A stretch of DNA of 64,000 nt from an uncultured Gammaproteobacteria bacterium (GTDB lineage: Bacteria > Pseudomonadota > Gammaproteobacteria > Pseudomonadales > Azotimanducaceae), in the NCBI GenBank assembly GCA_913050215.1, contig CAJXBG010000003.1, forward strand, positions 1 through 64,000, written 5' to 3'. A model generated the notes under the pieces. That model saw only the letters and a list, made by a program, of their open reading frames with translations. It made no database searches and had not been told where the DNA came from. Within the stretch, counting starts at the first letter, position 1, and each line of letters starts with the position of its first letter. Shown here piece by piece: positions 1 to 64,000 of this stretch. Made by a program: the position numbers and the translations under genes.

Positions 1-50
1 GTGCCTACTATAACAAGGATAAACGCTACATGAGTGGCATACAATTTTAG
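1..50 (+). CDS. C-terminal end of a probable outer-membrane beta-barrel protein (partial)
   Basis: The third frame is open from the window edge to a TAG at 48-50 and encodes about 15 residues ending RYMSGIQF. A terminal Phe with alternating hydrophobic residues is the usual end of TonB-dependent receptors and other outer-membrane barrels, so this is probably the last strand of such a protein. After the stop the same frame continues for six codons (FDFGQP) to a TAA, so a lost original stop is conceivable. It converges on the small His/Cys protein at 250-543. Only 15 codons are visible, so this is suggestive, not proven. Confidence 0.4.
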   Translation, partial: AYYNKDKRYMSGIQF

Positions 51-195
51 TTCGACTTCGGTCAACCATAAAAATCTGGACACCTCTGATTTGCTAGATT
101 GAACCCGCCTTCGCGTGGAAAATACCCGATTGAATGTCTGTTAATAATCCACTGATAACGAATAAGGGGAAACATTTCATCCTATGTCTCTCAAT

Positions 196-241
196 AAAAA
201 ATGATCACAGCGAAAATTTACTATGTTTTAATCATTTTTTT
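196..241. terminator. A/T-rich inverted repeat, possible bidirectional terminator
   Basis: AAAAAATGAT (196-205) and ATCATTTTTT (231-240) are perfect inverted copies around a 25-nt loop, with an A tract on the left and a T tract on the right. This layout suits a terminator acting from both sides, between the convergent reading frames ending at 50 and 250. The stem has few G/C pairs, so it would be weak. Confidence 0.4.
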
Positions 242-249
242 AGATGACT

Positions 250-543
250 TTAAGAGAGAGGCGGTGCGCGGCTGAGCTTGTCAAAAGTAACAAAAGCGAC
301 GATGCCCAGCGTCGGCGGAGTTGCACAGCAATCATTGAGAAATTCTGTTTTGGGGAGAGATAGGCGCGCTGTTGTGACTGCTGGATCATCATTTCCGAGC
401 AAACATTCAGAGCAATTTTCGATATGGATAAGATCAGCATGAAAATGCTGAGCCGCGATAAATTGGAAAACAAAAACGGCAAGCATTGCACCCACCGCAA
501 TATGGCGAGAGGGTGATCCTTTGAGTCTAGCAATAGTTTCCAT
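250..543 (-). CDS. Small exported or membrane protein with His/Cys pairs
   Basis: A 97-aa protein with one hydrophobic stretch (about residues 15-32) that could be an uncleaved signal or a membrane anchor, followed by QHFHAD, then CSEC and a later CC pair. HxH plus CxxC after a membrane segment resembles the small proteins (DUF2946-like) often found beside TonB-dependent copper receptors, which fits the barrel-like C-terminus at the window edge. A metal-related role is inference from residue pattern and context only. The Shine-Dalgarno sequence before the ATG at 543 is poor. The alternative frame at 240-533 is an overlapping shadow. Confidence 0.5.
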   Translation of the reverse strand: METIARLKGSPSRHIAVGAMLAVFVFQFIAAQHFHADLIHIENCSECLLGNDDPAVTTARLSLPKTEFLNDCCATPPTLGIVAFVTFDKLSRAPPLS

Positions 544-683
544 AGTTTTTCACACGTTTGCCGCCGATTTAGTTTATCGAAAAGCCCATGTTTTGCAATG
601 TCATCCGCTTGGCCGTTATTTTGCGCAACATGATAAGGAAAGAAATTGACTAAATTTTTACTATCGAAACCAGTCGTTCAGAC

Positions 684-1424
684 CTATCTACCTTCGAAAA
701 ATGTGAGCACACGCTTGATCATGCGCTTATCGTCGGTACTGAGCTTATCTACTTTTTTGTAGTTTTTGTAAAACTTTAACCTCTGTGTTCTGGAAAGAAA
801 CTCTTTCGCTGTCCGATCTAGACACGCTATATCCTTGACAACACCTCGATCAAAAAGCATCCCGCTTTTTATCGAACCATCGGGGCAGTCAATGATATAA
901 ACTTCAGGATCAAGACCAAAATTAACCAGTATATTCCGCAATTTAAGGTCGCCGTGGACAAACCCTTTATCGTGTAACATCGCAGTATATTTTGCGATTT
1001 TTTGCGTCACGCGTCCAAGCCATGCCTTATTTTGCTGCATGTGGCACCCAGTCTTCAGAACGTTAGCCATATCTTGCACATTTTCCAGCTCTTCTATTAC
1101 CAACGCACCAATTCGGTCACCAAACGGTTTTCTGCGCTCGCCAAAGGCCACCAATCGGGCCGTGGGAACACCTATCTGCCTAAAATAATGGCTATTTTCC
1201 CACTCTGCCCGGACCCTCGATCGACCAAGTCGGCGTCGAAAGTGTCTGCCTCCCCGATGATATTTCTTAATATAATATTTTGATTCACCCACTTTAACTC
1301 GAACGAGCGTACTCATATCAGAGGTGTTTATTTGTTCACCCTCAGCGCCCAGCACATGCTCCAGATTTTCAAACTGTTCAGCTTCTAACTCTGAGGGGTT
1401 GGAAAGTTGCCAAATATCCGTCAT
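684..1424 (-). CDS. Lipopolysaccharide kinase, InaA/WaaP-like family
   Basis: A 246-aa protein-kinase-fold enzyme of the Kdo/WaaP/InaA superfamily, which phosphorylates LPS core sugars on the inner face of the cytoplasmic membrane. Visible motifs: a candidate ATP-binding lysine in YYIKKY (about 50-55), the catalytic loop HGDLKLRNIL (157-166) and the metal-binding Asp in YIIDCPDG (about 179). The 60-72 region is very Arg/His-rich, as expected for a protein handling anionic lipid. The start is supported by an AGGA ribosome site 5-8 nt upstream. It is the last gene of the waaF-waaC-waaP run, 16 nt after waaP, so it probably modifies the same LPS core. Which sugar it acts on cannot be told. Confidence 0.8.
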   Translation of the reverse strand: MTDIWQLSNPSELEAEQFENLEHVLGAEGEQINTSDMSTLVRVKVGESKYYIKKYHRGGRHFRRRLGRSRVRAEWENSHYFRQIGVPTARLVAFGERRKPFGDRIGALVIEELENVQDMANVLKTGCHMQQNKAWLGRVTQKIAKYTAMLHDKGFVHGDLKLRNILVNFGLDPEVYIIDCPDGSIKSGMLFDRGVVKDIACLDRTAKEFLSRTQRLKFYKNYKKVDKLSTDDKRMIKRVLTFFEGR

Positions 1425-1440
1425 GGTTTTCCTGTTTGAA

Positions 1441-2298
1441 CTATCTCAGCAAAGGAGATAGTTGTGAGTGATTCTTCAAGTACAACTTCTGCGCCCGGAC
1501 CAGCACTTTGCTCCAAAACACATGATCTTCCGATAAAGTTTGTCGCAAAGGCTTGTTCGAGTATGCCCGCATGAACCTGAACAAATCAGAAACCTTCAAA
1601 GCGTTCTCTTCAGCGGCAGAGAACAACAAACTTCCCACATCTTTGACCCGCCAACGCGTCGGTGTGCGCTTCCTGATCTGGGCTCTATGCAGGTCGATAA
1701 CGTATAGCGTCGGTGCTTTCTGGTCTTTCTCCTCGAGCTGGAGATGAAAATGACAGATATAACAATCTCTATGATTTACACCAGCTTCGTGCATACGGCG
1801 CGTAAGTTGGGCAACCTCGGGTATTAAATTGTACTTCCTCGGAACATTAACCAGCTTTTGCCGACAGCAATCCTCGAGGCTCAAGGTATTTAGTAGGGAT
1901 TTAGTGACAATGCTTGATTGTCTGGTCGCCGGGTTGGATCCACTGCTTGAGAAGCCCACAACAGTTGGGACAGGGACGCCGCGCTGTTCAAGCAGCTGGA
2001 GAGCATCACGTTCGTTCCTTGCTCCGGTAACGGGCAGCTTAAACTGGATAAGGTTTTTCAGTATTTCCATCCACCCAACCCCGTAATGCAATTTGGCGAA
2101 ATATCGTTGATCGGACAACTCAAAACGAAAAGTTCTTCTGGTTTTAACTCTCCGATACTCCTCACCCTCAAGCGCATCAAGTGCCGGAAACAGGTCATCA
2201 GGCCCTTCAGCAAGCATTTTCAGTTCCGCCGCGACAAACGCAGCGCCATTTTCGGACCCTTGTCTCTCTTCTGCATCTCGAAGATTCACACGGCTCAT
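1441..2298 (-). CDS. waaP: LPS core heptose(I) kinase RfaP/WaaP
   Basis: A 285-aa protein, close to the usual WaaP length (about 265-270). It transfers phosphate from ATP to inner-core heptose I, which stabilises the outer membrane by allowing divalent-cation bridging. Conserved parts: FAKLHYG with Lys69 as likely ATP-binding residue, the catalytic HRDCYICHFH (176-185) and the metal-binding IDLHRAQ (201-207). Its ATG overlaps the waaC stop (ATGA), so translation is coupled. In Pseudomonas-type loci waaG lies between waaC and waaP; here it is absent. Confidence 0.9.
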   Translation of the reverse strand: MSRVNLRDAEERQGSENGAAFVAAELKMLAEGPDDLFPALDALEGEEYRRVKTRRTFRFELSDQRYFAKLHYGVGWMEILKNLIQFKLPVTGARNERDALQLLEQRGVPVPTVVGFSSSGSNPATRQSSIVTKSLLNTLSLEDCCRQKLVNVPRKYNLIPEVAQLTRRMHEAGVNHRDCYICHFHLQLEEKDQKAPTLYVIDLHRAQIRKRTPTRWRVKDVGSLLFSAAEENALKVSDLFRFMRAYSNKPLRQTLSEDHVFWSKVLVRAQKLYLKNHSQLSPLLR

Positions 2299-3320
2299 TT
2301 GACAATTTTCTCTGCTTTAATCAACGCCTGTAAACTTTCAAACACCCGCTGCGGCGTGCTACCAGAAAAACAAGGTGGATGACGTTCATTAAGTTTACCA
2401 GGCTGATACTGACATTCACGTCGAAGACAGGGTACGCAATCCAAACTACTACTCGCAATGACCTTCTGATTCGTGCCGCAGGGTCCAGTCAACTCAGGAC
2501 TAGTCGCACTATACAAAGCGATCAATGGTTTATCCAAAGCGTTCGCTAGATGACCAAGTCCAGTATCAACCGACACAACCCCGCTACTTTCAGCAATCAC
2601 CTCAGTGATGCCGGACAAATCCATTGGAGGAAGCACCCGGGCTCGCGCTGAAGCTTCTGCAATTTCTGTCGCCCGATCACGTTCAACTTGGTTGCCATAC
2701 GTCATAACGACTTCGTACCCATTCTTCTCGGCCAAGTTAACGAGTTGCTTCCAGTATTCTACCGGCCATAGCTTCGACTCCCAAGTGGTGCCATGAAGGA
2801 AAAACAATTGTTTTTTCTGTGGCCGGTCGCATAACAACCCAAACACGGGTAATGATTCGTTTAATTCGTAACCCAGCGAATAGGCAAACAACGTCCTCAA
2901 CCTTTCTACCGCATGCATGGTTGGCGTAATGTTTAGTCGGTCCAAATAAAACCGACTAACCACACTTTCTTTAGCGCTTTTTTCATCAAACCCGGCAACG
3001 GGTCCCTTTGCTAACCATGCAATAATGGCGCTCTTGACCAGCCCCTGGCCATCGACAATAAGATCGTATCGCTGCTTTCTCAGATCGACAACAAAAGCGG
3101 CCAACTCCATAAAATTTTCAATCCAGTTATCCCGCCAGCGCCTAATAGATACAGGGATCACGCGTTCTACTGCTGGGTGCATTGCCGGTATTTCTGCAAA
3201 GGCTTCTTCAACCACCCAATCGATATGCAGATCTCGCCTGTTAGCTGCTGCATCGGTAACCGCAGGAAGCGCGTGAACGACATCACCGAGAGACGAAGTT
3301 TTGATCACCAGCACTCTCAT
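2295..3320 (-). CDS. waaC: LPS heptosyltransferase I
   Basis: A 341-aa GT-9 family glycosyltransferase that adds the first L,D-heptose to Kdo2-lipid A at the cytoplasmic membrane. The N-terminus VLVIKTSSLGDVVHALPA is the typical WaaC opening, and the C-terminal half has SVDTGLGHLANALDKPLIAL, the nucleotide-sugar site, plus the late cysteine motif LDCVPCLRREC. It begins 4 nt after the waaF stop and overlaps waaP by 4 nt, so waaF-waaC-waaP form one tight transcription unit. Confidence 0.95.
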   Translation of the reverse strand: MRVLVIKTSSLGDVVHALPAVTDAAANRRDLHIDWVVEEAFAEIPAMHPAVERVIPVSIRRWRDNWIENFMELAAFVVDLRKQRYDLIVDGQGLVKSAIIAWLAKGPVAGFDEKSAKESVVSRFYLDRLNITPTMHAVERLRTLFAYSLGYELNESLPVFGLLCDRPQKKQLFFLHGTTWESKLWPVEYWKQLVNLAEKNGYEVVMTYGNQVERDRATEIAEASARARVLPPMDLSGITEVIAESSGVVSVDTGLGHLANALDKPLIALYSATSPELTGPCGTNQKVIASSSLDCVPCLRRECQYQPGKLNERHPPCFSGSTPQRVFESLQALIKAEKIVK

Positions 3321-3324
3321 AAAA

Positions 3325-4359
3325 TCAACTCGCCTCGATAATCGGTGTGACCAGCGCTAACACTTGAGCCGGATTCAATTTATTTAGGCAATCCATGTGT
3401 CCCAACGGACAAGTACGTTTAAAACATGGACTACAATCAAGCGACAAGTTCGCGATATCAACTCGCTCGGTCAGGGGCGGCGTAAAGTCAGGTGAGGTAG
3501 AACCGTAAAGTACAATCGTGTGACAACCAATTGCTGCTGACACGTGCATCAAGCCAGAGTCGTTAGACACAACGCAGGCGCATTGACCCATGATGTCAAC
3601 GACATCAATTAACGATGTCTTACCGGTTAGATCAGCAATGTGATTGCGAGCAGTCAAGGAAGCGAAGTCAACCACCGCTTGCCCGACCGGCTCATCGGCC
3701 TTACCTCCAAAAATCCACACGTCCGCCCCTTTCTCAACCAGTTTGGCGGCAAGGGCAGCATAATGCTGTTCAGGCCAGCGTTTCGCCTCGCCAAATTCTG
3801 CACCGGGACAAAGTCCAACAACTGGACGCTGGGTCCTTAGATTAAACTGGTCAAGCAGACGTTCACGCTGGTCGACATCAACCTTCAATTCTGGATATTC
3901 GGAAAAAACTGGCAGCATGTTCTCTGACGAGTCAAGCACAGCCAAGGCAGCAAATCGATCAATCATTCGGGGCATACGTCGCTTGTCCAACAGACGCATA
4001 TCGTTGATCAACCCATATCGATACTCACCTCGAAAACCCGTACGGGTAGGTATACCGGCAAAAAAAGGCACTAGCGCAGACTTAAGCGAATTGGGTAACA
4101 CAATGGCTCGGTCGTAACCGCCGGTTGAAAGTTTTTTTGCTACCGATCGTCGGTAGGCAAGGCCAAGCTCTCCATGCCTGACATCGAACTCAAATATTCC
4201 GGAGACCTCAGCCATTCGGCTGACCATCGGTAAACTCGCTCTTGGCGCAAGTACATCAATCTGCTGATCAGGTTTCTGCGACTTCAAGCGCTTGAATAGC
4301 GTCTGCGCCATGATCATATCGCCCACCCAAGATGGACCGACGATCAGTGTTGAACTCAA
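3325..4359 (-). CDS. waaF: LPS heptosyltransferase II
   Basis: A 344-aa GT-9 enzyme adding the second heptose of the LPS inner core. LIVGPSWVGDMIMAQTLF at the N-terminus and VVSNDSGLMHVSAAIG in the C-terminal domain are diagnostic, as is LDCSPCFKRTCPLGHMDC near the end. The frame opens with a TTG that overlaps the ilvE stop (TTGA). An AGGGCAA sequence just upstream could serve as ribosome site, and no ATG lies before the conserved N-terminal glycine loop, so a TTG start is the best reading. Confidence 0.93.
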   Translation of the reverse strand: MSSTLIVGPSWVGDMIMAQTLFKRLKSQKPDQQIDVLAPRASLPMVSRMAEVSGIFEFDVRHGELGLAYRRSVAKKLSTGGYDRAIVLPNSLKSALVPFFAGIPTRTGFRGEYRYGLINDMRLLDKRRMPRMIDRFAALAVLDSSENMLPVFSEYPELKVDVDQRERLLDQFNLRTQRPVVGLCPGAEFGEAKRWPEQHYAALAAKLVEKGADVWIFGGKADEPVGQAVVDFASLTARNHIADLTGKTSLIDVVDIMGQCACVVSNDSGLMHVSAAIGCHTIVLYGSTSPDFTPPLTERVDIANLSLDCSPCFKRTCPLGHMDCLNKLNPAQVLALVTPIIEAS

Positions 4360-5318
4360 GCGGCGTTGCCCTTTTTAGATTCTCCTTCTGGGTAAACATT
4401 ACCACCCCACTCCGGATGTTCTGAGCGTTTACCTCTGACCTGATCAAAATACATTGTTTGTAAACGCTGAGTGATTGGTCCACGCGACCCACTGCCTATC
4501 ATGCGACCATCAAGCTCGCGAATAGGCAAGACTTCCGCCGCGGTGCCAGTAAAAAATGCTTCGTCGGCGACGTATACTTCGTCGCGCGTGATACGCCTCT
4601 CCGCTACTTTCAAGTCAAGTTCTGCCGCCAGATCAAAAATCGTGGCGCGAGTGATACCTTCAAGACAGGATGTGAGTTCAGGCGTGACCAACTGGCCGTT
4701 TTGAACGAGAAATACATTTTCACCACTGCCTTCCGCCACGTAGCCTTCGTTGTCCAGCAGTAGCGCTTCATCGCAACCCGAATCAATCGCTTCTTTTAAT
4801 GCCATCATCGAATTAATGTAGTTACCATTGGCTTTTGCTTTACACATCGTAATGTTGACGTGATGTCGCGTAAAAGAGGACGTACGAACTTTAATGCCTT
4901 CCTCGGTTGCTTCAGGCGACATGTAATTAGGCCATTCCCAACCAGCGATGATGCAGTGCGTCTTCAATCCCTCGGCCCGCAATCCCATACCTTCTGACCC
5001 ATAGAAACACATGGGGCGAAGGTAACCTTCGTCCAGATTGTTCTCACGAATCACCAACTTCTGCGCTTCGGATATTTGCTCTTTGGTGAAGGGCATTTCC
5101 ATATTGAGTATGTGTGCAGAACGAAACAGTCGATTGGTGTGATCGTCAAGCCGGAATATGACAGGACCCTTATCCGTGGAATAGGCACGCACACCCTCGA
5201 ACACTCCTAAACCGTAATGTAATGTGTGCGTTAGCACGTGGACTTTTGCGTCACGCCAATCCACCAATTCACCATCGATCCAAATGACACCATCTCTGTC
5301 ATCAAATGCTGCAGACAT
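4356..5318 (-). CDS. ilvE: Branched-chain amino acid aminotransferase
   Basis: A 320-aa fold-type IV PLP enzyme catalysing the last step of Leu, Ile and Val synthesis (2-oxoacid plus glutamate). HYGLGVFEGVRAY near residues 34-46, the PLP lysine within CKAKANGNYINS (about 160-171), DEALLLDNEGYVAEGSGENV and FFTGTAAEVLPI are the standard class-IV signatures. It lies between glnE and waaF, as in Pseudomonas, and runs straight into waaF with overlapping codons. The product acts with IlvD encoded at 12.0-13.9 kb. Confidence 0.95.
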   Translation of the reverse strand: MSAAFDDRDGVIWIDGELVDWRDAKVHVLTHTLHYGLGVFEGVRAYSTDKGPVIFRLDDHTNRLFRSAHILNMEMPFTKEQISEAQKLVIRENNLDEGYLRPMCFYGSEGMGLRAEGLKTHCIIAGWEWPNYMSPEATEEGIKVRTSSFTRHHVNITMCKAKANGNYINSMMALKEAIDSGCDEALLLDNEGYVAEGSGENVFLVQNGQLVTPELTSCLEGITRATIFDLAAELDLKVAERRITRDEVYVADEAFFTGTAAEVLPIRELDGRMIGSGSRGPITQRLQTMYFDQVRGKRSEHPEWGGNVYPEGESKKGNAA

Positions 5319-5380
5319 TGCCTATAACCTTTTAAATTTAAGAATTTTGTAGTTTACACTGACACGGGGGTAAGTTTCAC

Positions 5381-5395
5381 CGGTTAGCATAACCG
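5381..5395. repeat. Short inverted repeat upstream of ilvE
   Basis: CGGTTA-GCA-TAACCG forms a perfect 6-bp hairpin in the 101-nt gap between glnE and ilvE. No U tract follows on the transcribed (minus) strand, so it is not a standard terminator. It could be an operator half-site or a processing hairpin; this is not resolvable by eye. Confidence 0.3.
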
Positions 5396-5419
5396 ACAAT
5401 CGCCAGATACGTTGAAAGA

Positions 5420-8323
5420 TCAGTTACCTAGGTGGTCCTGCCAGACTTTCATCACTTGCTGACGAAACTCGTTCAATTTTTCGAAAGATATAATTTGCCC
5501 ACCCAACCACTGATAATGGACCGCTGCTCTATAAGAGAGATAGGCTTGCTGCAGTAGTTTTTTTTCTCTTTCATCAACAATCTGGTGTAGCTCAAGGTCA
5601 TCAAGCTGACGCATCACGTCTGTCCAGCGGGTCAAAAGAGGGTGTTTATGGGCCCAATTAAGCATTTTGAATTGAATTAGGAATTCAATATCAACAATTG
5701 CACCTAGGTCATGTTTGAGGTCGAAGCCCGTCATACTGACCCCAGACATACGCTCTAATTTTGCCGCCTCTAGCTCCGATTCCGCATTTGCTCTAAAACC
5801 GTCACCGCTGACGTTCGAGAGATGCGCCCGCATGCTGTCTCTCATTTTCACCACTGCATCGCGTAATTCAACAGCATCACGTTTCTGGTGCAATATCTCT
5901 TCGCGGATTGACTGAAAAGGCGTGCGTATACTTTCAGCTCCCGCAACAAAGCGAGTTCGGACCAACGCCTGGTGTTCCCAAATCCAGGCCTCTTCAAATT
6001 GATAACGCCTGAAAGCGGTTAAGGTACTCACCAAGGGCCCTTTGTTGCCCCCCGGTCGCAGACGAAGATCCACCTCATAAAGTACGCCAAACTGAGTATA
6101 GCTAGTCAATATATGGATGAATCTCTGAGCGAATCGATTGATATAAACATTATTTTCCAGCTGCCTGGCTCCATTCGTCTCACCCTTGAGATCAACATCG
6201 TGAACCAGCGTTAAATCGAGATCAGATCCATAACTGAGCTCTTGCCCTCCAAGCTTGCCATAGGCAACGACACCAAAACCCAGACCCAGCGCCTGACCCT
6301 CAGAACTGCAGGGTTCGCCAAACTTGATCGCCAGCTGGTCAAACGTTAGCGCAACAACGCTGTCTAGAATCACTTCCGCGACGTGACTCAATGCTCCGGA
6401 CGCTTCCATCAATGGCAGCGCATCCAGCAATTCAAGCGCCGCAATCCGCAGAACAACACTACTCTTGAATTGCCTTAAGGTGTCCATCTGCAGTTCAAGA
6501 TCATTCTCTTCTACCTCTTCTAGCCGATGCTTTAGCTGCTGCTCGAGTTGCGCCTTTTCAAGCACCACGTCATGAATTTGTCGATCCGTCAGCTCGTAGA
6601 GTAAAACTGGAAATTCCGAGAGGCGCGTTGAAATCCAATCACTCATCGCACACAGATGAACGCAACGTTTTAACGCATCACCGTTTTCAAGTAGAAAGGA
6701 CACGTAAGTACTTCGACGGGTTATCGTATCAATAAGGGGTAACAGGCGATCCAGCGTGATCTCCGGCTGCGACTCCTTTGCCACCAGACTTAGTAATATT
6801 GGCATCAGTCGATTGACCCGTGACTTGCTCAATTCATGCAAGTCGTGTTTCTGCAACTTATGTGAAAAATCGCTCAAGTGTTTTGATGTTCTTTGCGCAT
6901 CCTCGAACCCCACAGTGGCGAGCAGCCTGACGGAATCATTCGATGAAGGATCGCGCCAAAGAGAAAACCAGAATAGGTTCCCCTCAACCTGCGCTTGTTT
7001 CTCTGCGCTGTTTGCTGTCATTAATCCCGAAAAAACGCCACGGACAAGACCACGGTGAGTCTCTAACTGGGCATGATAAGCATCGAAATCAGCGTAACCC
7101 ATCGCCACTGCAAGTCGGAAGCGCGACGCCGGTTCGGTTGAAATCAACTGGGTCTGACGATCGTTTTCAGCTTGCATGGCGTGCTCGCTATTTCGCAGAA
7201 ATTCATAAGCATTTAGCAGCTGTCTGACTTCTCCTTCGGGCAAAAATTTAAGCGACGCAAGTGCATTCAGGTTTAAGTCGATCTCCGGCGTCTGGAGCTC
7301 CGGATGACGACCTCCCCAGATTAACTGGAGCGCCTGTGTAATGAACTCTACCTCTCTGATGCCTCCGGGTCCCAACTTCAAATCATGATAATGCTGCTTG
7401 TTTTCAACTTGGGTATCGATGAGCCCTTTCATTTCACGGAGAGATTCCAGCGCGCCATAATCTAGGTGTCGTCGATAGATAAAAGGTTTCAACCATGAAA
7501 GAAACGTTTTTCCTTGTTCAATGTTACCCGCCACCGGGCGCGCTTTTACAAAAGCGTAGCGCTCCCAATCACGCCCCTGCTCATAAAAATACTTTTCCAT
7601 CGCGACGCTGTTAAGAATGAGCGCACCACTTTCACCATAGGGTCGAAGTCTCATATCCACCCGAAAAACAAATCCTTCGGCACTTACCTCGTCCAGAGAC
7701 TTTATGATGTGTCGACTCGTGCGCAGAAAAAACTCTTGGTTACTCAGCTCCTTGCCGACTGGAGAAACGGCTAAACCGGGCTCATCGTAGAAAAAAATTA
7801 AATCAATGTCAGAAGAAACATTCAGCTCTCGAGCACCCAGTTTCCCAAGCGCCAGTATCGTCATTTTCTGAACAGTACCTGTACCGTCGCCTTTCGGCTC
7901 CCCATACTTCAGACAATTGGCTCGATAGTGAATATCGTGCGCAGCGTTAAGACAGGCCTCCGCCAGGCTTGAGAGGTCGTTTGTCGTTTCATTTAGGCTG
8001 GCCGATCTTGTCAGGTCGCGAAAGATGATCCGAATCATTTCCCTACGACGCACTTTGCGCAGCCTGAAGTCGATGGACTCAAGGTCTACATGCGCAAAGA
8101 CCGAACGGTAGTCATCGCGGTCATATTGCCTCTGCAAATCTCCTGATGCGAGCAGCTCATGAACAAGCTCAGGATCAATTTGCAGACAGTTGTAAACGTA
8201 TTTGCTGAGATAGCAAACAAATTTGAACTGCTCCACTAGCTCGGCTTCGTTGTCACGACAATGTTTATCGATGTATTTAGAGACGTCTTCGCCGAGCTCG
8301 GCGACCAAAGCAGAATTAATCAT
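5420..8323 (-). CDS. glnE: Bifunctional glutamine synthetase adenylyltransferase/adenylyl-removing enzyme
   Basis: A 967-aa protein, full length for GlnE (about 946 in E. coli). It adenylylates and deadenylylates glutamine synthetase in response to PII and so sets ammonium assimilation. Two nucleotidyltransferase domains are visible: the N-terminal adenylyl-removing one with LGKLGARELNVSSDIDLI (about 155-172) and the C-terminal adenylylating one with YGKLGGQELSYGSDLDLT. GPGGIREVEFITQALQL marks the region after the first catalytic domain. Its start overlaps the gspE-like stop by 4 nt, so it is translated from that operon. Confidence 0.96.
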   Translation of the reverse strand: MINSALVAELGEDVSKYIDKHCRDNEAELVEQFKFVCYLSKYVYNCLQIDPELVHELLASGDLQRQYDRDDYRSVFAHVDLESIDFRLRKVRRREMIRIIFRDLTRSASLNETTNDLSSLAEACLNAAHDIHYRANCLKYGEPKGDGTGTVQKMTILALGKLGARELNVSSDIDLIFFYDEPGLAVSPVGKELSNQEFFLRTSRHIIKSLDEVSAEGFVFRVDMRLRPYGESGALILNSVAMEKYFYEQGRDWERYAFVKARPVAGNIEQGKTFLSWLKPFIYRRHLDYGALESLREMKGLIDTQVENKQHYHDLKLGPGGIREVEFITQALQLIWGGRHPELQTPEIDLNLNALASLKFLPEGEVRQLLNAYEFLRNSEHAMQAENDRQTQLISTEPASRFRLAVAMGYADFDAYHAQLETHRGLVRGVFSGLMTANSAEKQAQVEGNLFWFSLWRDPSSNDSVRLLATVGFEDAQRTSKHLSDFSHKLQKHDLHELSKSRVNRLMPILLSLVAKESQPEITLDRLLPLIDTITRRSTYVSFLLENGDALKRCVHLCAMSDWISTRLSEFPVLLYELTDRQIHDVVLEKAQLEQQLKHRLEEVEENDLELQMDTLRQFKSSVVLRIAALELLDALPLMEASGALSHVAEVILDSVVALTFDQLAIKFGEPCSSEGQALGLGFGVVAYGKLGGQELSYGSDLDLTLVHDVDLKGETNGARQLENNVYINRFAQRFIHILTSYTQFGVLYEVDLRLRPGGNKGPLVSTLTAFRRYQFEEAWIWEHQALVRTRFVAGAESIRTPFQSIREEILHQKRDAVELRDAVVKMRDSMRAHLSNVSGDGFRANAESELEAAKLERMSGVSMTGFDLKHDLGAIVDIEFLIQFKMLNWAHKHPLLTRWTDVMRQLDDLELHQIVDEREKKLLQQAYLSYRAAVHYQWLGGQIISFEKLNEFRQQVMKVWQDHLGN

Positions 8324-10137
8324 TCCGTACCTGAAAAAGGTGCAACTCTTAACACTTCGGCGACGGTCGTCATACCCGCTGCCACTTTCATTGCTCCGCT
8401 CAATCTCAGAGTTTTCATTCCTTCTTTCATCGCAGATCTGCGTAGTTTACCGATATCGACGCCAGTATTTATCAAGGGCTTGATACCATCAGTCAGTGGC
8501 AACAACTCATAAATTCCCTGTCTACCGATAAACCCGGTTTCCCGACAATCCAAGCAACCGACAGGCTGGTAGACCTTGTTAGGTAACTTCATTTTCCACG
8601 GTGTCGTCAATGTTTTCCATACATCCGGGTCACTATCGCCCAAAGTTTTACAATGCGGGCAAAGCGTGCGCACCAGACGTTGTGCCATCACGCCCAAAAC
8701 CGTTGCTTTTATCAAATAAGGCGCAACGCCCAATTCAAGTAGTCGCGTAATTGCAAGGGGAGCGTCGTTTGTGTGCAGCGTTGATATCACCAAGTGACCC
8801 GTCAACGCTGCTTGAATTGCCATCTCTGCTGTTTCTAGGTCCCGGATCTCTCCCACCATAATAATGTCCGGATCCTGCCTCAATAGCGCTCGAACGCCAT
8901 CGGCAAAATGCAGATCGATATTCGAGTTCACCTGCATTTGATTGAAGCTAGGCTCGACCATCTCTATCGGGTCTTCAATAGTACAAACGTTCACGTCTTC
9001 TGTCGCCAGTTGCTTCAAACTGGAGTAGAGCGTGGTCGTCTTACCCGAACCCGTGGGTCCCGTCACAAGCACAATGCCACTTGGGTTTTTAACCATACCC
9101 TGCCAGCGGTCAAAATCATCATCCGCAAGTCCCAACTGCTCAAAGGTCCTCAGCAATATGTCAGGATCGAATATCCGCATCACCATTTTCTCGCCAAACG
9201 CGGTAGGTAGTGTCGACAATCTCAGTTCAATCTCATGATCATCCTGAGTTTTTGTCTTTAAACGCCCGTCCTGAGGTCTGCGCTTTTCTGCGACATCCAT
9301 TCTTCCCAGCGTTTTTATCCGACTGATCACAGCTGTCATCACCGATGAGGGTAACTCGTAAACCAGGTGTAAGACCCCATCAATTCTGAATCGAATTCGG
9401 CCTTTCTCTCGTCTCGGCTCAAGATGTATGTCGCTCGCTCTTTGGGTGAACGCATAACCCAGTAACCAGTCCACGATATTAACCACATGAGCATCATTGG
9501 CTTCCATGGCGTCGATGTGGCCAAGTTCTAGCATCTGCTCAAGGTTCGACAAGGAACTGGTGTTCAAACCCTGTGCGTTTGCTTTACGGACGGATTTCGC
9601 CATCTGGTAGAATTCGTTGGTATATCGACGAACATCCGCAGGATTTGCGATGACGCGGGTTAACACTTTTCCTGGCTGCGACTGCATAATTGTCGCTTCC
9701 CATCCGAACACATAGGGCTGCGCGCAGGCAATGATCACCTCATCATCCCGCACTTCCAATGCCAGTAATTCGTGGCGCCTTGCAAACTCCGCAGACATCA
9801 CTTTCGTCACAACTGTGGCATCAACTTTCAGCGGGTCTATTCGCTTGTAGGGTTGCTTGGCGCGTTCACACAGCCAATGCGTCAGCGTTTCAAGATCAAG
9901 ATTCTTGGCCGGGTTCTGCTGATCTGCCGGCCCCTGTTCTGCAATAAGTTCTATGGGATGCCACTTAAGTTGATCTTTGGTTCGGCTCCTCAAACTCAGG
10001 GTTTCCGCATCAGAGGTTGAGAGTCTGCCATCGGCGACCAGATCATTGAGTACACTACGAAGGTTCAGTGTGATATCTGGCCTATAATCTTTGACTTCCT
10101 GAATTGTCACCATTGGTTGTCTCGGTTTAGCGATCAC
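8320..10137 (-). CDS. GspE/PilB-family secretion or pilus assembly ATPase
   Basis: A 605-aa hexameric traffic ATPase of the GspE/PulE/PilB group, which powers type II secretion or type IV pilus extension at the inner membrane. Seen: an N-terminal GspE-N-like domain (about 70-190), Walker A GPTGSGKTTT (360-369), Walker B/Asp-box DPDIIMVGEIRD (422-433), His-box GHLVISTLHTNDA and a zinc tetracysteine CPHC...CLDC (from 493). No other secretion or pilus gene is in the window, so this copy is an orphan in front of glnE. The frame opens with GTG at 10137; an ATG at 10113 is an equally possible start. Confidence 0.9.
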   Translation of the reverse strand: MIAKPRQPMVTIQEVKDYRPDITLNLRSVLNDLVADGRLSTSDAETLSLRSRTKDQLKWHPIELIAEQGPADQQNPAKNLDLETLTHWLCERAKQPYKRIDPLKVDATVVTKVMSAEFARRHELLALEVRDDEVIIACAQPYVFGWEATIMQSQPGKVLTRVIANPADVRRYTNEFYQMAKSVRKANAQGLNTSSLSNLEQMLELGHIDAMEANDAHVVNIVDWLLGYAFTQRASDIHLEPRREKGRIRFRIDGVLHLVYELPSSVMTAVISRIKTLGRMDVAEKRRPQDGRLKTKTQDDHEIELRLSTLPTAFGEKMVMRIFDPDILLRTFEQLGLADDDFDRWQGMVKNPSGIVLVTGPTGSGKTTTLYSSLKQLATEDVNVCTIEDPIEMVEPSFNQMQVNSNIDLHFADGVRALLRQDPDIIMVGEIRDLETAEMAIQAALTGHLVISTLHTNDAPLAITRLLELGVAPYLIKATVLGVMAQRLVRTLCPHCKTLGDSDPDVWKTLTTPWKMKLPNKVYQPVGCLDCRETGFIGRQGIYELLPLTDGIKPLINTGVDIGKLRRSAMKEGMKTLRLSGAMKVAAGMTTVAEVLRVAPFSGTE

Positions 10138-10444
10138 AATTTACCGGCATCCGGTCGCTCAACCGGCATCTACCTTTAATAGCTTACACGTTAATCGACA
10201 CTACGGCACATCAGGGAGACGAAAGAATTGTAAGGATTTTGGTTAACAAAAATTCACACGATACAGCCTAAAATCGCTTGAGCATCCAAGAGCCAAGTCA
10301 GTGCCAAGTCAGTGCCAAGATGGTTTATCCCGCGCGCTTGCTGCCGTATTTTTCGACCTTAGCTTGACCGAGATACAAGCTATCTGCGGCTACCCAGCAA
10401 CTGTTTCGCAAATCAGAGAACAGCTTTTTCCTGCAGGGCCACCG
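10138..10444. other. Intergenic stretch upstream of the argE fragment
   Basis: No convincing gene. It carries the divergent upstream region of the gspE-like gene and an 11-bp direct repeat at 10292-10320. A plus-strand frame from 10301 to 10516 merges into the argE remnant but its first part matches nothing I recognise; it may be scrambled argE sequence. Confidence 0.5.
10292..10320. repeat. Short tandem direct repeat (11 bp, 2.6 copies)
   Basis: GCCAAGTCAGT occurs at 10292-10302 and 10303-10313, followed by a partial copy GCCAAGA. It lies just upstream of the decayed argE sequence and may mark a slippage or deletion junction. Confidence 0.6.
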
Positions 10445-10667
10445 CTAGTGAACGCGAGGGCAAGAACACGCACGAAGGGATGGTTGCCACCGCACAGCGT
10501 GTGCGCTTGCCACTGAAGCACCATTTCTGACGGCTCTGGGTATGGAAACCGTGGTTCTTGGCCCCGAATCCATTGACTCGGCTCTCCAGCCAAATGAATT
10601 TCTCGCATTGGACCAACTTGATCCAAGTATTGTTATACTAAGAGGTCTGATTGATAAGTACTGTTAA
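10445..10667 (+). pseudogene. argE: 3' remnant of acetylornithine deacetylase argE
   Basis: From about 10479 one frame reads [16 protein letters not shown], then [18 protein letters not shown] and ends LRGLIDKYC with TAA at 10665-10667. This matches the remembered C-terminus of ArgE (HRAQAVAFGTEAPYL..., LVLGPG.IAQAHQPDEYL..., LRGLIEHYC) in order and spacing. Just upstream, sequence reading [14 protein letters not shown] resembles the preceding ArgE segment but lies in another frame, so a frameshift separates them. The roughly 300 N-terminal residues are missing. ArgE removes the acetyl group from N-acetylornithine; argE sits beside argA in Pseudomonas, so this is a decayed copy in its ancestral place. 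No start codon with a ribosome site was found for a short expressed product. Confidence 0.75.
10631..10639 (+). promoter_or_regulatory. Candidate extended -10 promoter of argA
   Basis: TGTTATACT fits an extended -10 (TGn plus TATACT) about 60 nt before the argA ATG; no good -35 lies at 17 nt. It sits inside the argE remnant, so a functional promoter here would explain why this stretch is still conserved. Confidence 0.4.
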
Positions 10668-10698
10668 TCAAAATCTCAGTACACAGTGAACAATAGCC

Positions 10699-11991
10699 AT
10701 GACTGACAATATATCCCATGTAAAGTGGTTTAGAGATTCCTCTCCCTATATCAATGCACACAGAGGCAAAACCTTTGTGTTGCATCTTGGATCTGAGGCC
10801 CTGAGCCACGAGAACTTCCCCAATGTCGTAAGTGACATCGTGCTACTCAACAGCCTTGGTGTCCGGCTTGTCGTGGTCTTCGGTGCCTCGGGTGAAATTC
10901 GTGAGCGATTATTGACTGCAGGCGACAATTCCGCCACGGATTTTGAATTAGGCAAAAGTGTGCTGAAGCCAGAGCAACTTCCTCTGGCGCAAGAAGTCAT
11001 CGGCAGACTCAAGTCAGAACTGGAAGCCAGGCTGTCCATGGGTCTGATTAATAGTCCCCAACACGGATCTGACCTGCTAGTAACATCCGGGAATTTCATC
11101 AAAGCAAAACCGCTTGGCGTGATAGAGGGCACCGACTATCACCATACCGGAACTGTTAGAAACGTCACTACCGATGCTATTCATCATCAACTGGCGTCTT
11201 CGGTTGTACTGATCCCGCCGATTGGATATTCACTTTCAGGAGAGGTCTTCTGTATGCATTCAACGGAAATGGCGACAACTATCGCCATTGAACTGGGTGC
11301 AACAAAACTCATATTCTTCACCGAACAGAACGGCATACCGGATCAAACCGGAGCACCGATAAGCGAACTCTCAATCGACCAGCTTAATAAACCTGAGTAC
11401 AAACAGTTTGATGAATTGCAACTCGCCAGAACAGCTTGTCAGCAGGGTGTCTCCCGATGTCATTTGTTGAGTTATCAGTACGACGGTGCCTTGCTTGAGG
11501 AACTTTATACAAGAGACGGCGCTGGCACTCAGATAATCAGGGAAAGCTACGAGCAAATTCGCCCAGCAAACCCTGCGGATGTGCCGGGCATTATAGAGTT
11601 GATCTCTCCACTTGAAGAACAGGGAGTACTTGTAAAACGCTCTCGCGAACTGCTTGAGTCAGAGCACCATCTTTTCACCGTGTGTGAGCGAGACGGCATG
11701 ATTGTCGGTTGCGCCGCCCTATACCCTTTCGACAACATCGGTGAACTTGCCTGCCTGGCAACTCATCCCGATTATCGGGACGATAATCGAGGCGAACTTC
11801 TGCTTGCCGAAATAGTGGCAAAGGCAAAGAAACAAAAATTCAAAACCCTGTTCGTTCTAACAACTCGAGCGGTACACTGGTTTCTGGAGCGCGGATTCAA
11901 CTCAGAATCACTCGATGTGTTACCTGAATCCAGAAAGTCACTTTACAACTATCAACGCAATTCAAAGCTACTTGCAAAAACGCTGAACTAA
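10699..11991 (+). CDS. argA: N-acetylglutamate synthase
   Basis: A 430-aa classical ArgA: an N-terminal amino-acid-kinase-like domain (about 1-290, feedback arginine-binding) and a C-terminal GNAT acetyltransferase (about 291-430). It makes N-acetylglutamate from glutamate and acetyl-CoA, the first step of arginine synthesis. Seen: FVLHLGSEAL near 26-35, LVVVFGASGEIRERL, the GNAT segment CAALYPFDNIGELACLATHP with DDNRGELLLAEIV, and the late VLTTRAVHWFLERGF. Length matches the family (about 432-443). It stands 31 nt downstream of the argE remnant and 18 nt upstream of ilvD. Confidence 0.96.
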   Translation: MTDNISHVKWFRDSSPYINAHRGKTFVLHLGSEALSHENFPNVVSDIVLLNSLGVRLVVVFGASGEIRERLLTAGDNSATDFELGKSVLKPEQLPLAQEVIGRLKSELEARLSMGLINSPQHGSDLLVTSGNFIKAKPLGVIEGTDYHHTGTVRNVTTDAIHHQLASSVVLIPPIGYSLSGEVFCMHSTEMATTIAIELGATKLIFFTEQNGIPDQTGAPISELSIDQLNKPEYKQFDELQLARTACQQGVSRCHLLSYQYDGALLEELYTRDGAGTQIIRESYEQIRPANPADVPGIIELISPLEEQGVLVKRSRELLESEHHLFTVCERDGMIVGCAALYPFDNIGELACLATHPDYRDDNRGELLLAEIVAKAKKQKFKTLFVLTTRAVHWFLERGFNSESLDVLPESRKSLYNYQRNSKLLAKTLN

Positions 11992-12009
11992 TACAGCCAG
12001 GACCCAATA

Positions 12010-13851
12010 ATGCCCAGATATCGCTCAAAAACATCAACCCACGGTCGAAATATGGCGGGCGCACGCGCGCTTTGGCGAGCTACCGGCATGAAAGACGACG
12101 ACTTTCAGAAACCGATTATTGCTATCGCAAATTCGTTTACACAATTTGTGCCTGGACACGTACACCTAAAAGATATGGGTCAACTTGTCGCTCGCGAGGT
12201 TGAAAAAGCCGGTGGTGTTGCAAAAGAGTTCAATACTATTGCTGTCGACGACGGCATTGCTATGGGGCACGACGGCATGCTCTATAGCTTACCTTCCAGA
12301 GACATCATCGCAGATTCAATCGAATACATGGTTAATGCGCATTGTGCTGACGCACTGGTTTGCATTTCGAATTGCGACAAAATCACACCGGGCATGCTAA
12401 ATGCTTCACTACGTTTGAATATTCCAACGATATTTGTGTCGGGTGGTCCCATGGAAGCTGGGCGCACACGCTTGGCAAATCACAATACCAATCTGATCCA
12501 TGCCATCGTCGTTGCTGCAGATGAACAAATGTCAGATGCTGAAGTGGAAGACTATGAAAGATCCGCATGTCCAACCTGCGGATCCTGTTCAGGCATGTTC
12601 ACTGCAAACTCAATGAACTGCCTCACCGAGGTATTGGGGCTCTCGCTGCCGGGTAACGGCTCCATGTTGGCGACGCATGCCGACAGAGAACAACTTTTTT
12701 TGCAAGCCGGCCGAAAAATTGTCGAAATTACAAAAGCCTACTACGAGCAAGACGATGAAGCCGTTCTGCCCCGCAATATAGCCAACCTTAGATCCTTCAA
12801 AAATGCCATGTCACTCGATATCGCAATGGGAGGCTCTACGAATACGATACTTCATCTTCTGGCAGCCGCACAGGAGGGGGAAATTGATTTTGACCTGAGT
12901 GATATCGACAGACTTTCCCGTCAAGTGCCCAATCTTTGCAAAGTAGCCCCCATGGTTGATACCTATCACATGGAGGACGTGCATCGCGCGGGAGGAATGA
13001 TGGCAATTATGGGAGAGCTCGATCGAGGTGGTCTGATAGACACATCTGGAAGAACTGTTCACAGCGCCACAATGGCAGATGCCTTAGAAAAATGGGATGT
13101 GAAAATAACCAAGGACGCACACGTCGCAGAATTCTATCGCGCCGGGCCCGCGGGTATTCCGACGCAACAAGCATTCAGCCAAGCAACCCGATACGACGAT
13201 CTGGACCTTGACAGAAGTAACGGATGCGTTCGTGATATGGCGCACGCCTACTCGACAGAAGGCGGCCTTGCAGTGCTATTCGGAAATATCGCAGAGGATG
13301 GCTGCATAGTGAAGACAGCCGGCGTAGACGAAGAAATCTGGAAATTTTCAGGTCCGGCAAAAATTTTCGAAAGTCAGGACTCGGCAGTCGCCGCTATTCT
13401 TGCTGATAAAATTACCGAGGGCGACGTGATCGTCATTCGCTATGAAGGACCAAAAGGTGGTCCCGGCATGCAGGAGATGCTCTACCCTACCAGCTATCTC
13501 AAATCCAAGGGGCTTGGCGCCGCCTGTGCACTGCTCACCGATGGTCGATTCTCAGGAGGGACCTCAGGTCTCTCTATCGGGCACGTCTCGCCCGAAGCCG
13601 CACAAGGCGGTTTGATTGGCCTCGTTGAAGAGGGTGATGAGATACAAATCGATATTCCCAATCGGTCGATTCACATGAACGTCACACCGGAGGTCATTGC
13701 CGAAAGAAGATCAGCAATGGAAGCAAAAGGGGCTGACGCATGGAAACCAACGGAAAAGCGTAGTCGCGTCGTCTCCGCTGCACTTAAAGCCTACGCAGCG
13801 CTTACGACAAGCGCAGACAAAGGCGCAGTGAGAGATCTTAGCCAGCTATAA
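12010..13851 (+). CDS. ilvD: Dihydroxy-acid dehydratase
   Basis: A 613-aa iron-sulfur dehydratase converting 2,3-dihydroxy-isovalerate and -methylvalerate to the 2-oxoacids used by IlvE. Cluster cysteines are in [12 protein letters not shown] and [38 protein letters not shown] near the C-terminus is the family signature. Length agrees with E. coli IlvD (616). It begins 18 nt after argA, so the two may share a transcript. Its stop lies inside a palindrome shared with the convergent hemE. Confidence 0.97.
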
Positions 13852-13863
13852 TAAGAGCTGGCT
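13840..13863. terminator. Palindrome across the convergent ilvD/hemE stops
   Basis: AGCCAGCT (13840-13847) and AGCTGGCT (13856-13863) form a perfect 8-bp stem with an 8-nt loop that contains the ilvD TAA, and the right arm touches the hemE TAA. No U tract follows on either strand, so it may be a weak bidirectional terminator or 3'-end stabiliser. Confidence 0.4.
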
Positions 13864-14900
13864 TACCTGGCGGAGTACTCATGTACAAAGTCAACCAACG
13901 CCTTAACATTCTCTACTGGCGTTTCAGGGATAATCCCGTGTCCGAGATTAAAGATGTGACCAGGCCTGCCATCCACTTCATCAAGCACTTCCTTAGCTTT
14001 ACGCTTAACCGAAGCTTTATCTGCACAAAGTATGATGGGGTCCATATTACCCTGCACTGACTTCACACCAGTTGCGTTCCAAGTCTCAAGTAACGGTGTT
14101 CGCCAATCCAAAGCAAGCACATCACCGCCTGCTTCAGCCATCAGCGGTGCCAACGCGGGATTACCTGTGCCAAAGTGTATCACTGGCACTCTGCCGGTAA
14201 TCTCTTTCATCATTCTCTGGCTATGAGGCATGACATATTCCCGATAATCCGAAGGTGACAAAGTACCGACCCAACTGTCAAACAACTGAACGGCCTGAAC
14301 CCCTGAATCTATCTGGTAGTTCATGTAGTCAATCACAGTGTCCGTGATTTTTTCCATCAACCCGTGCCATGCACCGGCGTCTCCATACATCATCTGCTTA
14401 ACAAAGACATAATTTCGCGAACCCTTGCCTTCAATAGCGTAAGACGCCAAGGTAAAAGGCGCTCCACCAAACCCTATCAAAGGAATATCCTTTGGCAGCT
14501 CAGCACGTATCAGCTTGATGACATCATGGATGTAGGGCATAGACTCCTTTGCAGGCTGAACCCTCAGGTTGTCTATATCTGCATGAGTACGAACAGGATT
14601 TTCGAAATTCGGTCCGAAACCCGGGATGTAATCCAGCTTCATTCCCATGGGTTCAAGTATCGGCAGTAAATCAGCGAACATGATGGCAGCATCAACCCCA
14701 AGTATACGCTGCGCATCGCAGGTTGCTTTTGCCGCTAGCTCAGGCGTTTTGAAAAAATCGAGACTCTTGGTATCACCTTTTACCTGGTGATACTCGGGCA
14801 TATAGCGTCCTGCCTGCCGATTTAGCCATATTGGCGTAAAATCAGTTGCTTCGCCCCGACACGCTTTGAGAAATGCAGAATTGTGCAGGACATCGTCCAT
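13863..14900 (-). CDS. hemE: Uroporphyrinogen decarboxylase
   Basis: A 345-aa cytoplasmic enzyme decarboxylating the four acetate side chains of uroporphyrinogen III to coproporphyrinogen III in haem synthesis. Signature 1 is PIWLNRQAGRYMPEY (about 23-37) and signature 2 lies in IPLIGFGGAPFTLASYAIEG. Length equals the family norm (about 354). It is a single gene, convergent with ilvD; 90 nt separate it from the upstream cyclase gene. Confidence 0.97.
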   Translation of the reverse strand: MDDVLHNSAFLKACRGEATDFTPIWLNRQAGRYMPEYHQVKGDTKSLDFFKTPELAAKATCDAQRILGVDAAIMFADLLPILEPMGMKLDYIPGFGPNFENPVRTHADIDNLRVQPAKESMPYIHDVIKLIRAELPKDIPLIGFGGAPFTLASYAIEGKGSRNYVFVKQMMYGDAGAWHGLMEKITDTVIDYMNYQIDSGVQAVQLFDSWVGTLSPSDYREYVMPHSQRMMKEITGRVPVIHFGTGNPALAPLMAEAGGDVLALDWRTPLLETWNATGVKSVQGNMDPIILCADKASVKRKAKEVLDEVDGRPGHIFNLGHGIIPETPVENVKALVDFVHEYSAR

Positions 14901-14990
14901 AGCTAGTTGCCTTTAGGTTTTTAGTATCTGAAAAAGCGCTAAATTATACATGGATCGATAACCAAGACTCTGATTTTTTACCCATATGTT

Positions 14991-16454
14991 TTATCTGCCC
15001 GTCTGACTTAATATCCGTAACATTTCGCTCTTCTCCGAACGCCGGTTTTCGATAGCTTCTATCGTATCGATCATTTCTCTGAGCATCGTTTTTACCTGCC
15101 CAGCGTGCATCAATGAGGGGTCGAGTATTATGCAGCAACCTGCGGATTGCCGTTCTATCGGCTTCTCTTTTTGCTCTGAGAAACCCAAAACATCGTGCGC
15201 TTCAACACGCCTATTAATCCCTTTCAGAAAGACCGGGTCACGCTCGCGCGTTCGAATCTGATCGCGCACCAACTGATAGGTGTCTCCGGAGATCAAAACG
15301 CCGTCCTGCGATGCTTTTCCCTCAAGTCTACTGGCAAGGTTTACCGCACTACCGACCGCGGTATAGTCCATCCGACTGTCACAACCGAAGTTTCCTACGG
15401 TGCAATATCCCGTGTGGATGCCAATCCTGACATGCAATTCACTGAAGATGCCTTCGCTGCTCCACTTTTTTCTCAATAAGCTGACTTTCTCTCGCATGAC
15501 CAAAGCCATTTTGATGCAGGCCATCGCGTCACCGCTTCTTCCACTTGTTGAAGGGTCACCGAAGAAAACCATAATGCCGTCACCCATAAACTTGTCGATT
15601 GTGCCACCGTGCTCAATAGCTATTTCCGCCATAGCATTTAGGTATTCATTCAAAATCCGAGTTACCGTTTCTTCTTCGAGGTTGTCCATGAGCGCTGTAA
15701 ATCCTTCGATATCCGAGAAAAAAACAGTCAAACACTTACGGGCACTTTGTTCGTTAGCACGCTCAACCAAAGCGTTTCCTCCTGATCTCGCAGTTCGCTT
15801 CTCTTGATCTGCGATGCGAGAGTAGATCTGTGGGGAAACATAACGACGCAACTTATTCGATATGGTCATGATCTCGTCACTCATCATTGAAAGTTGTTTT
15901 CCTTTTTCCCCTAGTGACTTGGTAGTTCGAAAACCAAGTCCCGCGACTAGCGCACTGTAAAGCAACACTAACGCTGCGGCGGCAGTCTCTTTGCCGTCCC
16001 ACATAGAGATCAGACCGGAATCAGTGCCTAGCCAATATCCAACAGCACAGACGAGCAACGCGGCGGTGACATTCACCAGCGCAACGGGAAACCTTGCAAT
16101 GATCAGTGTGCTCATCGTCAGGGAGGCGAGGAAACTCATAGATGCAATAAAGTGATAATGATTGGCAACAATCAGGATGCCCACCGTTAACCCGTCGAAA
16201 AGCATCGACCTTCTAGCACCGACCTCATGGTTAAAGCATAAGGAAACGACCAGGAGTTGAATGTGCGGATAAGACAGTAAAAAAAACAGCAGGCCAGCCT
16301 GCTCGATACTCAGACCGCGCAGGTCCACTCCCCAGAAAGTAATCGACGTCGCGATCAAATAGGCGCAAACCCTTGGGAAGTAAATCGCCCTAACAAGGAA
16401 ATGACAGTTTTCTAAGTAACGAGAAACTGATGCGGCGGCGCTGAAAATTGACAT
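14991..16454 (-). CDS. Membrane-bound class III adenylate cyclase
   Basis: A 487-aa protein with about five to six hydrophobic segments in residues 25-175, then a cytosolic class III cyclase domain (about 240-420). Metal-binding Asp residues are in FFSDIEGFT (Asp248) and KFMGDG (Asp292). The purine-selecting positions Lys288 and Asp363 (in RMDYTAVG) are those of adenylyl rather than guanylyl cyclases. RIGIHTGYCTVGNFG is also conserved. The N-terminal domain is presumably a sensor of unknown input. It is not obviously co-transcribed with hemE or fabV and is the only visible second-messenger enzyme in the window. Confidence 0.88.
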   Translation of the reverse strand: MSIFSAAASVSRYLENCHFLVRAIYFPRVCAYLIATSITFWGVDLRGLSIEQAGLLFFLLSYPHIQLLVVSLCFNHEVGARRSMLFDGLTVGILIVANHYHFIASMSFLASLTMSTLIIARFPVALVNVTAALLVCAVGYWLGTDSGLISMWDGKETAAAALVLLYSALVAGLGFRTTKSLGEKGKQLSMMSDEIMTISNKLRRYVSPQIYSRIADQEKRTARSGGNALVERANEQSARKCLTVFFSDIEGFTALMDNLEEETVTRILNEYLNAMAEIAIEHGGTIDKFMGDGIMVFFGDPSTSGRSGDAMACIKMALVMREKVSLLRKKWSSEGIFSELHVRIGIHTGYCTVGNFGCDSRMDYTAVGSAVNLASRLEGKASQDGVLISGDTYQLVRDQIRTRERDPVFLKGINRRVEAHDVLGFSEQKEKPIERQSAGCCIILDPSLMHAGQVKTMLREMIDTIEAIENRRSEKSEMLRILSQTGR

Positions 16455-16559
16455 GCCATGATTTTAGCTGCTTAGGTTAAAATCAAAGTAAGCACTGGAT
16501 GAAAAATCTGTGAGTGATGTCTACTAACGCTCGGACAATTGCTCAGGACAGGATAGTGA

Positions 16560-17762
16560 TTAGTCACCAAAAGCCAAAGACATCTCAACCACCTGGTCGA
16601 CTTCTGCTTCATAGTCAACCTCACCAAATCCAAATCCATGCATTTGCAAGTAAGCTGCTTGATAACCGGCGAAATCCGAAATTTCATTCAAGTTCTCTTC
16701 CGATACCGTATGCCAAAGCGCTTTGACCTGATCCTGCACCTCTGGTGTCAGTTCCCAATCGTCAAGACGTATTCTGCCTTTTTCATCGAGCGCCAGATCA
16801 TTAATGTCGCCGGTAAATAGTCGTTCAAGAAACAGACGTGTCGTCTGCTCAATACACCCCTCGTGTGTTCCGTTAGATTTCATAATCTTAAATAGAAGCG
16901 ACAGATAGACAGACATTCCCGGAATCGCTGAAGCAGCTTGGGTCATCAAACCTTTCATGACCGCAACGTACGCGTGACCATTAACCGAGGCCATTGGTTC
17001 TCGCAAGGCGAGTGCAGCTCGATCCAAGTCTTCCTTCGCTTTGCCAATTGTGCCGTGGTAGTAAATAGGCCAGGTTACTTCGCTACCAAGATAGGTGTAA
17101 TTCGTTGTGATGCATCCTTCTGCTAAAACATTTGCCTCTAGTAGCGCAGCTATCCACAACTCCCAATCCTCGCCACCCATCACTTTTACCGTATCGTTAA
17201 CTTCTTCTACACTCGCCGGCTCAAGCGCAATGGACCGTATTTCAGAGCTGTTAATATCAATCGTCGAGCCTTCGAACGGCTCACCAATAGGTTTTAGTGT
17301 GCTACGAACCAACTCTCCACCTGGCACCTGCCGAGCCGGTGCCGCAACCGAATACACAACCATATCGACCTGACCGAGGTCTGCTTTGATGAGCGCAATT
17401 GTCGCTGCCTTCAATTCTTCAGAAAACGCATCACCATTCAGATTTTTTGCATAGAGCCCTTCTTCTTCGGCCAGCTTCGTGAATGCCGCAGACTTGTACC
17501 AACCGGGTGATGCCGTTCTGTTTTTCACCGAGGGACGTTCGAAAAAGACACCGATGGTCGAAGCACCAGAACCAAAAGCAGCACTGATGCGTGTTGCCAA
17601 GCCATAACCACCGGACGCGCCAATCACCAGCACGCGCTTCGGACCATGCTCAACAACACCGCGATGCTTAACGTGGGCAATTTGCAAAACGACATCTTTC
17701 TCACAACCCACTGGGTGAGAGGTTGTGCAGAGAAATCCTTTAATCCTTGGCTTGATGATCAT
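16560..17762 (-). CDS. fabV: Enoyl-ACP reductase FabV (trans-2-enoyl-CoA reductase family)
   Basis: A 400-aa NADH-dependent enoyl-ACP reductase completing each fatty-acid elongation cycle. The start MIIKPRIKGFLCTTSHPVGC is the FabV hallmark, followed by VIGASGGYGLATRI (nucleotide binding) and the Y-x8-K active site in YYHGTIGKAK. FabV enzymes are known to be far less triclosan-sensitive than FabI; this is family knowledge, not tested here. The gene begins 2 nt after the lgt stop, so the two are probably co-transcribed. Confidence 0.96.
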   Translation of the reverse strand: MIIKPRIKGFLCTTSHPVGCEKDVVLQIAHVKHRGVVEHGPKRVLVIGASGGYGLATRISAAFGSGASTIGVFFERPSVKNRTASPGWYKSAAFTKLAEEEGLYAKNLNGDAFSEELKAATIALIKADLGQVDMVVYSVAAPARQVPGGELVRSTLKPIGEPFEGSTIDINSSEIRSIALEPASVEEVNDTVKVMGGEDWELWIAALLEANVLAEGCITTNYTYLGSEVTWPIYYHGTIGKAKEDLDRAALALREPMASVNGHAYVAVMKGLMTQAASAIPGMSVYLSLLFKIMKSNGTHEGCIEQTTRLFLERLFTGDINDLALDEKGRIRLDDWELTPEVQDQVKALWHTVSEENLNEISDFAGYQAAYLQMHGFGFGEVDYEAEVDQVVEMSLAFGD

Positions 17763-17764
17763 AT

Positions 17765-18553
17765 TCAGCTTTTACCTTTTGAACGACGATAACTAACGTA
17801 TAAAAAAACAAGCCCAATGATAATCATCGGACTTGATAGCAATTGACCCATGGTCAGCCAATCGAATGCAATATAACTCAGATGCCTGTCAGGTTCTCTC
17901 AGAAACTCTGAACCAAACCTGAGGCAACCATAACCAATCAGAAACATTGCCGAGACAGCCATTCTTGGTCTTGAAGTACGACTAAACAGCCATAGTACTA
18001 ACCATAAAATCGGACCTTCAAAGAGAGCCTGATACAAACTCGACGGGTGTCGACCGACAATATCTCCTGGGTAGATGGCAGCCCATGGTACCTCGGTAAC
18101 TCGACCAGGCAACTCTCCATTAATAAAATTTCCTATTCTTCCGCAACAAAGCGCAATGGGAATGCTCGGCGCAATAAAGTCTGTTATCTGGAAAAAAGTT
18201 TTGTCAATCTTTCGACCGTAGAGGTACATCGCAAGGAAAACTCCTAACATGCCACCATGATAGGACATACCCCCTTCCCAGACCCTCAGGATACGCAATG
18301 GGTCATCAATAATGCCCTGCCATCCGTAAAACGCCATATAGCCGATACGACCACCAAGAATAATGCCAAACATGCTGTAGAAAACCATGTCCGATATCTG
18401 TTCTTCGCTCCACCCTAACTTATGCTTACGACTTCGCTGACCGAGCTGCCACCAAACCAGTGATATTCCAACCAAATAACTTAAGGCATACCAATGAATG
18501 CTCACTGGCCCCAGACTTATTGCCACGGGATCAAACTGGGGGTAATGCCACAT
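17765..18553 (-). CDS. lgt: Prolipoprotein diacylglyceryl transferase
   Basis: A 262-aa inner-membrane enzyme that attaches diacylglycerol from phosphatidylglycerol to the lipobox cysteine of prolipoproteins. About seven hydrophobic segments are present. Diagnostic motifs: ISLGPVSIHWYALSY at the N-terminus, MSYHGGMLG, and the Lgt signature CGRIGNFINGELPGR. Its clients in this window would include the imelysin-like and lipocalin lipoproteins. It lies 36 nt after ptsP, matching the conserved rppH-ptsP-lgt order. Confidence 0.97.
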   Translation of the reverse strand: MWHYPQFDPVAISLGPVSIHWYALSYLVGISLVWWQLGQRSRKHKLGWSEEQISDMVFYSMFGIILGGRIGYMAFYGWQGIIDDPLRILRVWEGGMSYHGGMLGVFLAMYLYGRKIDKTFFQITDFIAPSIPIALCCGRIGNFINGELPGRVTEVPWAAIYPGDIVGRHPSSLYQALFEGPILWLVLWLFSRTSRPRMAVSAMFLIGYGCLRFGSEFLREPDRHLSYIAFDWLTMGQLLSSPMIIIGLVFLYVSYRRSKGKS

Positions 18554-18589
18554 ATTTTTCTCGACTACTTAAATTGAACACTCAGGGTG

Positions 18590-20854
18590 CTAGTTGGTTC
18601 TGATGATCTTTCCGAGACCGGCTTTTCGCATCTGGCCGTCGACGTATAGTTTAATCTCTTTGGCATCATCCATCTTCAGTACTTTATTCAGGATGCGCTT
18701 TGCCTTCGCCAAATCGAAAGTTCTTATGGCTAATTTTACCATGAGAAGATTGGTAGAGTTCATCGAAAGCACATCGTAACCCATGGCTGTGAGTAATATC
18801 GCAGCCGATGGATTACCCGCCATTTCGCCACAAATACCTAACGGCTTATTCTCACCATGCGCCGCCTCAACAATTTGCTTCAGTGCACCTAATACAGCAG
18901 GGTGATATTCTTGATAGAGCTCTGCAACTTGCGCATTGTTTCGATCGACGGCGAGCATGTACTGGATAAGATCGTTACTTCCAACAGACAAAAAGTCGAC
19001 GCGCTTAATAATGTCCCTGGCTTGATAAACCGCCGACGGCACCTCGATCATCACACCGACCGCGGGCATATCGACCTTTCGTCCTTCTTCAAGCAATTCA
19101 CGGTAGCACTTGGAAATGAGCTTTTTTGCTTCATCAACTTCAGAGACGCTACTCACCATGGGCAGCATAATACGCAAAAACGCGCCAACGCCCTCATTGG
19201 CCCTGATCATCGCCCTCACCTGAGCAAGAAAAATTTCAGGGTGGTCGAGCGTCACGCGAATACCGCGCCAACCCAAAAACGGATTTGCTTCTTCAATCGG
19301 AAAATAAGAAAGGGCTTTGTCTCCGCCGATATCCAAGGTTCGCATCGTGACATTTCTAGGAGAGAAAGCTTGCAGATGCTCACGGTAGATCGTTTTTTGT
19401 TCCTCTTCAGTTGGAAAACGATCTTTCGTCATGAAGTGAACTTCGGTTCGATAAAGACCCACGCCCTCAGCTCCGCGATCAAGAGATTTGGCTGCATCGG
19501 ACATCAGACCGGTATTCACCCATAATCTGACCCTGTGGCCGTCGGTGGTTTTACAAGGCAAGGTTTTCAGTTCCTCAAGACCTTCAATCAACGCCTCTTC
19601 TTCTTTAATCAGATTCTGGTAGAAGCGAATCTGGTCTTCATTCGGGTGGGTGATTACCTGACCTTCCTGCCCATCGACGATCAGCGGCTTTTCTTCTAGC
19701 AACTCGATCGGCAAATCTTCGGCGCCCATGACAGACGGCACACCCATGGCTTTAGCGAGAATAGCAACATGCGAACTACCGGACCCTCTAACTGCAACCA
19801 ACCCTTTCAAGCAATCTCTGGGTACACTAGCCAACATTGAGGGCGTTAGCTCATCCCCCACGAGGATGGTATCTCTCGGAAACTTGTCACGGCCACCGGT
19901 CGAGAACTGCAGCTTCGCAAGCACACGCTGCCCGAGATCCCGAACATCGGTGCCGCGCTCTCGCAGGTACGAATCATCCATTGCTTCGAAATTGGCGACA
20001 TGTAGCTCGATCACTCGCCTCAATGCGCCCTGTGCCCAATGCCCTTGAAGAATCAGCTCTTCCACTTCACCCGCTATCGCCGAATCATCCAGCATGTGCA
20101 GATAGGCATCGAACAAGCCAAGCTCCTCAGGCTTGAGTCGATCTGAAAGTTTTGCCCCCATTTCTCGAATTTCGTCCCGAACTTCGTTAATCGCCACTCT
20201 AAATAGCGTCAGTTCGCCATCGATGTTTGCAACTTTCCGCTCCGGCACGGTATTCAGGTTCGCCTCGGGATAAACCACGACGGCGGTACCAAACGCGATG
20301 CCCGGCGCACCAACTTTGCCACGGAATTTACTGGCGGGAAGACTCGCAGAATCAGTTTCAACATTCAGAGCGCCCGTCGCTTCTGCATGGGCTATCACAC
20401 CTGCGAGCTGCGCAGAAAGTGTGATCAGGAACGCCTCCTCGCTTTCATCGTATTTCCTTGCGTGCCGATCTTGAACAAAAAGTACGCCCAACACTTTTCG
20501 ATGGTGAATGATTGGCACTCCTAGAAATGCCTTGTAAGGCTCTTCTCCTACCGCTTCAACAAACAGATACCGTGGGTGAGTGGTCGCATTTTCAAGGTTC
20601 ACCGGTTCCGCTCGCTCACCCACGTAGCTCACCAGCCCTTCGTCATTGCTTAGCGAGACCGAGCCTACAGCACTTTGATTTAGCCCTCTGGTTGCCATGA
20701 AAACATACCGAGTGTCATCATCGTTGGTCAGATAAACAGTGCACGCCTGTGTGCCCATCGATTCCTGAACTCGATCGACAATAATGTTCAGGGCACCGGT
20801 CAAGTCACGGGCGGCGTTAACCTCCTGTATGACCCTTCTTAGAATTTCAAGCAT
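18590..20854 (-). CDS. ptsP: PTS-Ntr enzyme I (phosphoenolpyruvate-protein phosphotransferase)
   Basis: A 754-aa protein with an N-terminal GAF domain (about 1-160) followed by the complete enzyme I module. It transfers phosphate from PEP to NPr in the nitrogen-related PTS, a regulatory relay. The phosphorylated His lies in GSGSSHVAILAKAMGVPS; PEP-binding segments include RTLDIGGDK, GWRGIRV and SVGSNDLIQY; GICGEMAGNP follows. Length is close to E. coli PtsP (748). It starts directly after the rppH stop. The partners ptsN and NPr are not in the window. Confidence 0.96.
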   Translation of the reverse strand: MLEILRRVIQEVNAARDLTGALNIIVDRVQESMGTQACTVYLTNDDDTRYVFMATRGLNQSAVGSVSLSNDEGLVSYVGERAEPVNLENATTHPRYLFVEAVGEEPYKAFLGVPIIHHRKVLGVLFVQDRHARKYDESEEAFLITLSAQLAGVIAHAEATGALNVETDSASLPASKFRGKVGAPGIAFGTAVVVYPEANLNTVPERKVANIDGELTLFRVAINEVRDEIREMGAKLSDRLKPEELGLFDAYLHMLDDSAIAGEVEELILQGHWAQGALRRVIELHVANFEAMDDSYLRERGTDVRDLGQRVLAKLQFSTGGRDKFPRDTILVGDELTPSMLASVPRDCLKGLVAVRGSGSSHVAILAKAMGVPSVMGAEDLPIELLEEKPLIVDGQEGQVITHPNEDQIRFYQNLIKEEEALIEGLEELKTLPCKTTDGHRVRLWVNTGLMSDAAKSLDRGAEGVGLYRTEVHFMTKDRFPTEEEQKTIYREHLQAFSPRNVTMRTLDIGGDKALSYFPIEEANPFLGWRGIRVTLDHPEIFLAQVRAMIRANEGVGAFLRIMLPMVSSVSEVDEAKKLISKCYRELLEEGRKVDMPAVGVMIEVPSAVYQARDIIKRVDFLSVGSNDLIQYMLAVDRNNAQVAELYQEYHPAVLGALKQIVEAAHGENKPLGICGEMAGNPSAAILLTAMGYDVLSMNSTNLLMVKLAIRTFDLAKAKRILNKVLKMDDAKEIKLYVDGQMRKAGLGKIIRTN

Positions 20855-21346
20855 CTAGTTGCGGGCCCCTGAACCCATGCACTTGGATAAATGTGGCGCT
20901 AGTTCTTTCATTGCCTTGCGATAAACATCTTGCTTAAACTGCACGACCTGACCCAGAGGATACCAATAGCTCACCCATTGCCAGTGATCAAACTCAGGGG
21001 TACTCGATACATCAAATTGGACGTTGGTATCTGGCGCCAGCATTTTTAACAAAAACCACTTTTGCTTCTGGCCAACAAAATCCGAATTATTTCGGAGCAA
21101 CCGCTTGGGCAATTTGTAACGCAACCAGCCTCGGGTAGCACCTACAACCTTTACCTCGTGTTGCTTTAATCCTATTTCTTCCCTCAACTCACGAAACAGC
21201 GCTTCCTCAGGTGCTTCTTTTGCGTTAATCCCCCCTTGCGGAAATTGCCAGGCCTCCTGACCTACCCTCTTGGCCCAAAGCACACGCCCATCTCCGTTGG
21301 CGACGATAATACCCACGTTCGGTCTATAACCTTCCGAATCAATCAA
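20855..21346 (-). CDS. rppH: RNA pyrophosphohydrolase
   Basis: A 163-aa Nudix hydrolase that removes pyrophosphate from the 5' end of triphosphorylated transcripts and so opens them to RNase E decay. The Nudix box spans about residues 38-60 ([20 protein letters not shown] followed by IGL), and the opening [21 protein letters not shown] is typical. Length equals the family norm. It is the first gene of the rppH-ptsP-lgt-fabV run and divergent from the HAD phosphatase gene. Confidence 0.96.
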
Positions 21347-21487
21347 AATTTCTACCTTATTCTTTTATTTCATTGTGTCTGAATCGATCTGTTTCAGCAA
21401 ACCCGCGACACCATCCAATTCAACATGGATGTCAACCGCAATGAATTCACGCTACTATTGCTGCTCCAGAACTTCCGGACTTCTCAT

Positions 21488-22144
21488 TTGGCCCTTGCGA
21501 TTTTTGACCTCGATGAAACACTCATTTCTGCAGACAGTGATCATGCCTGGGGAGAATTTATTATTCGCAAGGGTCTAGTAGAAGAGTCAACCCACCGCGA
21601 ACTTAACGATCAGTTCTATAACGACTACCGCGCGGGTTGCCTGGATATCGATGCCTATATGAAGTTTTCCTGCTCGGTACTAGCGGCGACAGATTCAAAA
21701 CAGTTAATTTCCCTTAGGGAAGAATTTGTAGAACAAGAGATTAAACCGCTTGTCCAATCAGGCGCGCTTGAACTTGTCGAATCACACCGCAGCGCAGGTG
21801 ACACTCTCATGATCATCACCGCCACAATTGAGTTCATCACTCGACCCATTGCGGACCTGTTTGGCATCGATACATTGATCGCTCCGATTCCTGAGGTTCG
21901 GGACGGCAAGTACACGGGGAAGCTGTCTGGCGTACCGAGTTTTCGCGAGGGTAAGGTGATACGTTTAAATGCCTGGCTAAAAGATAACCCTGACACCCTC
22001 GCTGGCAGTTACTTCTATTCGGACTCGATCAATGATCTACCACTACTTGAGCTGGTCGATCATCCAACCGCAGTTAACCCGGATGAATCTTTGCAAACAG
22101 TCGCCGAAAACAGAGGCTGGCGCATCCTGAATTTCAGAACATAG
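21488..22144 (+). CDS. HAD-IB family phosphatase (SerB-like)
   Basis: A HAD hydrolase of subclass IB. Nucleophile motif AIFDLDETLIS, then TATIEFITRPIADLFG (motif II area), and YFYSDSINDLPLLE (motif IV), plus a helical cap, as in phosphoserine-phosphatase-like enzymes. Family members begin right at the FDLDET strand, so the TTG at 21488 (GGA about 8 nt upstream, 218 aa) is preferred; an in-frame ATG at 21425 would add 21 residues of unusual sequence and has no ribosome site. It occupies the same position next to rppH-ptsP as in Pseudomonas. The substrate cannot be told. Confidence 0.85.
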   Translation: MALAIFDLDETLISADSDHAWGEFIIRKGLVEESTHRELNDQFYNDYRAGCLDIDAYMKFSCSVLAATDSKQLISLREEFVEQEIKPLVQSGALELVESHRSAGDTLMIITATIEFITRPIADLFGIDTLIAPIPEVRDGKYTGKLSGVPSFREGKVIRLNAWLKDNPDTLAGSYFYSDSINDLPLLELVDHPTAVNPDESLQTVAENRGWRILNFRT

Positions 22145-22155
22145 GTGCTAAGCAA

Positions 22156-23331
22156 TTGATTGTATTTACAAGAGCAGCCCAAAAACTCACCGGCATAATA
22201 ATGTGTAGCCAGCTTATTGTCGGCTGTGACAATGACAGTGATGCGAAAACCCAGCACACACTTAATCTGAATGAAACAAATTCCAGCTTAGCAATTTTTT
22301 CTGAACGAACACTGATCAATACAACAGCGGTCTATCAAGAAATAGACCTGTTAAATGAATCTATTGCACTTTTTCTCTCTGAGCCAACGGAAGAGAACAG
22401 AGCGGCGCTTGGTGATAGCTGGGCAAGATCGCATGGCGCGTTAGTAAAATCGGGCACACAGCCTTTATCAGACGAGCTTTCAGCAAAGCATTCATCATCA
22501 CTGCTCTACCACGCTGATGCCTGGCCGATTCAACCAGGCTATATTGATGCCATCGATGGCTACCCTAACAGCGGCATCGTCAACGACATTACTGTTTCTT
22601 TGTCTGTTGAGTCGCTTAGGCTACAGCATGGATTCTCCGACGCAGACGAAATTATTCTGGGGTTTCATCCCCTCGAGTACCTGATCTTTGCAAAAACTGC
22701 GATCGACTATCAGTTGCCAGAACACAAGCAGCAACCTGACAAAACTAACATCTCAAAAGCGGAAGGGACTGGCGACGAGCAAACAACAAGTGCAACACTG
22801 ACGACTGGATTCGAGCGGCCTGATGAAGATCCCATATACCGTCGCAGAAAACTAATTCAGCTGTTGGGTAATGCGCTAGAAGAGTCAGTCAGCGCCTATC
22901 TTGCTACTCGGCTAGAAAAGGTTCCCTACGCAAAATTTGTTGGCGAAGACCAACAGCAAGCTGCGCTTGCTATCGCCAACTTGATAGAGGTTGCGCGAAG
23001 TGACAGCTCACAGGGCTTTGAAGAAAGCAATCTGCTCCTCGACTCAGACCAAAGTCATAGCATGCACAGTCGGACTTCCCATTTAAATATTTCACAACGG
23101 CTCAATAACCTATCTGAAATGCTTAATGAGCCGATCTGGCTTTCCAGATCCCTTGCGAGGGTCGACAAAAATATTGAAAAGGACCTGCAGGCGACGCTAG
23201 CACAGGGCATGCTTATTATCGAAAGCAATCAATTCAACGAATCTGATGGCGCAAGATTGCTCACGATTTTTTCCGCACTGAACCATCAACTCGAAGATAT
23301 TCAATTAAAACTTTTTGCCGCTAATGATTAG
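22156..23331 (+). CDS. Imelysin-family (M75-like) lipoprotein
   Basis: A 391-aa predicted lipoprotein. The TTG start gives a signal with Arg and Lys, a hydrophobic core and lipobox LIVGC, so Cys24 would be lipidated; a GGTG lies about 8 nt upstream. The IrpA/imelysin motif GFHPLEYLIF (GxHxxE class) is present near residue 173. Residues about 190-220 are a polar, Thr/Glu-rich insert. Imelysins are linked to iron uptake as periplasmic or surface proteins, but no iron transport partner is adjacent. Its stop overlaps that of convergent gcvPB inside a 13-bp palindrome (23320-23332). Confidence 0.8.
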   Translation: MIVFTRAAQKLTGIIMCSQLIVGCDNDSDAKTQHTLNLNETNSSLAIFSERTLINTTAVYQEIDLLNESIALFLSEPTEENRAALGDSWARSHGALVKSGTQPLSDELSAKHSSSLLYHADAWPIQPGYIDAIDGYPNSGIVNDITVSLSVESLRLQHGFSDADEIILGFHPLEYLIFAKTAIDYQLPEHKQQPDKTNISKAEGTGDEQTTSATLTTGFERPDEDPIYRRRKLIQLLGNALEESVSAYLATRLEKVPYAKFVGEDQQQAALAIANLIEVARSDSSQGFEESNLLLDSDQSHSMHSRTSHLNISQRLNNLSEMLNEPIWLSRSLARVDKNIEKDLQATLAQGMLIIESNQFNESDGARLLTIFSALNHQLEDIQLKLFAAND

Positions 23332-24788
23332 CCCTTGTATCCCAAATCCAAATCTCTTGCGGCTTTCACATCATCCAACCGTTTTACTGGCATCGTCAGA
23401 GGTGCACTGGTCACAAGCTCAGGTGTATTTTTAGCCTCAGCAAGGATAGCTTTCATTGCCTCAACAAAACCGTCAATCTCCTGTCGGCTTTCTGTTTCTG
23501 TTGGTTCTATTAGCAGACACTCAGGTATCAGCAGGGGGAAGTATGTCGTCGGCGCGTGATATCCATAATCGAGCAAGCGCTTTGCAAAATCCATCGCATT
23601 AACCCCGAGGTCTTTTGCTTCCCGCGACATACTGACAATAAACTCGTGCGTGGCACGCCGGTCAGGATAAGCGAGTTTAAAACCTGCTTCTGCTAACTGC
23701 TTAGCCATGTAGTTGGCGTTTAAGGTGGCGTATTCGCCCACTCGGTTCATGCCTTCATTTCCCAACAATCTTGCATAGGCATATGCACGAAGCAAAATTC
23801 CCGTATTCCCCATAAAAGCCGAAAGGTTACCAATACTGTCTGGAATTTCATCCTTGCCCTTCCAATAGTATCGGTTTCCTTCACCAGAGCTATCAAGGCC
23901 AACGATGGGTGTCGGCACAAAAGGTTCCAGCCTTGGACCCACACCTACCGGACCCGCGCCCGGCCCACCCCCTCCATGAGGCGTCGCAAATGTTTTATGC
24001 AGATTCATGTGTAATACGTCAAAGCCCATATCACCGGGCTTAACCTTACCGAGTATCGCGTTCAGATTTGCGCCGTCGTAATAAAGTAGGCCTCCCGCAT
24101 CATGAACAAGCTCGGCGATTTCCTTAATCTTTCGCTCAAAAACGCCGCAGGTTGATGGATTTGTCATCATCAAACCTGCGGTCTGCGGGCCGACGGCAGC
24201 TCGCAATGCTTCGATATCCACATCACCATCTTTGCCTACAGCAACTTCACGTACTTTGTACCCACACATGACCGCCGTCGCAGGGTTAGTGCCGTGGGCT
24301 GCATTAGGAATAAGAATTTCAGTTCGGTCTGTATCGTTATTTTTTTCATGGTAAGCCCGAATCATCGCCACGCCAGCAAATTCGCCCTGCGCACCCGCCA
24401 TGGGAGTCAAAGACACTGTCCTCATGCCGGTAACATCCTTCAAATATTCCTGAAGCTCATAAAGACATGCCAATACGCCCTGGCTAAGACTCTCGGGTGC
24501 CAGTGGGTGTCGGTTCAAAAAGCCTGGAATGCTCGCGGCGGAATGCGCCCCCCGCGGATTGTATTTCATCGTGCAGGAGCCGAGCGGATAAAATTCACCG
24601 TCAATCGAAAAGTTTTTCTTCGACAGATTAGTGAAATGTCGAACGACCTGTAGCTCAGATACTTCGGGTAATCCGACAGGGCTCTTACGCAAGCACTCAG
24701 CTGGAATTTCATGATTCTCCGGAAGGCCAGTCTTTTCATACTGAGCGGCTGCCGTTCTTCCTTCCGCTCCTATTTCGTAAATCAGCAT
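23328..24788 (-). CDS. gcvPB: Glycine dehydrogenase (decarboxylating) subunit 2
   Basis: A 486-aa C-terminal-type half of the P-protein, carrying the PLP lysine in [18 protein letters not shown]. With subunit 1 it decarboxylates glycine and loads the aminomethyl group onto GcvH lipoate. [14 protein letters not shown] and [11 protein letters not shown] are typical. Its start overlaps the gcvPA stop by 7 nt, giving tight coupling. Most gammaproteobacteria, including E. coli, have a fused P-protein; the split form here is notable. Confidence 0.96.
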
Positions 24789-26155
24789 GACGAACCTCCA
24801 CAGGCAGCTTCAAGACTCGTTACAAACAAATCGATATCCTCTGTCGTCTTCGTTTCAGTTGTATTTACCAAGAGGCAATCACTTAGGCTAGGGTCTTCCG
24901 ACAAAGACAAATCAAAACCGCCCAAGATCTTCTCCGCTGCCATTAGTTCAAGCACCTCAGCAGGCGGCCTCGGAAGTTTTAGCACAACCTCATGAAAAAC
25001 GGGTGCGGTAAAACGCCGTGAGACACCCTCAATTTTTGTTGCGCGGTCGACCAGCGCGAGAATATTTTCATGGCATTTGTTAGCAACTGACATGAGTCCT
25101 GTGTTTCCCAGTAAGCTCATATAAATTGTTGCTGCTGTGACTAGCAATCCCTGGTTTGTACAAATATTCGAGGTCGACTTCGCACGACGTATATGTTGTT
25201 CCCTTGCTTGGAGCGTTAATGCGAATCCTCTTTTCCCATCTAAGTCGACTGTCTGACCAATGATCCTACCGGGCATCTGCCTCACGATGCCCTGCTTACA
25301 GCACATGAACCCCGCGTAGGGACCACCTGAAGCAAGGGGAATACCCAATGGTTGGCCTTCACCGACAACGATGTCCGCGCCAGTCTCACCCCATTCCCCC
25401 GGCGGCTTAAGCAAACCAAGGGCTGTTGGATTGACCACCGCAATGACCAGCGCACCCTGCGCCTTCGCCCAGTCGGTAAGCGCATCGATTTGCTCGATAC
25501 CACCAAAAAAATTGGGACAGGGTATGACAAGTGCCGCGATGTCTTCACCTTCGTATGGTGCAAGAGATTCCATCGCCGTGCGACCTTCATCCTGATCGTA
25601 ACTTAATACTTCAAGAGAAATATTTTGATTAGTCACGATATTTCGGCTCGCGCGAATGTAGGCGGGGTTTAACGTGCCAGCGCAAAGTATTCGCTTAGAT
25701 TTCGATTTCTTGTTCGCGCGCACTGACATCAAAATGCCTTCAGCCATTGCAGATGCACCTTCATATACTGAGGCATTCGCGACATCCATTCCTGTCAGGC
25801 GCGTAATCATTGACTGGAATTCATAAATCAACTGAAGCGTTCCCTGACTCGCTTCCGCTTGGTATGGGGTATACGCAGTCATATATTCACCACGGCCCAC
25901 GATATTCCAGACTGCCGCGGGGATATGATGTTCGTAGGCGCCAGCACCTAGAAAAGAGAGCTTGACCTCATCGCTCGCCGCGCGCTCGTTCATCAACCGC
26001 ATCAGGGCCATTTCAGATATGCCTGATGGCGTCTGGTCCAATACACCTGATTTTAAATCGGGAGGGATCTCATCAAATAACGCTTCGATGGAGTCAACAC
26101 CAACTGATTCAAGCATGAACTGCTCGTCGTGTTTGGTATGTGGCACAAATGGCAT
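24782..26155 (-). CDS. gcvPA: Glycine dehydrogenase (decarboxylating) subunit 1
   Basis: A 457-aa N-terminal-type half of the split P-protein. [41 protein letters not shown]-like [16 protein letters not shown] and NICTNQGLL are family signatures. It forms the heterotetrameric decarboxylase with GcvPB. A 78-nt gap separates it from gcvH; that gap holds a 6-bp hairpin (ATCCGG...CCGGAT) without a U tract. Confidence 0.96.
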
Positions 26156-26233
26156 ATCTAAAACCTCATGGATTATCCGGATAACCTTCCGGATTAAAAA
26201 AATTCAAACGACGGGGAAGGAGTAAGTCGGGCG

Positions 26234-26629
26234 CTAGTGTTCTTCACTCTCACAGAGACGCTTATAGCCATCCGCATTCAACAAAGCTTCCAGCTCCTGC
26301 AGATCAGCTGGTCTCATCTTAAAAAACCACCCCTTATCGTGGGGCGCTTCATTGACGGTTTCAGGCTCATCTTCCAATGCTGAATTAACTTCAATAATTG
26401 TGCCGGAGATAGGCGCATATAGATCAGATGCCGCCTTCACTGATTCTACGACGCCTGCTTCATCACCCACATTCAGCTCAAGCTCGAGCTCAGGCAGCTC
26501 AACGTAAACCACATCACCCAGCGCCTCCTGTGCGTGATCTGAGATGCCAATCGTTGCTGTGCCATCATCCTCGATACGTACCCATTCGTGGCTATTTGCA
26601 TACTTTAGGTCACCCGGAAATTCCGCCAT
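26234..26629 (-). CDS. gcvH: Glycine cleavage system H protein
   Basis: A 131-aa lipoyl carrier that shuttles the methylamine group between P and T proteins. Lipoylation lysine is in GVVESVKAASDLYAP, preceded by DLKYANSHEWVRIEDDG. The open frame extends 53 codons further upstream, but the ATG at 26629 has a clear AGAGGTAAG ribosome site and gives the normal H-protein N-terminus (MAEFPGDLKY), so the longer start is rejected. It lies 124 nt after gcvT. Confidence 0.97.
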   Translation of the reverse strand: MAEFPGDLKYANSHEWVRIEDDGTATIGISDHAQEALGDVVYVELPELELELNVGDEAGVVESVKAASDLYAPISGTIIEVNSALEDEPETVNEAPHDKGWFFKMRPADLQELEALLNADGYKRLCESEEH

Positions 26630-26753
26630 TTTTGGTCTTACCTCTCTTTTAGTGTTGTTTGCACGTTCTTGATAAATTGTTGGGTGCGAATTCCGAACAA
26701 TTCGATTAAGTACTTCTACTATTAATCTTCCGCGGTCACCGTAACTCGCTAGC

Positions 26754-27848
26754 CTAGATCTTGTAGGCCTTTTTCCCATTTCTAGCAAAGGGAGGTTTTA
26801 CTTTTTCAACCGAGTGTCTTTTGCCCCGGATTTCAACTTCAAGATTTTCCTTGCCAGTTTGCACTCGAGCCAACGCGATAGCATGTTGTAGCGTGGGTGA
26901 AAACGCACCGCTAGTCACTTCGCCTACAAGCTCTTCACCGGAATAGATAGGATAGTGGGCTCTGATTACACCCCGACCCAGCATTACAAGCCCGACAAGT
27001 TCTCGCTCCACCCCTTCGATTGCCTGTTGGGCAAGCTTTTCTTTTCCAATAAAATCTCGAGCTTCATCAAGCACCACCGTGATGTCCATATTGGATTCAA
27101 ACGGGGTGACAGTTTCGTCCATATCGCTACCATAAAGATTCATTCCTGCCTCTAACCGCAGTGTATCGCGCGCACCGAGACCGATCGGTGCGACACCCGC
27201 TTTGATCAACTGCTCCCACAATGCAAAGGCATCCGCCGCTGGCAAAATAATCTCCACCCCTTTTTCGCCGGTGTATCCGGTTCTGGCGAGGAACCAATCT
27301 CCACACCACCCACCAATAAAGGGCTTTAACCCTGCGACATAGTCCGCTTCGACTGCCTTGTCGTGCTCGCGCAAGATTTGTTGTATGCGGTCGAGTGATT
27401 CAGGTCCCTGAATAGCAAGGATTGATAGCTCAGAGCGCTCCATCAGTGTGCAGTCAAATCCAGCAGTCTGCTGTGTCATCCACTGCAGATCTTTTTCCCG
27501 GGTGGCGCAATTTACAACGATACGAAAGCCGTCACCATCCCGGTAAACAATCAGATCATCCAACACACCGCCCGCTTCATTCAGCATTGCGCTATAGAGC
27601 GCGCGCCCATCACGATCGAGCTTGTTGACATCATTGGGCAGCAGATTTAGCAAGTAAGCTTTAGCATCAGGTCCGTTCAAGTCAATGACGGTCATGTGGG
27701 AGACATCGCATACGCCCACGCTGTTCCTAACCAAGTGATGTTCTTCCAGTTGGGAGCCGTAATGTATTGGCATATCCCAGCCGCCAAAATCCACCATCTT
27801 CGCATTAGACGTTAAATGCAGCGGGTAAATTGCAGTTCTTAAACCCAT
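26754..27848 (-). CDS. gcvT: Aminomethyltransferase (glycine cleavage T protein)
   Basis: A 364-aa tetrahydrofolate-dependent enzyme releasing ammonia from the H-protein-bound intermediate and forming 5,10-methylene-THF. MVDFGGWDMPIHYGSQ, GVCDVSHMTVIDLNGPDA and ARDTLRLEAGMNLYGSDMD are conserved. It heads the gcvT-gcvH-gcvPA-gcvPB run. The 153-nt region upstream was checked for the conserved core of a glycine riboswitch and none was seen. The C1 units connect to the folate cyclo-ligase at 32.2 kb. Confidence 0.97.
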   Translation of the reverse strand: MGLRTAIYPLHLTSNAKMVDFGGWDMPIHYGSQLEEHHLVRNSVGVCDVSHMTVIDLNGPDAKAYLLNLLPNDVNKLDRDGRALYSAMLNEAGGVLDDLIVYRDGDGFRIVVNCATREKDLQWMTQQTAGFDCTLMERSELSILAIQGPESLDRIQQILREHDKAVEADYVAGLKPFIGGWCGDWFLARTGYTGEKGVEIILPAADAFALWEQLIKAGVAPIGLGARDTLRLEAGMNLYGSDMDETVTPFESNMDITVVLDEARDFIGKEKLAQQAIEGVERELVGLVMLGRGVIRAHYPIYSGEELVGEVTSGAFSPTLQHAIALARVQTGKENLEVEIRGKRHSVEKVKPPFARNGKKAYKI

Positions 27849-28001
27849 CTGGTGCTCTTCCTAAAAAAGGGGCCCATTCTATCGGGTTCTATACGATGGT
27901 AATAGTGATCTTGGCTCAATCCCGGTTTGAATTATTCTAATAAACCAATAGAAATATGCCCATCGACACATCGCTTTTACTGTTCGGAGTGCTGGCGCTG
28001 A

Positions 28002-29234
28002 TCAGGCGCCTGCTGCGAGTTTTGCAGCCATCGTTTTCAATGGGCGAGCGCCATTAACCAAGCGAAGACCACTATTGCGAAGCCAGCGTACACCCGGATC
28101 ATCCGAGCCAAACAAGCGCTTGAACCCTTCCATCACAGCAGCCATCAGCATGTTTTCAGGCTTTCTTCGGTTCTCATAGCGCTTTAGTACTTTCAGATCA
28201 CCCGGGTTCTGGCCTTCTAAACGACACTGATGAAGCGTTTGCGCCAAAGTTTGTGCATCGGCAAACCCTAGATTGACCCCTTGCCCCGCGAGGGGATGAA
28301 TTGTGTGCGCGGCATCACCGATCAACGCGAGACCATCCCGCGTGTATTGCACAGCGTGTCGTTGCGTTAGCGGAAAGGAGAATCGCTTGTCACACGCCAA
28401 CACTGCTTGGGTCTGCTTGCCGGTAATCCGGGTTAACTGATCGCAGAATGCCTGCGCATCCAGCGCAAGGATTTGATCCGGTTCTGTACTTGACCAAACA
28501 ACTGAACAATAATTTGGCTGATTGAGCGGCAATAATGCTAGCGGACCACTTGCCGTAAACCACTGCCTCGCAATATTGTCGTGCGGTTGATCAAGCTCGA
28601 CCGTCGTCACAACCGCAGTCTGGTGATAGCTCCAATCGATAGATTTCAATCCAGCAAGTTGCTTCACCCGGCTCTGACCTCCATCGGCGCCAACTAAAAG
28701 ACGACTCTGAATTTCTTGGCCATCCTTTAGTCGAATGGCATAACCCGCCTCTGTGCTGTCAACCGATTCGAGCTCGGTTTCATACATTAATTTCAGGTTG
28801 TCGAGCACCATTGCCGAATCATAGAGCGTTGCAACAATCGCTGCATTCTCCACGATTGTCCCCAAGCAATCCTGCTGAATTTCCGAGGCAGAAAAATTGA
28901 TTGAAGCGGTGCCTTGCGTATCCCAGACAGCCATCCCGGTATAGTCAGCTTTGCATCCTGCGTCATCCGGCCAACCCCCTATCTGCGACAGGAAACGCCG
29001 GGATTTTCCGTTGATCGCACTGACCCGCGGGCTGACCCCCGATATAAGCTGCGCACCATCTCTATTCGACCGATGTGAAGCCGTTTGTGCGGCGTCAGAG
29101 GACAGTTCATCTGACGCGCGCGGCGCAGATTGACTTTCTATCAATGTGACCTGTAATCCGCTTCCCTTGAGAGCACAAGCAAACGCCAATCCAACAAGCC
29201 CGCCACCAATGATTACTACATCTGAATTATCCAT
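28002..29234 (-). CDS. UbiH/UbiI-family FAD-dependent ubiquinone hydroxylase
   Basis: A 410-aa aromatic hydroxylase of ubiquinone synthesis. FAD motifs: VVIIGGGLVGLAFACAL, the central LLVGADGGQSRVKQLAG, and the GD motif GLALIGDAAHTIHPLAGQGV. A GAGGTGGTG ribosome site favours the ATG at 29234 over the GTG at 29240. In E. coli and Pseudomonas ubiH and ubiI (visC) sit in tandem between pepP and gcvT; only one such gene is present here, so assignment to UbiH or UbiI is open. Confidence 0.88.
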   Translation of the reverse strand: MDNSDVVIIGGGLVGLAFACALKGSGLQVTLIESQSAPRASDELSSDAAQTASHRSNRDGAQLISGVSPRVSAINGKSRRFLSQIGGWPDDAGCKADYTGMAVWDTQGTASINFSASEIQQDCLGTIVENAAIVATLYDSAMVLDNLKLMYETELESVDSTEAGYAIRLKDGQEIQSRLLVGADGGQSRVKQLAGLKSIDWSYHQTAVVTTVELDQPHDNIARQWFTASGPLALLPLNQPNYCSVVWSSTEPDQILALDAQAFCDQLTRITGKQTQAVLACDKRFSFPLTQRHAVQYTRDGLALIGDAAHTIHPLAGQGVNLGFADAQTLAQTLHQCRLEGQNPGDLKVLKRYENRRKPENMLMAAVMEGFKRLFGSDDPGVRWLRNSGLRLVNGARPLKTMAAKLAAGA

Positions 29235-29270
29235 CACCACCTCACCGACCTGGCCTCACTTCAACCAGGG

Positions 29271-30605
29271 TTATGCCGCTTTCGAAGCCATTGTTTTTTC
29301 AATCTCTTCAATCGTTTTCGGAATACCGCTGGTTAACACTTCATGACCCGTTTTTGTAACAAGGACGTTGTCCTCAATCCGAATACCAATGCCCCGATAC
29401 CTCGAGGGCACGCCTGCCAAATCTTGTGATATATAGATGCCAGGCTCAATTGTTGTGACCATACCGGGCTCAAACACGCGCCATTCTTCATCTATTCGAT
29501 ACTCGCCAACATCGTGTACATCAAGACCCAGCCAATGCCCCGTCCGGTGCATATAGAATTTCTTGTAGGTCTCGTTTTCGATTATCGTATCGAGGGTCCC
29601 TTCCAACAGGTTGAGATCCAGCAACCCCTGGCAAATTATACGAACGACCGCCTCATGAGGTTGATTCCAGTGATTGCCGGGTTTCACCATTTCAATTGCC
29701 GCTTCCTGCGCCGCGAGTACGATGTTGTATATTTCCTTTTGCGCTTTTGAAAATTTGCCGTTTACAGGGAATGTACGGGTGACATCAGCGGCATAGCACT
29801 GGTACTCGGCCCCCGCATCTACCAGCACAAGTTCACCGGACTTCATAACATCATCGTTCTCTATATAGTGGAGGATGTTGGCGTTATTCCCACTACCGAA
29901 GATCGATGGGTAGGCCGGTGAACGAGCGCCGCCACGCAAAAAAGCATGGTTTAGTTCTGCCTCCAATTCATATTCATACATGCCCGGCTCAGCTTCTCGC
30001 ATAATTCGTCTATGCGCGTCGCCGGTAATCGCCGCTGCGAATTTCATCACCTCGACTTCCTGTTTACTCTTAAAGAGCCGAAGTTCATGCACAAGATGCC
30101 CGAGCTGCACAAACTCTCCTGGTGGTTGGGTGCCTTTATGTTGACTCGAGGCGATACTATTGACCCAGTTGATGACCCTTGCATCAAACTCCTGCTGATG
30201 GCCCATTGCGTAGTAAAGCCGAGACTTCCCTTCGATTAGCCCGGGCAAGATATCATCGATATCAGAAATCGGAAATGCATCGTCCATACCGTACAACTGC
30301 ATGGCTCTTTCCGGCCCCGTGATTTTTCCGTGCCACTGTTCCTGCTCAGGATCCCTTTCTCGACAAAACAGGAGAGCTTCACCGTGCTCTCTGCCGGGTA
30401 TCAACACAAAAACCGCCTCCTGCTCGTCAAAGCCAGTCAAGTAATGAAAATCGCTGTCTTGACGGAACAGATAATCTACGTCGCTATTTCTAGCCACTAA
30501 ATTTGCGCCGGGTAATATGGCGATGCCGTCTTCGCCCATCATCGACATGAGCTCTTCTCTTCTTCTTGAAAATTCTCTAAGGCCAATACCGGGTTTTGAT
30601 TTCAT
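29271..30605 (-). CDS. pepP: Xaa-Pro aminopeptidase
   Basis: A 444-aa M24 metallopeptidase (E. coli PepP: 441) removing N-terminal residues that precede proline. The dinuclear metal site is visible in LVLVDAGAEYQCYAADVTRT, HRTGHWLGLDVHDVG and TIEPGIYI. The frame extends to 30680, but the ATG at 30605 has AGGAAAGAG just upstream and gives the family N-terminus. It lies between UPF0149 and the ubi hydroxylase in the conserved ygfB-pepP-ubi order. Confidence 0.96.
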   Translation of the reverse strand: MKSKPGIGLREFSRRREELMSMMGEDGIAILPGANLVARNSDVDYLFRQDSDFHYLTGFDEQEAVFVLIPGREHGEALLFCRERDPEQEQWHGKITGPERAMQLYGMDDAFPISDIDDILPGLIEGKSRLYYAMGHQQEFDARVINWVNSIASSQHKGTQPPGEFVQLGHLVHELRLFKSKQEVEVMKFAAAITGDAHRRIMREAEPGMYEYELEAELNHAFLRGGARSPAYPSIFGSGNNANILHYIENDDVMKSGELVLVDAGAEYQCYAADVTRTFPVNGKFSKAQKEIYNIVLAAQEAAIEMVKPGNHWNQPHEAVVRIICQGLLDLNLLEGTLDTIIENETYKKFYMHRTGHWLGLDVHDVGEYRIDEEWRVFEPGMVTTIEPGIYISQDLAGVPSRYRGIGIRIEDNVLVTKTGHEVLTSGIPKTIEEIEKTMASKAA

Positions 30606-30651
30606 CGAGACTCTTTCCTGCTTTGGTTTCCGCCGTGTGGTTAGCACAAGC

Positions 30652-31179
30652 TCAGTGGACTGACTTTCGAGCCGATTCAAGGTAAATCATCATGGCGGAC
30701 ATTCGAACGTATTCGATGATTTCAAGGAGGTCGCCCTCATTCTCATCACTATCGGGCACTTCAAGGTCCAAAGCGGAAATTTTTGCCAGATCGGTTAACA
30801 CTTCCCTGACTTCCTCACTCAACTCACTGTCCTGATAACGCCCGGTGACGCCAAAACCAGAGAGGAAACCCTGACACCATGTGTACAGCCCCTGCCCTCT
30901 TTTTTCGATGCTGGCATCGTCTTCGGGTAATAACAGGTTGAAGCCCATCTCGGGATCGTCAAGCTCAAGTCCAGCCTGAAAACTCAACTGAATGACCAAA
31001 TCATCCATTGGTCCCGATAGTGAACAATCAAAATGTTGCTCAAACGCCCTCGCTAGCTGGGCACCATTCATTTGGGCGCCGGCACTCAGAATTCCACTGA
31101 GAAATCCATGCACTTCACTGACATTCAGATTGGACTTTTCATTAGTGAATGCTTCACTAATGGCGCTAAACTTACTCAT
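30652..31179 (-). CDS. UPF0149 (YgfB/YecA) family protein
   Basis: A 175-aa acidic, helical protein. EVHGFLSGILSAGA near 19-32 and LYTWCQGFLSGFG near 98-110 are the UPF0149 signatures. YgfB in Pseudomonas has been linked to control of alternative AmpC/AlpA expression, but the general role is unclear; nothing in this sequence says more. It is the first gene of the run to gcvPB and divergent from the zapB-like/zapA pair. Confidence 0.92.
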   Translation of the reverse strand: MSKFSAISEAFTNEKSNLNVSEVHGFLSGILSAGAQMNGAQLARAFEQHFDCSLSGPMDDLVIQLSFQAGLELDDPEMGFNLLLPEDDASIEKRGQGLYTWCQGFLSGFGVTGRYQDSELSEEVREVLTDLAKISALDLEVPDSDENEGDLLEIIEYVRMSAMMIYLESARKSVH

Positions 31180-31305
31180 AAAATATTCAATCCGGTGATT
31201 TAAGCAACAAAATGCGAAACCGGGCGCTCATTCATAACCGGGCGGTTCCTGACCCCGTAGGTTCTGTGCAAGCATACTAAAAATGGCGCGTTGATCCTAA
31301 CCGGA

Positions 31306-31335
31306 TTGACCTTTCCCGAGACCACCCTTTATAGT
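31306..31335 (+). promoter_or_regulatory. Sigma-70 promoter for the zapB-like/zapA transcript
   Basis: TTGACC (31306-31311) and TATAGT (31330-31335) with an 18-bp spacer each match the consensus at 5 of 6 bases, and sit 28 nt before the first ATG of this transcript. Confidence 0.7.
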
Positions 31336-31363
31336 AGTGGGATCAATCTCATGATGAATTTCC

Positions 31364-31564
31364 ATGGACACAAAAGACCTCGAAGCAAAAATCGACGAGC
31401 TCATCCATCTGATAGACGAACTTGAGCAAAAACAAGGATCATTGTCAGCGGATCAGGATGCCTGGCAGGAAGAGCGAAGCCGTTTACTCGAAAAAAACGA
31501 GCTGGCTAAAACGAAAGTTGAAGCGATGATTCAACGTCTAAAAACACTCGACCCGGACCAGTAA
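31364..31564 (+). CDS. TIGR02449-type coiled-coil protein (ZapB-like)
   Basis: A 66-aa protein that is almost entirely one coiled coil (DLEAKIDELIHLIDELEQK at the start, then a second heptad run). Small proteins of this type are found directly upstream of zapA in Pseudomonas-like genomes and resemble ZapB, a Z-ring associated factor. A division role is inferred from context. It follows a good promoter and is 70 nt upstream of zapA. Confidence 0.85.
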   Translation: MDTKDLEAKIDELIHLIDELEQKQGSLSADQDAWQEERSRLLEKNELAKTKVEAMIQRLKTLDPDQ

Positions 31565-31634
31565 GTGTTTTCGTCTCTCTTTCGAGAACGCTTAACTAAA
31601 CTCTCTGCTAATTCCTAAAAAGTGAGCATGCAAC

Positions 31635-31955
31635 ATGAGTAATGCCGACAACACCGAAACTGTCACTGTTTCGATTCTGGACAAGGACTACAAGATAAAT
31701 TGTAGCCCGGAAGAGGTCACCGCGCTCATGCAGTCATCCAACTACGTCGATAGCAAAATGCGCGAGATAAAATCTGGCGCTGCAATATTGAGCCTAGACA
31801 GAATTGCAGTGATGACCGCGCTAAACCTGGCAAATGAGTTTCTGGCTGAAAAGACAAAGGCCAACTCTGTCATCGATTCCAAATCCAATGAGATCAACCA
31901 ATTGACCGCTAAGCTCGATCAGGCCCTAATTCGTCTCAAATCTATTAATCGTTAA
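31635..31955 (+). CDS. zapA: Cell division protein ZapA
   Basis: A 106-aa FtsZ-ring cross-linker. TVSILDKDYKINCSPEEV (about 8-25) is the ZapA globular head and the C-terminal half is a coiled coil (EINQLTAKLDQALIRLKS), giving the dumbbell tetramer. RIAVMTALNLANEFL is also typical. It lies directly upstream of 6S RNA and the folate cyclo-ligase, the conserved zapA-ssrS-ygfA order. Confidence 0.95.
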   Translation: MSNADNTETVTVSILDKDYKINCSPEEVTALMQSSNYVDSKMREIKSGAAILSLDRIAVMTALNLANEFLAEKTKANSVIDSKSNEINQLTAKLDQALIRLKSINR

Positions 31956-31979
31956 GACCAACTTCGTATATACTTGTAC

Positions 31980-32165
31980 TCACCTCCCTGGGTTGTTTGC
32001 CAGTCGTTATGTCCTCGACCCTTTATGCGCAAACCAGGAGGTCTTTTTCCACGGTGAGTGTGCATGTCCGGTTTTCCGGAACGCCTGTAGCCTGTTAGAG
32101 ACCACCGCCTTGAACCGCTGGGTTCAAGGGCCTACACAGACAGCGGCAATCTGGGGAGCTTATTT
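31980..32165 (+). ncRNA. ssrS: 6S RNA
   Basis: About 185 nt with the 6S layout. The closing stem is CTCCCTGGGTTG (31984-31995) with CAATCTGGGGAG (32147-32158), 12 continuous pairs including G-U. The conserved 3' element CCTTGAACCGCTGGGTTCAA and the following GCGGC segment match E. coli 6S closely. 6S RNA mimics an open promoter and sequesters sigma-70 RNA polymerase in stationary phase. A TATACT at 31969-31974 puts the transcription start near 31981. Position between zapA and the cyclo-ligase gene confirms it. Exact ends are estimates. Confidence 0.92.
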
Positions 32166-32181
32166 CTGATCGAGGCACGTG

Positions 32182-32823
32182 ATGAACAAACAGACACGTC
32201 ATCGATTAAGACAAACCGCTCGCGCTGCGCGCAGAAGTATTTCTCTCGAATATCAACAGTACGCGGCCCAACGTGCCTGCGATTTCCTGCAGACTGATTC
32301 CGTGTTCCTCCGGTCCCGGCACATTGCTTCCTACACAGCCTTCGACGGTGAGCTAAGTCCGGCGAAAATCGCTCAAACTGCCGAGAAGCGCGGCAAAAAA
32401 AACTACTTACCACTTATCTCGGATTACATCAGACCCTGGGAGAAAACCAGACTCCTGTTTCAACCGTGCAACCCACGCAGTGACGGGCTGGAACCAAACA
32501 GATACGGTATCCCCGAACCTCGCTACGCTCCGCAGCTCAACATGGCACCCTCGATGCTTGACCTCGTGATCATGCCACTGGTCGCTTTTGACTCACAATT
32601 CAACCGACTAGGCATGGGGAAAGGGTATTACGACAGAACGTTCGGAGAAAACTTGAGGTGGCGACGGCCCTATTTACTTGGCCTGGCCTATGCCTCCCAG
32701 CAGTTAGCGCAACTCGATGCAACTGAACTGGATGTTCCGTTGGACGGTGTCCTGACGGAGGAAGGTATTACTTGGAGGAAAAAGGTATTACTTGGAGGAA
32801 AATGGCTAGAAAGTTACCGATGA
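32182..32823 (+). CDS. 5-formyltetrahydrofolate cyclo-ligase
   Basis: A 213-aa enzyme (MTHFS, YgfA) converting 5-formyl-THF to 5,10-methenyl-THF with ATP. The N-terminal RHRLRQTARAARRS binds ATP; FNRLGMGKGYYDRTF is the family signature; LDVPLDGVLTEEGITW is the usual C-terminal strand. The ATG at 32182 has GAGG 6 nt upstream, better than the GTG at 32179. The last 15 residues are encoded by a 20-bp tandem duplication that shifts frame, so the C-terminal tail is novel. It follows 6S RNA by about 16 nt and could be processed from the same transcript. Confidence 0.93.
   Translation: MNKQTRHRLRQTARAARRSISLEYQQYAAQRACDFLQTDSVFLRSRHIASYTAFDGELSPAKIAQTAEKRGKKNYLPLISDYIRPWEKTRLLFQPCNPRSDGLEPNRYGIPEPRYAPQLNMAPSMLDLVIMPLVAFDSQFNRLGMGKGYYDRTFGENLRWRRPYLLGLAYASQQLAQLDATELDVPLDGVLTEEGITWRKKVLLGGKWLESYR
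32764..32803. repeat. 20-bp tandem duplication in the cyclo-ligase 3' end
   Basis: Two adjacent 20-nt copies (32764-32783 and 32784-32803) beginning GGTATTACTTGGAGG differ only at their last base. Because 20 is not a multiple of three, the second copy is read in another frame. Confidence 0.95.
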
Positions 32824-32867
32824 AAAACCGATCAAAATAGAAACACCGCAATTTGACTAACTGCTGG

Positions 32868-32960
32868 TCAAAAACCCAAAACTTGGCCGATTGCATTCAC
32901 GGCGACACCCAGTGCAAATACCACAAAAAGTACCATGACCAAATCGGGACGTTTTTTCAT
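32868..32960 (-). CDS. 30-residue single-span membrane microprotein
   Basis: A 30-codon reading frame with ATG at 32960 and TGA at 32868-32870. It begins MKKRPDLVMVLFVVFALG and is hydrophobic to the end (ending AIGQVLGF): a positively charged N-terminus followed by one membrane helix (about 7-27). A TAGGTG ribosome site lies 7-8 nt before the ATG. I recall small proteins starting RKRPDLV in other gammaproteobacteria, which supports it, but no function is known to me. It sits alone on the minus strand between the cyclo-ligase and deformylase genes. A possible promoter is TTGCTT-17-TATCTT upstream. Confidence 0.65.
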   Translation of the reverse strand: MKKRPDLVMVLFVVFALGVAVNAIGQVLGF

Positions 32961-33216
32961 AGATTACACCTACAGGCGCTATGTCGGGCGATTCACAAGG
33001 TTGGACAAGATATAACCAGACAGGAAAATAAGCAAGCCTTATATAACTATATTTCATTAACTTAGGTTCCATTCATAACAATGGTTTAAATTAATTTATG
33101 GGTTGGCGAATTTGACCTGCTAAGTCAATGCCAACCAGTCGCACCTTATCGGACGCTTTTACGGCGCTCGTCCATTCAGGTATTCTCCGAGTCAAGTTCA
33201 ATATTTGAGACAAACC

Positions 33217-33756
33217 ATGTCTGTTCAAGAAATAATCAGGCTAGGTCATCCGACACTTCGCCAAACGGCCGCTCCCTTTCCGCTTGAAAAGATTCAATCA
33301 GCAGAATTCGAAGAACTGGTTGATGATCTAAGGCAGACCCTTGCCGATAGCGGCGGCATAGGCCTTGCTGCTCCCCAAATCAATGTTTCAGTTCAAGTTG
33401 CGGTCATCGAGATTTCGAATCCCAAAACCCGTTATGGTGAGGTCAAAACCTTACCCTTCACAGTTTTTGTGAACCCCGTGATTTCAGTGCTGGATCCAGC
33501 GGTCGCTGGATACTGGGAAGGCTGTCTTTCGGTACCGGGCATGATGGGATTTGTTGAGCGGCCACAACATATTAAAGTCGATTATTTTGATGATCAGGGC
33601 CGCGAGCAGACCATGGAGCTCTCTGGCTTTCTCGCCACTGTGTTCCAACACGAATTTGACCACCTTTACGGCCACCTTTATGTCGACAAGCTACTAGACC
33701 CTAAACTCTTTTGTTTTGAAGAGGAATATTTGAAATTCCACGTTGATCCCGAATAG
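33217..33756 (+). CDS. def: Peptide deformylase
   Basis: A 179-aa metalloenzyme removing the formyl group from nascent proteins. All three motifs are present: GIGLAAPQI (motif 1), EGCLSVPG with the metal-binding Cys (motif 2) and QHEFDHL with the two His and catalytic Glu (motif 3). The frame begins upstream at a TTG, but ATG 33217 gives the normal N-terminus MSVQEIIRLGHPTLR. It stands alone, without fmt, so it is probably an accessory paralogue rather than the def-fmt copy. Confidence 0.95.
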   Translation: MSVQEIIRLGHPTLRQTAAPFPLEKIQSAEFEELVDDLRQTLADSGGIGLAAPQINVSVQVAVIEISNPKTRYGEVKTLPFTVFVNPVISVLDPAVAGYWEGCLSVPGMMGFVERPQHIKVDYFDDQGREQTMELSGFLATVFQHEFDHLYGHLYVDKLLDPKLFCFEEEYLKFHVDPE

Positions 33757-33988
33757 CGGATTAGACATTCCCACATACACGCACTTCGGCTACTCAAATG
33801 GATTCCCTCGTATCTCTCCGGCGAATCTGCCTGCTGAATCAGAAACACCGCACGTAGTATCTCGAACACAGGGTTCCGACGGGAGAAACTTATGTCTGAA
33901 ACAAGACAGAGATGACCTCAACAAGTGCCTGCAAATCAGCCCCGTAAATGCGTTCTAAGGTCCCAAGCAGGTATGCGCAATTTATACA
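33757..33988. other. Noncoding region after def
   Basis: No frame with convincing coding character was found on either strand. The region ends in a terminator hairpin, so it is probably def 3'-UTR or an unrecognised short RNA. Confidence 0.5.
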
Positions 33989-34014
33989 CGGCCTAAAAAT
34001 AGTGAGGCCGTTTT
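33989..34014 (+). terminator. Rho-independent terminator
   Basis: CGGCCT (33989-33994) and AGGCCG (34005-34010) form a 6-bp GC stem with a 10-nt loop, directly followed by TTTT. Confidence 0.65.
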
Positions 34015-34063
34015 GAGCACTTCATCCGAAAAAATGACGCCACGCTGCTACCTGATTCCACCC

Positions 34064-34093
34064 TTGCTGTTACAGGCAAATGCGGCCTATCAT
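34064..34093 (+). promoter_or_regulatory. Candidate promoter of the PPOX/carotenoid oxygenase pair
   Basis: TTGCTG (34064-34069) and TATCAT (34088-34093) with 18-bp spacing lie about 100 nt before the first gene of the pair, just after a terminator. Confidence 0.35.
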
Positions 34094-34191
34094 GATCGCA
34101 CACCATGGAGAGCACCACGTTAACTACAAACTAGGCGCTGCTGACTAAGTCGGCTGCAAGCTTTTCTAATCGAAGAATAGGAGAAATTATA

Positions 34192-34785
34192 ATGTCCAGT
34201 GAAGAGCATGAAGTTGTATCAATCTACCCTTTCAACGAGGCATCTCGAGAGGACCTGCTCAATAAAGCCAGAGAATGCACCTTTAACTGGTCAACCAAAG
34301 ATGGCTGGCCTGTTGGCGTAATTCATGCCTTCGTATGGCGAAATGGCAGTGGTTGGATCACCTGTGGTGTTCATCGACATAGAGTTGCTGCAATAAAACG
34401 AGACCCTCGCTGTTCCGTCGTTGTTAGCGGCGTATCTGCGCCTAACGGCCCCAATGGCGCAATCACATTCAAGGGACGAGCCGTCATTCATGACGACGAG
34501 GAAACCAAAGAATGGTTTTATCCTGCACTTGCGCGCGGGCCTTACACTGGCATGGAGGGCGATCTTACCGCAGAACAAGAGGCACAGGCGAAAGCATTTG
34601 AAGAGCGCCTCGATTCGCCTCTACGGATCATCATCGAAATCATCCCAGAGAAATGGATTATGCTCGACAGCGACAAAATGGCAAAAGATACGGCTGGGCA
34701 GTTAGCAGAGGAAGAACGAGGCCCTAAACTGGAGGCAGACTCCAAGCGCATGCCAGCGGAGCTTGATAAGAGAGGCATCAGCTAA
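34192..34785 (+). CDS. Pyridoxamine 5'-phosphate oxidase-like (PPOX) flavoprotein
   Basis: A 197-aa split-barrel protein of the PPOX superfamily that binds FMN, F420 or haem-type ligands. Features: TKDGWPVGVIHAFVWRNGSG (first strands), VHRHRVAAIKRDPRCSVVVS (dimer-interface strand with phosphate-contacting Arg/Lys) and a charged C-terminal tail. An AGGAG ribosome site precedes the ATG. It lies 3 nt upstream of a carotenoid oxygenase gene, so the two are co-translated. Cofactor and substrate cannot be decided from sequence alone. Confidence 0.75.
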   Translation: MSSEEHEVVSIYPFNEASREDLLNKARECTFNWSTKDGWPVGVIHAFVWRNGSGWITCGVHRHRVAAIKRDPRCSVVVSGVSAPNGPNGAITFKGRAVIHDDEETKEWFYPALARGPYTGMEGDLTAEQEAQAKAFEERLDSPLRIIIEIIPEKWIMLDSDKMAKDTAGQLAEEERGPKLEADSKRMPAELDKRGIS

Positions 34786-34788
34786 GCA

Positions 34789-36216
34789 ATGCGTATTTCA
34801 GATATTAAAGAACCCACTGTTTCTTATTTTCAGGGTAACTTTGCACCAGTCCAAGCGCAGATTAGCGAACCCTGCATAGAAGTAATAGGCACTGTTCCCG
34901 AAGCATTAAACGGGGCTTTCTTGCGGATCGGTGCTAACCCGGTTTTTGTTAATGACCCTGAGTCTTATCATCCCTTCGCAGGTGATGGCATGATTCATGA
35001 AGTTGTGTTTGAGCAAGGAAAGGTCTGGTACCGTAATCGTTTCGTTGAAACAGACGGACACTTGGCAGAACAGGAAGTGGGCGGTCTTATCTGGGATGGT
35101 ATCAACACAAAGCCAGAAGATGTCGAAAAATACGGTCCGTCCAAAAACATTGCCAATACAGCCATGATTTTTCACAGCGGAAAATTCCTCGCATTGCAGG
35201 AGGGGGCTCGTCCCTTTGAACTCAAGCTACCTGAGCTCGACCCTATTGGAGAAGTCGATTTCGATGGTCGCCTAAGACATGCCTTTTCAGCCCACCCAAA
35301 GATTGATCCGAGGACAGGCGAGCTTATCTCCTATGGATATAGTGTTACCGATGCACCCTATTGTGCCGTATCCCTGATCAACCGAGAAGGTGAGCTGGTA
35401 CATACAACCGATGTTGAAATTCCCAAACCAGTCATGATGCACGACTGCGCCATTACTGAAAATTATACGGTTATTATGGATCTGCCCTGTGTTTTTGATT
35501 TTGAACGTATGGCAGCCGGAAAAAGCATCCTGTATTTCCAACCCGAAAATGGATCCCGATTCGGCTTACTTGCGCGCGGCGCAGACGGCGACAAAATACG
35601 ATGGTTCGATGTAGAGAGCTGCTACTGCTATCACACGGTGAATGCCTTCGAAGAAGGCGATGAGGTCGTCGTTGAGGGCTGTCGCTCGGAACGAAACAGT
35701 ATCGGTGACGAAACCAAGCCACAGCCAAATGATCGCAGCGACCTACCAATGCTGCATCAGTGGCGCTTCAACCTGAAGACCGGTGAGGTGGTTGAGCGTA
35801 AGCTCGACGACAACTGGGGGTGCGAATTTGCACGTATTAACGAGGCCTTTATCGGGGTAAGAAATCGGTATGCCTACGCAGCAAGAATTGCCGGTAACAA
35901 TCTGGAATCCGGGTTTGACGGCATCATCAAATATGATCTCGTTAACGAAACCAATAGCCACTACCCGTATGGTGCAAGTCGCCTAGGCGGAGAACCTATA
36001 TTTGCGCCCAAACCCGACGGCGCTCATGAAGAAGATGGCTGGGTGATTGGATTTGTCTGGGACGAACAACTTAAACGAAGTGAGTGCATTATTCTCGATG
36101 CAAAGCACTTTGAACAGGGTCCAATTGCCCGCGTCGTCATGCCAACACGCGTTCCATTTGGGTTTCACTCCGCCTGGGTTGATCAGGAAGCCTGGCAGGC
36201 AGCACAGCTAAGCTAA
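34789..36216 (+). CDS. Carotenoid cleavage oxygenase (RPE65/lignostilbene dioxygenase family)
   Basis: A 475-aa seven-bladed beta-propeller non-haem iron enzyme that splits a C=C bond in carotenoids, apocarotenoids or stilbenes. The four iron-ligating histidines are visible: His169 (AFSAHPKID), His218 (VMMHDCAI), His282 (CYHTVNAF) and His460 (PFGFHSAW). FLRIGANPVF and HPFAGDGMIHEV near the N-terminus are standard. It follows the PPOX gene by 3 nt and precedes an LLM flavin oxidoreductase gene. No carotenoid biosynthesis gene is visible, so a catabolic role on an apocarotenoid or stilbene is the likelier guess. Confidence 0.92.
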   Translation: MRISDIKEPTVSYFQGNFAPVQAQISEPCIEVIGTVPEALNGAFLRIGANPVFVNDPESYHPFAGDGMIHEVVFEQGKVWYRNRFVETDGHLAEQEVGGLIWDGINTKPEDVEKYGPSKNIANTAMIFHSGKFLALQEGARPFELKLPELDPIGEVDFDGRLRHAFSAHPKIDPRTGELISYGYSVTDAPYCAVSLINREGELVHTTDVEIPKPVMMHDCAITENYTVIMDLPCVFDFERMAAGKSILYFQPENGSRFGLLARGADGDKIRWFDVESCYCYHTVNAFEEGDEVVVEGCRSERNSIGDETKPQPNDRSDLPMLHQWRFNLKTGEVVERKLDDNWGCEFARINEAFIGVRNRYAYAARIAGNNLESGFDGIIKYDLVNETNSHYPYGASRLGGEPIFAPKPDGAHEEDGWVIGFVWDEQLKRSECIILDAKHFEQGPIARVVMPTRVPFGFHSAWVDQEAWQAAQLS

Positions 36217-36266
36217 AGGCAGTTATTTGATCAGTGCGTTAGCCCTTTAGATTTAACGAGGACGCA

Positions 36267-37127
36267 ATGACTTTTGGAATAATGATTGCGGCTGACCAGT
36301 TCAGTACGCCAGAGTTACAAGAAATTGCACACAATGCAGAGCGTTGTGGCATTGACAACTTATGGGTGCCGGAATTATTCGGCAGAGATCCTTTTATCAC
36401 CTGCGCAAGCTTGTTATCAGCGACAGAGAATATCCGCGTAGGCACAGCAATTACCAATATCTATGCGCGTGATGCTCGGGCGATCAAGTCTGCTGCATAC
36501 TCTCTTGCAGAGGCGCATGGCAATCGGTTTGATCTTGGTATTGGCTTATCAAACAAAGTGGGTAACGATCAACGCGGGTTGCCTTGGCTTGCCCCTTCTA
36601 AAAAGCTGGCGGAGTTCATTCACTACTACAATGCTTCACCCTTGATGTTTAATCAGGATTGCGACGTGCAAGTATACCTTGCAGCCCATGGACCAACGTT
36701 GATGAACATTGCGGCAAAAGACCTGGATGGCGCCTACGTGTATATGAAACCGGTCGAGTACTCTCGTTGGGCCAAGGAGCAGTTAGGTACGAAAAAATTG
36801 CATTTGATGCAAATCACTGTGCTGGAGTCTGATCCTGAAATCGCGCGCGGTATTGCTCGCAAAGCTATATCTATTTATATGCCGCTGACCAATTATCATC
36901 GAGCTTGGCGAGAAGCCGGGTTTGCTGATGAAGACTTTGCAAACGGTGGTAGTGATCATTTTATTGATTCACTGATTGCTTGGGGAAATCTGGAAAAAAT
37001 CAGTCGACGATACCAATTACAAAGGGCGCATGGCGTGGACCAGATTATAATAAGCCCTGCTAACCTCAATCTATTGCAGCAAGAAACCTGGCAGGCGATT
37101 GAATCGTTAATAAAAATCAGCAGCTAG
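36267..37127 (+). CDS. LLM-class flavin/F420-dependent oxidoreductase (TIGR03620-like)
   Basis: A 286-aa luciferase-like TIM-barrel oxidoreductase. NLWVPELFGRDPFITCASLL, TAITNIYARDARAIKSAAY and NRFDLGIGLSNK resemble the MSMEG_4141-type group of putative F420-dependent enzymes. A GAGGA ribosome site precedes the ATG. It is 50 nt after the carotenoid oxygenase gene and convergent with the Ddn-like gene. Whether it uses F420 or FMN is unknown. Confidence 0.8.
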   Translation: MTFGIMIAADQFSTPELQEIAHNAERCGIDNLWVPELFGRDPFITCASLLSATENIRVGTAITNIYARDARAIKSAAYSLAEAHGNRFDLGIGLSNKVGNDQRGLPWLAPSKKLAEFIHYYNASPLMFNQDCDVQVYLAAHGPTLMNIAAKDLDGAYVYMKPVEYSRWAKEQLGTKKLHLMQITVLESDPEIARGIARKAISIYMPLTNYHRAWREAGFADEDFANGGSDHFIDSLIAWGNLEKISRRYQLQRAHGVDQIIISPANLNLLQQETWQAIESLIKISS

Positions 37128-37144
37128 CGCTTGATCAATTATTA

Positions 37145-37558
37145 TCAGAGAGGATCGATTCGAAACACGGCAACCTGACGAGGTGCAGAAGAGGCAATAT
37201 AGTCAGCGAACTGAGGGGTTTGTTGTGATTGTATTTGAATTCTATCTTTTCGTTGCTGACCGTCTAGTTCGGTCAGATTTGCCCTAAATACTTCGGTTTT
37301 GAATTCAACATCAATCACAGGGTTCGCACGCAGGTTGTAGATCCAGGCAGGTTGTTTTTTAGCCCCCGCATTGGTGCCGAACAGATACATACGGCCATCA
37401 TCAATCACAGTAATGAGTGGCACTTCCAGCAAGTTACCGGTTTTTGCGCCAATGGTATTGAGGATAACCACGGGTAGATCACCAAACTGGGCGACTCGCC
37501 CACTATTTATCCGAAATTCTTCGATGACGTTTCTATTCAGTAATTTCCAATCCATCAT
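37145..37558 (-). CDS. Ddn-type nitroreductase/deazaflavin-dependent split-barrel protein
   Basis: A 137-aa protein of the Ddn/DUF385 family, which in actinobacteria includes F420H2-dependent quinone and nitroimidazole reductases. NVIEEFRINSGRVAQFGDLP, LNTIGAKTGNLLEVPL, the WIYNLRANPVIDVEF strand and the C-terminal PQFADYIASSAPRQVAVFRI follow the family order. An AAGGAAGGG ribosome site precedes the ATG. Four 14-bp direct repeats lie immediately upstream. Function in a proteobacterium is unproven. Confidence 0.8.
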   Translation of the reverse strand: MMDWKLLNRNVIEEFRINSGRVAQFGDLPVVILNTIGAKTGNLLEVPLITVIDDGRMYLFGTNAGAKKQPAWIYNLRANPVIDVEFKTEVFRANLTELDGQQRKDRIQIQSQQTPQFADYIASSAPRQVAVFRIDPL

Positions 37559-37574
37559 AAGCCCTTCCTTTTAT

Positions 37575-37630
37575 GCGAACACTTTCATGCAAACACTGTC
37601 ATGCAAACACTGGCATGCAAACACTGTCGA
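37575..37630. repeat. Four 14-bp tandem repeats upstream of the Ddn-like gene
   Basis: The unit GCAAACACTGTCAT is repeated four times with 1-2 changes per copy (37575, 37589, 37603, 37617). It starts 17 nt before the Ddn-like ATG, within the presumed 5'-UTR or promoter. Confidence 0.9.
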
Positions 37631-37914
37631 TCTCGGATCAATTGACGACACGCAAAGTAAAAAACAATCCAAAGAGATTGCCAAATAAAGTAAACCACAG
37701 ATTTCAGACAAACACACAGTCCTGACTCATTGTGAAACCAAAGCTCGCGCAGAAATAAGTCAATCAGATATGGGGTTACGCACTAACAGACAAGACCGAG
37801 TATGCTAAACCTAATCTCTATTTTTGCAGGGCCATCAAAATAGCTTCAAAAATGCGAGACGCGTTTTAATTTTTATGCGATCTTATTGGCATCTTATCCA
37901 GCGTTAAGAAATTC
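37631..37914. other. Divergent intergenic region
   Basis: Together with the repeats it separates the Ddn-like gene (minus) from the membrane-anchored protein gene (plus) by 356 nt. It is A/T-rich; no coding frame or strong promoter is clear. Confidence 0.5.
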
Positions 37915-38364
37915 ATGAGAAAGTTCAAGATTTTAGCCATCGTTATCGTTGTTCTCGCAGCGCTTGTGTGCGGATACCTCTACTATTCGATGGCTGTCAT
38001 CAACCCACGCGTCGTAAAGGAGATCACTTCTAATCCTGACGGCGAAAGAGCGGGTATTGTAGGACTGTTTACACTTCCCAGTGGCCGCAAATTGCCAGCC
38101 AATTATCTGCGCGAGGGCAATAAGGTTTTTGTTGGTGTCGACGGCAGATGGTGGCGCGAACTGACGGGCAGCGAAAATCAGATTTCGATGCTTATACGTG
38201 GACAAGTCCTCAAAGGGACCGCCCGTGTGGTGCTAAATGACCCGACTTATACCAGTGATGTTTTTGCCCGCCTACGCCCCAAGGCGCCTGGCTGGTTACC
38301 TGCTTGGCTTAATGGCAAATTGGTCGTCATCACGCTTCAATCAGAAGGAGGAAACAGCAAATGA
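37915..38364 (+). CDS. Membrane-anchored protein with Ddn-like C-terminal domain
   Basis: A 149-aa protein with one N-terminal membrane helix (about 7-27, KILAIVIVVLAALVCGYLYY) and a soluble domain. The soluble part, VFVGVDGRWWRELTG (about 72-86) then MLIRGQVLKGTARVV, resembles the strand order of Ddn/DUF385 split barrels (exposed WxxNL, VxVxGxxxxAxxxV), so I infer a tethered split-barrel fold. This is a weak pattern match. The stop overlaps the start of the EthD gene (ATGA), so the two are made together. Confidence 0.65.
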   Translation: MRKFKILAIVIVVLAALVCGYLYYSMAVINPRVVKEITSNPDGERAGIVGLFTLPSGRKLPANYLREGNKVFVGVDGRWWRELTGSENQISMLIRGQVLKGTARVVLNDPTYTSDVFARLRPKAPGWLPAWLNGKLVVITLQSEGGNSK

Positions 38365-38729
38365 TCAAGTTCATCATGCCTCTGCACCGCAAGGCCGGTA
38401 TGTCGACCGATGAGTTCCGTTCCTATTACGAAACATTTCACCGCGTCATTGGCGAGAAATACCTGAATGGTTTTGTGAGTAAATATGTAAGACGCTATCC
38501 CGAGCCACTGCCAGATCGTCAGGGAAACATCGTCGAACCGGATTTTGATGTCCTCTTAGAAATCTGGTATCCCGATGCTAATGCTCAGGCGGCTTGCGCC
38601 AAACATCTTTCAACGCCGGCAATTGCCGCCGAAATCGCCGAGGATGAAAAGCAGCTTTTTGACCGAAGTCGCATGCGCGGCTATCTTGTCACGGAACATG
38701 AATCTCAATTTGGCGAAACTTCCGCGTAG
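38361..38729 (+). CDS. EthD-domain protein
   Basis: A 122-aa dimeric alpha/beta-barrel (ferredoxin-like) protein. IKFIMPLHRKAGMSTDEFRS and YYETFHRVIGEKY at the N-terminus are typical EthD. EthD proteins accompany P450 or monooxygenase degradation of ethers and polycyclic compounds, without a settled enzymatic role. Coupled by a 4-nt overlap to the upstream membrane protein; convergent with the LysR gene. Confidence 0.85.
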   Translation: MIKFIMPLHRKAGMSTDEFRSYYETFHRVIGEKYLNGFVSKYVRRYPEPLPDRQGNIVEPDFDVLLEIWYPDANAQAACAKHLSTPAIAAEIAEDEKQLFDRSRMRGYLVTEHESQFGETSA

Positions 38730-38752
38730 GCAGCCACTGAACGCATCAGTCT

Positions 38753-38770
38753 TGCCGAGTTTCCTCGGCA
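38753..38770. terminator. Hairpin between convergent EthD and LysR genes
   Basis: TGCCGAG-TTTC-CTCGGCA is a perfect 7-bp stem with a tetraloop. No U tract follows on either side, so it is at best a weak terminator. Confidence 0.35.
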
Positions 38771-38783
38771 CCATGTTAATGAA

Positions 38784-39701
38784 CTAGGCCCACTCGCGCT
38801 TGCTAAATTCGGCCACCAGATGATCAATAAAAAGTCGGGTTTTTACTGACAGATTACGCCGACTAAGATAAACCGCGTAGATGCCGAAATCGAGATCGGA
38901 GACCGTCGTTTCGTATTCAGACAAAACGCGTTCCAGAGTTCCAGCCTTTAGATGATCTTTAACCGTCCACGCTGGCAGTAACGCGACACCAAGACCTGCC
39001 AAAGCGGCGACGCGCAGAGCTTCTCCGTTGTTCGTTTGGAAGTTACCAGAGACCTGGAGATTAGTGGACAGTCCTCCGTCGGTTCGAAATTGCCATAGAG
39101 CCGCAAGCGCGCCAAACTCATATCGATAGGTCAGGCAATTATGATCCGCGATGGCTGCTGGCGTCGTTGGCTTTCCATGTAATGCCCAATATCGAGGGCT
39201 GGCACAAATCACCCGAGGACTCGATGCAAGGAGCCTGCCTACGAGGGTTGAATCTGCAAGATCCCCAGTACGAATGGCAAGATCGATACCGTGCTCCGTC
39301 AAGTCTAAGTCGTTATCGGTCAGCCACAGATCGATTTTGAGATCAGGATATCGCGCGAGGAACGCCGGAATAAGCGGCGCAACATACTGAGTGCCGAGCG
39401 AAATGCGAGAATGAATACGCAGACTCCCACGGGGTCTCACCGCCAATTGACTGACCGCATCTCGCATCTCGTCCATATCCTGCAGCAGACGTTCCGCGCG
39501 CTCCAGGTAGACCTGTCCGGCTTCCGTCATAGAGAGCCTGCGACTGGTACGATTCAAAAGCCGCACCCCAAGGTCGTCCTCCAAAGCTGAGATTTGCCGC
39601 GAAACACTGGCGGGCGAAAGACCTGTCTGTCGGCCAGCACCCGACAGGCTGCCGTTTTGCACAATAGCCTGAAAAATCCGCATTGTTTTCACGCTATCCA
39701 T
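38784..39701 (-). CDS. LysR-family transcriptional regulator
   Basis: A 305-aa LTTR: winged helix-turn-helix at residues 1-60 (VQNGSLSGAGRQTGLSPASV, then SRQISALEDDLGVRLLNRTS) and a periplasmic-binding-protein-like effector domain (about 90-295). The N-terminus MDSVKTMRIF places it in the AaeR/DmlR-like group. It is transcribed divergently from the BVMO gene at 39857 over a 155-nt gap, the usual layout for an LTTR controlling its neighbour. The inducer is unknown; a BVMO substrate or product is the natural guess. Confidence 0.93.
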   Translation of the reverse strand: MDSVKTMRIFQAIVQNGSLSGAGRQTGLSPASVSRQISALEDDLGVRLLNRTSRRLSMTEAGQVYLERAERLLQDMDEMRDAVSQLAVRPRGSLRIHSRISLGTQYVAPLIPAFLARYPDLKIDLWLTDNDLDLTEHGIDLAIRTGDLADSTLVGRLLASSPRVICASPRYWALHGKPTTPAAIADHNCLTYRYEFGALAALWQFRTDGGLSTNLQVSGNFQTNNGEALRVAALAGLGVALLPAWTVKDHLKAGTLERVLSEYETTVSDLDFGIYAVYLSRRNLSVKTRLFIDHLVAEFSKREWA

Positions 39702-39770
39702 GATGTCTCCCGGTTATCTTTACTTTATATGTAAAGGTGGTGCCCATTTTTTGAGTATTATCATCATAAT

Positions 39771-39796
39771 TCGAAAGTAATACCATCGTATCGAAA
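39771..39796. promoter_or_regulatory. Direct repeats in the LysR/BVMO intergenic region
   Basis: TCGAAA occurs at 39771-39776 and 39791-39796, exactly 20 bp apart (about two helical turns), upstream of the BVMO gene. It could be part of the LTTR binding site. No clean T-N11-A palindrome was recognised, so this is tentative. Confidence 0.3.
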
Positions 39797-39856
39797 TCAA
39801 ATATCGCGCTTGCGAAACAACCAAATCTCAATTCAGAGCACACCCGCTGGCAAAAC

Positions 39857-41506
39857 ATGACAAAGCAAACAACAGAGATAAAAGACATCGCGAACATCGA
39901 CCCGCACCTCGATTATCAGGTTGTCATCATCGGCGCAGGCTTATCGGGTATCTACCAGATTAAGCGTCTTGCCGATCTCGGTGTTCGTGCGACCGTACTC
40001 GACGCCAATGACGATCTAGGCGGCACCTGGTACAACAACCGATATCCCGGTGCGAGGTTTGATTCCGAGAGTTATACCTATGGCTACTCTTTTTCCCAGG
40101 AGGTGCTCGACGAATGGGATTGGACGGAGAAACATTCACCACAACCGGAGACGCTGGCTTATTTGAACTATGTCGCGGATAAGTTTGAACTGCGCAAATA
40201 TATGCAATTCGGCTGCAAGGTGGATTCGATGGTATTTAACGAAGACACAAACACTTGGATGCTACGACTCAGTGACGGGCATGAAATAACGACACGGTTT
40301 GTCGTCACCGCGGTCGGCACCTTGTCGACACCAACATTACCGAAGATCGAAGGTATTGCGGGCTTCCGTGGTATGTCTTTCCATGCATCTGACTGGCCCC
40401 ACGAACCACTGGACCTAACGGACAAACGCGTCGCTGTCGTCGGCAGCGGTGCCACAGCGATTCAGCTGATCCCGGAGGTCGCCAAAGTGGCGAAACAACT
40501 CACCGTCTTCCAACGTCGCCCAAACTGGGCAGCACCTTTAAACAACGCACCAATCTCCGAGACTGAGATGGCAGAGATTCGTGAGCGTTATGACGAGATC
40601 TTCGCCACATGCGCCCGCAGTCCTGGCGGTTTTGAGCATGAACCTGATAGCCGTAGCTTTTACGACGTCAGCCCGGCCCAGCGGCGCGAACTTTGGGACA
40701 GGCTCTACGACGAACCGGGCTTTGGTATTTGGCTTCAAAATTTCTACGAGATATTCGTCGACGAAAAAGCCAACGCAGAAATCTCCAACTACATCGCCGA
40801 ACGTATTCGCCAACGTGTGAACGACCCAATGCTTGCGGAGCGGCTGATTCCCAAAGACCACGGCTTTGGTGTTCAGCGATTACCCCTTGAAACTGGCTAC
40901 TTCGAAACTTACAACCGTGCCAATGTTGAACTCGTCGATGCGGTCGAGACACCCATTGTTCGTGTTACACCCCAGGGCATGGAAACGAGCAACCGATCAT
41001 TCGAGTTTGATGTCATTGTGTATGCCACGGGTTTCGATTCGTTCACTGGGGCGCTTGATCAAATCGACATTCAGGGATCGGGCGGAGAACGGCTGCGCAA
41101 TAAGTGGGCGGCAGGCCCGGTAACCTATCTGGGCCTCATGATCGGCGAGTTCCCAAACCTTCTGATGCTGATGGGGCCACAGACCGCGGCGGCGAACTTC
41201 CCACGCGCCGCCGAGATGAGTGTTAACTGGGTTACGCCTTTCCTTCAGCACATGTGGGCGCAAGGCCATCAACGTTTCGATGTCGATGACGCGTTTGAGG
41301 CTGAGTGGGTTGAGCATGTCAAAGCCATGTATAAGGGCGCGCTGTTACGCAAAGCCAAGAGTTTTTTTACCGGCTACAACTCGAACATCGAAGGTCACGA
41401 ATACGGCAAGACGCGGTATAACATCTACAACGGCGGCGTCCCGAGGTATGCCAACATCGTAAATGAGGTAGCGGACAACGGTTACGAAGGTGTAAATTTC
41501 CAGTAA
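39857..41506 (+). CDS. Baeyer-Villiger monooxygenase (type I, FAD/NADPH)
   Basis: A 549-aa flavoprotein inserting one oxygen next to a ketone carbonyl to give an ester or lactone. FAD site GAGLSG (26-31), GGTWYNNRYPGARFDSESYT, the BVMO fingerprint FRGMSFHASDWP (170-181) and the NADPH site GSGATA (196-201) are all present; VIVYATGFDSFTGALD follows. Length matches cyclohexanone-monooxygenase-like enzymes (about 540). It is divergent from a LysR gene and followed by an SDR and an amidohydrolase, which suggests a complete ketone or alcohol degradation cassette. Confidence 0.92.
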   Translation: MTKQTTEIKDIANIDPHLDYQVVIIGAGLSGIYQIKRLADLGVRATVLDANDDLGGTWYNNRYPGARFDSESYTYGYSFSQEVLDEWDWTEKHSPQPETLAYLNYVADKFELRKYMQFGCKVDSMVFNEDTNTWMLRLSDGHEITTRFVVTAVGTLSTPTLPKIEGIAGFRGMSFHASDWPHEPLDLTDKRVAVVGSGATAIQLIPEVAKVAKQLTVFQRRPNWAAPLNNAPISETEMAEIRERYDEIFATCARSPGGFEHEPDSRSFYDVSPAQRRELWDRLYDEPGFGIWLQNFYEIFVDEKANAEISNYIAERIRQRVNDPMLAERLIPKDHGFGVQRLPLETGYFETYNRANVELVDAVETPIVRVTPQGMETSNRSFEFDVIVYATGFDSFTGALDQIDIQGSGGERLRNKWAAGPVTYLGLMIGEFPNLLMLMGPQTAAANFPRAAEMSVNWVTPFLQHMWAQGHQRFDVDDAFEAEWVEHVKAMYKGALLRKAKSFFTGYNSNIEGHEYGKTRYNIYNGGVPRYANIVNEVADNGYEGVNFQ

Positions 41507-41643
41507 ACACAACCGGAAGATACGCATGAGAATCGCTGTTGATGGCGGCGCGATGGCGGAGGGCTCAAAGGGCGCCAGTGACGAATTAGGTAAACTGGAC
41601 CCCACACTGAAACGAAAAGATCACCTGCATGGAGAACTATGAA

Positions 41644-42402
41644 ATGAGTTTGGAGAACAAAATAGTATTAGTGACTGGGGGCGCAAGCGGTATCGGCCGC
41701 GCAACCGTCAATCGCCTTGCCCTCGATGGTGCACATGTGATCGTAGCAGACAGACAGGTTGAGCTTAGCAACGAAGTTGTTACAGAGATAATACAAGCCG
41801 GCGGAAGTGCTGAAGTCTGTGAACTCGATGTCGCGGAAGAGGGCGCCGCTGCCGCCGCAATCAAAGCAATAGTGTCGAGCCACGGTCGCTTGGACGGCGC
41901 GTTCAACAACGCAGGCATTACCGGGCCAACCGTGAAACTACTCGACATTGACCCAAAAGAATGGGCGCAGGTGCTTGCTGTCAACCTAACGGGTGTGTTT
42001 AGCTGCGTACAAGCCGAGATTGCACAAATGGTGCAACAAGAGGCTGGCGGGAGCATCGTTAATACTGCCTCGATCTGCGGATTGGTGGCCCTGCCACACG
42101 CGACAGCTTACAACTCGGCCAAACATGGTGTAATCGGTTTAACAAAATCTGCGGCAATAGAGTACGGACCCAAAAAAATTCGCGTCAATGCTGTTTGCCC
42201 TGGTTTCATTGATACACCAATGTTAGCCAAAGGCGCTGGCGCGAGTCAGGAGGTCTTAGACGGTGTCGTCCGTCAACTGCCAATACGCCGTATTGCCGAT
42301 CCAAGTGAAGTCGCTGATGTGGTCGCTTGGTTAATGTCCCCGCATTCCAGCTACGTCACCGGCGTCGCTATGCCGATTGATGGTGGTTGGACAGCGCAGT
42401 AA
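41644..42402 (+). CDS. Short-chain dehydrogenase/reductase
   Basis: A 252-aa classical SDR. Cofactor motif TGGASGIG (about 11-18), NNAG, catalytic Ser in NTASICGLVALPHATAYNSA with the YNSAKHG Tyr-x3-Lys, and VCPGFIDTPM after it. A GGAG ribosome site 9 nt before ATG 41644 decides the start over ATG 41629. Placed 137 nt after a BVMO, it probably oxidises an alcohol to the ketone the BVMO uses; the Asp after the second strand (VIVADRQ) suggests NAD rather than NADP. Confidence 0.9.
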   Translation: MSLENKIVLVTGGASGIGRATVNRLALDGAHVIVADRQVELSNEVVTEIIQAGGSAEVCELDVAEEGAAAAAIKAIVSSHGRLDGAFNNAGITGPTVKLLDIDPKEWAQVLAVNLTGVFSCVQAEIAQMVQQEAGGSIVNTASICGLVALPHATAYNSAKHGVIGLTKSAAIEYGPKKIRVNAVCPGFIDTPMLAKGAGASQEVLDGVVRQLPIRRIADPSEVADVVAWLMSPHSSYVTGVAMPIDGGWTAQ

Positions 42403-42436
42403 ATTACAAATAGGGTTACTCAAAAAGGAGCGTTAA

Positions 42437-43462
42437 ATGGCCGCCAATACAGGTCAAACAAGACCAGATGATATTTGGCTCACAACATTACAAGAGGAAG
42501 TACTTGAGCCAGCCCTACCCATCATCGACCCACATCACCATCTATGGGTACGAAGTGGCTACACCTACTTGATGCCAGAGCTAGCCGCTGATCTCGAAAG
42601 CGGGCACAACATCGTCGCGACTGTTTTCGCTGAATGCCATTCAATGTACCGAAAAGAAGGCCCAAAAGCAGAGCGTTCGTTAGGAGAGACTGAATTCGTT
42701 CGGGGGCAGGCAGCGATGAGCGCCAGTGGCACATTTGGTCGCGCTAAAGCTTGCGATGTCATGTTCGGCAATGTTGATCTCACGCTGGGACGTGCTGTTG
42801 AGCCCATACTCGAGCAACATATAGCCGCTTCTGGCGGCCGATTCCGAGGTGTTAGAATTTCCAGCGGCTGGCACGCCGACGAAAAAGTTGGCAACGTCAC
42901 CGAGCAACCAAATCTTCTGATTGATCCGCGCGTTAGTGAAGCCGCAGCCGTCCTTAGCCGCATGGGATTGTCTCTCGACTGCTGGCTTTACCACCCACAA
43001 CTCGATGAAGTTGCACAACTTGCTGATGCCCACCCGGGGCTGACAATCATTCTCAATCATGTTGGAAGCCCGATTTTAGGCGGTCCGTATCGAGGAAAAA
43101 CTGACGAGGTATTTAAGGTATGGAAGGCCGCTATTACCCGCGTCAGCAACCATAACAACGTGTTTATCAAACTCGGCGCAATGCCGATTCGCATGCCAGG
43201 CTTTGAGGGCGACCGCAGTCTGCCACCCGGGTCAGCAGAAGTCGCCGCCGCATGGCGCCCCTGGATGGAGACCTGCATCGAAGCCTTTGGCCCTGCTCGA
43301 TCTATGTATGAGTCGAATTTTCCAGTACAGAAACGTTGGTGTAGTTATCAGGTGTGCTGGAACGCATTTAAGCGAATCTCAGCGAGCGCATCAGCCAGTG
43401 AGAAAGCTGATTTGTTTGCTGGCGCGGCAGCCAGAGCGTATCGGCTAGAGAATGTGTTGTAG
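42437..43462 (+). CDS. Amidohydrolase-family (COG3618-type) hydrolase, possible lactonase
   Basis: A 341-aa TIM-barrel metal-dependent hydrolase. IIDPHHHLWV (29-38) gives the N-terminal metal site, TIILNHVGSPILGG and MYESNFPVQK the later strands with active-site residues. The group includes 2-pyrone-4,6-dicarboxylate lactonase and sugar lactonases. It starts 34 nt after the SDR with AAGGAGCG before its ATG. Lactone ring opening after BVMO oxidation is the inferred role. Confidence 0.85.
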   Translation: MAANTGQTRPDDIWLTTLQEEVLEPALPIIDPHHHLWVRSGYTYLMPELAADLESGHNIVATVFAECHSMYRKEGPKAERSLGETEFVRGQAAMSASGTFGRAKACDVMFGNVDLTLGRAVEPILEQHIAASGGRFRGVRISSGWHADEKVGNVTEQPNLLIDPRVSEAAAVLSRMGLSLDCWLYHPQLDEVAQLADAHPGLTIILNHVGSPILGGPYRGKTDEVFKVWKAAITRVSNHNNVFIKLGAMPIRMPGFEGDRSLPPGSAEVAAAWRPWMETCIEAFGPARSMYESNFPVQKRWCSYQVCWNAFKRISASASASEKADLFAGAAARAYRLENVL

Positions 43463-43590
43463 CAAGTCCATCGTGCGCCGGAACGCTTGAGCTGCCCTAA
43501 ACGATTTTGGTGAACTGGAATTTTCAGTAGGCTAAGCAAAAAGTTTCGTTAATAGCTCACCTTCCACCTTCACGAGTTAGCTTGACGTAT

Positions 43591-44688
43591 TCAAACGTCA
43601 ATCAACCGGGCGATGTCTTCCTGTATCGCTGAACTATTGGCGATCCTACCAAACTTATCTTCGTCAGTGGCCCCGTTGATAAGTCCTAAGAGCACACCAA
43701 GTACAGCACCGCGGTGAACGTTATCACCACCGAGATTTGTATTAGCGATCAGTCCTTCCAGCAAAGCATCCGCGTACTTGTAGGTGAGGTACAAAACCCC
43801 AGGCCAAGAATCCGAGATATAACAAGCTGGAGAAAATATTTGTCCTATCACGCTGCGATCATTGTTAGAAACCCCGATTAATTTTTTGAGGTCGAGTCCT
43901 ATGCTTTGCTTCGCAAACGCACTTAGGATTTCTTTAACGTCTTGCGCCGGGTCACGGAATAACAGGTGATCAATCAGCTCGACATAACCTCGCGCGACGG
44001 CGACGAGGGTTTCATCGGGATGCGTTAATAAAAGATGATCGTGGCACTGTTGCGCAACGTGTTCCAAGGAAACCCCGCGCAAGCGCGCCGCAATCACGAT
44101 CGGTGCGATGGTAACTAAGCCACCAATCGATGCTGTGTCATGGGTAACAGCTCCGCATTGATCTCTAGGCTTACCCGCTTGAAGGTTGGCGAAGTAACCG
44201 CGGTGATAAGATTCCGCATAGGTGTCCGGATGTTGTGCTGGGTCAGCGGTCATTAAGTTGATGTAGGCGCCAAGAAACCGATCAGGACTGTACTGCCCGC
44301 CGTGCCTGTTCAATGTTTTCATCAATGCCATTGCGCAGTGAGCATTCAGTGTGTTTTCACCCGCAACCATTTGTTGGTGATAATGCTGATTGGGTATGCC
44401 CCAAAATTTGCGCTTACCCTTAAGTATCACGTCCCCAACAATTTCAGACGCAGCTGAAGCTTTTCTCCTGCTATTGCCACGTCCACCTTGGCTGGTTGAG
44501 TGCAAGCTCATAATCGACGAGGGGTGATGAGTCGGAGCATCTTCAAAGTCAGTCACGCCGCCGGGGAACTGACGCTCTATATCCATCACGCTGTAGTACC
44601 AGTGGACCGGCATTGCCAGTGCGTCACCGACAAAGAGAGATTTTAACGCAGCCATTGCGCGTTGTTTGGGAAGTTCTTGGTTATCCAT
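43591..44688 (-). CDS. ADP-ribosylglycohydrolase-like protein (PVHWYY subgroup)
   Basis: A 365-aa all-helical protein of the ADP-ribosyl-hydrolase/J1-crystallin superfamily. FVGDALAMPVHWYYS near the N-terminus, QMVAGENTLNAHCAMAL, ESYHRGYFANLQAGKPRDQC and NLGGDNVHRGAVLGVLLG near the C-terminus are typical of one bacterial and fungal subgroup. The canonical metal ligands (GGDxD and TDD) are not intact: GGDNV stands where GGDTD is expected. So hydrolysis of ADP-ribose is not assured. ATG 44688 avoids overlap with the lipocalin gene; the frame is open to 44787. Confidence 0.75.
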   Translation of the reverse strand: MDNQELPKQRAMAALKSLFVGDALAMPVHWYYSVMDIERQFPGGVTDFEDAPTHHPSSIMSLHSTSQGGRGNSRRKASAASEIVGDVILKGKRKFWGIPNQHYHQQMVAGENTLNAHCAMALMKTLNRHGGQYSPDRFLGAYINLMTADPAQHPDTYAESYHRGYFANLQAGKPRDQCGAVTHDTASIGGLVTIAPIVIAARLRGVSLEHVAQQCHDHLLLTHPDETLVAVARGYVELIDHLLFRDPAQDVKEILSAFAKQSIGLDLKKLIGVSNNDRSVIGQIFSPACYISDSWPGVLYLTYKYADALLEGLIANTNLGGDNVHRGAVLGVLLGLINGATDEDKFGRIANSSAIQEDIARLIDV

Positions 44689-44753
44689 AGAAAAGTTTCT
44701 TTGCGATTTCGGACTATCGAGGTTCAGCTGTTGTCGGCTCTGGTCAGCCGCTT

Positions 44754-45329
44754 TCAGAGTTTGTCTATCGCTGAGTCTTGCTGCCAATTACTCACACGCA
44801 CCTTGTCGAGGCTATAGCCCAATTCAGCGGCGCGCTCCATGAGCAGGTTAAATTCAGCTTCGGGTACGGGCTGCTCTCGAGACATGATCCACAAATAATC
44901 GCGTTTTGTTCGACCGACAATGGTGAACTCGTAGTCCGGGCTCAGATAAACCACCCGATAGTCAGCTCTCAAAGGCCAGACAAATTGCATTTCCCATATC
45001 GACGGTTTCTCGCTGTCCGGAATGTAGCCGATCGCATTCATGGACTTCGAAGGCCCTGCTATAGAACCTTTGTTATATGAAAAGATGGTCTTCACCGAAC
45101 CATCGGCGTTGAGGCTGTAACGCTCGACGGGGTTGTACGCATCTTTCTCAAAATAGGTGGGGATGCTGGCGACAACGTACCAATCGCCCATGAACCTTTT
45201 CAGGTCCATCTGTTCAACCGCAGGCATCGGCAGGCTTTGTGTTGTGGAACAGCCTTGCACAAGCAACGATAGGAGTACTGTCGTGCTGAGTAGTTTTTTT
45301 TGCTTAGCTAGGAATTTCATATTCATCAT
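44754..45329 (-). CDS. Outer-membrane lipocalin lipoprotein (Blc-like)
   Basis: A 191-aa lipoprotein: Lys-rich N-terminus, hydrophobic core and lipobox LVQGC. The lipocalin signature FMGDWYVVASIPTYFEKDA and the second conserved region YLSPDYEFTIVGRTKRDYLWIMSR are clear. Blc-type lipocalins bind lysophospholipids or fatty acids in the outer membrane and respond to envelope stress. AAGGT before ATG 45329 supports that start over the longer frame to 45434. Lipocalins recur in light- or singlet-oxygen-induced clusters beside photolyases, as here. Confidence 0.9.
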   Translation of the reverse strand: MMNMKFLAKQKKLLSTTVLLSLLVQGCSTTQSLPMPAVEQMDLKRFMGDWYVVASIPTYFEKDAYNPVERYSLNADGSVKTIFSYNKGSIAGPSKSMNAIGYIPDSEKPSIWEMQFVWPLRADYRVVYLSPDYEFTIVGRTKRDYLWIMSREQPVPEAEFNLLMERAAELGYSLDKVRVSNWQQDSAIDKL

Positions 45330-45426
45330 TACGTCGACCTTACCACTTTGGATTAGATAAAGTGGTCCAAAGACCCAAAACCGACGTAACGTTTTATGAA
45401 TACAAGCAAGCCAGCAAATCACGCTC

Positions 45427-46104
45427 ATGACCATCAGTAAAACTGAACCGCAGACTCACAAAGTGGCACTCTTCCCGATTCCTAACCTCGTCGCGTTTCC
45501 GGGCACCTTCGTGCCGCTGCATATTTTTGAACCGCGATACCGGCGCATGGTTGATGACTGCGTCGCGAATAACGTGATGATTGGGGTAGGACACACTCAA
45601 AAAGAGATTCGCCCGGCACCGTCTAATCAAGTAAGAGAGGAGGCGCTGAACACCAATCAGGCAACTTACCAGCCCCATCAAATATTTTCTGCGGGTCAAT
45701 GCCAAATCATCGAAACACTGGAAGACGGCCGCGTTCATGTTGTGATCGAAATAAACAAACGGCTCTTGCTTGGGGAAGAGGTACAGACCCTTCCTTACCG
45801 CATTGTCAAAGCCACCGAGGTTGTTGATAGCGATCGAGACAGTGTAAACGATACCGAAAATGAAATATTTCGACTCCAAGCTGCAATAAACAACGCACTC
45901 ATAGAAATTACTACTTCAGACCATCCCTCGATGGCTGAAGCATTTGCACAACACGAATGGTTAAATCAACTTCCGGACGAGTTTTCATTTAGAGTTTTTC
46001 AATTCCTGCGCTTCGACCCTGACCTAATGCAGGAAGTCCTCGAAACCGCCAACATTCGAGACCGCCTGCGCACCATTGCTGACCTAGTAGGTGTGGCTAG
46101 CTAA
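45427..46104 (+). CDS. Lon N-terminal (substrate-binding) domain protein
   Basis: A 225-aa stand-alone LON-substrate-binding domain. VALFPIPNLVAFPGTFVPLH then IFEPRYRRMVDDCVA is the Lon-N opening; no ATPase or protease domain follows. The C-terminal half (about 120-225) is helical. Such proteins are widespread but of unknown role, perhaps substrate adaptors. It is divergent from the lipocalin gene and convergent with the photolyase gene, only 6 nt apart. Confidence 0.88.
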   Translation: MTISKTEPQTHKVALFPIPNLVAFPGTFVPLHIFEPRYRRMVDDCVANNVMIGVGHTQKEIRPAPSNQVREEALNTNQATYQPHQIFSAGQCQIIETLEDGRVHVVIEINKRLLLGEEVQTLPYRIVKATEVVDSDRDSVNDTENEIFRLQAAINNALIEITTSDHPSMAEAFAQHEWLNQLPDEFSFRVFQFLRFDPDLMQEVLETANIRDRLRTIADLVGVAS

Positions 46105-46110
46105 TACGCG

Positions 46111-47676
46111 CTATAGCTCTTCAAGATTCTTCAGGCAATCTTCTCCGCGAGCGATTGTGAGTTCCTGCACCGCCTTTTCTTGCTTGTCCCAATTGCGATA
46201 TACCATGCCGATTCTTGGATTGTTTTGAAACTTCTCTCTGTGCCTCACCATGAAGTGCCAATACAGAGCGTTAAACGGGCAGGCGTCTTTCGTCGTTTTC
46301 TCTTTGACCTTGTAATGACAAGACGCGCAGTAATCGCTCATCTTATTAATATAATTACCACTCGCAGAGTAGGGCTTGCTTGCAATAAGGCCGTCGTCCG
46401 CAAATTGACTCATTCCCCTAGTGTTTGGCATCTCGACCCACTCAATCGCATCGATGTATATACCAAGATACCACTGGTCCATCTGATCTGGGTCAACGCC
46501 CGCTAGCAGCCCAAACATGCCAGTGACCATCAACCGCTGTATGTGATGGGCGTAGGCGTGATCGAGAGATTGTGTGATCGCTTTTGAGACGCAATTCATT
46601 TGGGTGTCGCCGGTCCAGAAATAGGCCGGAAGATCTTTCTCTGCCGCCAACGCGTTCAACTCGTCGTAACCAGGCATATTGGCCCAGTAGATACCTCTGA
46701 CAAATTCGCGCCATCCCAATATTTGCCGCACGAACCCCTCTACTTGAGAAATATCAATGTTGTCTTGCGCGAAGTAAGCCGCAATAGCTGCATCTATCAC
46801 CTCAGCGGGATGCAACAGCTTTACATTCATGGAAAACGAAAGTCTCGAGTGGTAGAGCGACCAGGCATAGTCACTGTTACCGGTCATCGCATCTTGAAAA
46901 TCTCCGAAGCGCGGCAGTTCTGTGAGACAAAAAGACCGCAGCAATTCCAACGATTGATCTCGAGTAATAGGCATCGGAAGCTGCTGACTTATTTTGCCCA
47001 CAGTTTTTATGTTGTGTCGTTCCAACCTTCGCTGCACCTCATCTACATCGCTGGCGAACAACAAAGGCGCAGGGATATCGGCCAGATCAGATTTTTTAAG
47101 CTTGCTTCGGTTTGTCGCATCGTAATTCCATTGACCACCTACAGGCTCGTTATCCTCCATCAAAATGTCGTGTTGCTTTCGCAACCGTCTGTAGAACTGC
47201 TCCATGCGGTGCTTTTTACCGCGCGCGAAGTGAGTGGATAGATCAGCGAAGGGCACCATAAAGTGCTCGGTATCATATTCAATTACTTCTACGCCCGACA
47301 GCGCCAGCGCTCGAAGCTGCTCCAGCAACCGGTGTTCATCCGGACGTTGGTAGCCAACACGGATGGGATTGTAAGTATCCGCTAAAACATTCAATAACTC
47401 GCTGACAGAAGTAGCCCCAGCTGTATCGTCAAGTGTCAAATAAAGCACTTGATGCCCTGATTCCTTTAGCATCGTGGCGAAGGCTTCCATCGCGAGGAAA
47501 AACGCATGCACTTTTTGCACGTGGTGACGCGTGTAAGTTGCTTCTTCAAAGATTTCTGCAACGACATACAGCGTGTGCTCATCTTTTTCCGCGTACCAAC
47601 TATGGTCGTGGTTCAGCTGATCTCCGAGTATGAAGCGAATGGTCTCGATGTTGTCGAAAACAGGTTCCATCATCAA
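46111..47676 (-). CDS. FeS-type (6-4) photolyase / bacterial cryptochrome B (PhrB-like)
   Basis: A 521-aa photolyase-family flavoprotein. IRFILGDQLNHDHSWY starts the antenna-binding domain. The four [4Fe-4S] cysteines are visible: one in QMNCVSKAI and three in YCASCHYKVKEKTTKDACPF. YAHHIQRLMVTGMFGLLAGV and GVDPDQMDQWYLGIYIDAIE are typical of the FeS-BCP group. These enzymes repair UV-induced (6-4) photoproducts or act as light sensors. Its ATG overlaps the stop of a 96-aa gene (ATGA), so the two are co-translated. Confidence 0.93.
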   Translation of the reverse strand: MMMEPVFDNIETIRFILGDQLNHDHSWYAEKDEHTLYVVAEIFEEATYTRHHVQKVHAFFLAMEAFATMLKESGHQVLYLTLDDTAGATSVSELLNVLADTYNPIRVGYQRPDEHRLLEQLRALALSGVEVIEYDTEHFMVPFADLSTHFARGKKHRMEQFYRRLRKQHDILMEDNEPVGGQWNYDATNRSKLKKSDLADIPAPLLFASDVDEVQRRLERHNIKTVGKISQQLPMPITRDQSLELLRSFCLTELPRFGDFQDAMTGNSDYAWSLYHSRLSFSMNVKLLHPAEVIDAAIAAYFAQDNIDISQVEGFVRQILGWREFVRGIYWANMPGYDELNALAAEKDLPAYFWTGDTQMNCVSKAITQSLDHAYAHHIQRLMVTGMFGLLAGVDPDQMDQWYLGIYIDAIEWVEMPNTRGMSQFADDGLIASKPYSASGNYINKMSDYCASCHYKVKEKTTKDACPFNALYWHFMVRHREKFQNNPRIGMVYRNWDKQEKAVQELTIARGEDCLKNLEEL

Positions 47677-47963
47677 TGGGGGTCGCTTGTAGAGGACATT
47701 GTGTGAGACACATCAATCCAATAATCAAGCAATTGGTTAATTCGTGCATTCGCCTCGGCCGTGTATTCAAACCCGAGAAACGCACAGCGGGATAACTCAA
47801 AGATGGCCCCGAGCATTTGTTCCTGACTGCTAGTATCTTCAACCATATTCAGCACGCCGGAAAAGTATACGATCTCGTTAACAGCGCCCTCGTCACCAAA
47901 AAGCTTTAATAAAGCCTGTAATGGCTCGATGAACTGCGACTCAACTATCTCTTCAAAATTCAT
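47673..47963 (-). CDS. 96-aa helical protein coupled to the FeS photolyase
   Basis: A small acidic, helical protein I do not recognise (MNFEEIVESQFIEPLQALL..., one Cys). ATG 47963 has a TAGGAATGAA ribosome site 7 nt upstream; the longer frame to 48065 is unlikely. Its stop overlaps the photolyase start, so equal expression and perhaps a physical partnership are inferred. No membrane segment, no known motif. Confidence 0.75.
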   Translation of the reverse strand: MNFEEIVESQFIEPLQALLKLFGDEGAVNEIVYFSGVLNMVEDTSSQEQMLGAIFELSRCAFLGFEYTAEANARINQLLDYWIDVSHTMSSTSDPH

Positions 47964-48205
47964 TTCATTCCTACCAACCGTGTGCTCATGTTTGTTTGGT
48001 CCAAGAATGGTTACGATCATATACCCTAGGTAGATCATTCCCCGCCGATAACCCCACAGAACCAAACTAGCCGTGAAATTTCAGCTTCTTCAATTTCCGA
48101 AGCTCTGTTTTCGCCGGGCTGACGAGCAACTTGAAACTGATCCTGCTCGCAGACCCAATCGTAAAACTAAGTTCCTTATCCTCTCGCCTCCCGAACGAGT
48201 ATCGT

Positions 48206-48535
48206 ATGAATAAGATAACAGTGAAGCAGTTACTAGACGACGGCGTAAAGATCTCTGAGCTGCAGATCAGAAGTATCGAAGGCGCCTTGTACACGCTGTG
48301 CGTTGAGTTCGATGGCCAGCAATTCCAAGTCATGGATGATAGAGGCAACGTGTCTATACACCGCAGTGCAGAGGCAGCAAAACGCGTCTGTACGGGTCTT
48401 ATTGTTGAACAGACAGTAATCGTGCATCAGAGCGCCTATGATGAAATGATAGGCATGCCAGCCAAGGACCAAGGCGCGCTTGAAATGAAAGTAAAAGTCG
48501 CAAACCCGGCTCGAAAGTCCGCAAAACCCCACTGA
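48206..48535 (+). CDS. DUF6482-family protein
   Basis: A 109-aa soluble protein. ITVKQLLDDGVKISELQIRS and VEFDGQQFQVMDDRGN with a Lys-rich tail match what I recall of DUF6482, common in marine gammaproteobacteria and of unknown function. The frame opens at 48131, but the ATG at 48206 gives the family N-terminus. It is divergent from the 96-aa/photolyase pair. Confidence 0.7.
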   Translation: MNKITVKQLLDDGVKISELQIRSIEGALYTLCVEFDGQQFQVMDDRGNVSIHRSAEAAKRVCTGLIVEQTVIVHQSAYDEMIGMPAKDQGALEMKVKVANPARKSAKPH

Positions 48536-48567
48536 CCTAATCCACGTGAGCTTAAGGGAGAAGCCCC

Positions 48568-49272
48568 ATGCACAACAGTGAGACAAAAAACACCGGGTAC
48601 TGGATTACTGAACTTCTGAAAATTCGCTCAGATTTGGACCAAAAGGTTTACAAACCCGGACCGTGGCACAAACTCACCAAACAACTGGCAAAGGCGCCTG
48701 CCGCACAACGGCGTGAAGTGAGCGACCTGGTCAGTGAAGTCAGCGACCTGCTCCACAGTCGCAAGCACTTTCCCAAAGCCCCATTTCTGGCGGGTTATCT
48801 TGCAGAGTGGGTTCTTTTCACCGTCAGTGTCGCGTTAATGCAGACAGATCAAGTCTTGGTGAGACTCGCCGCTGTTGGCTTACTGGCCTTGTGTCTGCAA
48901 CCATTGATCAAAGTGACCACTGGCTTGTTGCTCGGTGTCAGGTACGCGTATGTCTATCTCTGGTACGTCGAGCCCAGGTTCAAGATGGCATTCGGCACCT
49001 ACTTGGCACAGGGACGGACACGCCAGTGCGCGCTACACTTGGCTGGGTCTGTAGGCACACCGATCGCACTGCTGGTCGGTATATTTTTACTCGAAGACAA
49101 TTTCTGGTTGCAATCGCTCTGCTTCGCCGGATTTTTCGGGGCCCTCGGCTTGCAGGTCGGTGCCTTTATACTCGTGATGGCCGGCGTACGTAAAGTAGGA
49201 ACTTTACCGCTGACGACACTGACCACACCGGCCATGCTTGCCGAGGTATACAGGTCGTCGAAATCGTCCTGA
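48568..49272 (+). CDS. Polytopic membrane protein of unknown function
   Basis: A 234-aa protein with an amphipathic, charged N-terminal part (1-70) and about four membrane segments (roughly 74-94, 97-125, 153-175, 180-206). GYWITELLKIRSDLDQKVYK and KPGPWHKLTKQLAKAPAAQR are not from any family I recognise. AAGGGAGAAG precedes the ATG. It lies 32 nt after the DUF6482 gene and 36 nt before nei, so it may be co-transcribed with both. Confidence 0.75.
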   Translation: MHNSETKNTGYWITELLKIRSDLDQKVYKPGPWHKLTKQLAKAPAAQRREVSDLVSEVSDLLHSRKHFPKAPFLAGYLAEWVLFTVSVALMQTDQVLVRLAAVGLLALCLQPLIKVTTGLLLGVRYAYVYLWYVEPRFKMAFGTYLAQGRTRQCALHLAGSVGTPIALLVGIFLLEDNFWLQSLCFAGFFGALGLQVGAFILVMAGVRKVGTLPLTTLTTPAMLAEVYRSSKSS

Positions 49273-49308
49273 TTGATCTATCTGTTCAGGACCTGCGTAT
49301 CTTAAATC

Positions 49309-50139
49309 ATGCCAGAAGGTCCAGAAATCAGACAAACCGCCGACATGCTCGCGCGCGCACTTCAACATCGCGATATTGAAGCGTTTGACCTGCAGCACGC
49401 TTCGCTGTCTCAGTCGTCACACGCCTTTGAAGGTCATCAGGTCACCTCAGTTGACTGCCGAGGCAAAGCACTGCTAACACAGCTATCCTCGGGTTTTACG
49501 CTTTACTCTCACAACCAACTTTATGGTGTATGGAAAGTGACACCCCGCGGAAAGCCTCTCAAGACGAATAGGCGTTTGCGGCTTGCACTGCACACACAAG
49601 AACACAGCGCCATGCTTTTCAGCGCAACAGACATTTCATTGTGGAAAACCGATGAAATAGAAGAACACCCCTTCCTCAAACGTTTGGGGCCTGATGTGCT
49701 AGCGACAAACACTGATGCCGAATTGGTACTGACAAGATTGCTTGGCAAATCTTGTCGCAACCGGCAGCTCTCCTCACTTTACCTCGACCAAAGCTTCATT
49801 GCTGGCCTTGGCAACTACCTCCGTTCTGAAATCCTTTTTTTCTCCGGTGTAAATCCAGCGGACAAACCTAGAAACCTCAACGAAGCACAAGTGCAGGCGT
49901 TGGCGAAAAACACCATCAAGATAAGCCAGCGAAGCTATCGCACCTCTGGCGTCACACTACCTAAAAAATACCGTCCCGCAATAAAAAAGAAATCGGGGCG
50001 AGCTTACGAGCAAAACAGATTTGCGGTATTCGCAAGGGCCGGCAAACCTTGCCACTTTTGCGCAACACCCGTACAGAAGTCGATCGCAACATCGAGGCGC
50101 ATCTACTGGTGTCCTCAATGCCAACCGAGATCAGAATGA
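49309..50139 (+). CDS. nei: Endonuclease VIII (DNA glycosylase/AP lyase)
   Basis: A 276-aa Fpg/Nei-family enzyme excising oxidised pyrimidines. The N-terminus MPEGPEIRQTADML carries the catalytic Pro2 and Glu3; the Lys in GKALLTQL and the helix-two-turn-helix SFIAGLGNYLRSEILF are present. A C-terminal zinc finger (CHFC...CPQC) completes it. It overlaps the DUF3429 gene by 4 nt, linking base excision repair to the cryptochrome operon downstream. Confidence 0.95.
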   Translation: MPEGPEIRQTADMLARALQHRDIEAFDLQHASLSQSSHAFEGHQVTSVDCRGKALLTQLSSGFTLYSHNQLYGVWKVTPRGKPLKTNRRLRLALHTQEHSAMLFSATDISLWKTDEIEEHPFLKRLGPDVLATNTDAELVLTRLLGKSCRNRQLSSLYLDQSFIAGLGNYLRSEILFFSGVNPADKPRNLNEAQVQALAKNTIKISQRSYRTSGVTLPKKYRPAIKKKSGRAYEQNRFAVFARAGKPCHFCATPVQKSIATSRRIYWCPQCQPRSE

Positions 50140-50585
50140 CCCGCGTTTCAGCCCACAATAACGTGATGCGTTGGACGGTAACCGCGCTGGCGTACGCCGG
50201 CATGCTGCCGATGATTGCATGCATTCTCTGGTTTGAGCAGCCCTGGAGTTTACCGCTTCTCAAAGCCTACTCGCTGGCCATCCTGGCATTTTTAGCAGGC
50301 GCATGGTGGGCCTTCGCCTTGATGAATCAGCAAAAAGTAGCGCCTGTCTCAATAAGCCAAACCTTACTATTGAGCAACGCCGCGGTGCTCACAGCCATCG
50401 TGAGCTTCGTTATCGCGGATAACGAAGCGTTGTTAATGTTCTGCATGCTATTTGGTTGTTTGCTACTAGGTGAACGTAAGCTAGCTGTTTTTCGTCAACA
50501 ACCGAACTACTACAGAAGACTCAGGCTTATCGTCACCTCTATTACTATAAGCCTGCAACTGACGGCCTATGGACTGACGCGATGA
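50136..50585 (+). CDS. DUF3429 membrane protein
   Basis: A 149-aa protein with four membrane segments (about 18-38, 45-65, 80-98, 102-115 and a weaker last one). LAYAGMLPMIACILW and AYSLAILAFLAGAWWAFAL are DUF3429 hallmarks. Start by ATGA overlap with nei is preferred over the longer in-frame start at 50049. Its stop overlaps cry-DASH, so nei-DUF3429-cry are translationally chained. Function is unknown; it recurs near photolyases in marine bacteria. Confidence 0.82.
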   Translation: MTRVSAHNNVMRWTVTALAYAGMLPMIACILWFEQPWSLPLLKAYSLAILAFLAGAWWAFALMNQQKVAPVSISQTLLLSNAAVLTAIVSFVIADNEALLMFCMLFGCLLLGERKLAVFRQQPNYYRRLRLIVTSITISLQLTAYGLTR

Positions 50586-51892
50586 ACACTCTTTACTGGT
50601 TTACCGATGACCTACGCATTGCTGACAACCCGGCTTTAGTCGCTGCCGCAAGCGACACGAATCTGACCTGCGTGTATTGCATGGACGATGCTTATTTCAG
50701 GACAGACAGGTTCGGCAATCAACCTATCGGCAAACACCGTTGGCGGTTTCTTTGTGAGTCTTTGCGCCACCTAAATGATGAATTGTTAGCATTGGGACAG
50801 ACCGTGAATATCCTGCGGGGCGACCCTAACGCGGCAGTGGCAACACTACTCAAGGCAGGACGTTTTGACAGAGTCATTCGAGCCAAACAGCATACCTACC
50901 GAGGCCCTGATCCTTGGGACAGGTTGCAGACAGACTTCCCAGATATCCGTTTTGACGAATTCGATGTCTCGACACTTTTCAGCTGCAAAGATCTCAATTT
51001 CGAGCATGCGTTTCCAAACACATTCTCGCAATTCAAAAAGGCAGTTGGCACCCTGACATATCGAAACTTCCTACCCTCACCTGACCGTTTACCTACCTCT
51101 TTAATTGAATTGGAGAACGATCAGCTCGAAACATCGGGTCCTCCCGGTAAGCAAACCGGCGGTGCCACCGCGGCTGCTTTACATTTAACCGCATATTTTG
51201 GTGGCAAAGCAGCGTCTACATACAAAGATACTCGCAATAATCTCTTGGGTGAGGACAGTTCAACCGGGTTTTCACCCTGGCTTGCTAACGGATCACTTTC
51301 GCCTCTGCAGGCAGTCAAACAACTTAGACACTACGAAGCAACATACGGCGCAAATAATTCAACTGGTTGGATTCTCTTTGAACTGCTCTGGAGAGAGTTT
51401 TTCCGCTGGTACGCTGAATACCACGGTGACAAGCTTTATGCATTTGAAGGTGTCATTGACCAAAGACCGCTAACCGCTTTTTACGGAGAACGTTTTACAA
51501 AGTGGCGCACAGGACAGACCCCTTGGCGAATCGTCAATGCTTGCATCAACGAGTTAAACGCGACCGGTTACCTGAGTAACCGTGGTCGGCAAATCGCGGC
51601 GAGCTGCCTCGTCAATGAGCTGGCACTGGATTGGCGCTGTGGCGCCCAATATTTTGAGGAAATGCTGGTTGACTATGACCCCTGCAGCAATTTTGGCAAC
51701 TGGCAATACATCGCCGGTGTGGGCGCCGATCCTCAAGGCGGACGTCATTTCAATCTCGAAAAGCAGGCAGAGATCTGGGACAACGATCACGCTTACAGGG
51801 ATCAATGGGCAAAAAGCACGCCTCCAGAATCTATTGATTCTCTAGATTATTATGACTGGCCTATTGACGCTGAAAAAAATGGCTCATCATAA
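50582..51892 (+). CDS. Cryptochrome DASH
   Basis: A 436-aa photolyase/cryptochrome of the DASH clade, which repairs cyclobutane dimers in single-stranded or looped DNA and may sense light. [20 protein letters not shown] opens the antenna domain; [36 protein letters not shown] and the FAD-site [20 protein letters not shown] are diagnostic. Overlaps DUF3429 upstream (4 nt) and DUF2256 downstream (14 nt). Confidence 0.95.
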
Positions 51893-52091
51893 GCCTCATT
51901 TGCCAACCAAGATTTGCGTGAGCTGCAATCGCCCCTTTGCATGGCGTAAAAAATGGGCTAAAGATTGGCAAAATGTAAAGTACTGCTCTAAGCAATGTCG
52001 GGGGCGTCCCAGTCCGCGCTCACATTCAGCACCAAACAATGGCTCAACATCCTTTAGCAGTCTGTTACCGCCCGAGACATCTGAACTTTAG
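51879..52091 (+). CDS. DUF2256 zinc-ribbon-like small protein
   Basis: A 70-aa basic protein with [16 protein letters not shown] and [15 protein letters not shown], a CxxC...CxxxC set typical of DUF2256 that probably binds one metal ion. DUF2256 genes very often sit next to cry-DASH or photolyase genes. Start at ATG 51879 inside the end of cry-DASH. The last 25 residues are Ser/Pro-rich and non-conserved in character. Confidence 0.85.
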
Positions 52092-52237
52092 ATTTAAATC
52101 TTTAACACTCACGCGTGCGGCAAAATTTATCACTCGCCCTTCGCTTCCCGTGCACTGGATCAGCTTACTTGACAGTGCTTGTGGAAATTTGATCTATTCT
52201 TTCCTATACGAAATTTATCCCGAATAGGAAAAGACAG

Positions 52238-52678
52238 ATGACCGACAAGCCATACGTTCTCACCACCGCCGATCGTGTCGAAATTCACGAACTTCCTGGT
52301 CGCTACGGTGATGCCATCGACGACCGCAACTGGCCTGGCCTCGATGCCGTATTTACAGAAGACGCAGTTTTTGATCTGACGGGCGTCGGCTCACGTATTT
52401 GCGATGGGCTAAACGACATTAAAGCTTTTATGGAAACAGAAGCTGCCCATCCACGTACACACATGATGACGAATATTTACGCTGATTCCGATGAGGATGG
52501 CATTAGCTTACGTTTTCGCATCGTCGCTCTTATCGGCAAAGGCAAAACATCAACAGGCAGTTACTACGACAAACTCGTGAAAACCGAAAATGGGTGGCGA
52601 ACGCAACATCGTTACGTCTCAAGTCGAAGACGTGACAAACGCGAGGCTGAGGTAGATCGCAAGGGTATTTCTCTCTAG
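52238..52678 (+). CDS. SnoaL/NTF2-like domain protein
   Basis: A 146-aa alpha+beta barrel protein of the NTF2-like superfamily. YGDAIDDRNWPGLDAVFTED is the typical first helix-turn and RTHMMTNIYADSDEDGISLR the central strands with a His, as in steroid isomerase, scytalone dehydratase and ring-hydroxylating beta-subunit relatives. A TAGGAAAAGACAG precedes the ATG. It is convergent with the SDR of the BVMO operon, so a hydratase or isomerase role in the same catabolism is possible. Confidence 0.8.
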   Translation: MTDKPYVLTTADRVEIHELPGRYGDAIDDRNWPGLDAVFTEDAVFDLTGVGSRICDGLNDIKAFMETEAAHPRTHMMTNIYADSDEDGISLRFRIVALIGKGKTSTGSYYDKLVKTENGWRTQHRYVSSRRRDKREAEVDRKGISL

Positions 52679-52759
52679 GTTGCCCCAAGGCGATAAGCAC
52701 TGTCATAGGTTATTAGCAGTATATGTTGCAACACCAACTTACCTGGCTGCTAAAACTGT

Positions 52760-53659
52760 TCAGCTATGCGGCTTAAACAGCGCATTGATATTGCCTGGTA
52801 CAGCGAGCGGCTCCGCTGCGTCCATGTTTGTGACTTCTGCGATATTGTCCAACAAGTCTTCGTAGGTACTGTTTTCTTCTAACCTAACCCCGCTGTTCGC
52901 AAAAGTTTCAGAACGTAAATAACGCCCACTCAATGCATGCATCACTGTACCTGTGGGTGCATTTTCGCTCGCAAGATAGAGTGCAAGTGGGGTAACGAGA
53001 TGTGGGTGTGATCCGGGGCGAGGATTCTCGGCATCGATCCCAGTTTCAGCATCAAGTGCCGTCATCCGGGTATCGGCGCCAGGTGAAAGACAATTAACCT
53101 TGATGCCGCGACTACGCCCTTCTAGAGATAGGACGTTCATGAGACCCAGCAAACCCATCTTGGCAGCGCCGTAAGCACTTTGGCCAAATTGTCCAAATAT
53201 CCCTGATACTGATGTCGTCAGGACGATTCGACCGTAATTTTTCTCATACATGATTGGCCAGGCCGCGTGAGTAACGTACGAGGAGCCCAACAAATGGACC
53301 TGAACAACAAGCTGGAAATCTTCCAGTGTTGTGTTCTTAAAAGTACGGTTACGTAAGATGCCTGCGTTGTTTATCAAAATATCTACGGTCCCGAACTCCG
53401 ATACCGCCTGCTCAACAATAGCCGCCGCACTTTCTGGTTCACTGACCGAGTCATAATTAGCAACCGCGACGCCTCCGCTGTCTCTAATTTCCTGCACCAC
53501 TGAATCCGCCATTGGACCGCCGCCTTCGCCGCGCACATCTGATCCTAGGTCATTAACCAGCACGCGGGCACCCCGGCGGGCAAACTCAAGTGCGTGCTGG
53601 CGACCAATACCACCGCCTGCACCCGTCACGATGACTACCTTGTTTTTAAATTCGGTCAT
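52760..53659 (-). CDS. SDR resembling the (3R)-hydroxyacyl-CoA dehydrogenase domain of MFE-2
   Basis: A 299-aa SDR. TGAGGGIGRQHALEFARRGA, VLVNDLGSDVRGEGGG and NNAGILRNRTFKN mirror the dehydrogenase domain of peroxisomal multifunctional enzyme 2; Ser in TTSVSG and YGAAKMG give the catalytic set. ATG 53659 overlaps the BVMO stop (ATGA), better than the TTG at 53665. Substrate is probably a hydroxyacyl-CoA or bulky alcohol. Confidence 0.88.
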   Translation of the reverse strand: MTEFKNKVVIVTGAGGGIGRQHALEFARRGARVLVNDLGSDVRGEGGGPMADSVVQEIRDSGGVAVANYDSVSEPESAAAIVEQAVSEFGTVDILINNAGILRNRTFKNTTLEDFQLVVQVHLLGSSYVTHAAWPIMYEKNYGRIVLTTSVSGIFGQFGQSAYGAAKMGLLGLMNVLSLEGRSRGIKVNCLSPGADTRMTALDAETGIDAENPRPGSHPHLVTPLALYLASENAPTGTVMHALSGRYLRSETFANSGVRLEENSTYEDLLDNIAEVTNMDAAEPLAVPGNINALFKPHS

Positions 53660-55461
53660 TCGCAATCGAGCCCCTGCATTGTGCCCTCATCGCGCCAGGC
53701 TTTAGTGATTTTAAAATAGGGGCGTGAGCCCTTTCCGTAAGGGCCGTTCTGAACGCTTTTGGGATTAGGCTGACCTTCGTTGTTGTAATAACCGGGTGTG
53801 CACATCGCCTGAAACTCTTCGTTATAACGCGATACGGCAATAATTTCCTCAACCCACGCGTCTTCGGCTGTCTCGGACACTTCGACCGTCGAAATATTTT
53901 CTTCCAGACACCGATTGAGGATATAACCAATGTGACACGCGGTTTCATCCATGGAATGCGGGAAATTGGTCGTAAAGCCTGATTGGGAATTGCTTATGAT
54001 AAACAGATTAGGAAAACCATGGGTATGGATTCCATGTAACGTCCTCATACCATCGGACCATTTCTGAGACAGGCTTAGATTGTCTTTGCCGATCACATCG
54101 TAACCGGCACGGCGCGTATAATCCGTGCCAACCTCAAATCCGGTCGCAAAAATAATGCAATCTACCGGGTATTCCTTGCCATTAGCGACAACACCATTGG
54201 GCGTAATCGAGTCGACGCCTATCCCGTTGGTATCAACAAGTTGTACGTTATCGAGATTAAATGTTTGCAGATAGGCATCGTGGAAACAGGGCCGTTTACA
54301 AAATTGTCTGTAGTAAGGTTTTAGTGCTTCAGCGGTTGCTGGGTCGGCGACAACCTCTTCAGCCCGTGCGCGAATCTGCTCCATCTTTTTGAAATCTGCA
54401 AGCTCCATCATTTTGGGGACTTCATCCCAGTTAGTGTCTTTACCGCGATAGTTCGCCATCGAGACAAGGTTCCTGATGATCTCGGTCCAACCGTCTTTGA
54501 CGAGGTCTTCCTCGACGATGCCACCGGAGCAGAGGATGTTGAAGTTTTCCATCCGTTCTTTCTGCCAACCCTGCTTTAGACTAGCAGCCCAAGCTTGATC
54601 CGTTGGACGATTTGCTCGAACATCAACAGAAGAAGGTGTGCGCTGAAACACATAGAGATTTTTCGCTGATGCGCCGACATGGGGAACGCATTGAACAGCA
54701 GTTGCGCCTGTACCAATGACAGCAACACGCTTGTCTTTCAAATTTGATAGTTCGCCCTCGCTGCTGCCGCCGGTATAATTATAGTCCCAACGACTCGTGT
54801 GGAATGTGTGCCCCTGGTAGTCGCCGATACCTTTTATGCCAGGTAATTTCGGTCGGTTCATCGGGCCATTAGACATCACGACAAAGCGAGCACGCATTGC
54901 GTCGCCTTGATTTGTACGAACAATCCAACGCTTTGATAATTCGTCCCACTCGAGCTTGTTAACCTCTGTTTGTAAACACGCCCGGTCATACAAATTATAA
55001 TGCTCTGCAATATTTCGGCAGTGCTGCAGGATTTCGGGCGCGTGGGTGTACTTCTCTTTCGGCACGAAGCCAAGCTCTTCGAGTAACGGCAGATAAATGT
55101 AAGACTCTGTGTCACAGGCCGCGCCCGGATAGCGATTCCAGTACCACGTGCCACCAAAATCACCGCCTTTTTCGATCACGCGAATGTTGTTAATACCCCT
55201 CTCGCTGAAGCGTGCAGCAGTAATCAGACCGCCGAACCCGCCACCGATAATAGCGACGTCAATTTCATCGTTCAGCGGCGCTCTCTTCTGCGTGACGTCA
55301 ATATAAGGGTCGTCGATATACTGACTGAAGTCTCCGGCTACTTCAGTGTACTGTTCACTGCCTTCTGGGCGTATTCGCTTATCGCGCTCAACTTGATATT
55401 TTTGGCGTAATTCATCCGGATCAAAGCCCAGTGCTTCATCCTTTAGTGCAGAATCAGACAT
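53656..55461 (-). CDS. Baeyer-Villiger monooxygenase, large (about 600 aa) type, paralogue 1
   Basis: A 601-aa type I BVMO. An N-terminal extension (about 1-65, FDPDELRQKYQVERDKRIRP) precedes GGGFGG (73-78), GGTWYWNRYPGAACDTESY and fingerprint YQGHTFHTSRWD (215-226), with GTGATA as NADP site. This size and extension recall BVMOs of large-ring ketones or steroids. The start at 55461 has AGAGGGA 5 nt upstream. Coupled to the MFE-2-like SDR. Clearly paralogous to the BVMO at 60814-62643. Confidence 0.92.
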   Translation of the reverse strand: MSDSALKDEALGFDPDELRQKYQVERDKRIRPEGSEQYTEVAGDFSQYIDDPYIDVTQKRAPLNDEIDVAIIGGGFGGLITAARFSERGINNIRVIEKGGDFGGTWYWNRYPGAACDTESYIYLPLLEELGFVPKEKYTHAPEILQHCRNIAEHYNLYDRACLQTEVNKLEWDELSKRWIVRTNQGDAMRARFVVMSNGPMNRPKLPGIKGIGDYQGHTFHTSRWDYNYTGGSSEGELSNLKDKRVAVIGTGATAVQCVPHVGASAKNLYVFQRTPSSVDVRANRPTDQAWAASLKQGWQKERMENFNILCSGGIVEEDLVKDGWTEIIRNLVSMANYRGKDTNWDEVPKMMELADFKKMEQIRARAEEVVADPATAEALKPYYRQFCKRPCFHDAYLQTFNLDNVQLVDTNGIGVDSITPNGVVANGKEYPVDCIIFATGFEVGTDYTRRAGYDVIGKDNLSLSQKWSDGMRTLHGIHTHGFPNLFIISNSQSGFTTNFPHSMDETACHIGYILNRCLEENISTVEVSETAEDAWVEEIIAVSRYNEEFQAMCTPGYYNNEGQPNPKSVQNGPYGKGSRPYFKITKAWRDEGTMQGLDCE

Positions 55462-55619
55462 ATATTCCCTCTTTGGTAGCCGCGACTTTAAACAACCATG
55501 GTTGAGCCCAAAAGCGCAATATCTAGTTGCCCCGTTTGATATGGGGGTATGCAACCGACGAAAAATGTCGCTCGGTTGCAGTCACTTTGGGTCGTCTTCT
55601 AACCAGTTTGTGACCCGGT

Positions 55620-56504
55620 TTATTTCATCGAACTTAAAAACTCTAGCGTACGCTCAAATGCACCATCTTCAGTTGCGACGATAGCAGCATTGAAGTCAGT
55701 TACTCCAGCGTCTTCAAATCGTTTAATTTCACCTCGCAGCGTGTTCTCATCACCAACGATCGCTATATCAGCAGGACCCCCGGCACCTTCTCGATCAAGC
55801 ATCGCGCGATAACTCGGTAACTGACCATAGATCACCAGATCTTTCGCAATTTGCTCTTTCGCCTGATCAATATTGTTAGTAAGAACAATCGGCACGCCTC
55901 CGACGATCGTAGCATCTGGGCCTATCGCGGGTGCAATGTGCGAGGCCATGGTTTTTGGTCCAACCATCCAAGTGTTGGTACCATCTGCCAGCTCACGAGC
56001 AATTTTTAACATCACGGGTCCAAGTGCAGCCACGACTACGGGCATCGGCGTCGCTTCAGGAATATCGAGCGCCAAGCCCTGAACCTTATACTCCTCACCT
56101 GCAAAGTTCGCCGTTTCACCACGCGCGAGCGGCATCAATACGCTTAGATATTCACGCATGTGTTTCGCCGGCTTGTCGTAGGACATGCCGAGCATGTTTT
56201 CAATGACAACCTGGTGAGACAAGCCAATGCCTAGCGTGAATCGATTTTCTGTTGCAGCGGCGGTCGTTAATGCTTGCTGCGCGATAGCAGTAGGGTGACG
56301 CGGATAGGTCGGCGTTACTGCCGTGCCCAAACCAATTCTTGGCACTTCTCTACCGATGATAGCTAGCGAAGTAATGGCGTCCAGACCAAAAATGTTCGCA
56401 AGCCAAATATTATCGAGCCCAGCGGCTTCAACTTGCCTTGCCGTATTAATCAAATCATCCAGCCCACCCGGACCAGTAGCGCCAAGCATTGTTCCTATTT
56501 TCAT
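55620..56504 (-). CDS. LLM-class F420-type oxidoreductase (TIGR03564-like)
   Basis: A 294-aa luciferase-like TIM barrel. IGTMLGATGPGGLDDLINTA, IGLGTAVTPTYPRHPTAIAQ and NRFTLGIGLSHQVVIE match the MSMEG_4879-type group of putative F420-dependent enzymes. It lies 158 nt upstream of BVMO paralogue 1 on the same strand and could supply reduced flavin or act as a monooxygenase or reductase in the same pathway. The cofactor is unproven. Confidence 0.82.
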   Translation of the reverse strand: MKIGTMLGATGPGGLDDLINTARQVEAAGLDNIWLANIFGLDAITSLAIIGREVPRIGLGTAVTPTYPRHPTAIAQQALTTAAATENRFTLGIGLSHQVVIENMLGMSYDKPAKHMREYLSVLMPLARGETANFAGEEYKVQGLALDIPEATPMPVVVAALGPVMLKIARELADGTNTWMVGPKTMASHIAPAIGPDATIVGGVPIVLTNNIDQAKEQIAKDLVIYGQLPSYRAMLDREGAGGPADIAIVGDENTLRGEIKRFEDAGVTDFNAAIVATEDGAFERTLEFLSSMK

Positions 56505-56588
56505 AAAGACCTCTAAAATTTATTCGAAAGCGGACTATAGCAGGGATTTCTGAGCAACAGTCCCAAAATCTCCTAGCGCGCAAACACC

Positions 56589-58433
56589 CTAGCCCAGTTC
56601 GCTGACAGCCCGAAATCCCATGGCCATCGCCGTTTTTGCATCGGCGCCAGGTGCCGAGTCGCAATTGGCAATCGTTATTCGGCCAAAAGGCTGACGCCCT
56701 ATTTCTGTAGAGTTTCCAGGTCCGGCTAGCGTATATCCGTGTGCCCATCGATTAACGGATATGCTCGCCACATCTCTGTCAAAATTAAACGAGGTGGTTG
56801 GCAACATTCCGCTTAAATGACTCCGTATTTCTGCTTCGTAATCTTTAAATTGCAAACCCAGCATTTTGTAACGCGCCTCGCGAAATTGTTCGCCTATTTC
56901 AGCACCAACAGTTTCTCCATAGGGGCAACTAATCATTTGAATGATACATGGATCTTTCGGATTCTTAGTGTACTCGTAACCTCCCATGCTAACGGGAAAG
57001 TCCATTAAAACAGCCTGATGCATATTACCTGGAGACATGGCTACACCCATGCCGATCTCTTTTACAGCTTGCCAGTTTCTTAATCCGACTGTTGTATACT
57101 GTAGCGGGCTTTTCGATTGCAGTTTCAACGCCGCCAACTGCTTCTCTGGCAGACCCGCGACAATGTGCGGAACCATCATGTTGTAACATGCCATCACCAC
57201 GGCTTTACCTTTCACACGGTATGACCGATTCCCGGCGATATAAGTCACAAGAACTTCACTTGCACTTTCAGCATCTCCAAGATGCCGAACATTAACGACA
57301 GTGCTGTTCAGTCTGATTCGAGTCGAACTGTTGTTTTTATCCAACTCACCGTAGTTAAACCTGGCGAGCACAAGCGCCTCTGCATTATCTCCTTCTGCGA
57401 CAGCCGGAATCATCTTCTTTACCAAAGCACGAGCGATGCCAGCGTTCCCATCTGGAAAATGGTAGATATACGGGTTGTCTTTATCGTATTCAGCAACAGG
57501 CTCGAAACCGAGCGCTCCACAACTTTTCGCCGAAGCAATAGACATCAGTTCTGTTGGTGCGCTACCCCAATCAATACCACTGTGTCTGGCCATTCTCAGC
57601 ACGCCAGGGTCGTCAACGCCCAACGTGTCCTGAAGGTAGTCAAAATATGCGTGTGTCTCTATGTAACTGTCTACTTCATCGGCCGCCACCGGCAACAGGT
57701 GTAATCCACCATTTAGTACGCGCAGCAACTGCGCTTTTCCTTTTGGACTTAGAGGTGCCAGTTGCGCGGCTTCGACGTTTGAGAGCCTCGTTTGCTGCAG
57801 CCCATGAACATAATTTGGATAGTTGCAGTAAGGGTGTTTTACAACGGTATCAGTGCCAAACGATGCCTTATTGAAATAAGTGATGCCACCGAGGTCGTGT
57901 TTTCTATAAAAGTCTCTATCGTAGGATTCGCCAAGCCTATCTGTATCTACGCCAACGTCCTTGAACAGGTTCAGTATCGTTTCATCGGCACTGTTCGGTT
58001 CTACAATCGATTGTGAGCCCCCGTATCCAATCAGCGTCTGCCCGCCGATATTGTGCTCGTTCCGTTTAGCATGACCGCCGAAGTCATCATGATTATCAAG
58101 GATCAAAACCTTTTTATCCTTACCGTGTTTTTGTTGGTAAAAATAGGCAGCTGCCAATCCGCTAAGTCCACCACCGACAACGACGAGGTCGAAGTCCTGT
58201 TCAAGGTCAGTTGTCGACCCCCAGTCTGAGGCTTGTTGCCAGGCTATCCGGTGTGCATGATCATTTGACCCCGGATGGCTTCCCCTCAAACCTTGACGCG
58301 CAGGGGGATAGTAGCTTGGTTCCATGTGAGCCAAAATTTGTTGACCTGACGCTCGTGTCCCAAGCAAGGCACTTCCTGCAGCGATCAAGGATCCGTTAAC
58401 AAAATCCCTTCGTTTTATCTTATCGATCTTCAT
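56589..58433 (-). CDS. Tat-exported FAD oxidoreductase, spermidine-dehydrogenase-like
   Basis: A 614-aa flavoprotein with a twin-arginine signal (KRRDFVNGSLIAAGSALLG, then a likely cleavage after RASGQ). FAD motif VVVGGGLSGLAAAYFYQQ, ILDNHDDFGGHAKRNEH and LIGYGGSQSIVEP are those of periplasmic SpdH-type enzymes (Pseudomonas SpdH is about 620 aa). Known SpdH oxidises spermidine with electrons passed to the respiratory chain. ATG 58433 places RR at residues 8-9; the frame is open to 58457. Substrate here is unknown; context favours a catabolic oxidation. Confidence 0.82.
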   Translation of the reverse strand: MKIDKIKRRDFVNGSLIAAGSALLGTRASGQQILAHMEPSYYPPARQGLRGSHPGSNDHAHRIAWQQASDWGSTTDLEQDFDLVVVGGGLSGLAAAYFYQQKHGKDKKVLILDNHDDFGGHAKRNEHNIGGQTLIGYGGSQSIVEPNSADETILNLFKDVGVDTDRLGESYDRDFYRKHDLGGITYFNKASFGTDTVVKHPYCNYPNYVHGLQQTRLSNVEAAQLAPLSPKGKAQLLRVLNGGLHLLPVAADEVDSYIETHAYFDYLQDTLGVDDPGVLRMARHSGIDWGSAPTELMSIASAKSCGALGFEPVAEYDKDNPYIYHFPDGNAGIARALVKKMIPAVAEGDNAEALVLARFNYGELDKNNSSTRIRLNSTVVNVRHLGDAESASEVLVTYIAGNRSYRVKGKAVVMACYNMMVPHIVAGLPEKQLAALKLQSKSPLQYTTVGLRNWQAVKEIGMGVAMSPGNMHQAVLMDFPVSMGGYEYTKNPKDPCIIQMISCPYGETVGAEIGEQFREARYKMLGLQFKDYEAEIRSHLSGMLPTTSFNFDRDVASISVNRWAHGYTLAGPGNSTEIGRQPFGRITIANCDSAPGADAKTAMAMGFRAVSELG

Positions 58434-58747
58434 TCTCCTCATTGGCTTTATTAGCATTGACTCGAAAACACGATCTGAGGTTCACATCAAACCTTCACAG
58501 ACAGAAAAATGCACGACCTTTTACAGATAATGGGGTACGAGACGGGTCACTGGCGCGGCCTGACAGCTTCACTGTCTGAAACCTGATGTGAAATTACGCA
58601 CAGAAGTCTTTTCAGTTGCTGATAGCAGCAGACAACATGACTCAAATGAGATGATGTGACATAAAGGGGAGGCGTTTTTCTTCCCAATCGTACGACTCAA
58701 GCAGATAGAATGATGCCCACGATAGTGAAGAAGGATATCTACAACAG

Positions 58748-59392
58748 ATGAAGTCTGGCGATAGTTCAAAACATGCTGGTCTCAGCGACATATCCAAGAA
58801 GAGCGATGATGTTGCCCAATACTATGACGAATGGGCCAATGACTATAATGAGACACTGATGGATTGGCACTACGAAGCGCCATCAAAGATAGCATCAATG
58901 TTGCGCTCAGCGCTTTCCTTGCAATCATCAATACTTGACGCAGGATGCGGAACTGGCTTAAGCGGCAACGCACTCATCGGCGCAGGTTTTTCGTCTATTG
59001 ACGGGATCGATGTTTCTGATCGTTCATTGGAAGTGGCTAGCAAATCTGGCGCATACAACACCCTACGTGTCATGGATATGCAACGGCTACCTTTAGATAT
59101 CCCCGATGATTGCTACCAAGGTCTTGTTTGCGTCGGTGTATTGACGTACCTGACCGATAGTATTTCAACACTAAGGGAATTCTGCCGAGTGACGAGGCCG
59201 GGTGGATATGTAGCGATGACACAGCGTAGTGACTTGTTTACTGAACGCTCGTTTCAAGATGTTCTCGACACACTCGTAAAAGAAAGACTCATCGCCGAAG
59301 TTCACACATCCGAACCGCAGCCTTACCTCCCGGATAACGCTGAGTTTGGAGAGGAAATTCTTGTGCATTACATTGGATATCGCGTCGTTTAA
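58748..59392 (+). CDS. Class I SAM-dependent methyltransferase
   Basis: A 214-aa Rossmann methyltransferase. SAM motif I LDAGCGTGLSG (about 63-73), IDGIDVSDRSLEVA (motif post I), and GLVCVGVLTYL (motif II), with YYDEWANDYNETL upstream as in UbiE/WBSCR27-like enzymes. The substrate is unknown. It stands alone, divergent from the SpdH-like gene over a 314-nt gap in which no gene was seen. Confidence 0.87.
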   Translation: MKSGDSSKHAGLSDISKKSDDVAQYYDEWANDYNETLMDWHYEAPSKIASMLRSALSLQSSILDAGCGTGLSGNALIGAGFSSIDGIDVSDRSLEVASKSGAYNTLRVMDMQRLPLDIPDDCYQGLVCVGVLTYLTDSISTLREFCRVTRPGGYVAMTQRSDLFTERSFQDVLDTLVKERLIAEVHTSEPQPYLPDNAEFGEEILVHYIGYRVV

Positions 59393-59546
59393 CGTATCTG
59401 ATACCTATTGAAGGTTCGCAGGCAAACGTTGTCGTCTCTTACCTATGAGAGTTGCGAGGACTACCCAAAATAGCCACATGCAGAATCATTAAAATACGAA
59501 CTGTAAGCATCGCGACAAACTGGTGTAATTCAACGGTGGTGATACC

Positions 59547-60755
59547 ATGCCACTGATTAAATCAATTGTGAACCAAACGAGGGACTCTGTGTCTGCTGTC
59601 AAACCCCTGAGCGGCCTTAACGTTATCGACTTTTCAATGGCCTACGCCGGACCCATTTGCGGCCGCATGTTAAGTGACTGCGGTGCCGACGTGATCAAAG
59701 TCGAGCCTTTGGGTGTCGGTGATGGTGTACGTGGTGACGCTCGCATATTTACCCATTTCAATGCAGGTAAGCGTGGCGTTCAGATAGATCTTTCCACCTC
59801 AGAAGGTCAACAGCTGGCACTTGGGCTGATTGACCAGGCTGACGTCGTCATCGAAAACTATCGGCCCGGCATCATGAAGCGGTTTGGACTGGACTATGCT
59901 TCGGTCAAAACGCAATGTCCCAGCCTCGTTTATTGTTCCATCTCCGGTTTTGGCCAAACCGGGCCAGCCGCGCAACGAGCGGCGTACGCACCTATTGCCC
60001 ATGCTGCCAGCGGATATGATACCGCGCATATGAACGCACAGGTCCACACTGACGATTCGACAAAGGCAAGGCCTCCAGCGTCCGGCATCATGATCGCCGA
60101 TATGCTAACTGGCGCCTATGCTTTTGGTGCTATTCAAACGGCATTACTCGGCCGCTTCAATACAGGGCTGGGTGACTATATTGATGTCACAATGATGGAG
60201 TCAATGATGACGTTGATTCCTGCTCAACAGCAAGCGGCACAGATAGCTGACTCACCGCCGCGAGGTGGATTCTTGCCTATTAAGGCGAAAGACGGCTACA
60301 TCATGGCTTGTATTGTCACGGATAAGAACTTTGAGGGCTTATGTCACGTGATTCACCGTGAGGATTTGCACCAAGATGACAGGTTTGAACGATTCAATCG
60401 CATCAAGAATCTCCATCACCTCGTAGTAGAAATTGAGAAGTGGTCAGTTACACGCACGATTGCTGATTGTGAGGCTCAACTTAATTCAACTGGCGTGCCT
60501 TGCTCACGATACAATGCTGTCGAAGATCTATTCAATGATCCGCAGTTACAGCATCGTGGGACATTCTCGATCGCCGAGGACGAAGAGGGTGAGTACTTTG
60601 TGCAAAACTTGCCATTTCAACTCGCTTCTCAAGGTGAGGCGACCCTACCTGTTGCACCTGAAGCTGGAAAACACACTGACAGTGTTTTGAAAGACAGCCT
60701 GGGGCTCGATATCGAGACAATTTCTACGTTACGCACCAATCAAATTGTGAGTTGA
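59547..60755 (+). CDS. Type III CoA-transferase (CaiB/BaiF family)
   Basis: A 402-aa family III CoA-transferase moving CoA between acids, often the activation step in degradation of carnitine, bile acids, terpenoids or aromatics. LNVIDFSMAYAGPICGRML, GADVIKVEP, NAGKRGVQIDLST and SGFGQTGP are family signatures; the likely catalytic Asp is in IADMLTGAYAFG. Ends directly before a strong terminator. It may activate the acids made by the neighbouring BVMO route. Confidence 0.92.
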   Translation: MPLIKSIVNQTRDSVSAVKPLSGLNVIDFSMAYAGPICGRMLSDCGADVIKVEPLGVGDGVRGDARIFTHFNAGKRGVQIDLSTSEGQQLALGLIDQADVVIENYRPGIMKRFGLDYASVKTQCPSLVYCSISGFGQTGPAAQRAAYAPIAHAASGYDTAHMNAQVHTDDSTKARPPASGIMIADMLTGAYAFGAIQTALLGRFNTGLGDYIDVTMMESMMTLIPAQQQAAQIADSPPRGGFLPIKAKDGYIMACIVTDKNFEGLCHVIHREDLHQDDRFERFNRIKNLHHLVVEIEKWSVTRTIADCEAQLNSTGVPCSRYNAVEDLFNDPQLQHRGTFSIAEDEEGEYFVQNLPFQLASQGEATLPVAPEAGKHTDSVLKDSLGLDIETISTLRTNQIVS

Positions 60756-60760
60756 TGGTT

Positions 60761-60800
60761 GCGTTGAGCTAACAAGTGCACGCGTTAGCTGAACGCTTTT
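60761..60800 (+). terminator. Rho-independent terminator of the CoA-transferase gene
   Basis: GCGTTGAGCTAAC (60761-60773) pairs with GTTAGCTGAACGC (60784-60796) over 13 positions with one mismatch, followed by TTTT. Confidence 0.8.
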
Positions 60801-60813
60801 GAACACCTACTTC

Positions 60814-62643
60814 TCATCCGATCTTAACACCATCAAAGGTCCCATTCTCACGCCATTGCTCGAGAATGCGAAAGAACTTGATGGGCCCACCGCCGTAACC
60901 GCTGGTGAAAAAACCGTTAGGATTCGCCTGCTTTCCCTCATTGTTGTAATAGCCTGGCGTACACTCAGCGCGGAATCTCTCACCGAACCTAGAAGTGCGC
61001 TTCACTTCGTCCAGCCAACCCTGCTCTCCTTCTGGCGTTGCCTCTACTGTATGCTCACCACGCGTGCGAACTTCTGCCAACAAGTGTGAGATGTGTTTTG
61101 CCTGCTCGTTTAACGCATGGGGTACGTTCACGGTGACGGCCCCCTGAGTGAACCCAAGGAAGAAACAATTGGGAAACCCGTTGGTAGTAAAGCCATGCAG
61201 AGTCTTTAAGCCATCTTCCCATTTGTCGCTCAGCTTTTTACCTTCTTTACCGGTGACATCATATCCAGCACGACGCGTGTAGCTGGTGCCCACTTCAAAA
61301 CCAGTCGCAAAAATCAGGCAATCCAGTTCGTGCTCCACACCATCGACCACGACGCCTTTTTCAGTCACTCGCTCAACACCTTTGCCCTGCGTATCAATCA
61401 AGTGGACATTGGGTCGGTTATAGGTCGGGAGGTACTCGTCGTGAAAACATGGTCGCTTGCAGAATTGTCGATACCATGGCTTCAACGCTTCCGCGGTTAC
61501 CTCGTCCTCTATAATCTCATCGACGCGATCACGTACTCCATTCATTTTCTTATAGTCAGCCATTTTCATCAGCTTGCCTTTTTCCGCGCTGGTGAGGCGC
61601 CGGCCCAGCTTGCGTGAGGCTTCCTTTGCGGCAATGCCTGTTAGGTTGCGGAAAATGTCTGTCCAGCCGTCCTGCACCAGATCCTGGTCCTGATCCCCCC
61701 CACTCACTAGCACATTGAAGTTATCCATGCGCTCGTACTGCCAGCCCGAGTGCAAAGTTTCTGCCCACTCGGGGTCTGTTTCCCGATTGTTACGCACGTC
61801 TACTGAGGACGGGGTACGTTGGAACACTTTCAGTTCGCCGGACCACTCGCCCAAATGAGGAATGCACTGCACACCTGTGGCACCCGTACCAATAATACCG
61901 ACCTTTTTGTCTTTCAATTTTTCAAGACCACCACTGGCATCACCACCCGTATAGTCATAGTCCCAGCGGCTGGTGTGAAACGTGTGTCCTTTGAAGCTAT
62001 CAATACCAGGAATACCAGGCAGCTTGGGTCGGTTCAATGGACCATTAGCCATGGCCACATATCGCGCGCGCATTCTGTCGCCACGATTAGTGCTTACAAT
62101 CCAATACTCTTCTTTTTCATCCCATGTCAGGTCGGTAACTTCTGTCGACATACAGGCATTGTTGTAAAGGTCGTAGTGCTTAGCAATATTTTGCGTATGC
62201 GCCATGATTTCCGGCGCAAACGAATATTTGTTTTTGGGAATGTAGTCTAGCTCTTCCAACATTGGCAAATAACAATAGGATTCAACGTCACACATCGCAC
62301 CCGGGTAACGGTTCCAGTACCAAGTGCCGCCAAAGTCGCCACCCTTCTCTATAACGCGAATATCCGTGAAACCTTGCTCACGCAGTCGCCCACCCAGCAG
62401 CAAACCGCCAAAGCCGCCACCAATGATCACAACTTCAACGGTGTCATTCAGCGGTTCGCGCGCGACCTTCTTCTCGTAAGGATCATCCACATAGTCTGAG
62501 AAATCGCCTTGCACCTCAATGTACTGCTCATTGCCATCATCACGCAGCCGCTTGTCCCGTTCAGCCAGATACTTCGCCTTCAGTTCATCCGGGTCAAAAT
62601 CTAGTTCGCCAAGCGTCAGCTTTATCACATCTTCCTGCATCAA
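60814..62643 (-). CDS. Baeyer-Villiger monooxygenase, large type, paralogue 2
   Basis: A 609-aa type I BVMO. Same architecture as paralogue 1: N-terminal extension (FDPDELKAKYLAERDKRLRD), GGGFGG, GGTWYWNRYPGAMCDVESY, fingerprint FKGHTFHTSRWD and GTGATG at the NADP site. FCKRPCFHDEYLPTYNRPNV and ATGFEVGTSYTRRAGYDV are shared nearly word for word with paralogue 1. It is a single-gene unit, convergent with the CoA-transferase gene and divergent from a PPOX gene. Confidence 0.92.
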   Translation of the reverse strand: MMQEDVIKLTLGELDFDPDELKAKYLAERDKRLRDDGNEQYIEVQGDFSDYVDDPYEKKVAREPLNDTVEVVIIGGGFGGLLLGGRLREQGFTDIRVIEKGGDFGGTWYWNRYPGAMCDVESYCYLPMLEELDYIPKNKYSFAPEIMAHTQNIAKHYDLYNNACMSTEVTDLTWDEKEEYWIVSTNRGDRMRARYVAMANGPLNRPKLPGIPGIDSFKGHTFHTSRWDYDYTGGDASGGLEKLKDKKVGIIGTGATGVQCIPHLGEWSGELKVFQRTPSSVDVRNNRETDPEWAETLHSGWQYERMDNFNVLVSGGDQDQDLVQDGWTDIFRNLTGIAAKEASRKLGRRLTSAEKGKLMKMADYKKMNGVRDRVDEIIEDEVTAEALKPWYRQFCKRPCFHDEYLPTYNRPNVHLIDTQGKGVERVTEKGVVVDGVEHELDCLIFATGFEVGTSYTRRAGYDVTGKEGKKLSDKWEDGLKTLHGFTTNGFPNCFFLGFTQGAVTVNVPHALNEQAKHISHLLAEVRTRGEHTVEATPEGEQGWLDEVKRTSRFGERFRAECTPGYYNNEGKQANPNGFFTSGYGGGPIKFFRILEQWRENGTFDGVKIG

Positions 62644-62839
62644 AGGATCTCTCTGTTTATGGTCTAATCGGACTATGAACTCATAGCAGACTCAACAGTT
62701 CAAGTGCTGTTTGCACTGTCATCAATCCGGTTTATTATGAGGCGAGTCCATTTTTAAACCCTAATTCTAAATGTGGGCTTTGCGTAAATTTGACGCTGAC
62801 CCTAACTCTTTTCCTGACTCACTCGAGCAGCGAGGTTGT

Positions 62840-63460
62840 ATGGCACACGAAATCACAAGCGAAGCGGCGCTCAGAGAGCGTATGGGTGATCCAGTTCATG
62901 AGTTGGTCGTGATCAAGACGACGACTGTACTGACTGAACCCCTTCAGAGATATATCGCGCAAGCGCCATTTGCATGCATCGCCACTTATGGTGAGGATGG
63001 CACCTGCGATCTGAGCCCACGTGGAGACCCGCCTGGCTTCGTCCGAATTATTGACGAGCAGACGCTATTTCTGCCAGAGCGCCCGGGTAACAAACGATTG
63101 GACACTGTGATTAATCTCATCCACCAGCCTCAATTGTCACTGATTTTCATGATTCCTGGCACTCTGAATACGGTACGCGTTAACGGAACAGGTGTCGTGA
63201 CGGTAGATCCCGCATTGCTCGCAGCCAGTGCTATCAACAACAAAATACCTGAACTGGGGATCCTGATTACTGTCGGAGAGGCCTACGGTCATTGTTCCAA
63301 AGCCCTTCGAAGGTCAAAACTTTGGCAACAAGATTTTCTCGCAGATAGTAATGTCCCAACCCTGAAAGAGATGATGGTTGCACATCTTGATTTGGATGAG
63401 GAAACCGGAGAGATGCTGGAGCAAGGTATCGCCCTGGACGTTGAAACCAGGATGTACTGA
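62840..63460 (+). CDS. PPOX-type FMN-dependent flavoprotein (DR_2398/MSMEG_1061-like)
   Basis: A 206-aa split-barrel flavoprotein. FACIATYGEDGTCDLSPRGD, LFLPERPGNKRLDTVINLI and TLNTVRVNGTGVVTVDP are the signatures of this subgroup. A GAGG ribosome site close to ATG 62840 decides the start; the frame opens earlier at 62771. FMN binding is expected, substrate unknown. It is divergent from BVMO paralogue 2 (196 nt) and may supply or use reduced flavin. Confidence 0.85.
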   Translation: MAHEITSEAALRERMGDPVHELVVIKTTTVLTEPLQRYIAQAPFACIATYGEDGTCDLSPRGDPPGFVRIIDEQTLFLPERPGNKRLDTVINLIHQPQLSLIFMIPGTLNTVRVNGTGVVTVDPALLAASAINNKIPELGILITVGEAYGHCSKALRRSKLWQQDFLADSNVPTLKEMMVAHLDLDEETGEMLEQGIALDVETRMY

Positions 63461-63517
63461 TTTCTTAAACGCCTTGTTACTTTTACGGCTAGCGCTTTCA
63501 TCTCACGAATAATTCGT

Positions 63518-64000
63518 TTACCGCTGAACGACACCTAAATCATCGGCAGTGAAAAGAGATAGGGTATTACTCCCGGACACTACTTTATATAGCGTTTCGA
63601 TTCTGTCGTTGCCCCAAAACACATGCTTGGCTTGTCCAGATTCAAAAACAAAAAAAGGCACTCCGAACACGCCATCAGCTTCGCTAAGCTTAGCAATCGT
63701 TACCATATCATCTTGATAGGCTCCGGAATCGCATGACGCTAACATTTCATCTGAATCAATCTCTAACGATTCAGCAATTTCTCTCAAAACATCTCGATCC
63801 AACACGTTTTTAGGCGCAGCGCCATCAAAACCAAATCGGGCATTAAACACTGCGTCCGCAAAGACCCATCCCTTGTCCTGATCTTTTGCGTATAAAAAAG
63901 CATGATGCGTTAACGGCCAATTTTCAGCAGGCATTTTCAAACCAGCCTTTTCTGCACTGAAATCAAGATCCTGAGGAATTGCTAAGTTTTTTGCGAAAGT
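63518..64000 (-). CDS. DsbA-fold protein, 2-hydroxychromene-2-carboxylate isomerase-like (partial)
   Basis: The frame is open past the right edge (at least 160 codons). GVFGVPFFVFESG then FWGNDRIETLYKVVSG is the typical C-terminal end of kappa-class GST/HCCA isomerases, which isomerise an aromatic side chain with glutathione in naphthalene-type degradation. An internal ATG at 63940 is not the real start, since conserved-looking sequence continues upstream. It fits the catabolic theme of the region. Confidence 0.8.
   Translation of the reverse strand, partial: TFAKNLAIPQDLDFSAEKAGLKMPAENWPLTHHAFLYAKDQDKGWVFADAVFNARFGFDGAAPKNVLDRDVLREIAESLEIDSDEMLASCDSGAYQDDMVTIAKLSEADGVFGVPFFVFESGQAKHVFWGNDRIETLYKVVSGSNTLSLFTADDLGVVQR

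Follow-up and report, generated by a model that had tools for sequence, protein, structure and literature searches.

The ZapB-ZapA-SsrS-FAU1-EVE neighbourhood has been described (PMC7641849), and it is the genomic locus of the microgene reported here. In many relatives EVE or ilvA flanks the microgene; the microgene is encoded on the strand opposite to that of fau and EVE. A term search of that article found no small membrane protein. In E. coli K-12, ibsC follows fau directly on the minus strand, and sibC lies opposite it. IbsC/SibC thus resembles the microgene in being a minus-strand, hydrophobic micro-ORF directly after fau and convergent with it. It differs in that IbsC has 19 aa, has an antisense RNA partner and tolerates mutation, being still toxic after extensive changes, even frameshifts (PMC7192591).

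Small single-pass membrane proteins are a known kind rather than one homologous family. CydH/YnhF, MgtR and MgtU are similar to the microprotein in size and in having one helix, with no family membership: their profiles reached only chance-level E values (0.019-0.043, one member each). A proteogenomics study of P. stutzeri reports 16 novel small proteins (PMC10433244). Our literature searches named no such gene as the one described below; the catalogues GMSC (PMC11364881) and sORFdb (PMC11796252) may list it as an unnamed cluster. Here we analyse a 64 kb stretch of DNA from an uncultured gammaproteobacterium, hereafter the window.

Results

An initial annotation of this DNA had proposed a 30-residue frame on the minus strand at 32868-32960, after the 6S RNA locus and between ygfA-type and deformylase genes. 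The frame is there, running from an ATG to a TGA as read and translated from the sequence, and the gene positions given by Pfam and Rfam agree with those flanks (Table 1). It lies 44 nt past the fau stop, convergent with fau, and no intrinsic terminator was found in this gap of the window. An open frame of such length is no evidence on its own, because 141 ORFs of at least 25 aa lie in the surrounding 10 kb. Among the ORFs of 22-60 aa in the window, only the microgene combines at least two K/R in residues 2-6 with a 19-residue stretch of mean hydropathy of at least 2.2. It is single copy in its own genome.

Table 1. Features of the microgene locus in the window
Feature	Position	Strand	Description	Evidence
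zapA	31635-31955		Upstream of fau, along with 6S RNA	
6S RNA (ssrS)	31982..32161	plus		Rfam RF00013, 91.8 bits
fau (ygfA), 5-formyltetrahydrofolate cyclo-ligase	32179..32823	plus	Convergent neighbour	Pfam PF01812, E=6.9e-32
Gap between convergent stops of fau and microgene	32824..32867	none	44 nt	
Microprotein ORF	32868..32960, stop codon included	minus	30 aa, MKKRPDLVMVLFVVFALGVAVNAIGQVLGF	Translation, conserved relatives, pN/pS
Shine-Dalgarno-like AGGTG	32967..32971	minus	6 nt before ATG	Read from sequence
Promoter-like element TTGCTT-N15-TATATC	33009..33035	minus		Same element, same spacing in relatives
Peptide deformylase gene (def)	33220..33756	plus	Divergent neighbour of microgene	Pfam PF01327, E=4.3e-47

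When the protein alone was used as query, 18 matches were obtained in 58 related genomes. The weak matches (E 0.006-0.5) mostly adjoin 6S RNA and fau, an adjacency that is independent of the search, which could not have known the location. Two matches of the first relatives search (L015, L017) were discarded as false, being without fau, without zapA and in the wrong frame context. A profile of 29 relatives was then applied with location ignored. Of 391 genomes from the order, 209 matched at E<=0.05, a count that includes some chance matches at its weak end; the matches listed, well over 100, have E<=1.4e-6. Across the class, 40 of 369 genomes match at E<=0.001. The window's own family gave 38 matching genomes out of 201, about 26 of them strong, and this patchy presence argues against an essential role. 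Named matches, which rest on the narrow alignment A2, include Halomonas elongata, H. caseinilytica and Marinospirillum species, together with Pseudomonadaceae, the K189A clade and the OM182 clade among metagenomes. Judging by these named neighbours, the window probably derives from an uncultured member of the relatives of that marine group. The initial annotation had pointed to small proteins with similar (R)KRPDLV-type starts, and such starts do occur in genomes of Halomonas (MKRKPDLIMVLVLLF...), Marinospirillum and Pseudomonadaceae, for the most part at this locus. Three genomes of family f155 (G189, G301, G397) carry two copies each, one adjoining fau and the second within an open frame of far greater length, 163-179 aa.

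The microprotein ORF is coding and under purifying selection, as shown by computation. The Ka/Ks comparison that the initial annotation had recommended gave pN/pS of 0.22 in the own family, 0.22 in the Halomonas-like, 0.14 in the Pseudomonas-like and 0.16 in the Marinospirillum clade, against about 0.9 in shuffled controls; being Nei-Gojobori counts on 24 codons, with own-family synonymous sites near saturation (pS = 0.80), these ratios are rough and their direction is clear. The Halomonas-like and Pseudomonas-like clades are labelled by the matches they resemble. Controls were made by shuffling alignment columns, which preserves relatedness; their mean pN/pS was 0.86-0.92 and none of 200 shuffles was as low as observed. 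Divergence is concentrated at third codon positions (0.22, 0.005 and 0.50 at positions 1, 2 and 3 in the Pseudomonas-like set). Stops or frameshifts in close relatives, named beforehand as grounds for dismissing the frame, were looked for and none was seen. Conservation of the frame and strong codon-level selection thus sustain the claim of a real, conserved protein, and a non-coding origin was rejected. Three members of the family (L002, L005, L052) have an ORF whose end overlaps fau, and in these some of the constraint may be due to fau. The microprotein frame has matches at 78 loci (E<1e-3), counting some places more than once; the 71-, 70- and 42-aa frames that overlap the microgene match the window's own genome only.

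The single hydrophobic helix noticed at first reading was predicted by AlphaFold2 at residues 7-28 (mean pLDDT 93), and hydropathy is 2.62 over 19 residues. With fewer than 50 aa, one predicted helix and a conserved coding frame, the predicted product fits the small single-pass membrane proteins. Its relatives follow the pattern K/R-R/K-K-P-D-L, helix, G18, S/T/N22, Q26. D6 is found in 79/79 proteins, P5 in 78/79, K4 in 75/79 (R in the other 4) and G18 in 73/79; position 22 is S, T or N in all 79, and Q26 is present in 58/78. Conservation along the helix is periodic, with a best angle of 95 degrees (P=0.003, permutation); periodicity was not significant when scored by residue volume (P=0.84) or majority frequency (P=0.16). 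The basic side of a membrane helix stays cytoplasmic according to the positive-inside rule. Net charge averages +2.1 ahead of the helix and -0.2 behind it, so the N-terminus is predicted to be cytoplasmic. Relatives are 25-73 aa long, and the differences in length fall almost wholly after the helix. We infer that the C-terminus is periplasmic and unconstrained in sequence, almost absent here and up to about 45 residues long elsewhere.

Fau is convergent and directly downstream for 77 of 84 distinct proteins, and at one locus (L012) it lies slightly further off. This arrangement ruled out a leader peptide of a downstream operon. Most loci where the microgene is convergent to fau adjoin 6S RNA. 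Upstream, ilvA is found on the same strand in 38 of the 84 and EVE on the opposite strand in 26. The microgene is co-directional with no constant neighbour, and genomic context consequently names no partner. At L115, fau, microgene and def all lie on one strand through a local inversion that carried the promoter-like element along. That the microgene is inverted there and yet kept argues for retention of the gene itself and not of an antisense relation to fau.

The ribosome site, first described as good, is better called moderate, and this was the sole overstatement of the initial annotation; relatives have stronger, purine-rich sites, e.g. GGGGGAGG or AAGGAG. In most of 15 own-family relatives, a TTGAYT-N15-TATAT(T/C) consensus is found 60-116 nt upstream of the start codon. 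The window's own promoter-like element is weak and not significant alone (P=0.197 against shuffles), and the element reaches P<=0.01 in several own-family relatives. A consensus promoter scan, which covers only spacers of 16-18 and so missed the N15 element, gave 2 sites on the plus strand where 1.0 was expected. TTGTCA-N17-TATAGT occurs in some Halomonas-type genomes, and in some, by sequence inspection, GC-rich hairpins with T tails separate the microgene from fau. From these promoter-like elements and hairpins, we take the microgene as a putative separate transcription unit.

Searches of Pfam, NCBIfam, PADLOC, PDB sequences and PDB folds gave no credible match to the family, and no profile of CydH, MgtR, MgtU or other NCBIfam/Pfam families scored above its curated cut-off. 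Judged by its sequences, the family is real, conserved and uncatalogued in Pfam, NCBIfam, PADLOC and PDB. Its absence from curated family libraries appears to reflect a length of only 25-73 residues, and gene finders are prone to skip a 30-aa frame.

Discussion

We think, with a probability of roughly 0.6, that the microgene is an autonomous gene whose product, an uncatalogued 30-aa single-pass inner-membrane protein, docks on a larger protein of the membrane. The basic N-terminus (KKRPD) would stay in the cytoplasm while the predicted helix spans the membrane, N-in. The conserved helix face (F15, G18, S/T/N22, Q26) and the cytoplasmic K-P-D cap could then form the docking contact with a larger integral membrane protein, whose stability or activity the microprotein would tune in the manner of other small membrane subunits of bacteria. 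Docking is the simplest reading of a constrained K-P-D cap and one constrained helix face with a tail free to vary. The family is widespread among Pseudomonadales, Halomonas and Pseudomonadaceae included, and is kept at the classic locus; as some of its hosts can be cultured, its function is open to direct study.

The helix might instead be a Sec signal, and the C-terminal tail the part that acts in the periplasm. In many members the helix ends in A/T/G-Q-A/S/G, which is compatible with signal peptidase I, and five longer relatives at other loci share the N-terminus and look secreted (L038, L040, L041, L045, L046). However, only a few residues lie beyond the helix in the window's lineage, this protein has V at position 27, which suits cleavage poorly, and the conserved part is the helix and not the tail. 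We therefore regard an exported product as unlikely. A wider set of proteins of about 55-160 aa at other loci (L031, L037, L038, L040, L041, L042, L045, L046) begins with a KPD-helix start and then looks secreted. Several of them adjoin ksgA or transaldolase, and in several the final residue is aromatic, resembling an outer-membrane beta-signal (..RRW, ..EHRW); Pfam gave no match for five of these longer proteins.

Quite unlikely, in our judgement, is an IbsC-like type I toxin, a small hydrophobic peptide that depolarises the membrane and is kept in check by antisense RNA made from the other strand. The size and hydrophobicity of the microprotein would suit such a toxin, and ibsC shares its slot and orientation. 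However, the microprotein is single copy and kept in place across many families, and its constraint is strict and residue-specific, whereas that of IbsC is loose. Moreover, 6S RNA is the only Rfam match in the window, with no antisense RNA family, PADLOC gave no match for the microprotein, and the Pseudomonas-type protein has no relative on the plasmid or phage records searched. IbsC is not known to carry the K-P-D motif. In E. coli K-12 (L160, 3056851-3056991) ibsC and sibC fill the slot after fau, which may be a coincidence or mark a preferred microprotein site.

It is tempting to go further and see in the microprotein the membrane arm of a 6S/FAU/EVE/ZapA locus that aids the switch between growth and stationary phase. 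The slot after fau would then be a long-lived site for membrane microproteins, held by the KPD protein in Pseudomonadales and their kin and by IbsC in E. coli. We consider this very doubtful. The fixed place of the microgene beside 6S RNA and fau is a reason for interest in its role in stationary phase and folate stress.

Finally, that conservation concerns an RNA, or a transcript antisense to fau or 6S RNA, and not a protein, as the convergence with fau and the overlap with its end in some relatives might suggest, is largely refuted and deserves hardly any credence, given the codon-position pattern, the low pN/pS, silent sites free to change (the own-family pS), a gene kept after inversion relative to fau at L115, and no Rfam match at the microgene.

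The end of fau shows a peculiarity of its own in this genome. Within its final codons, at 32762-32802 of the window, there is a perfect 20-nt tandem duplication (AAGGTATTACTTGGAGGAAA twice), which changes the C-terminus of fau beyond the Pfam domain.
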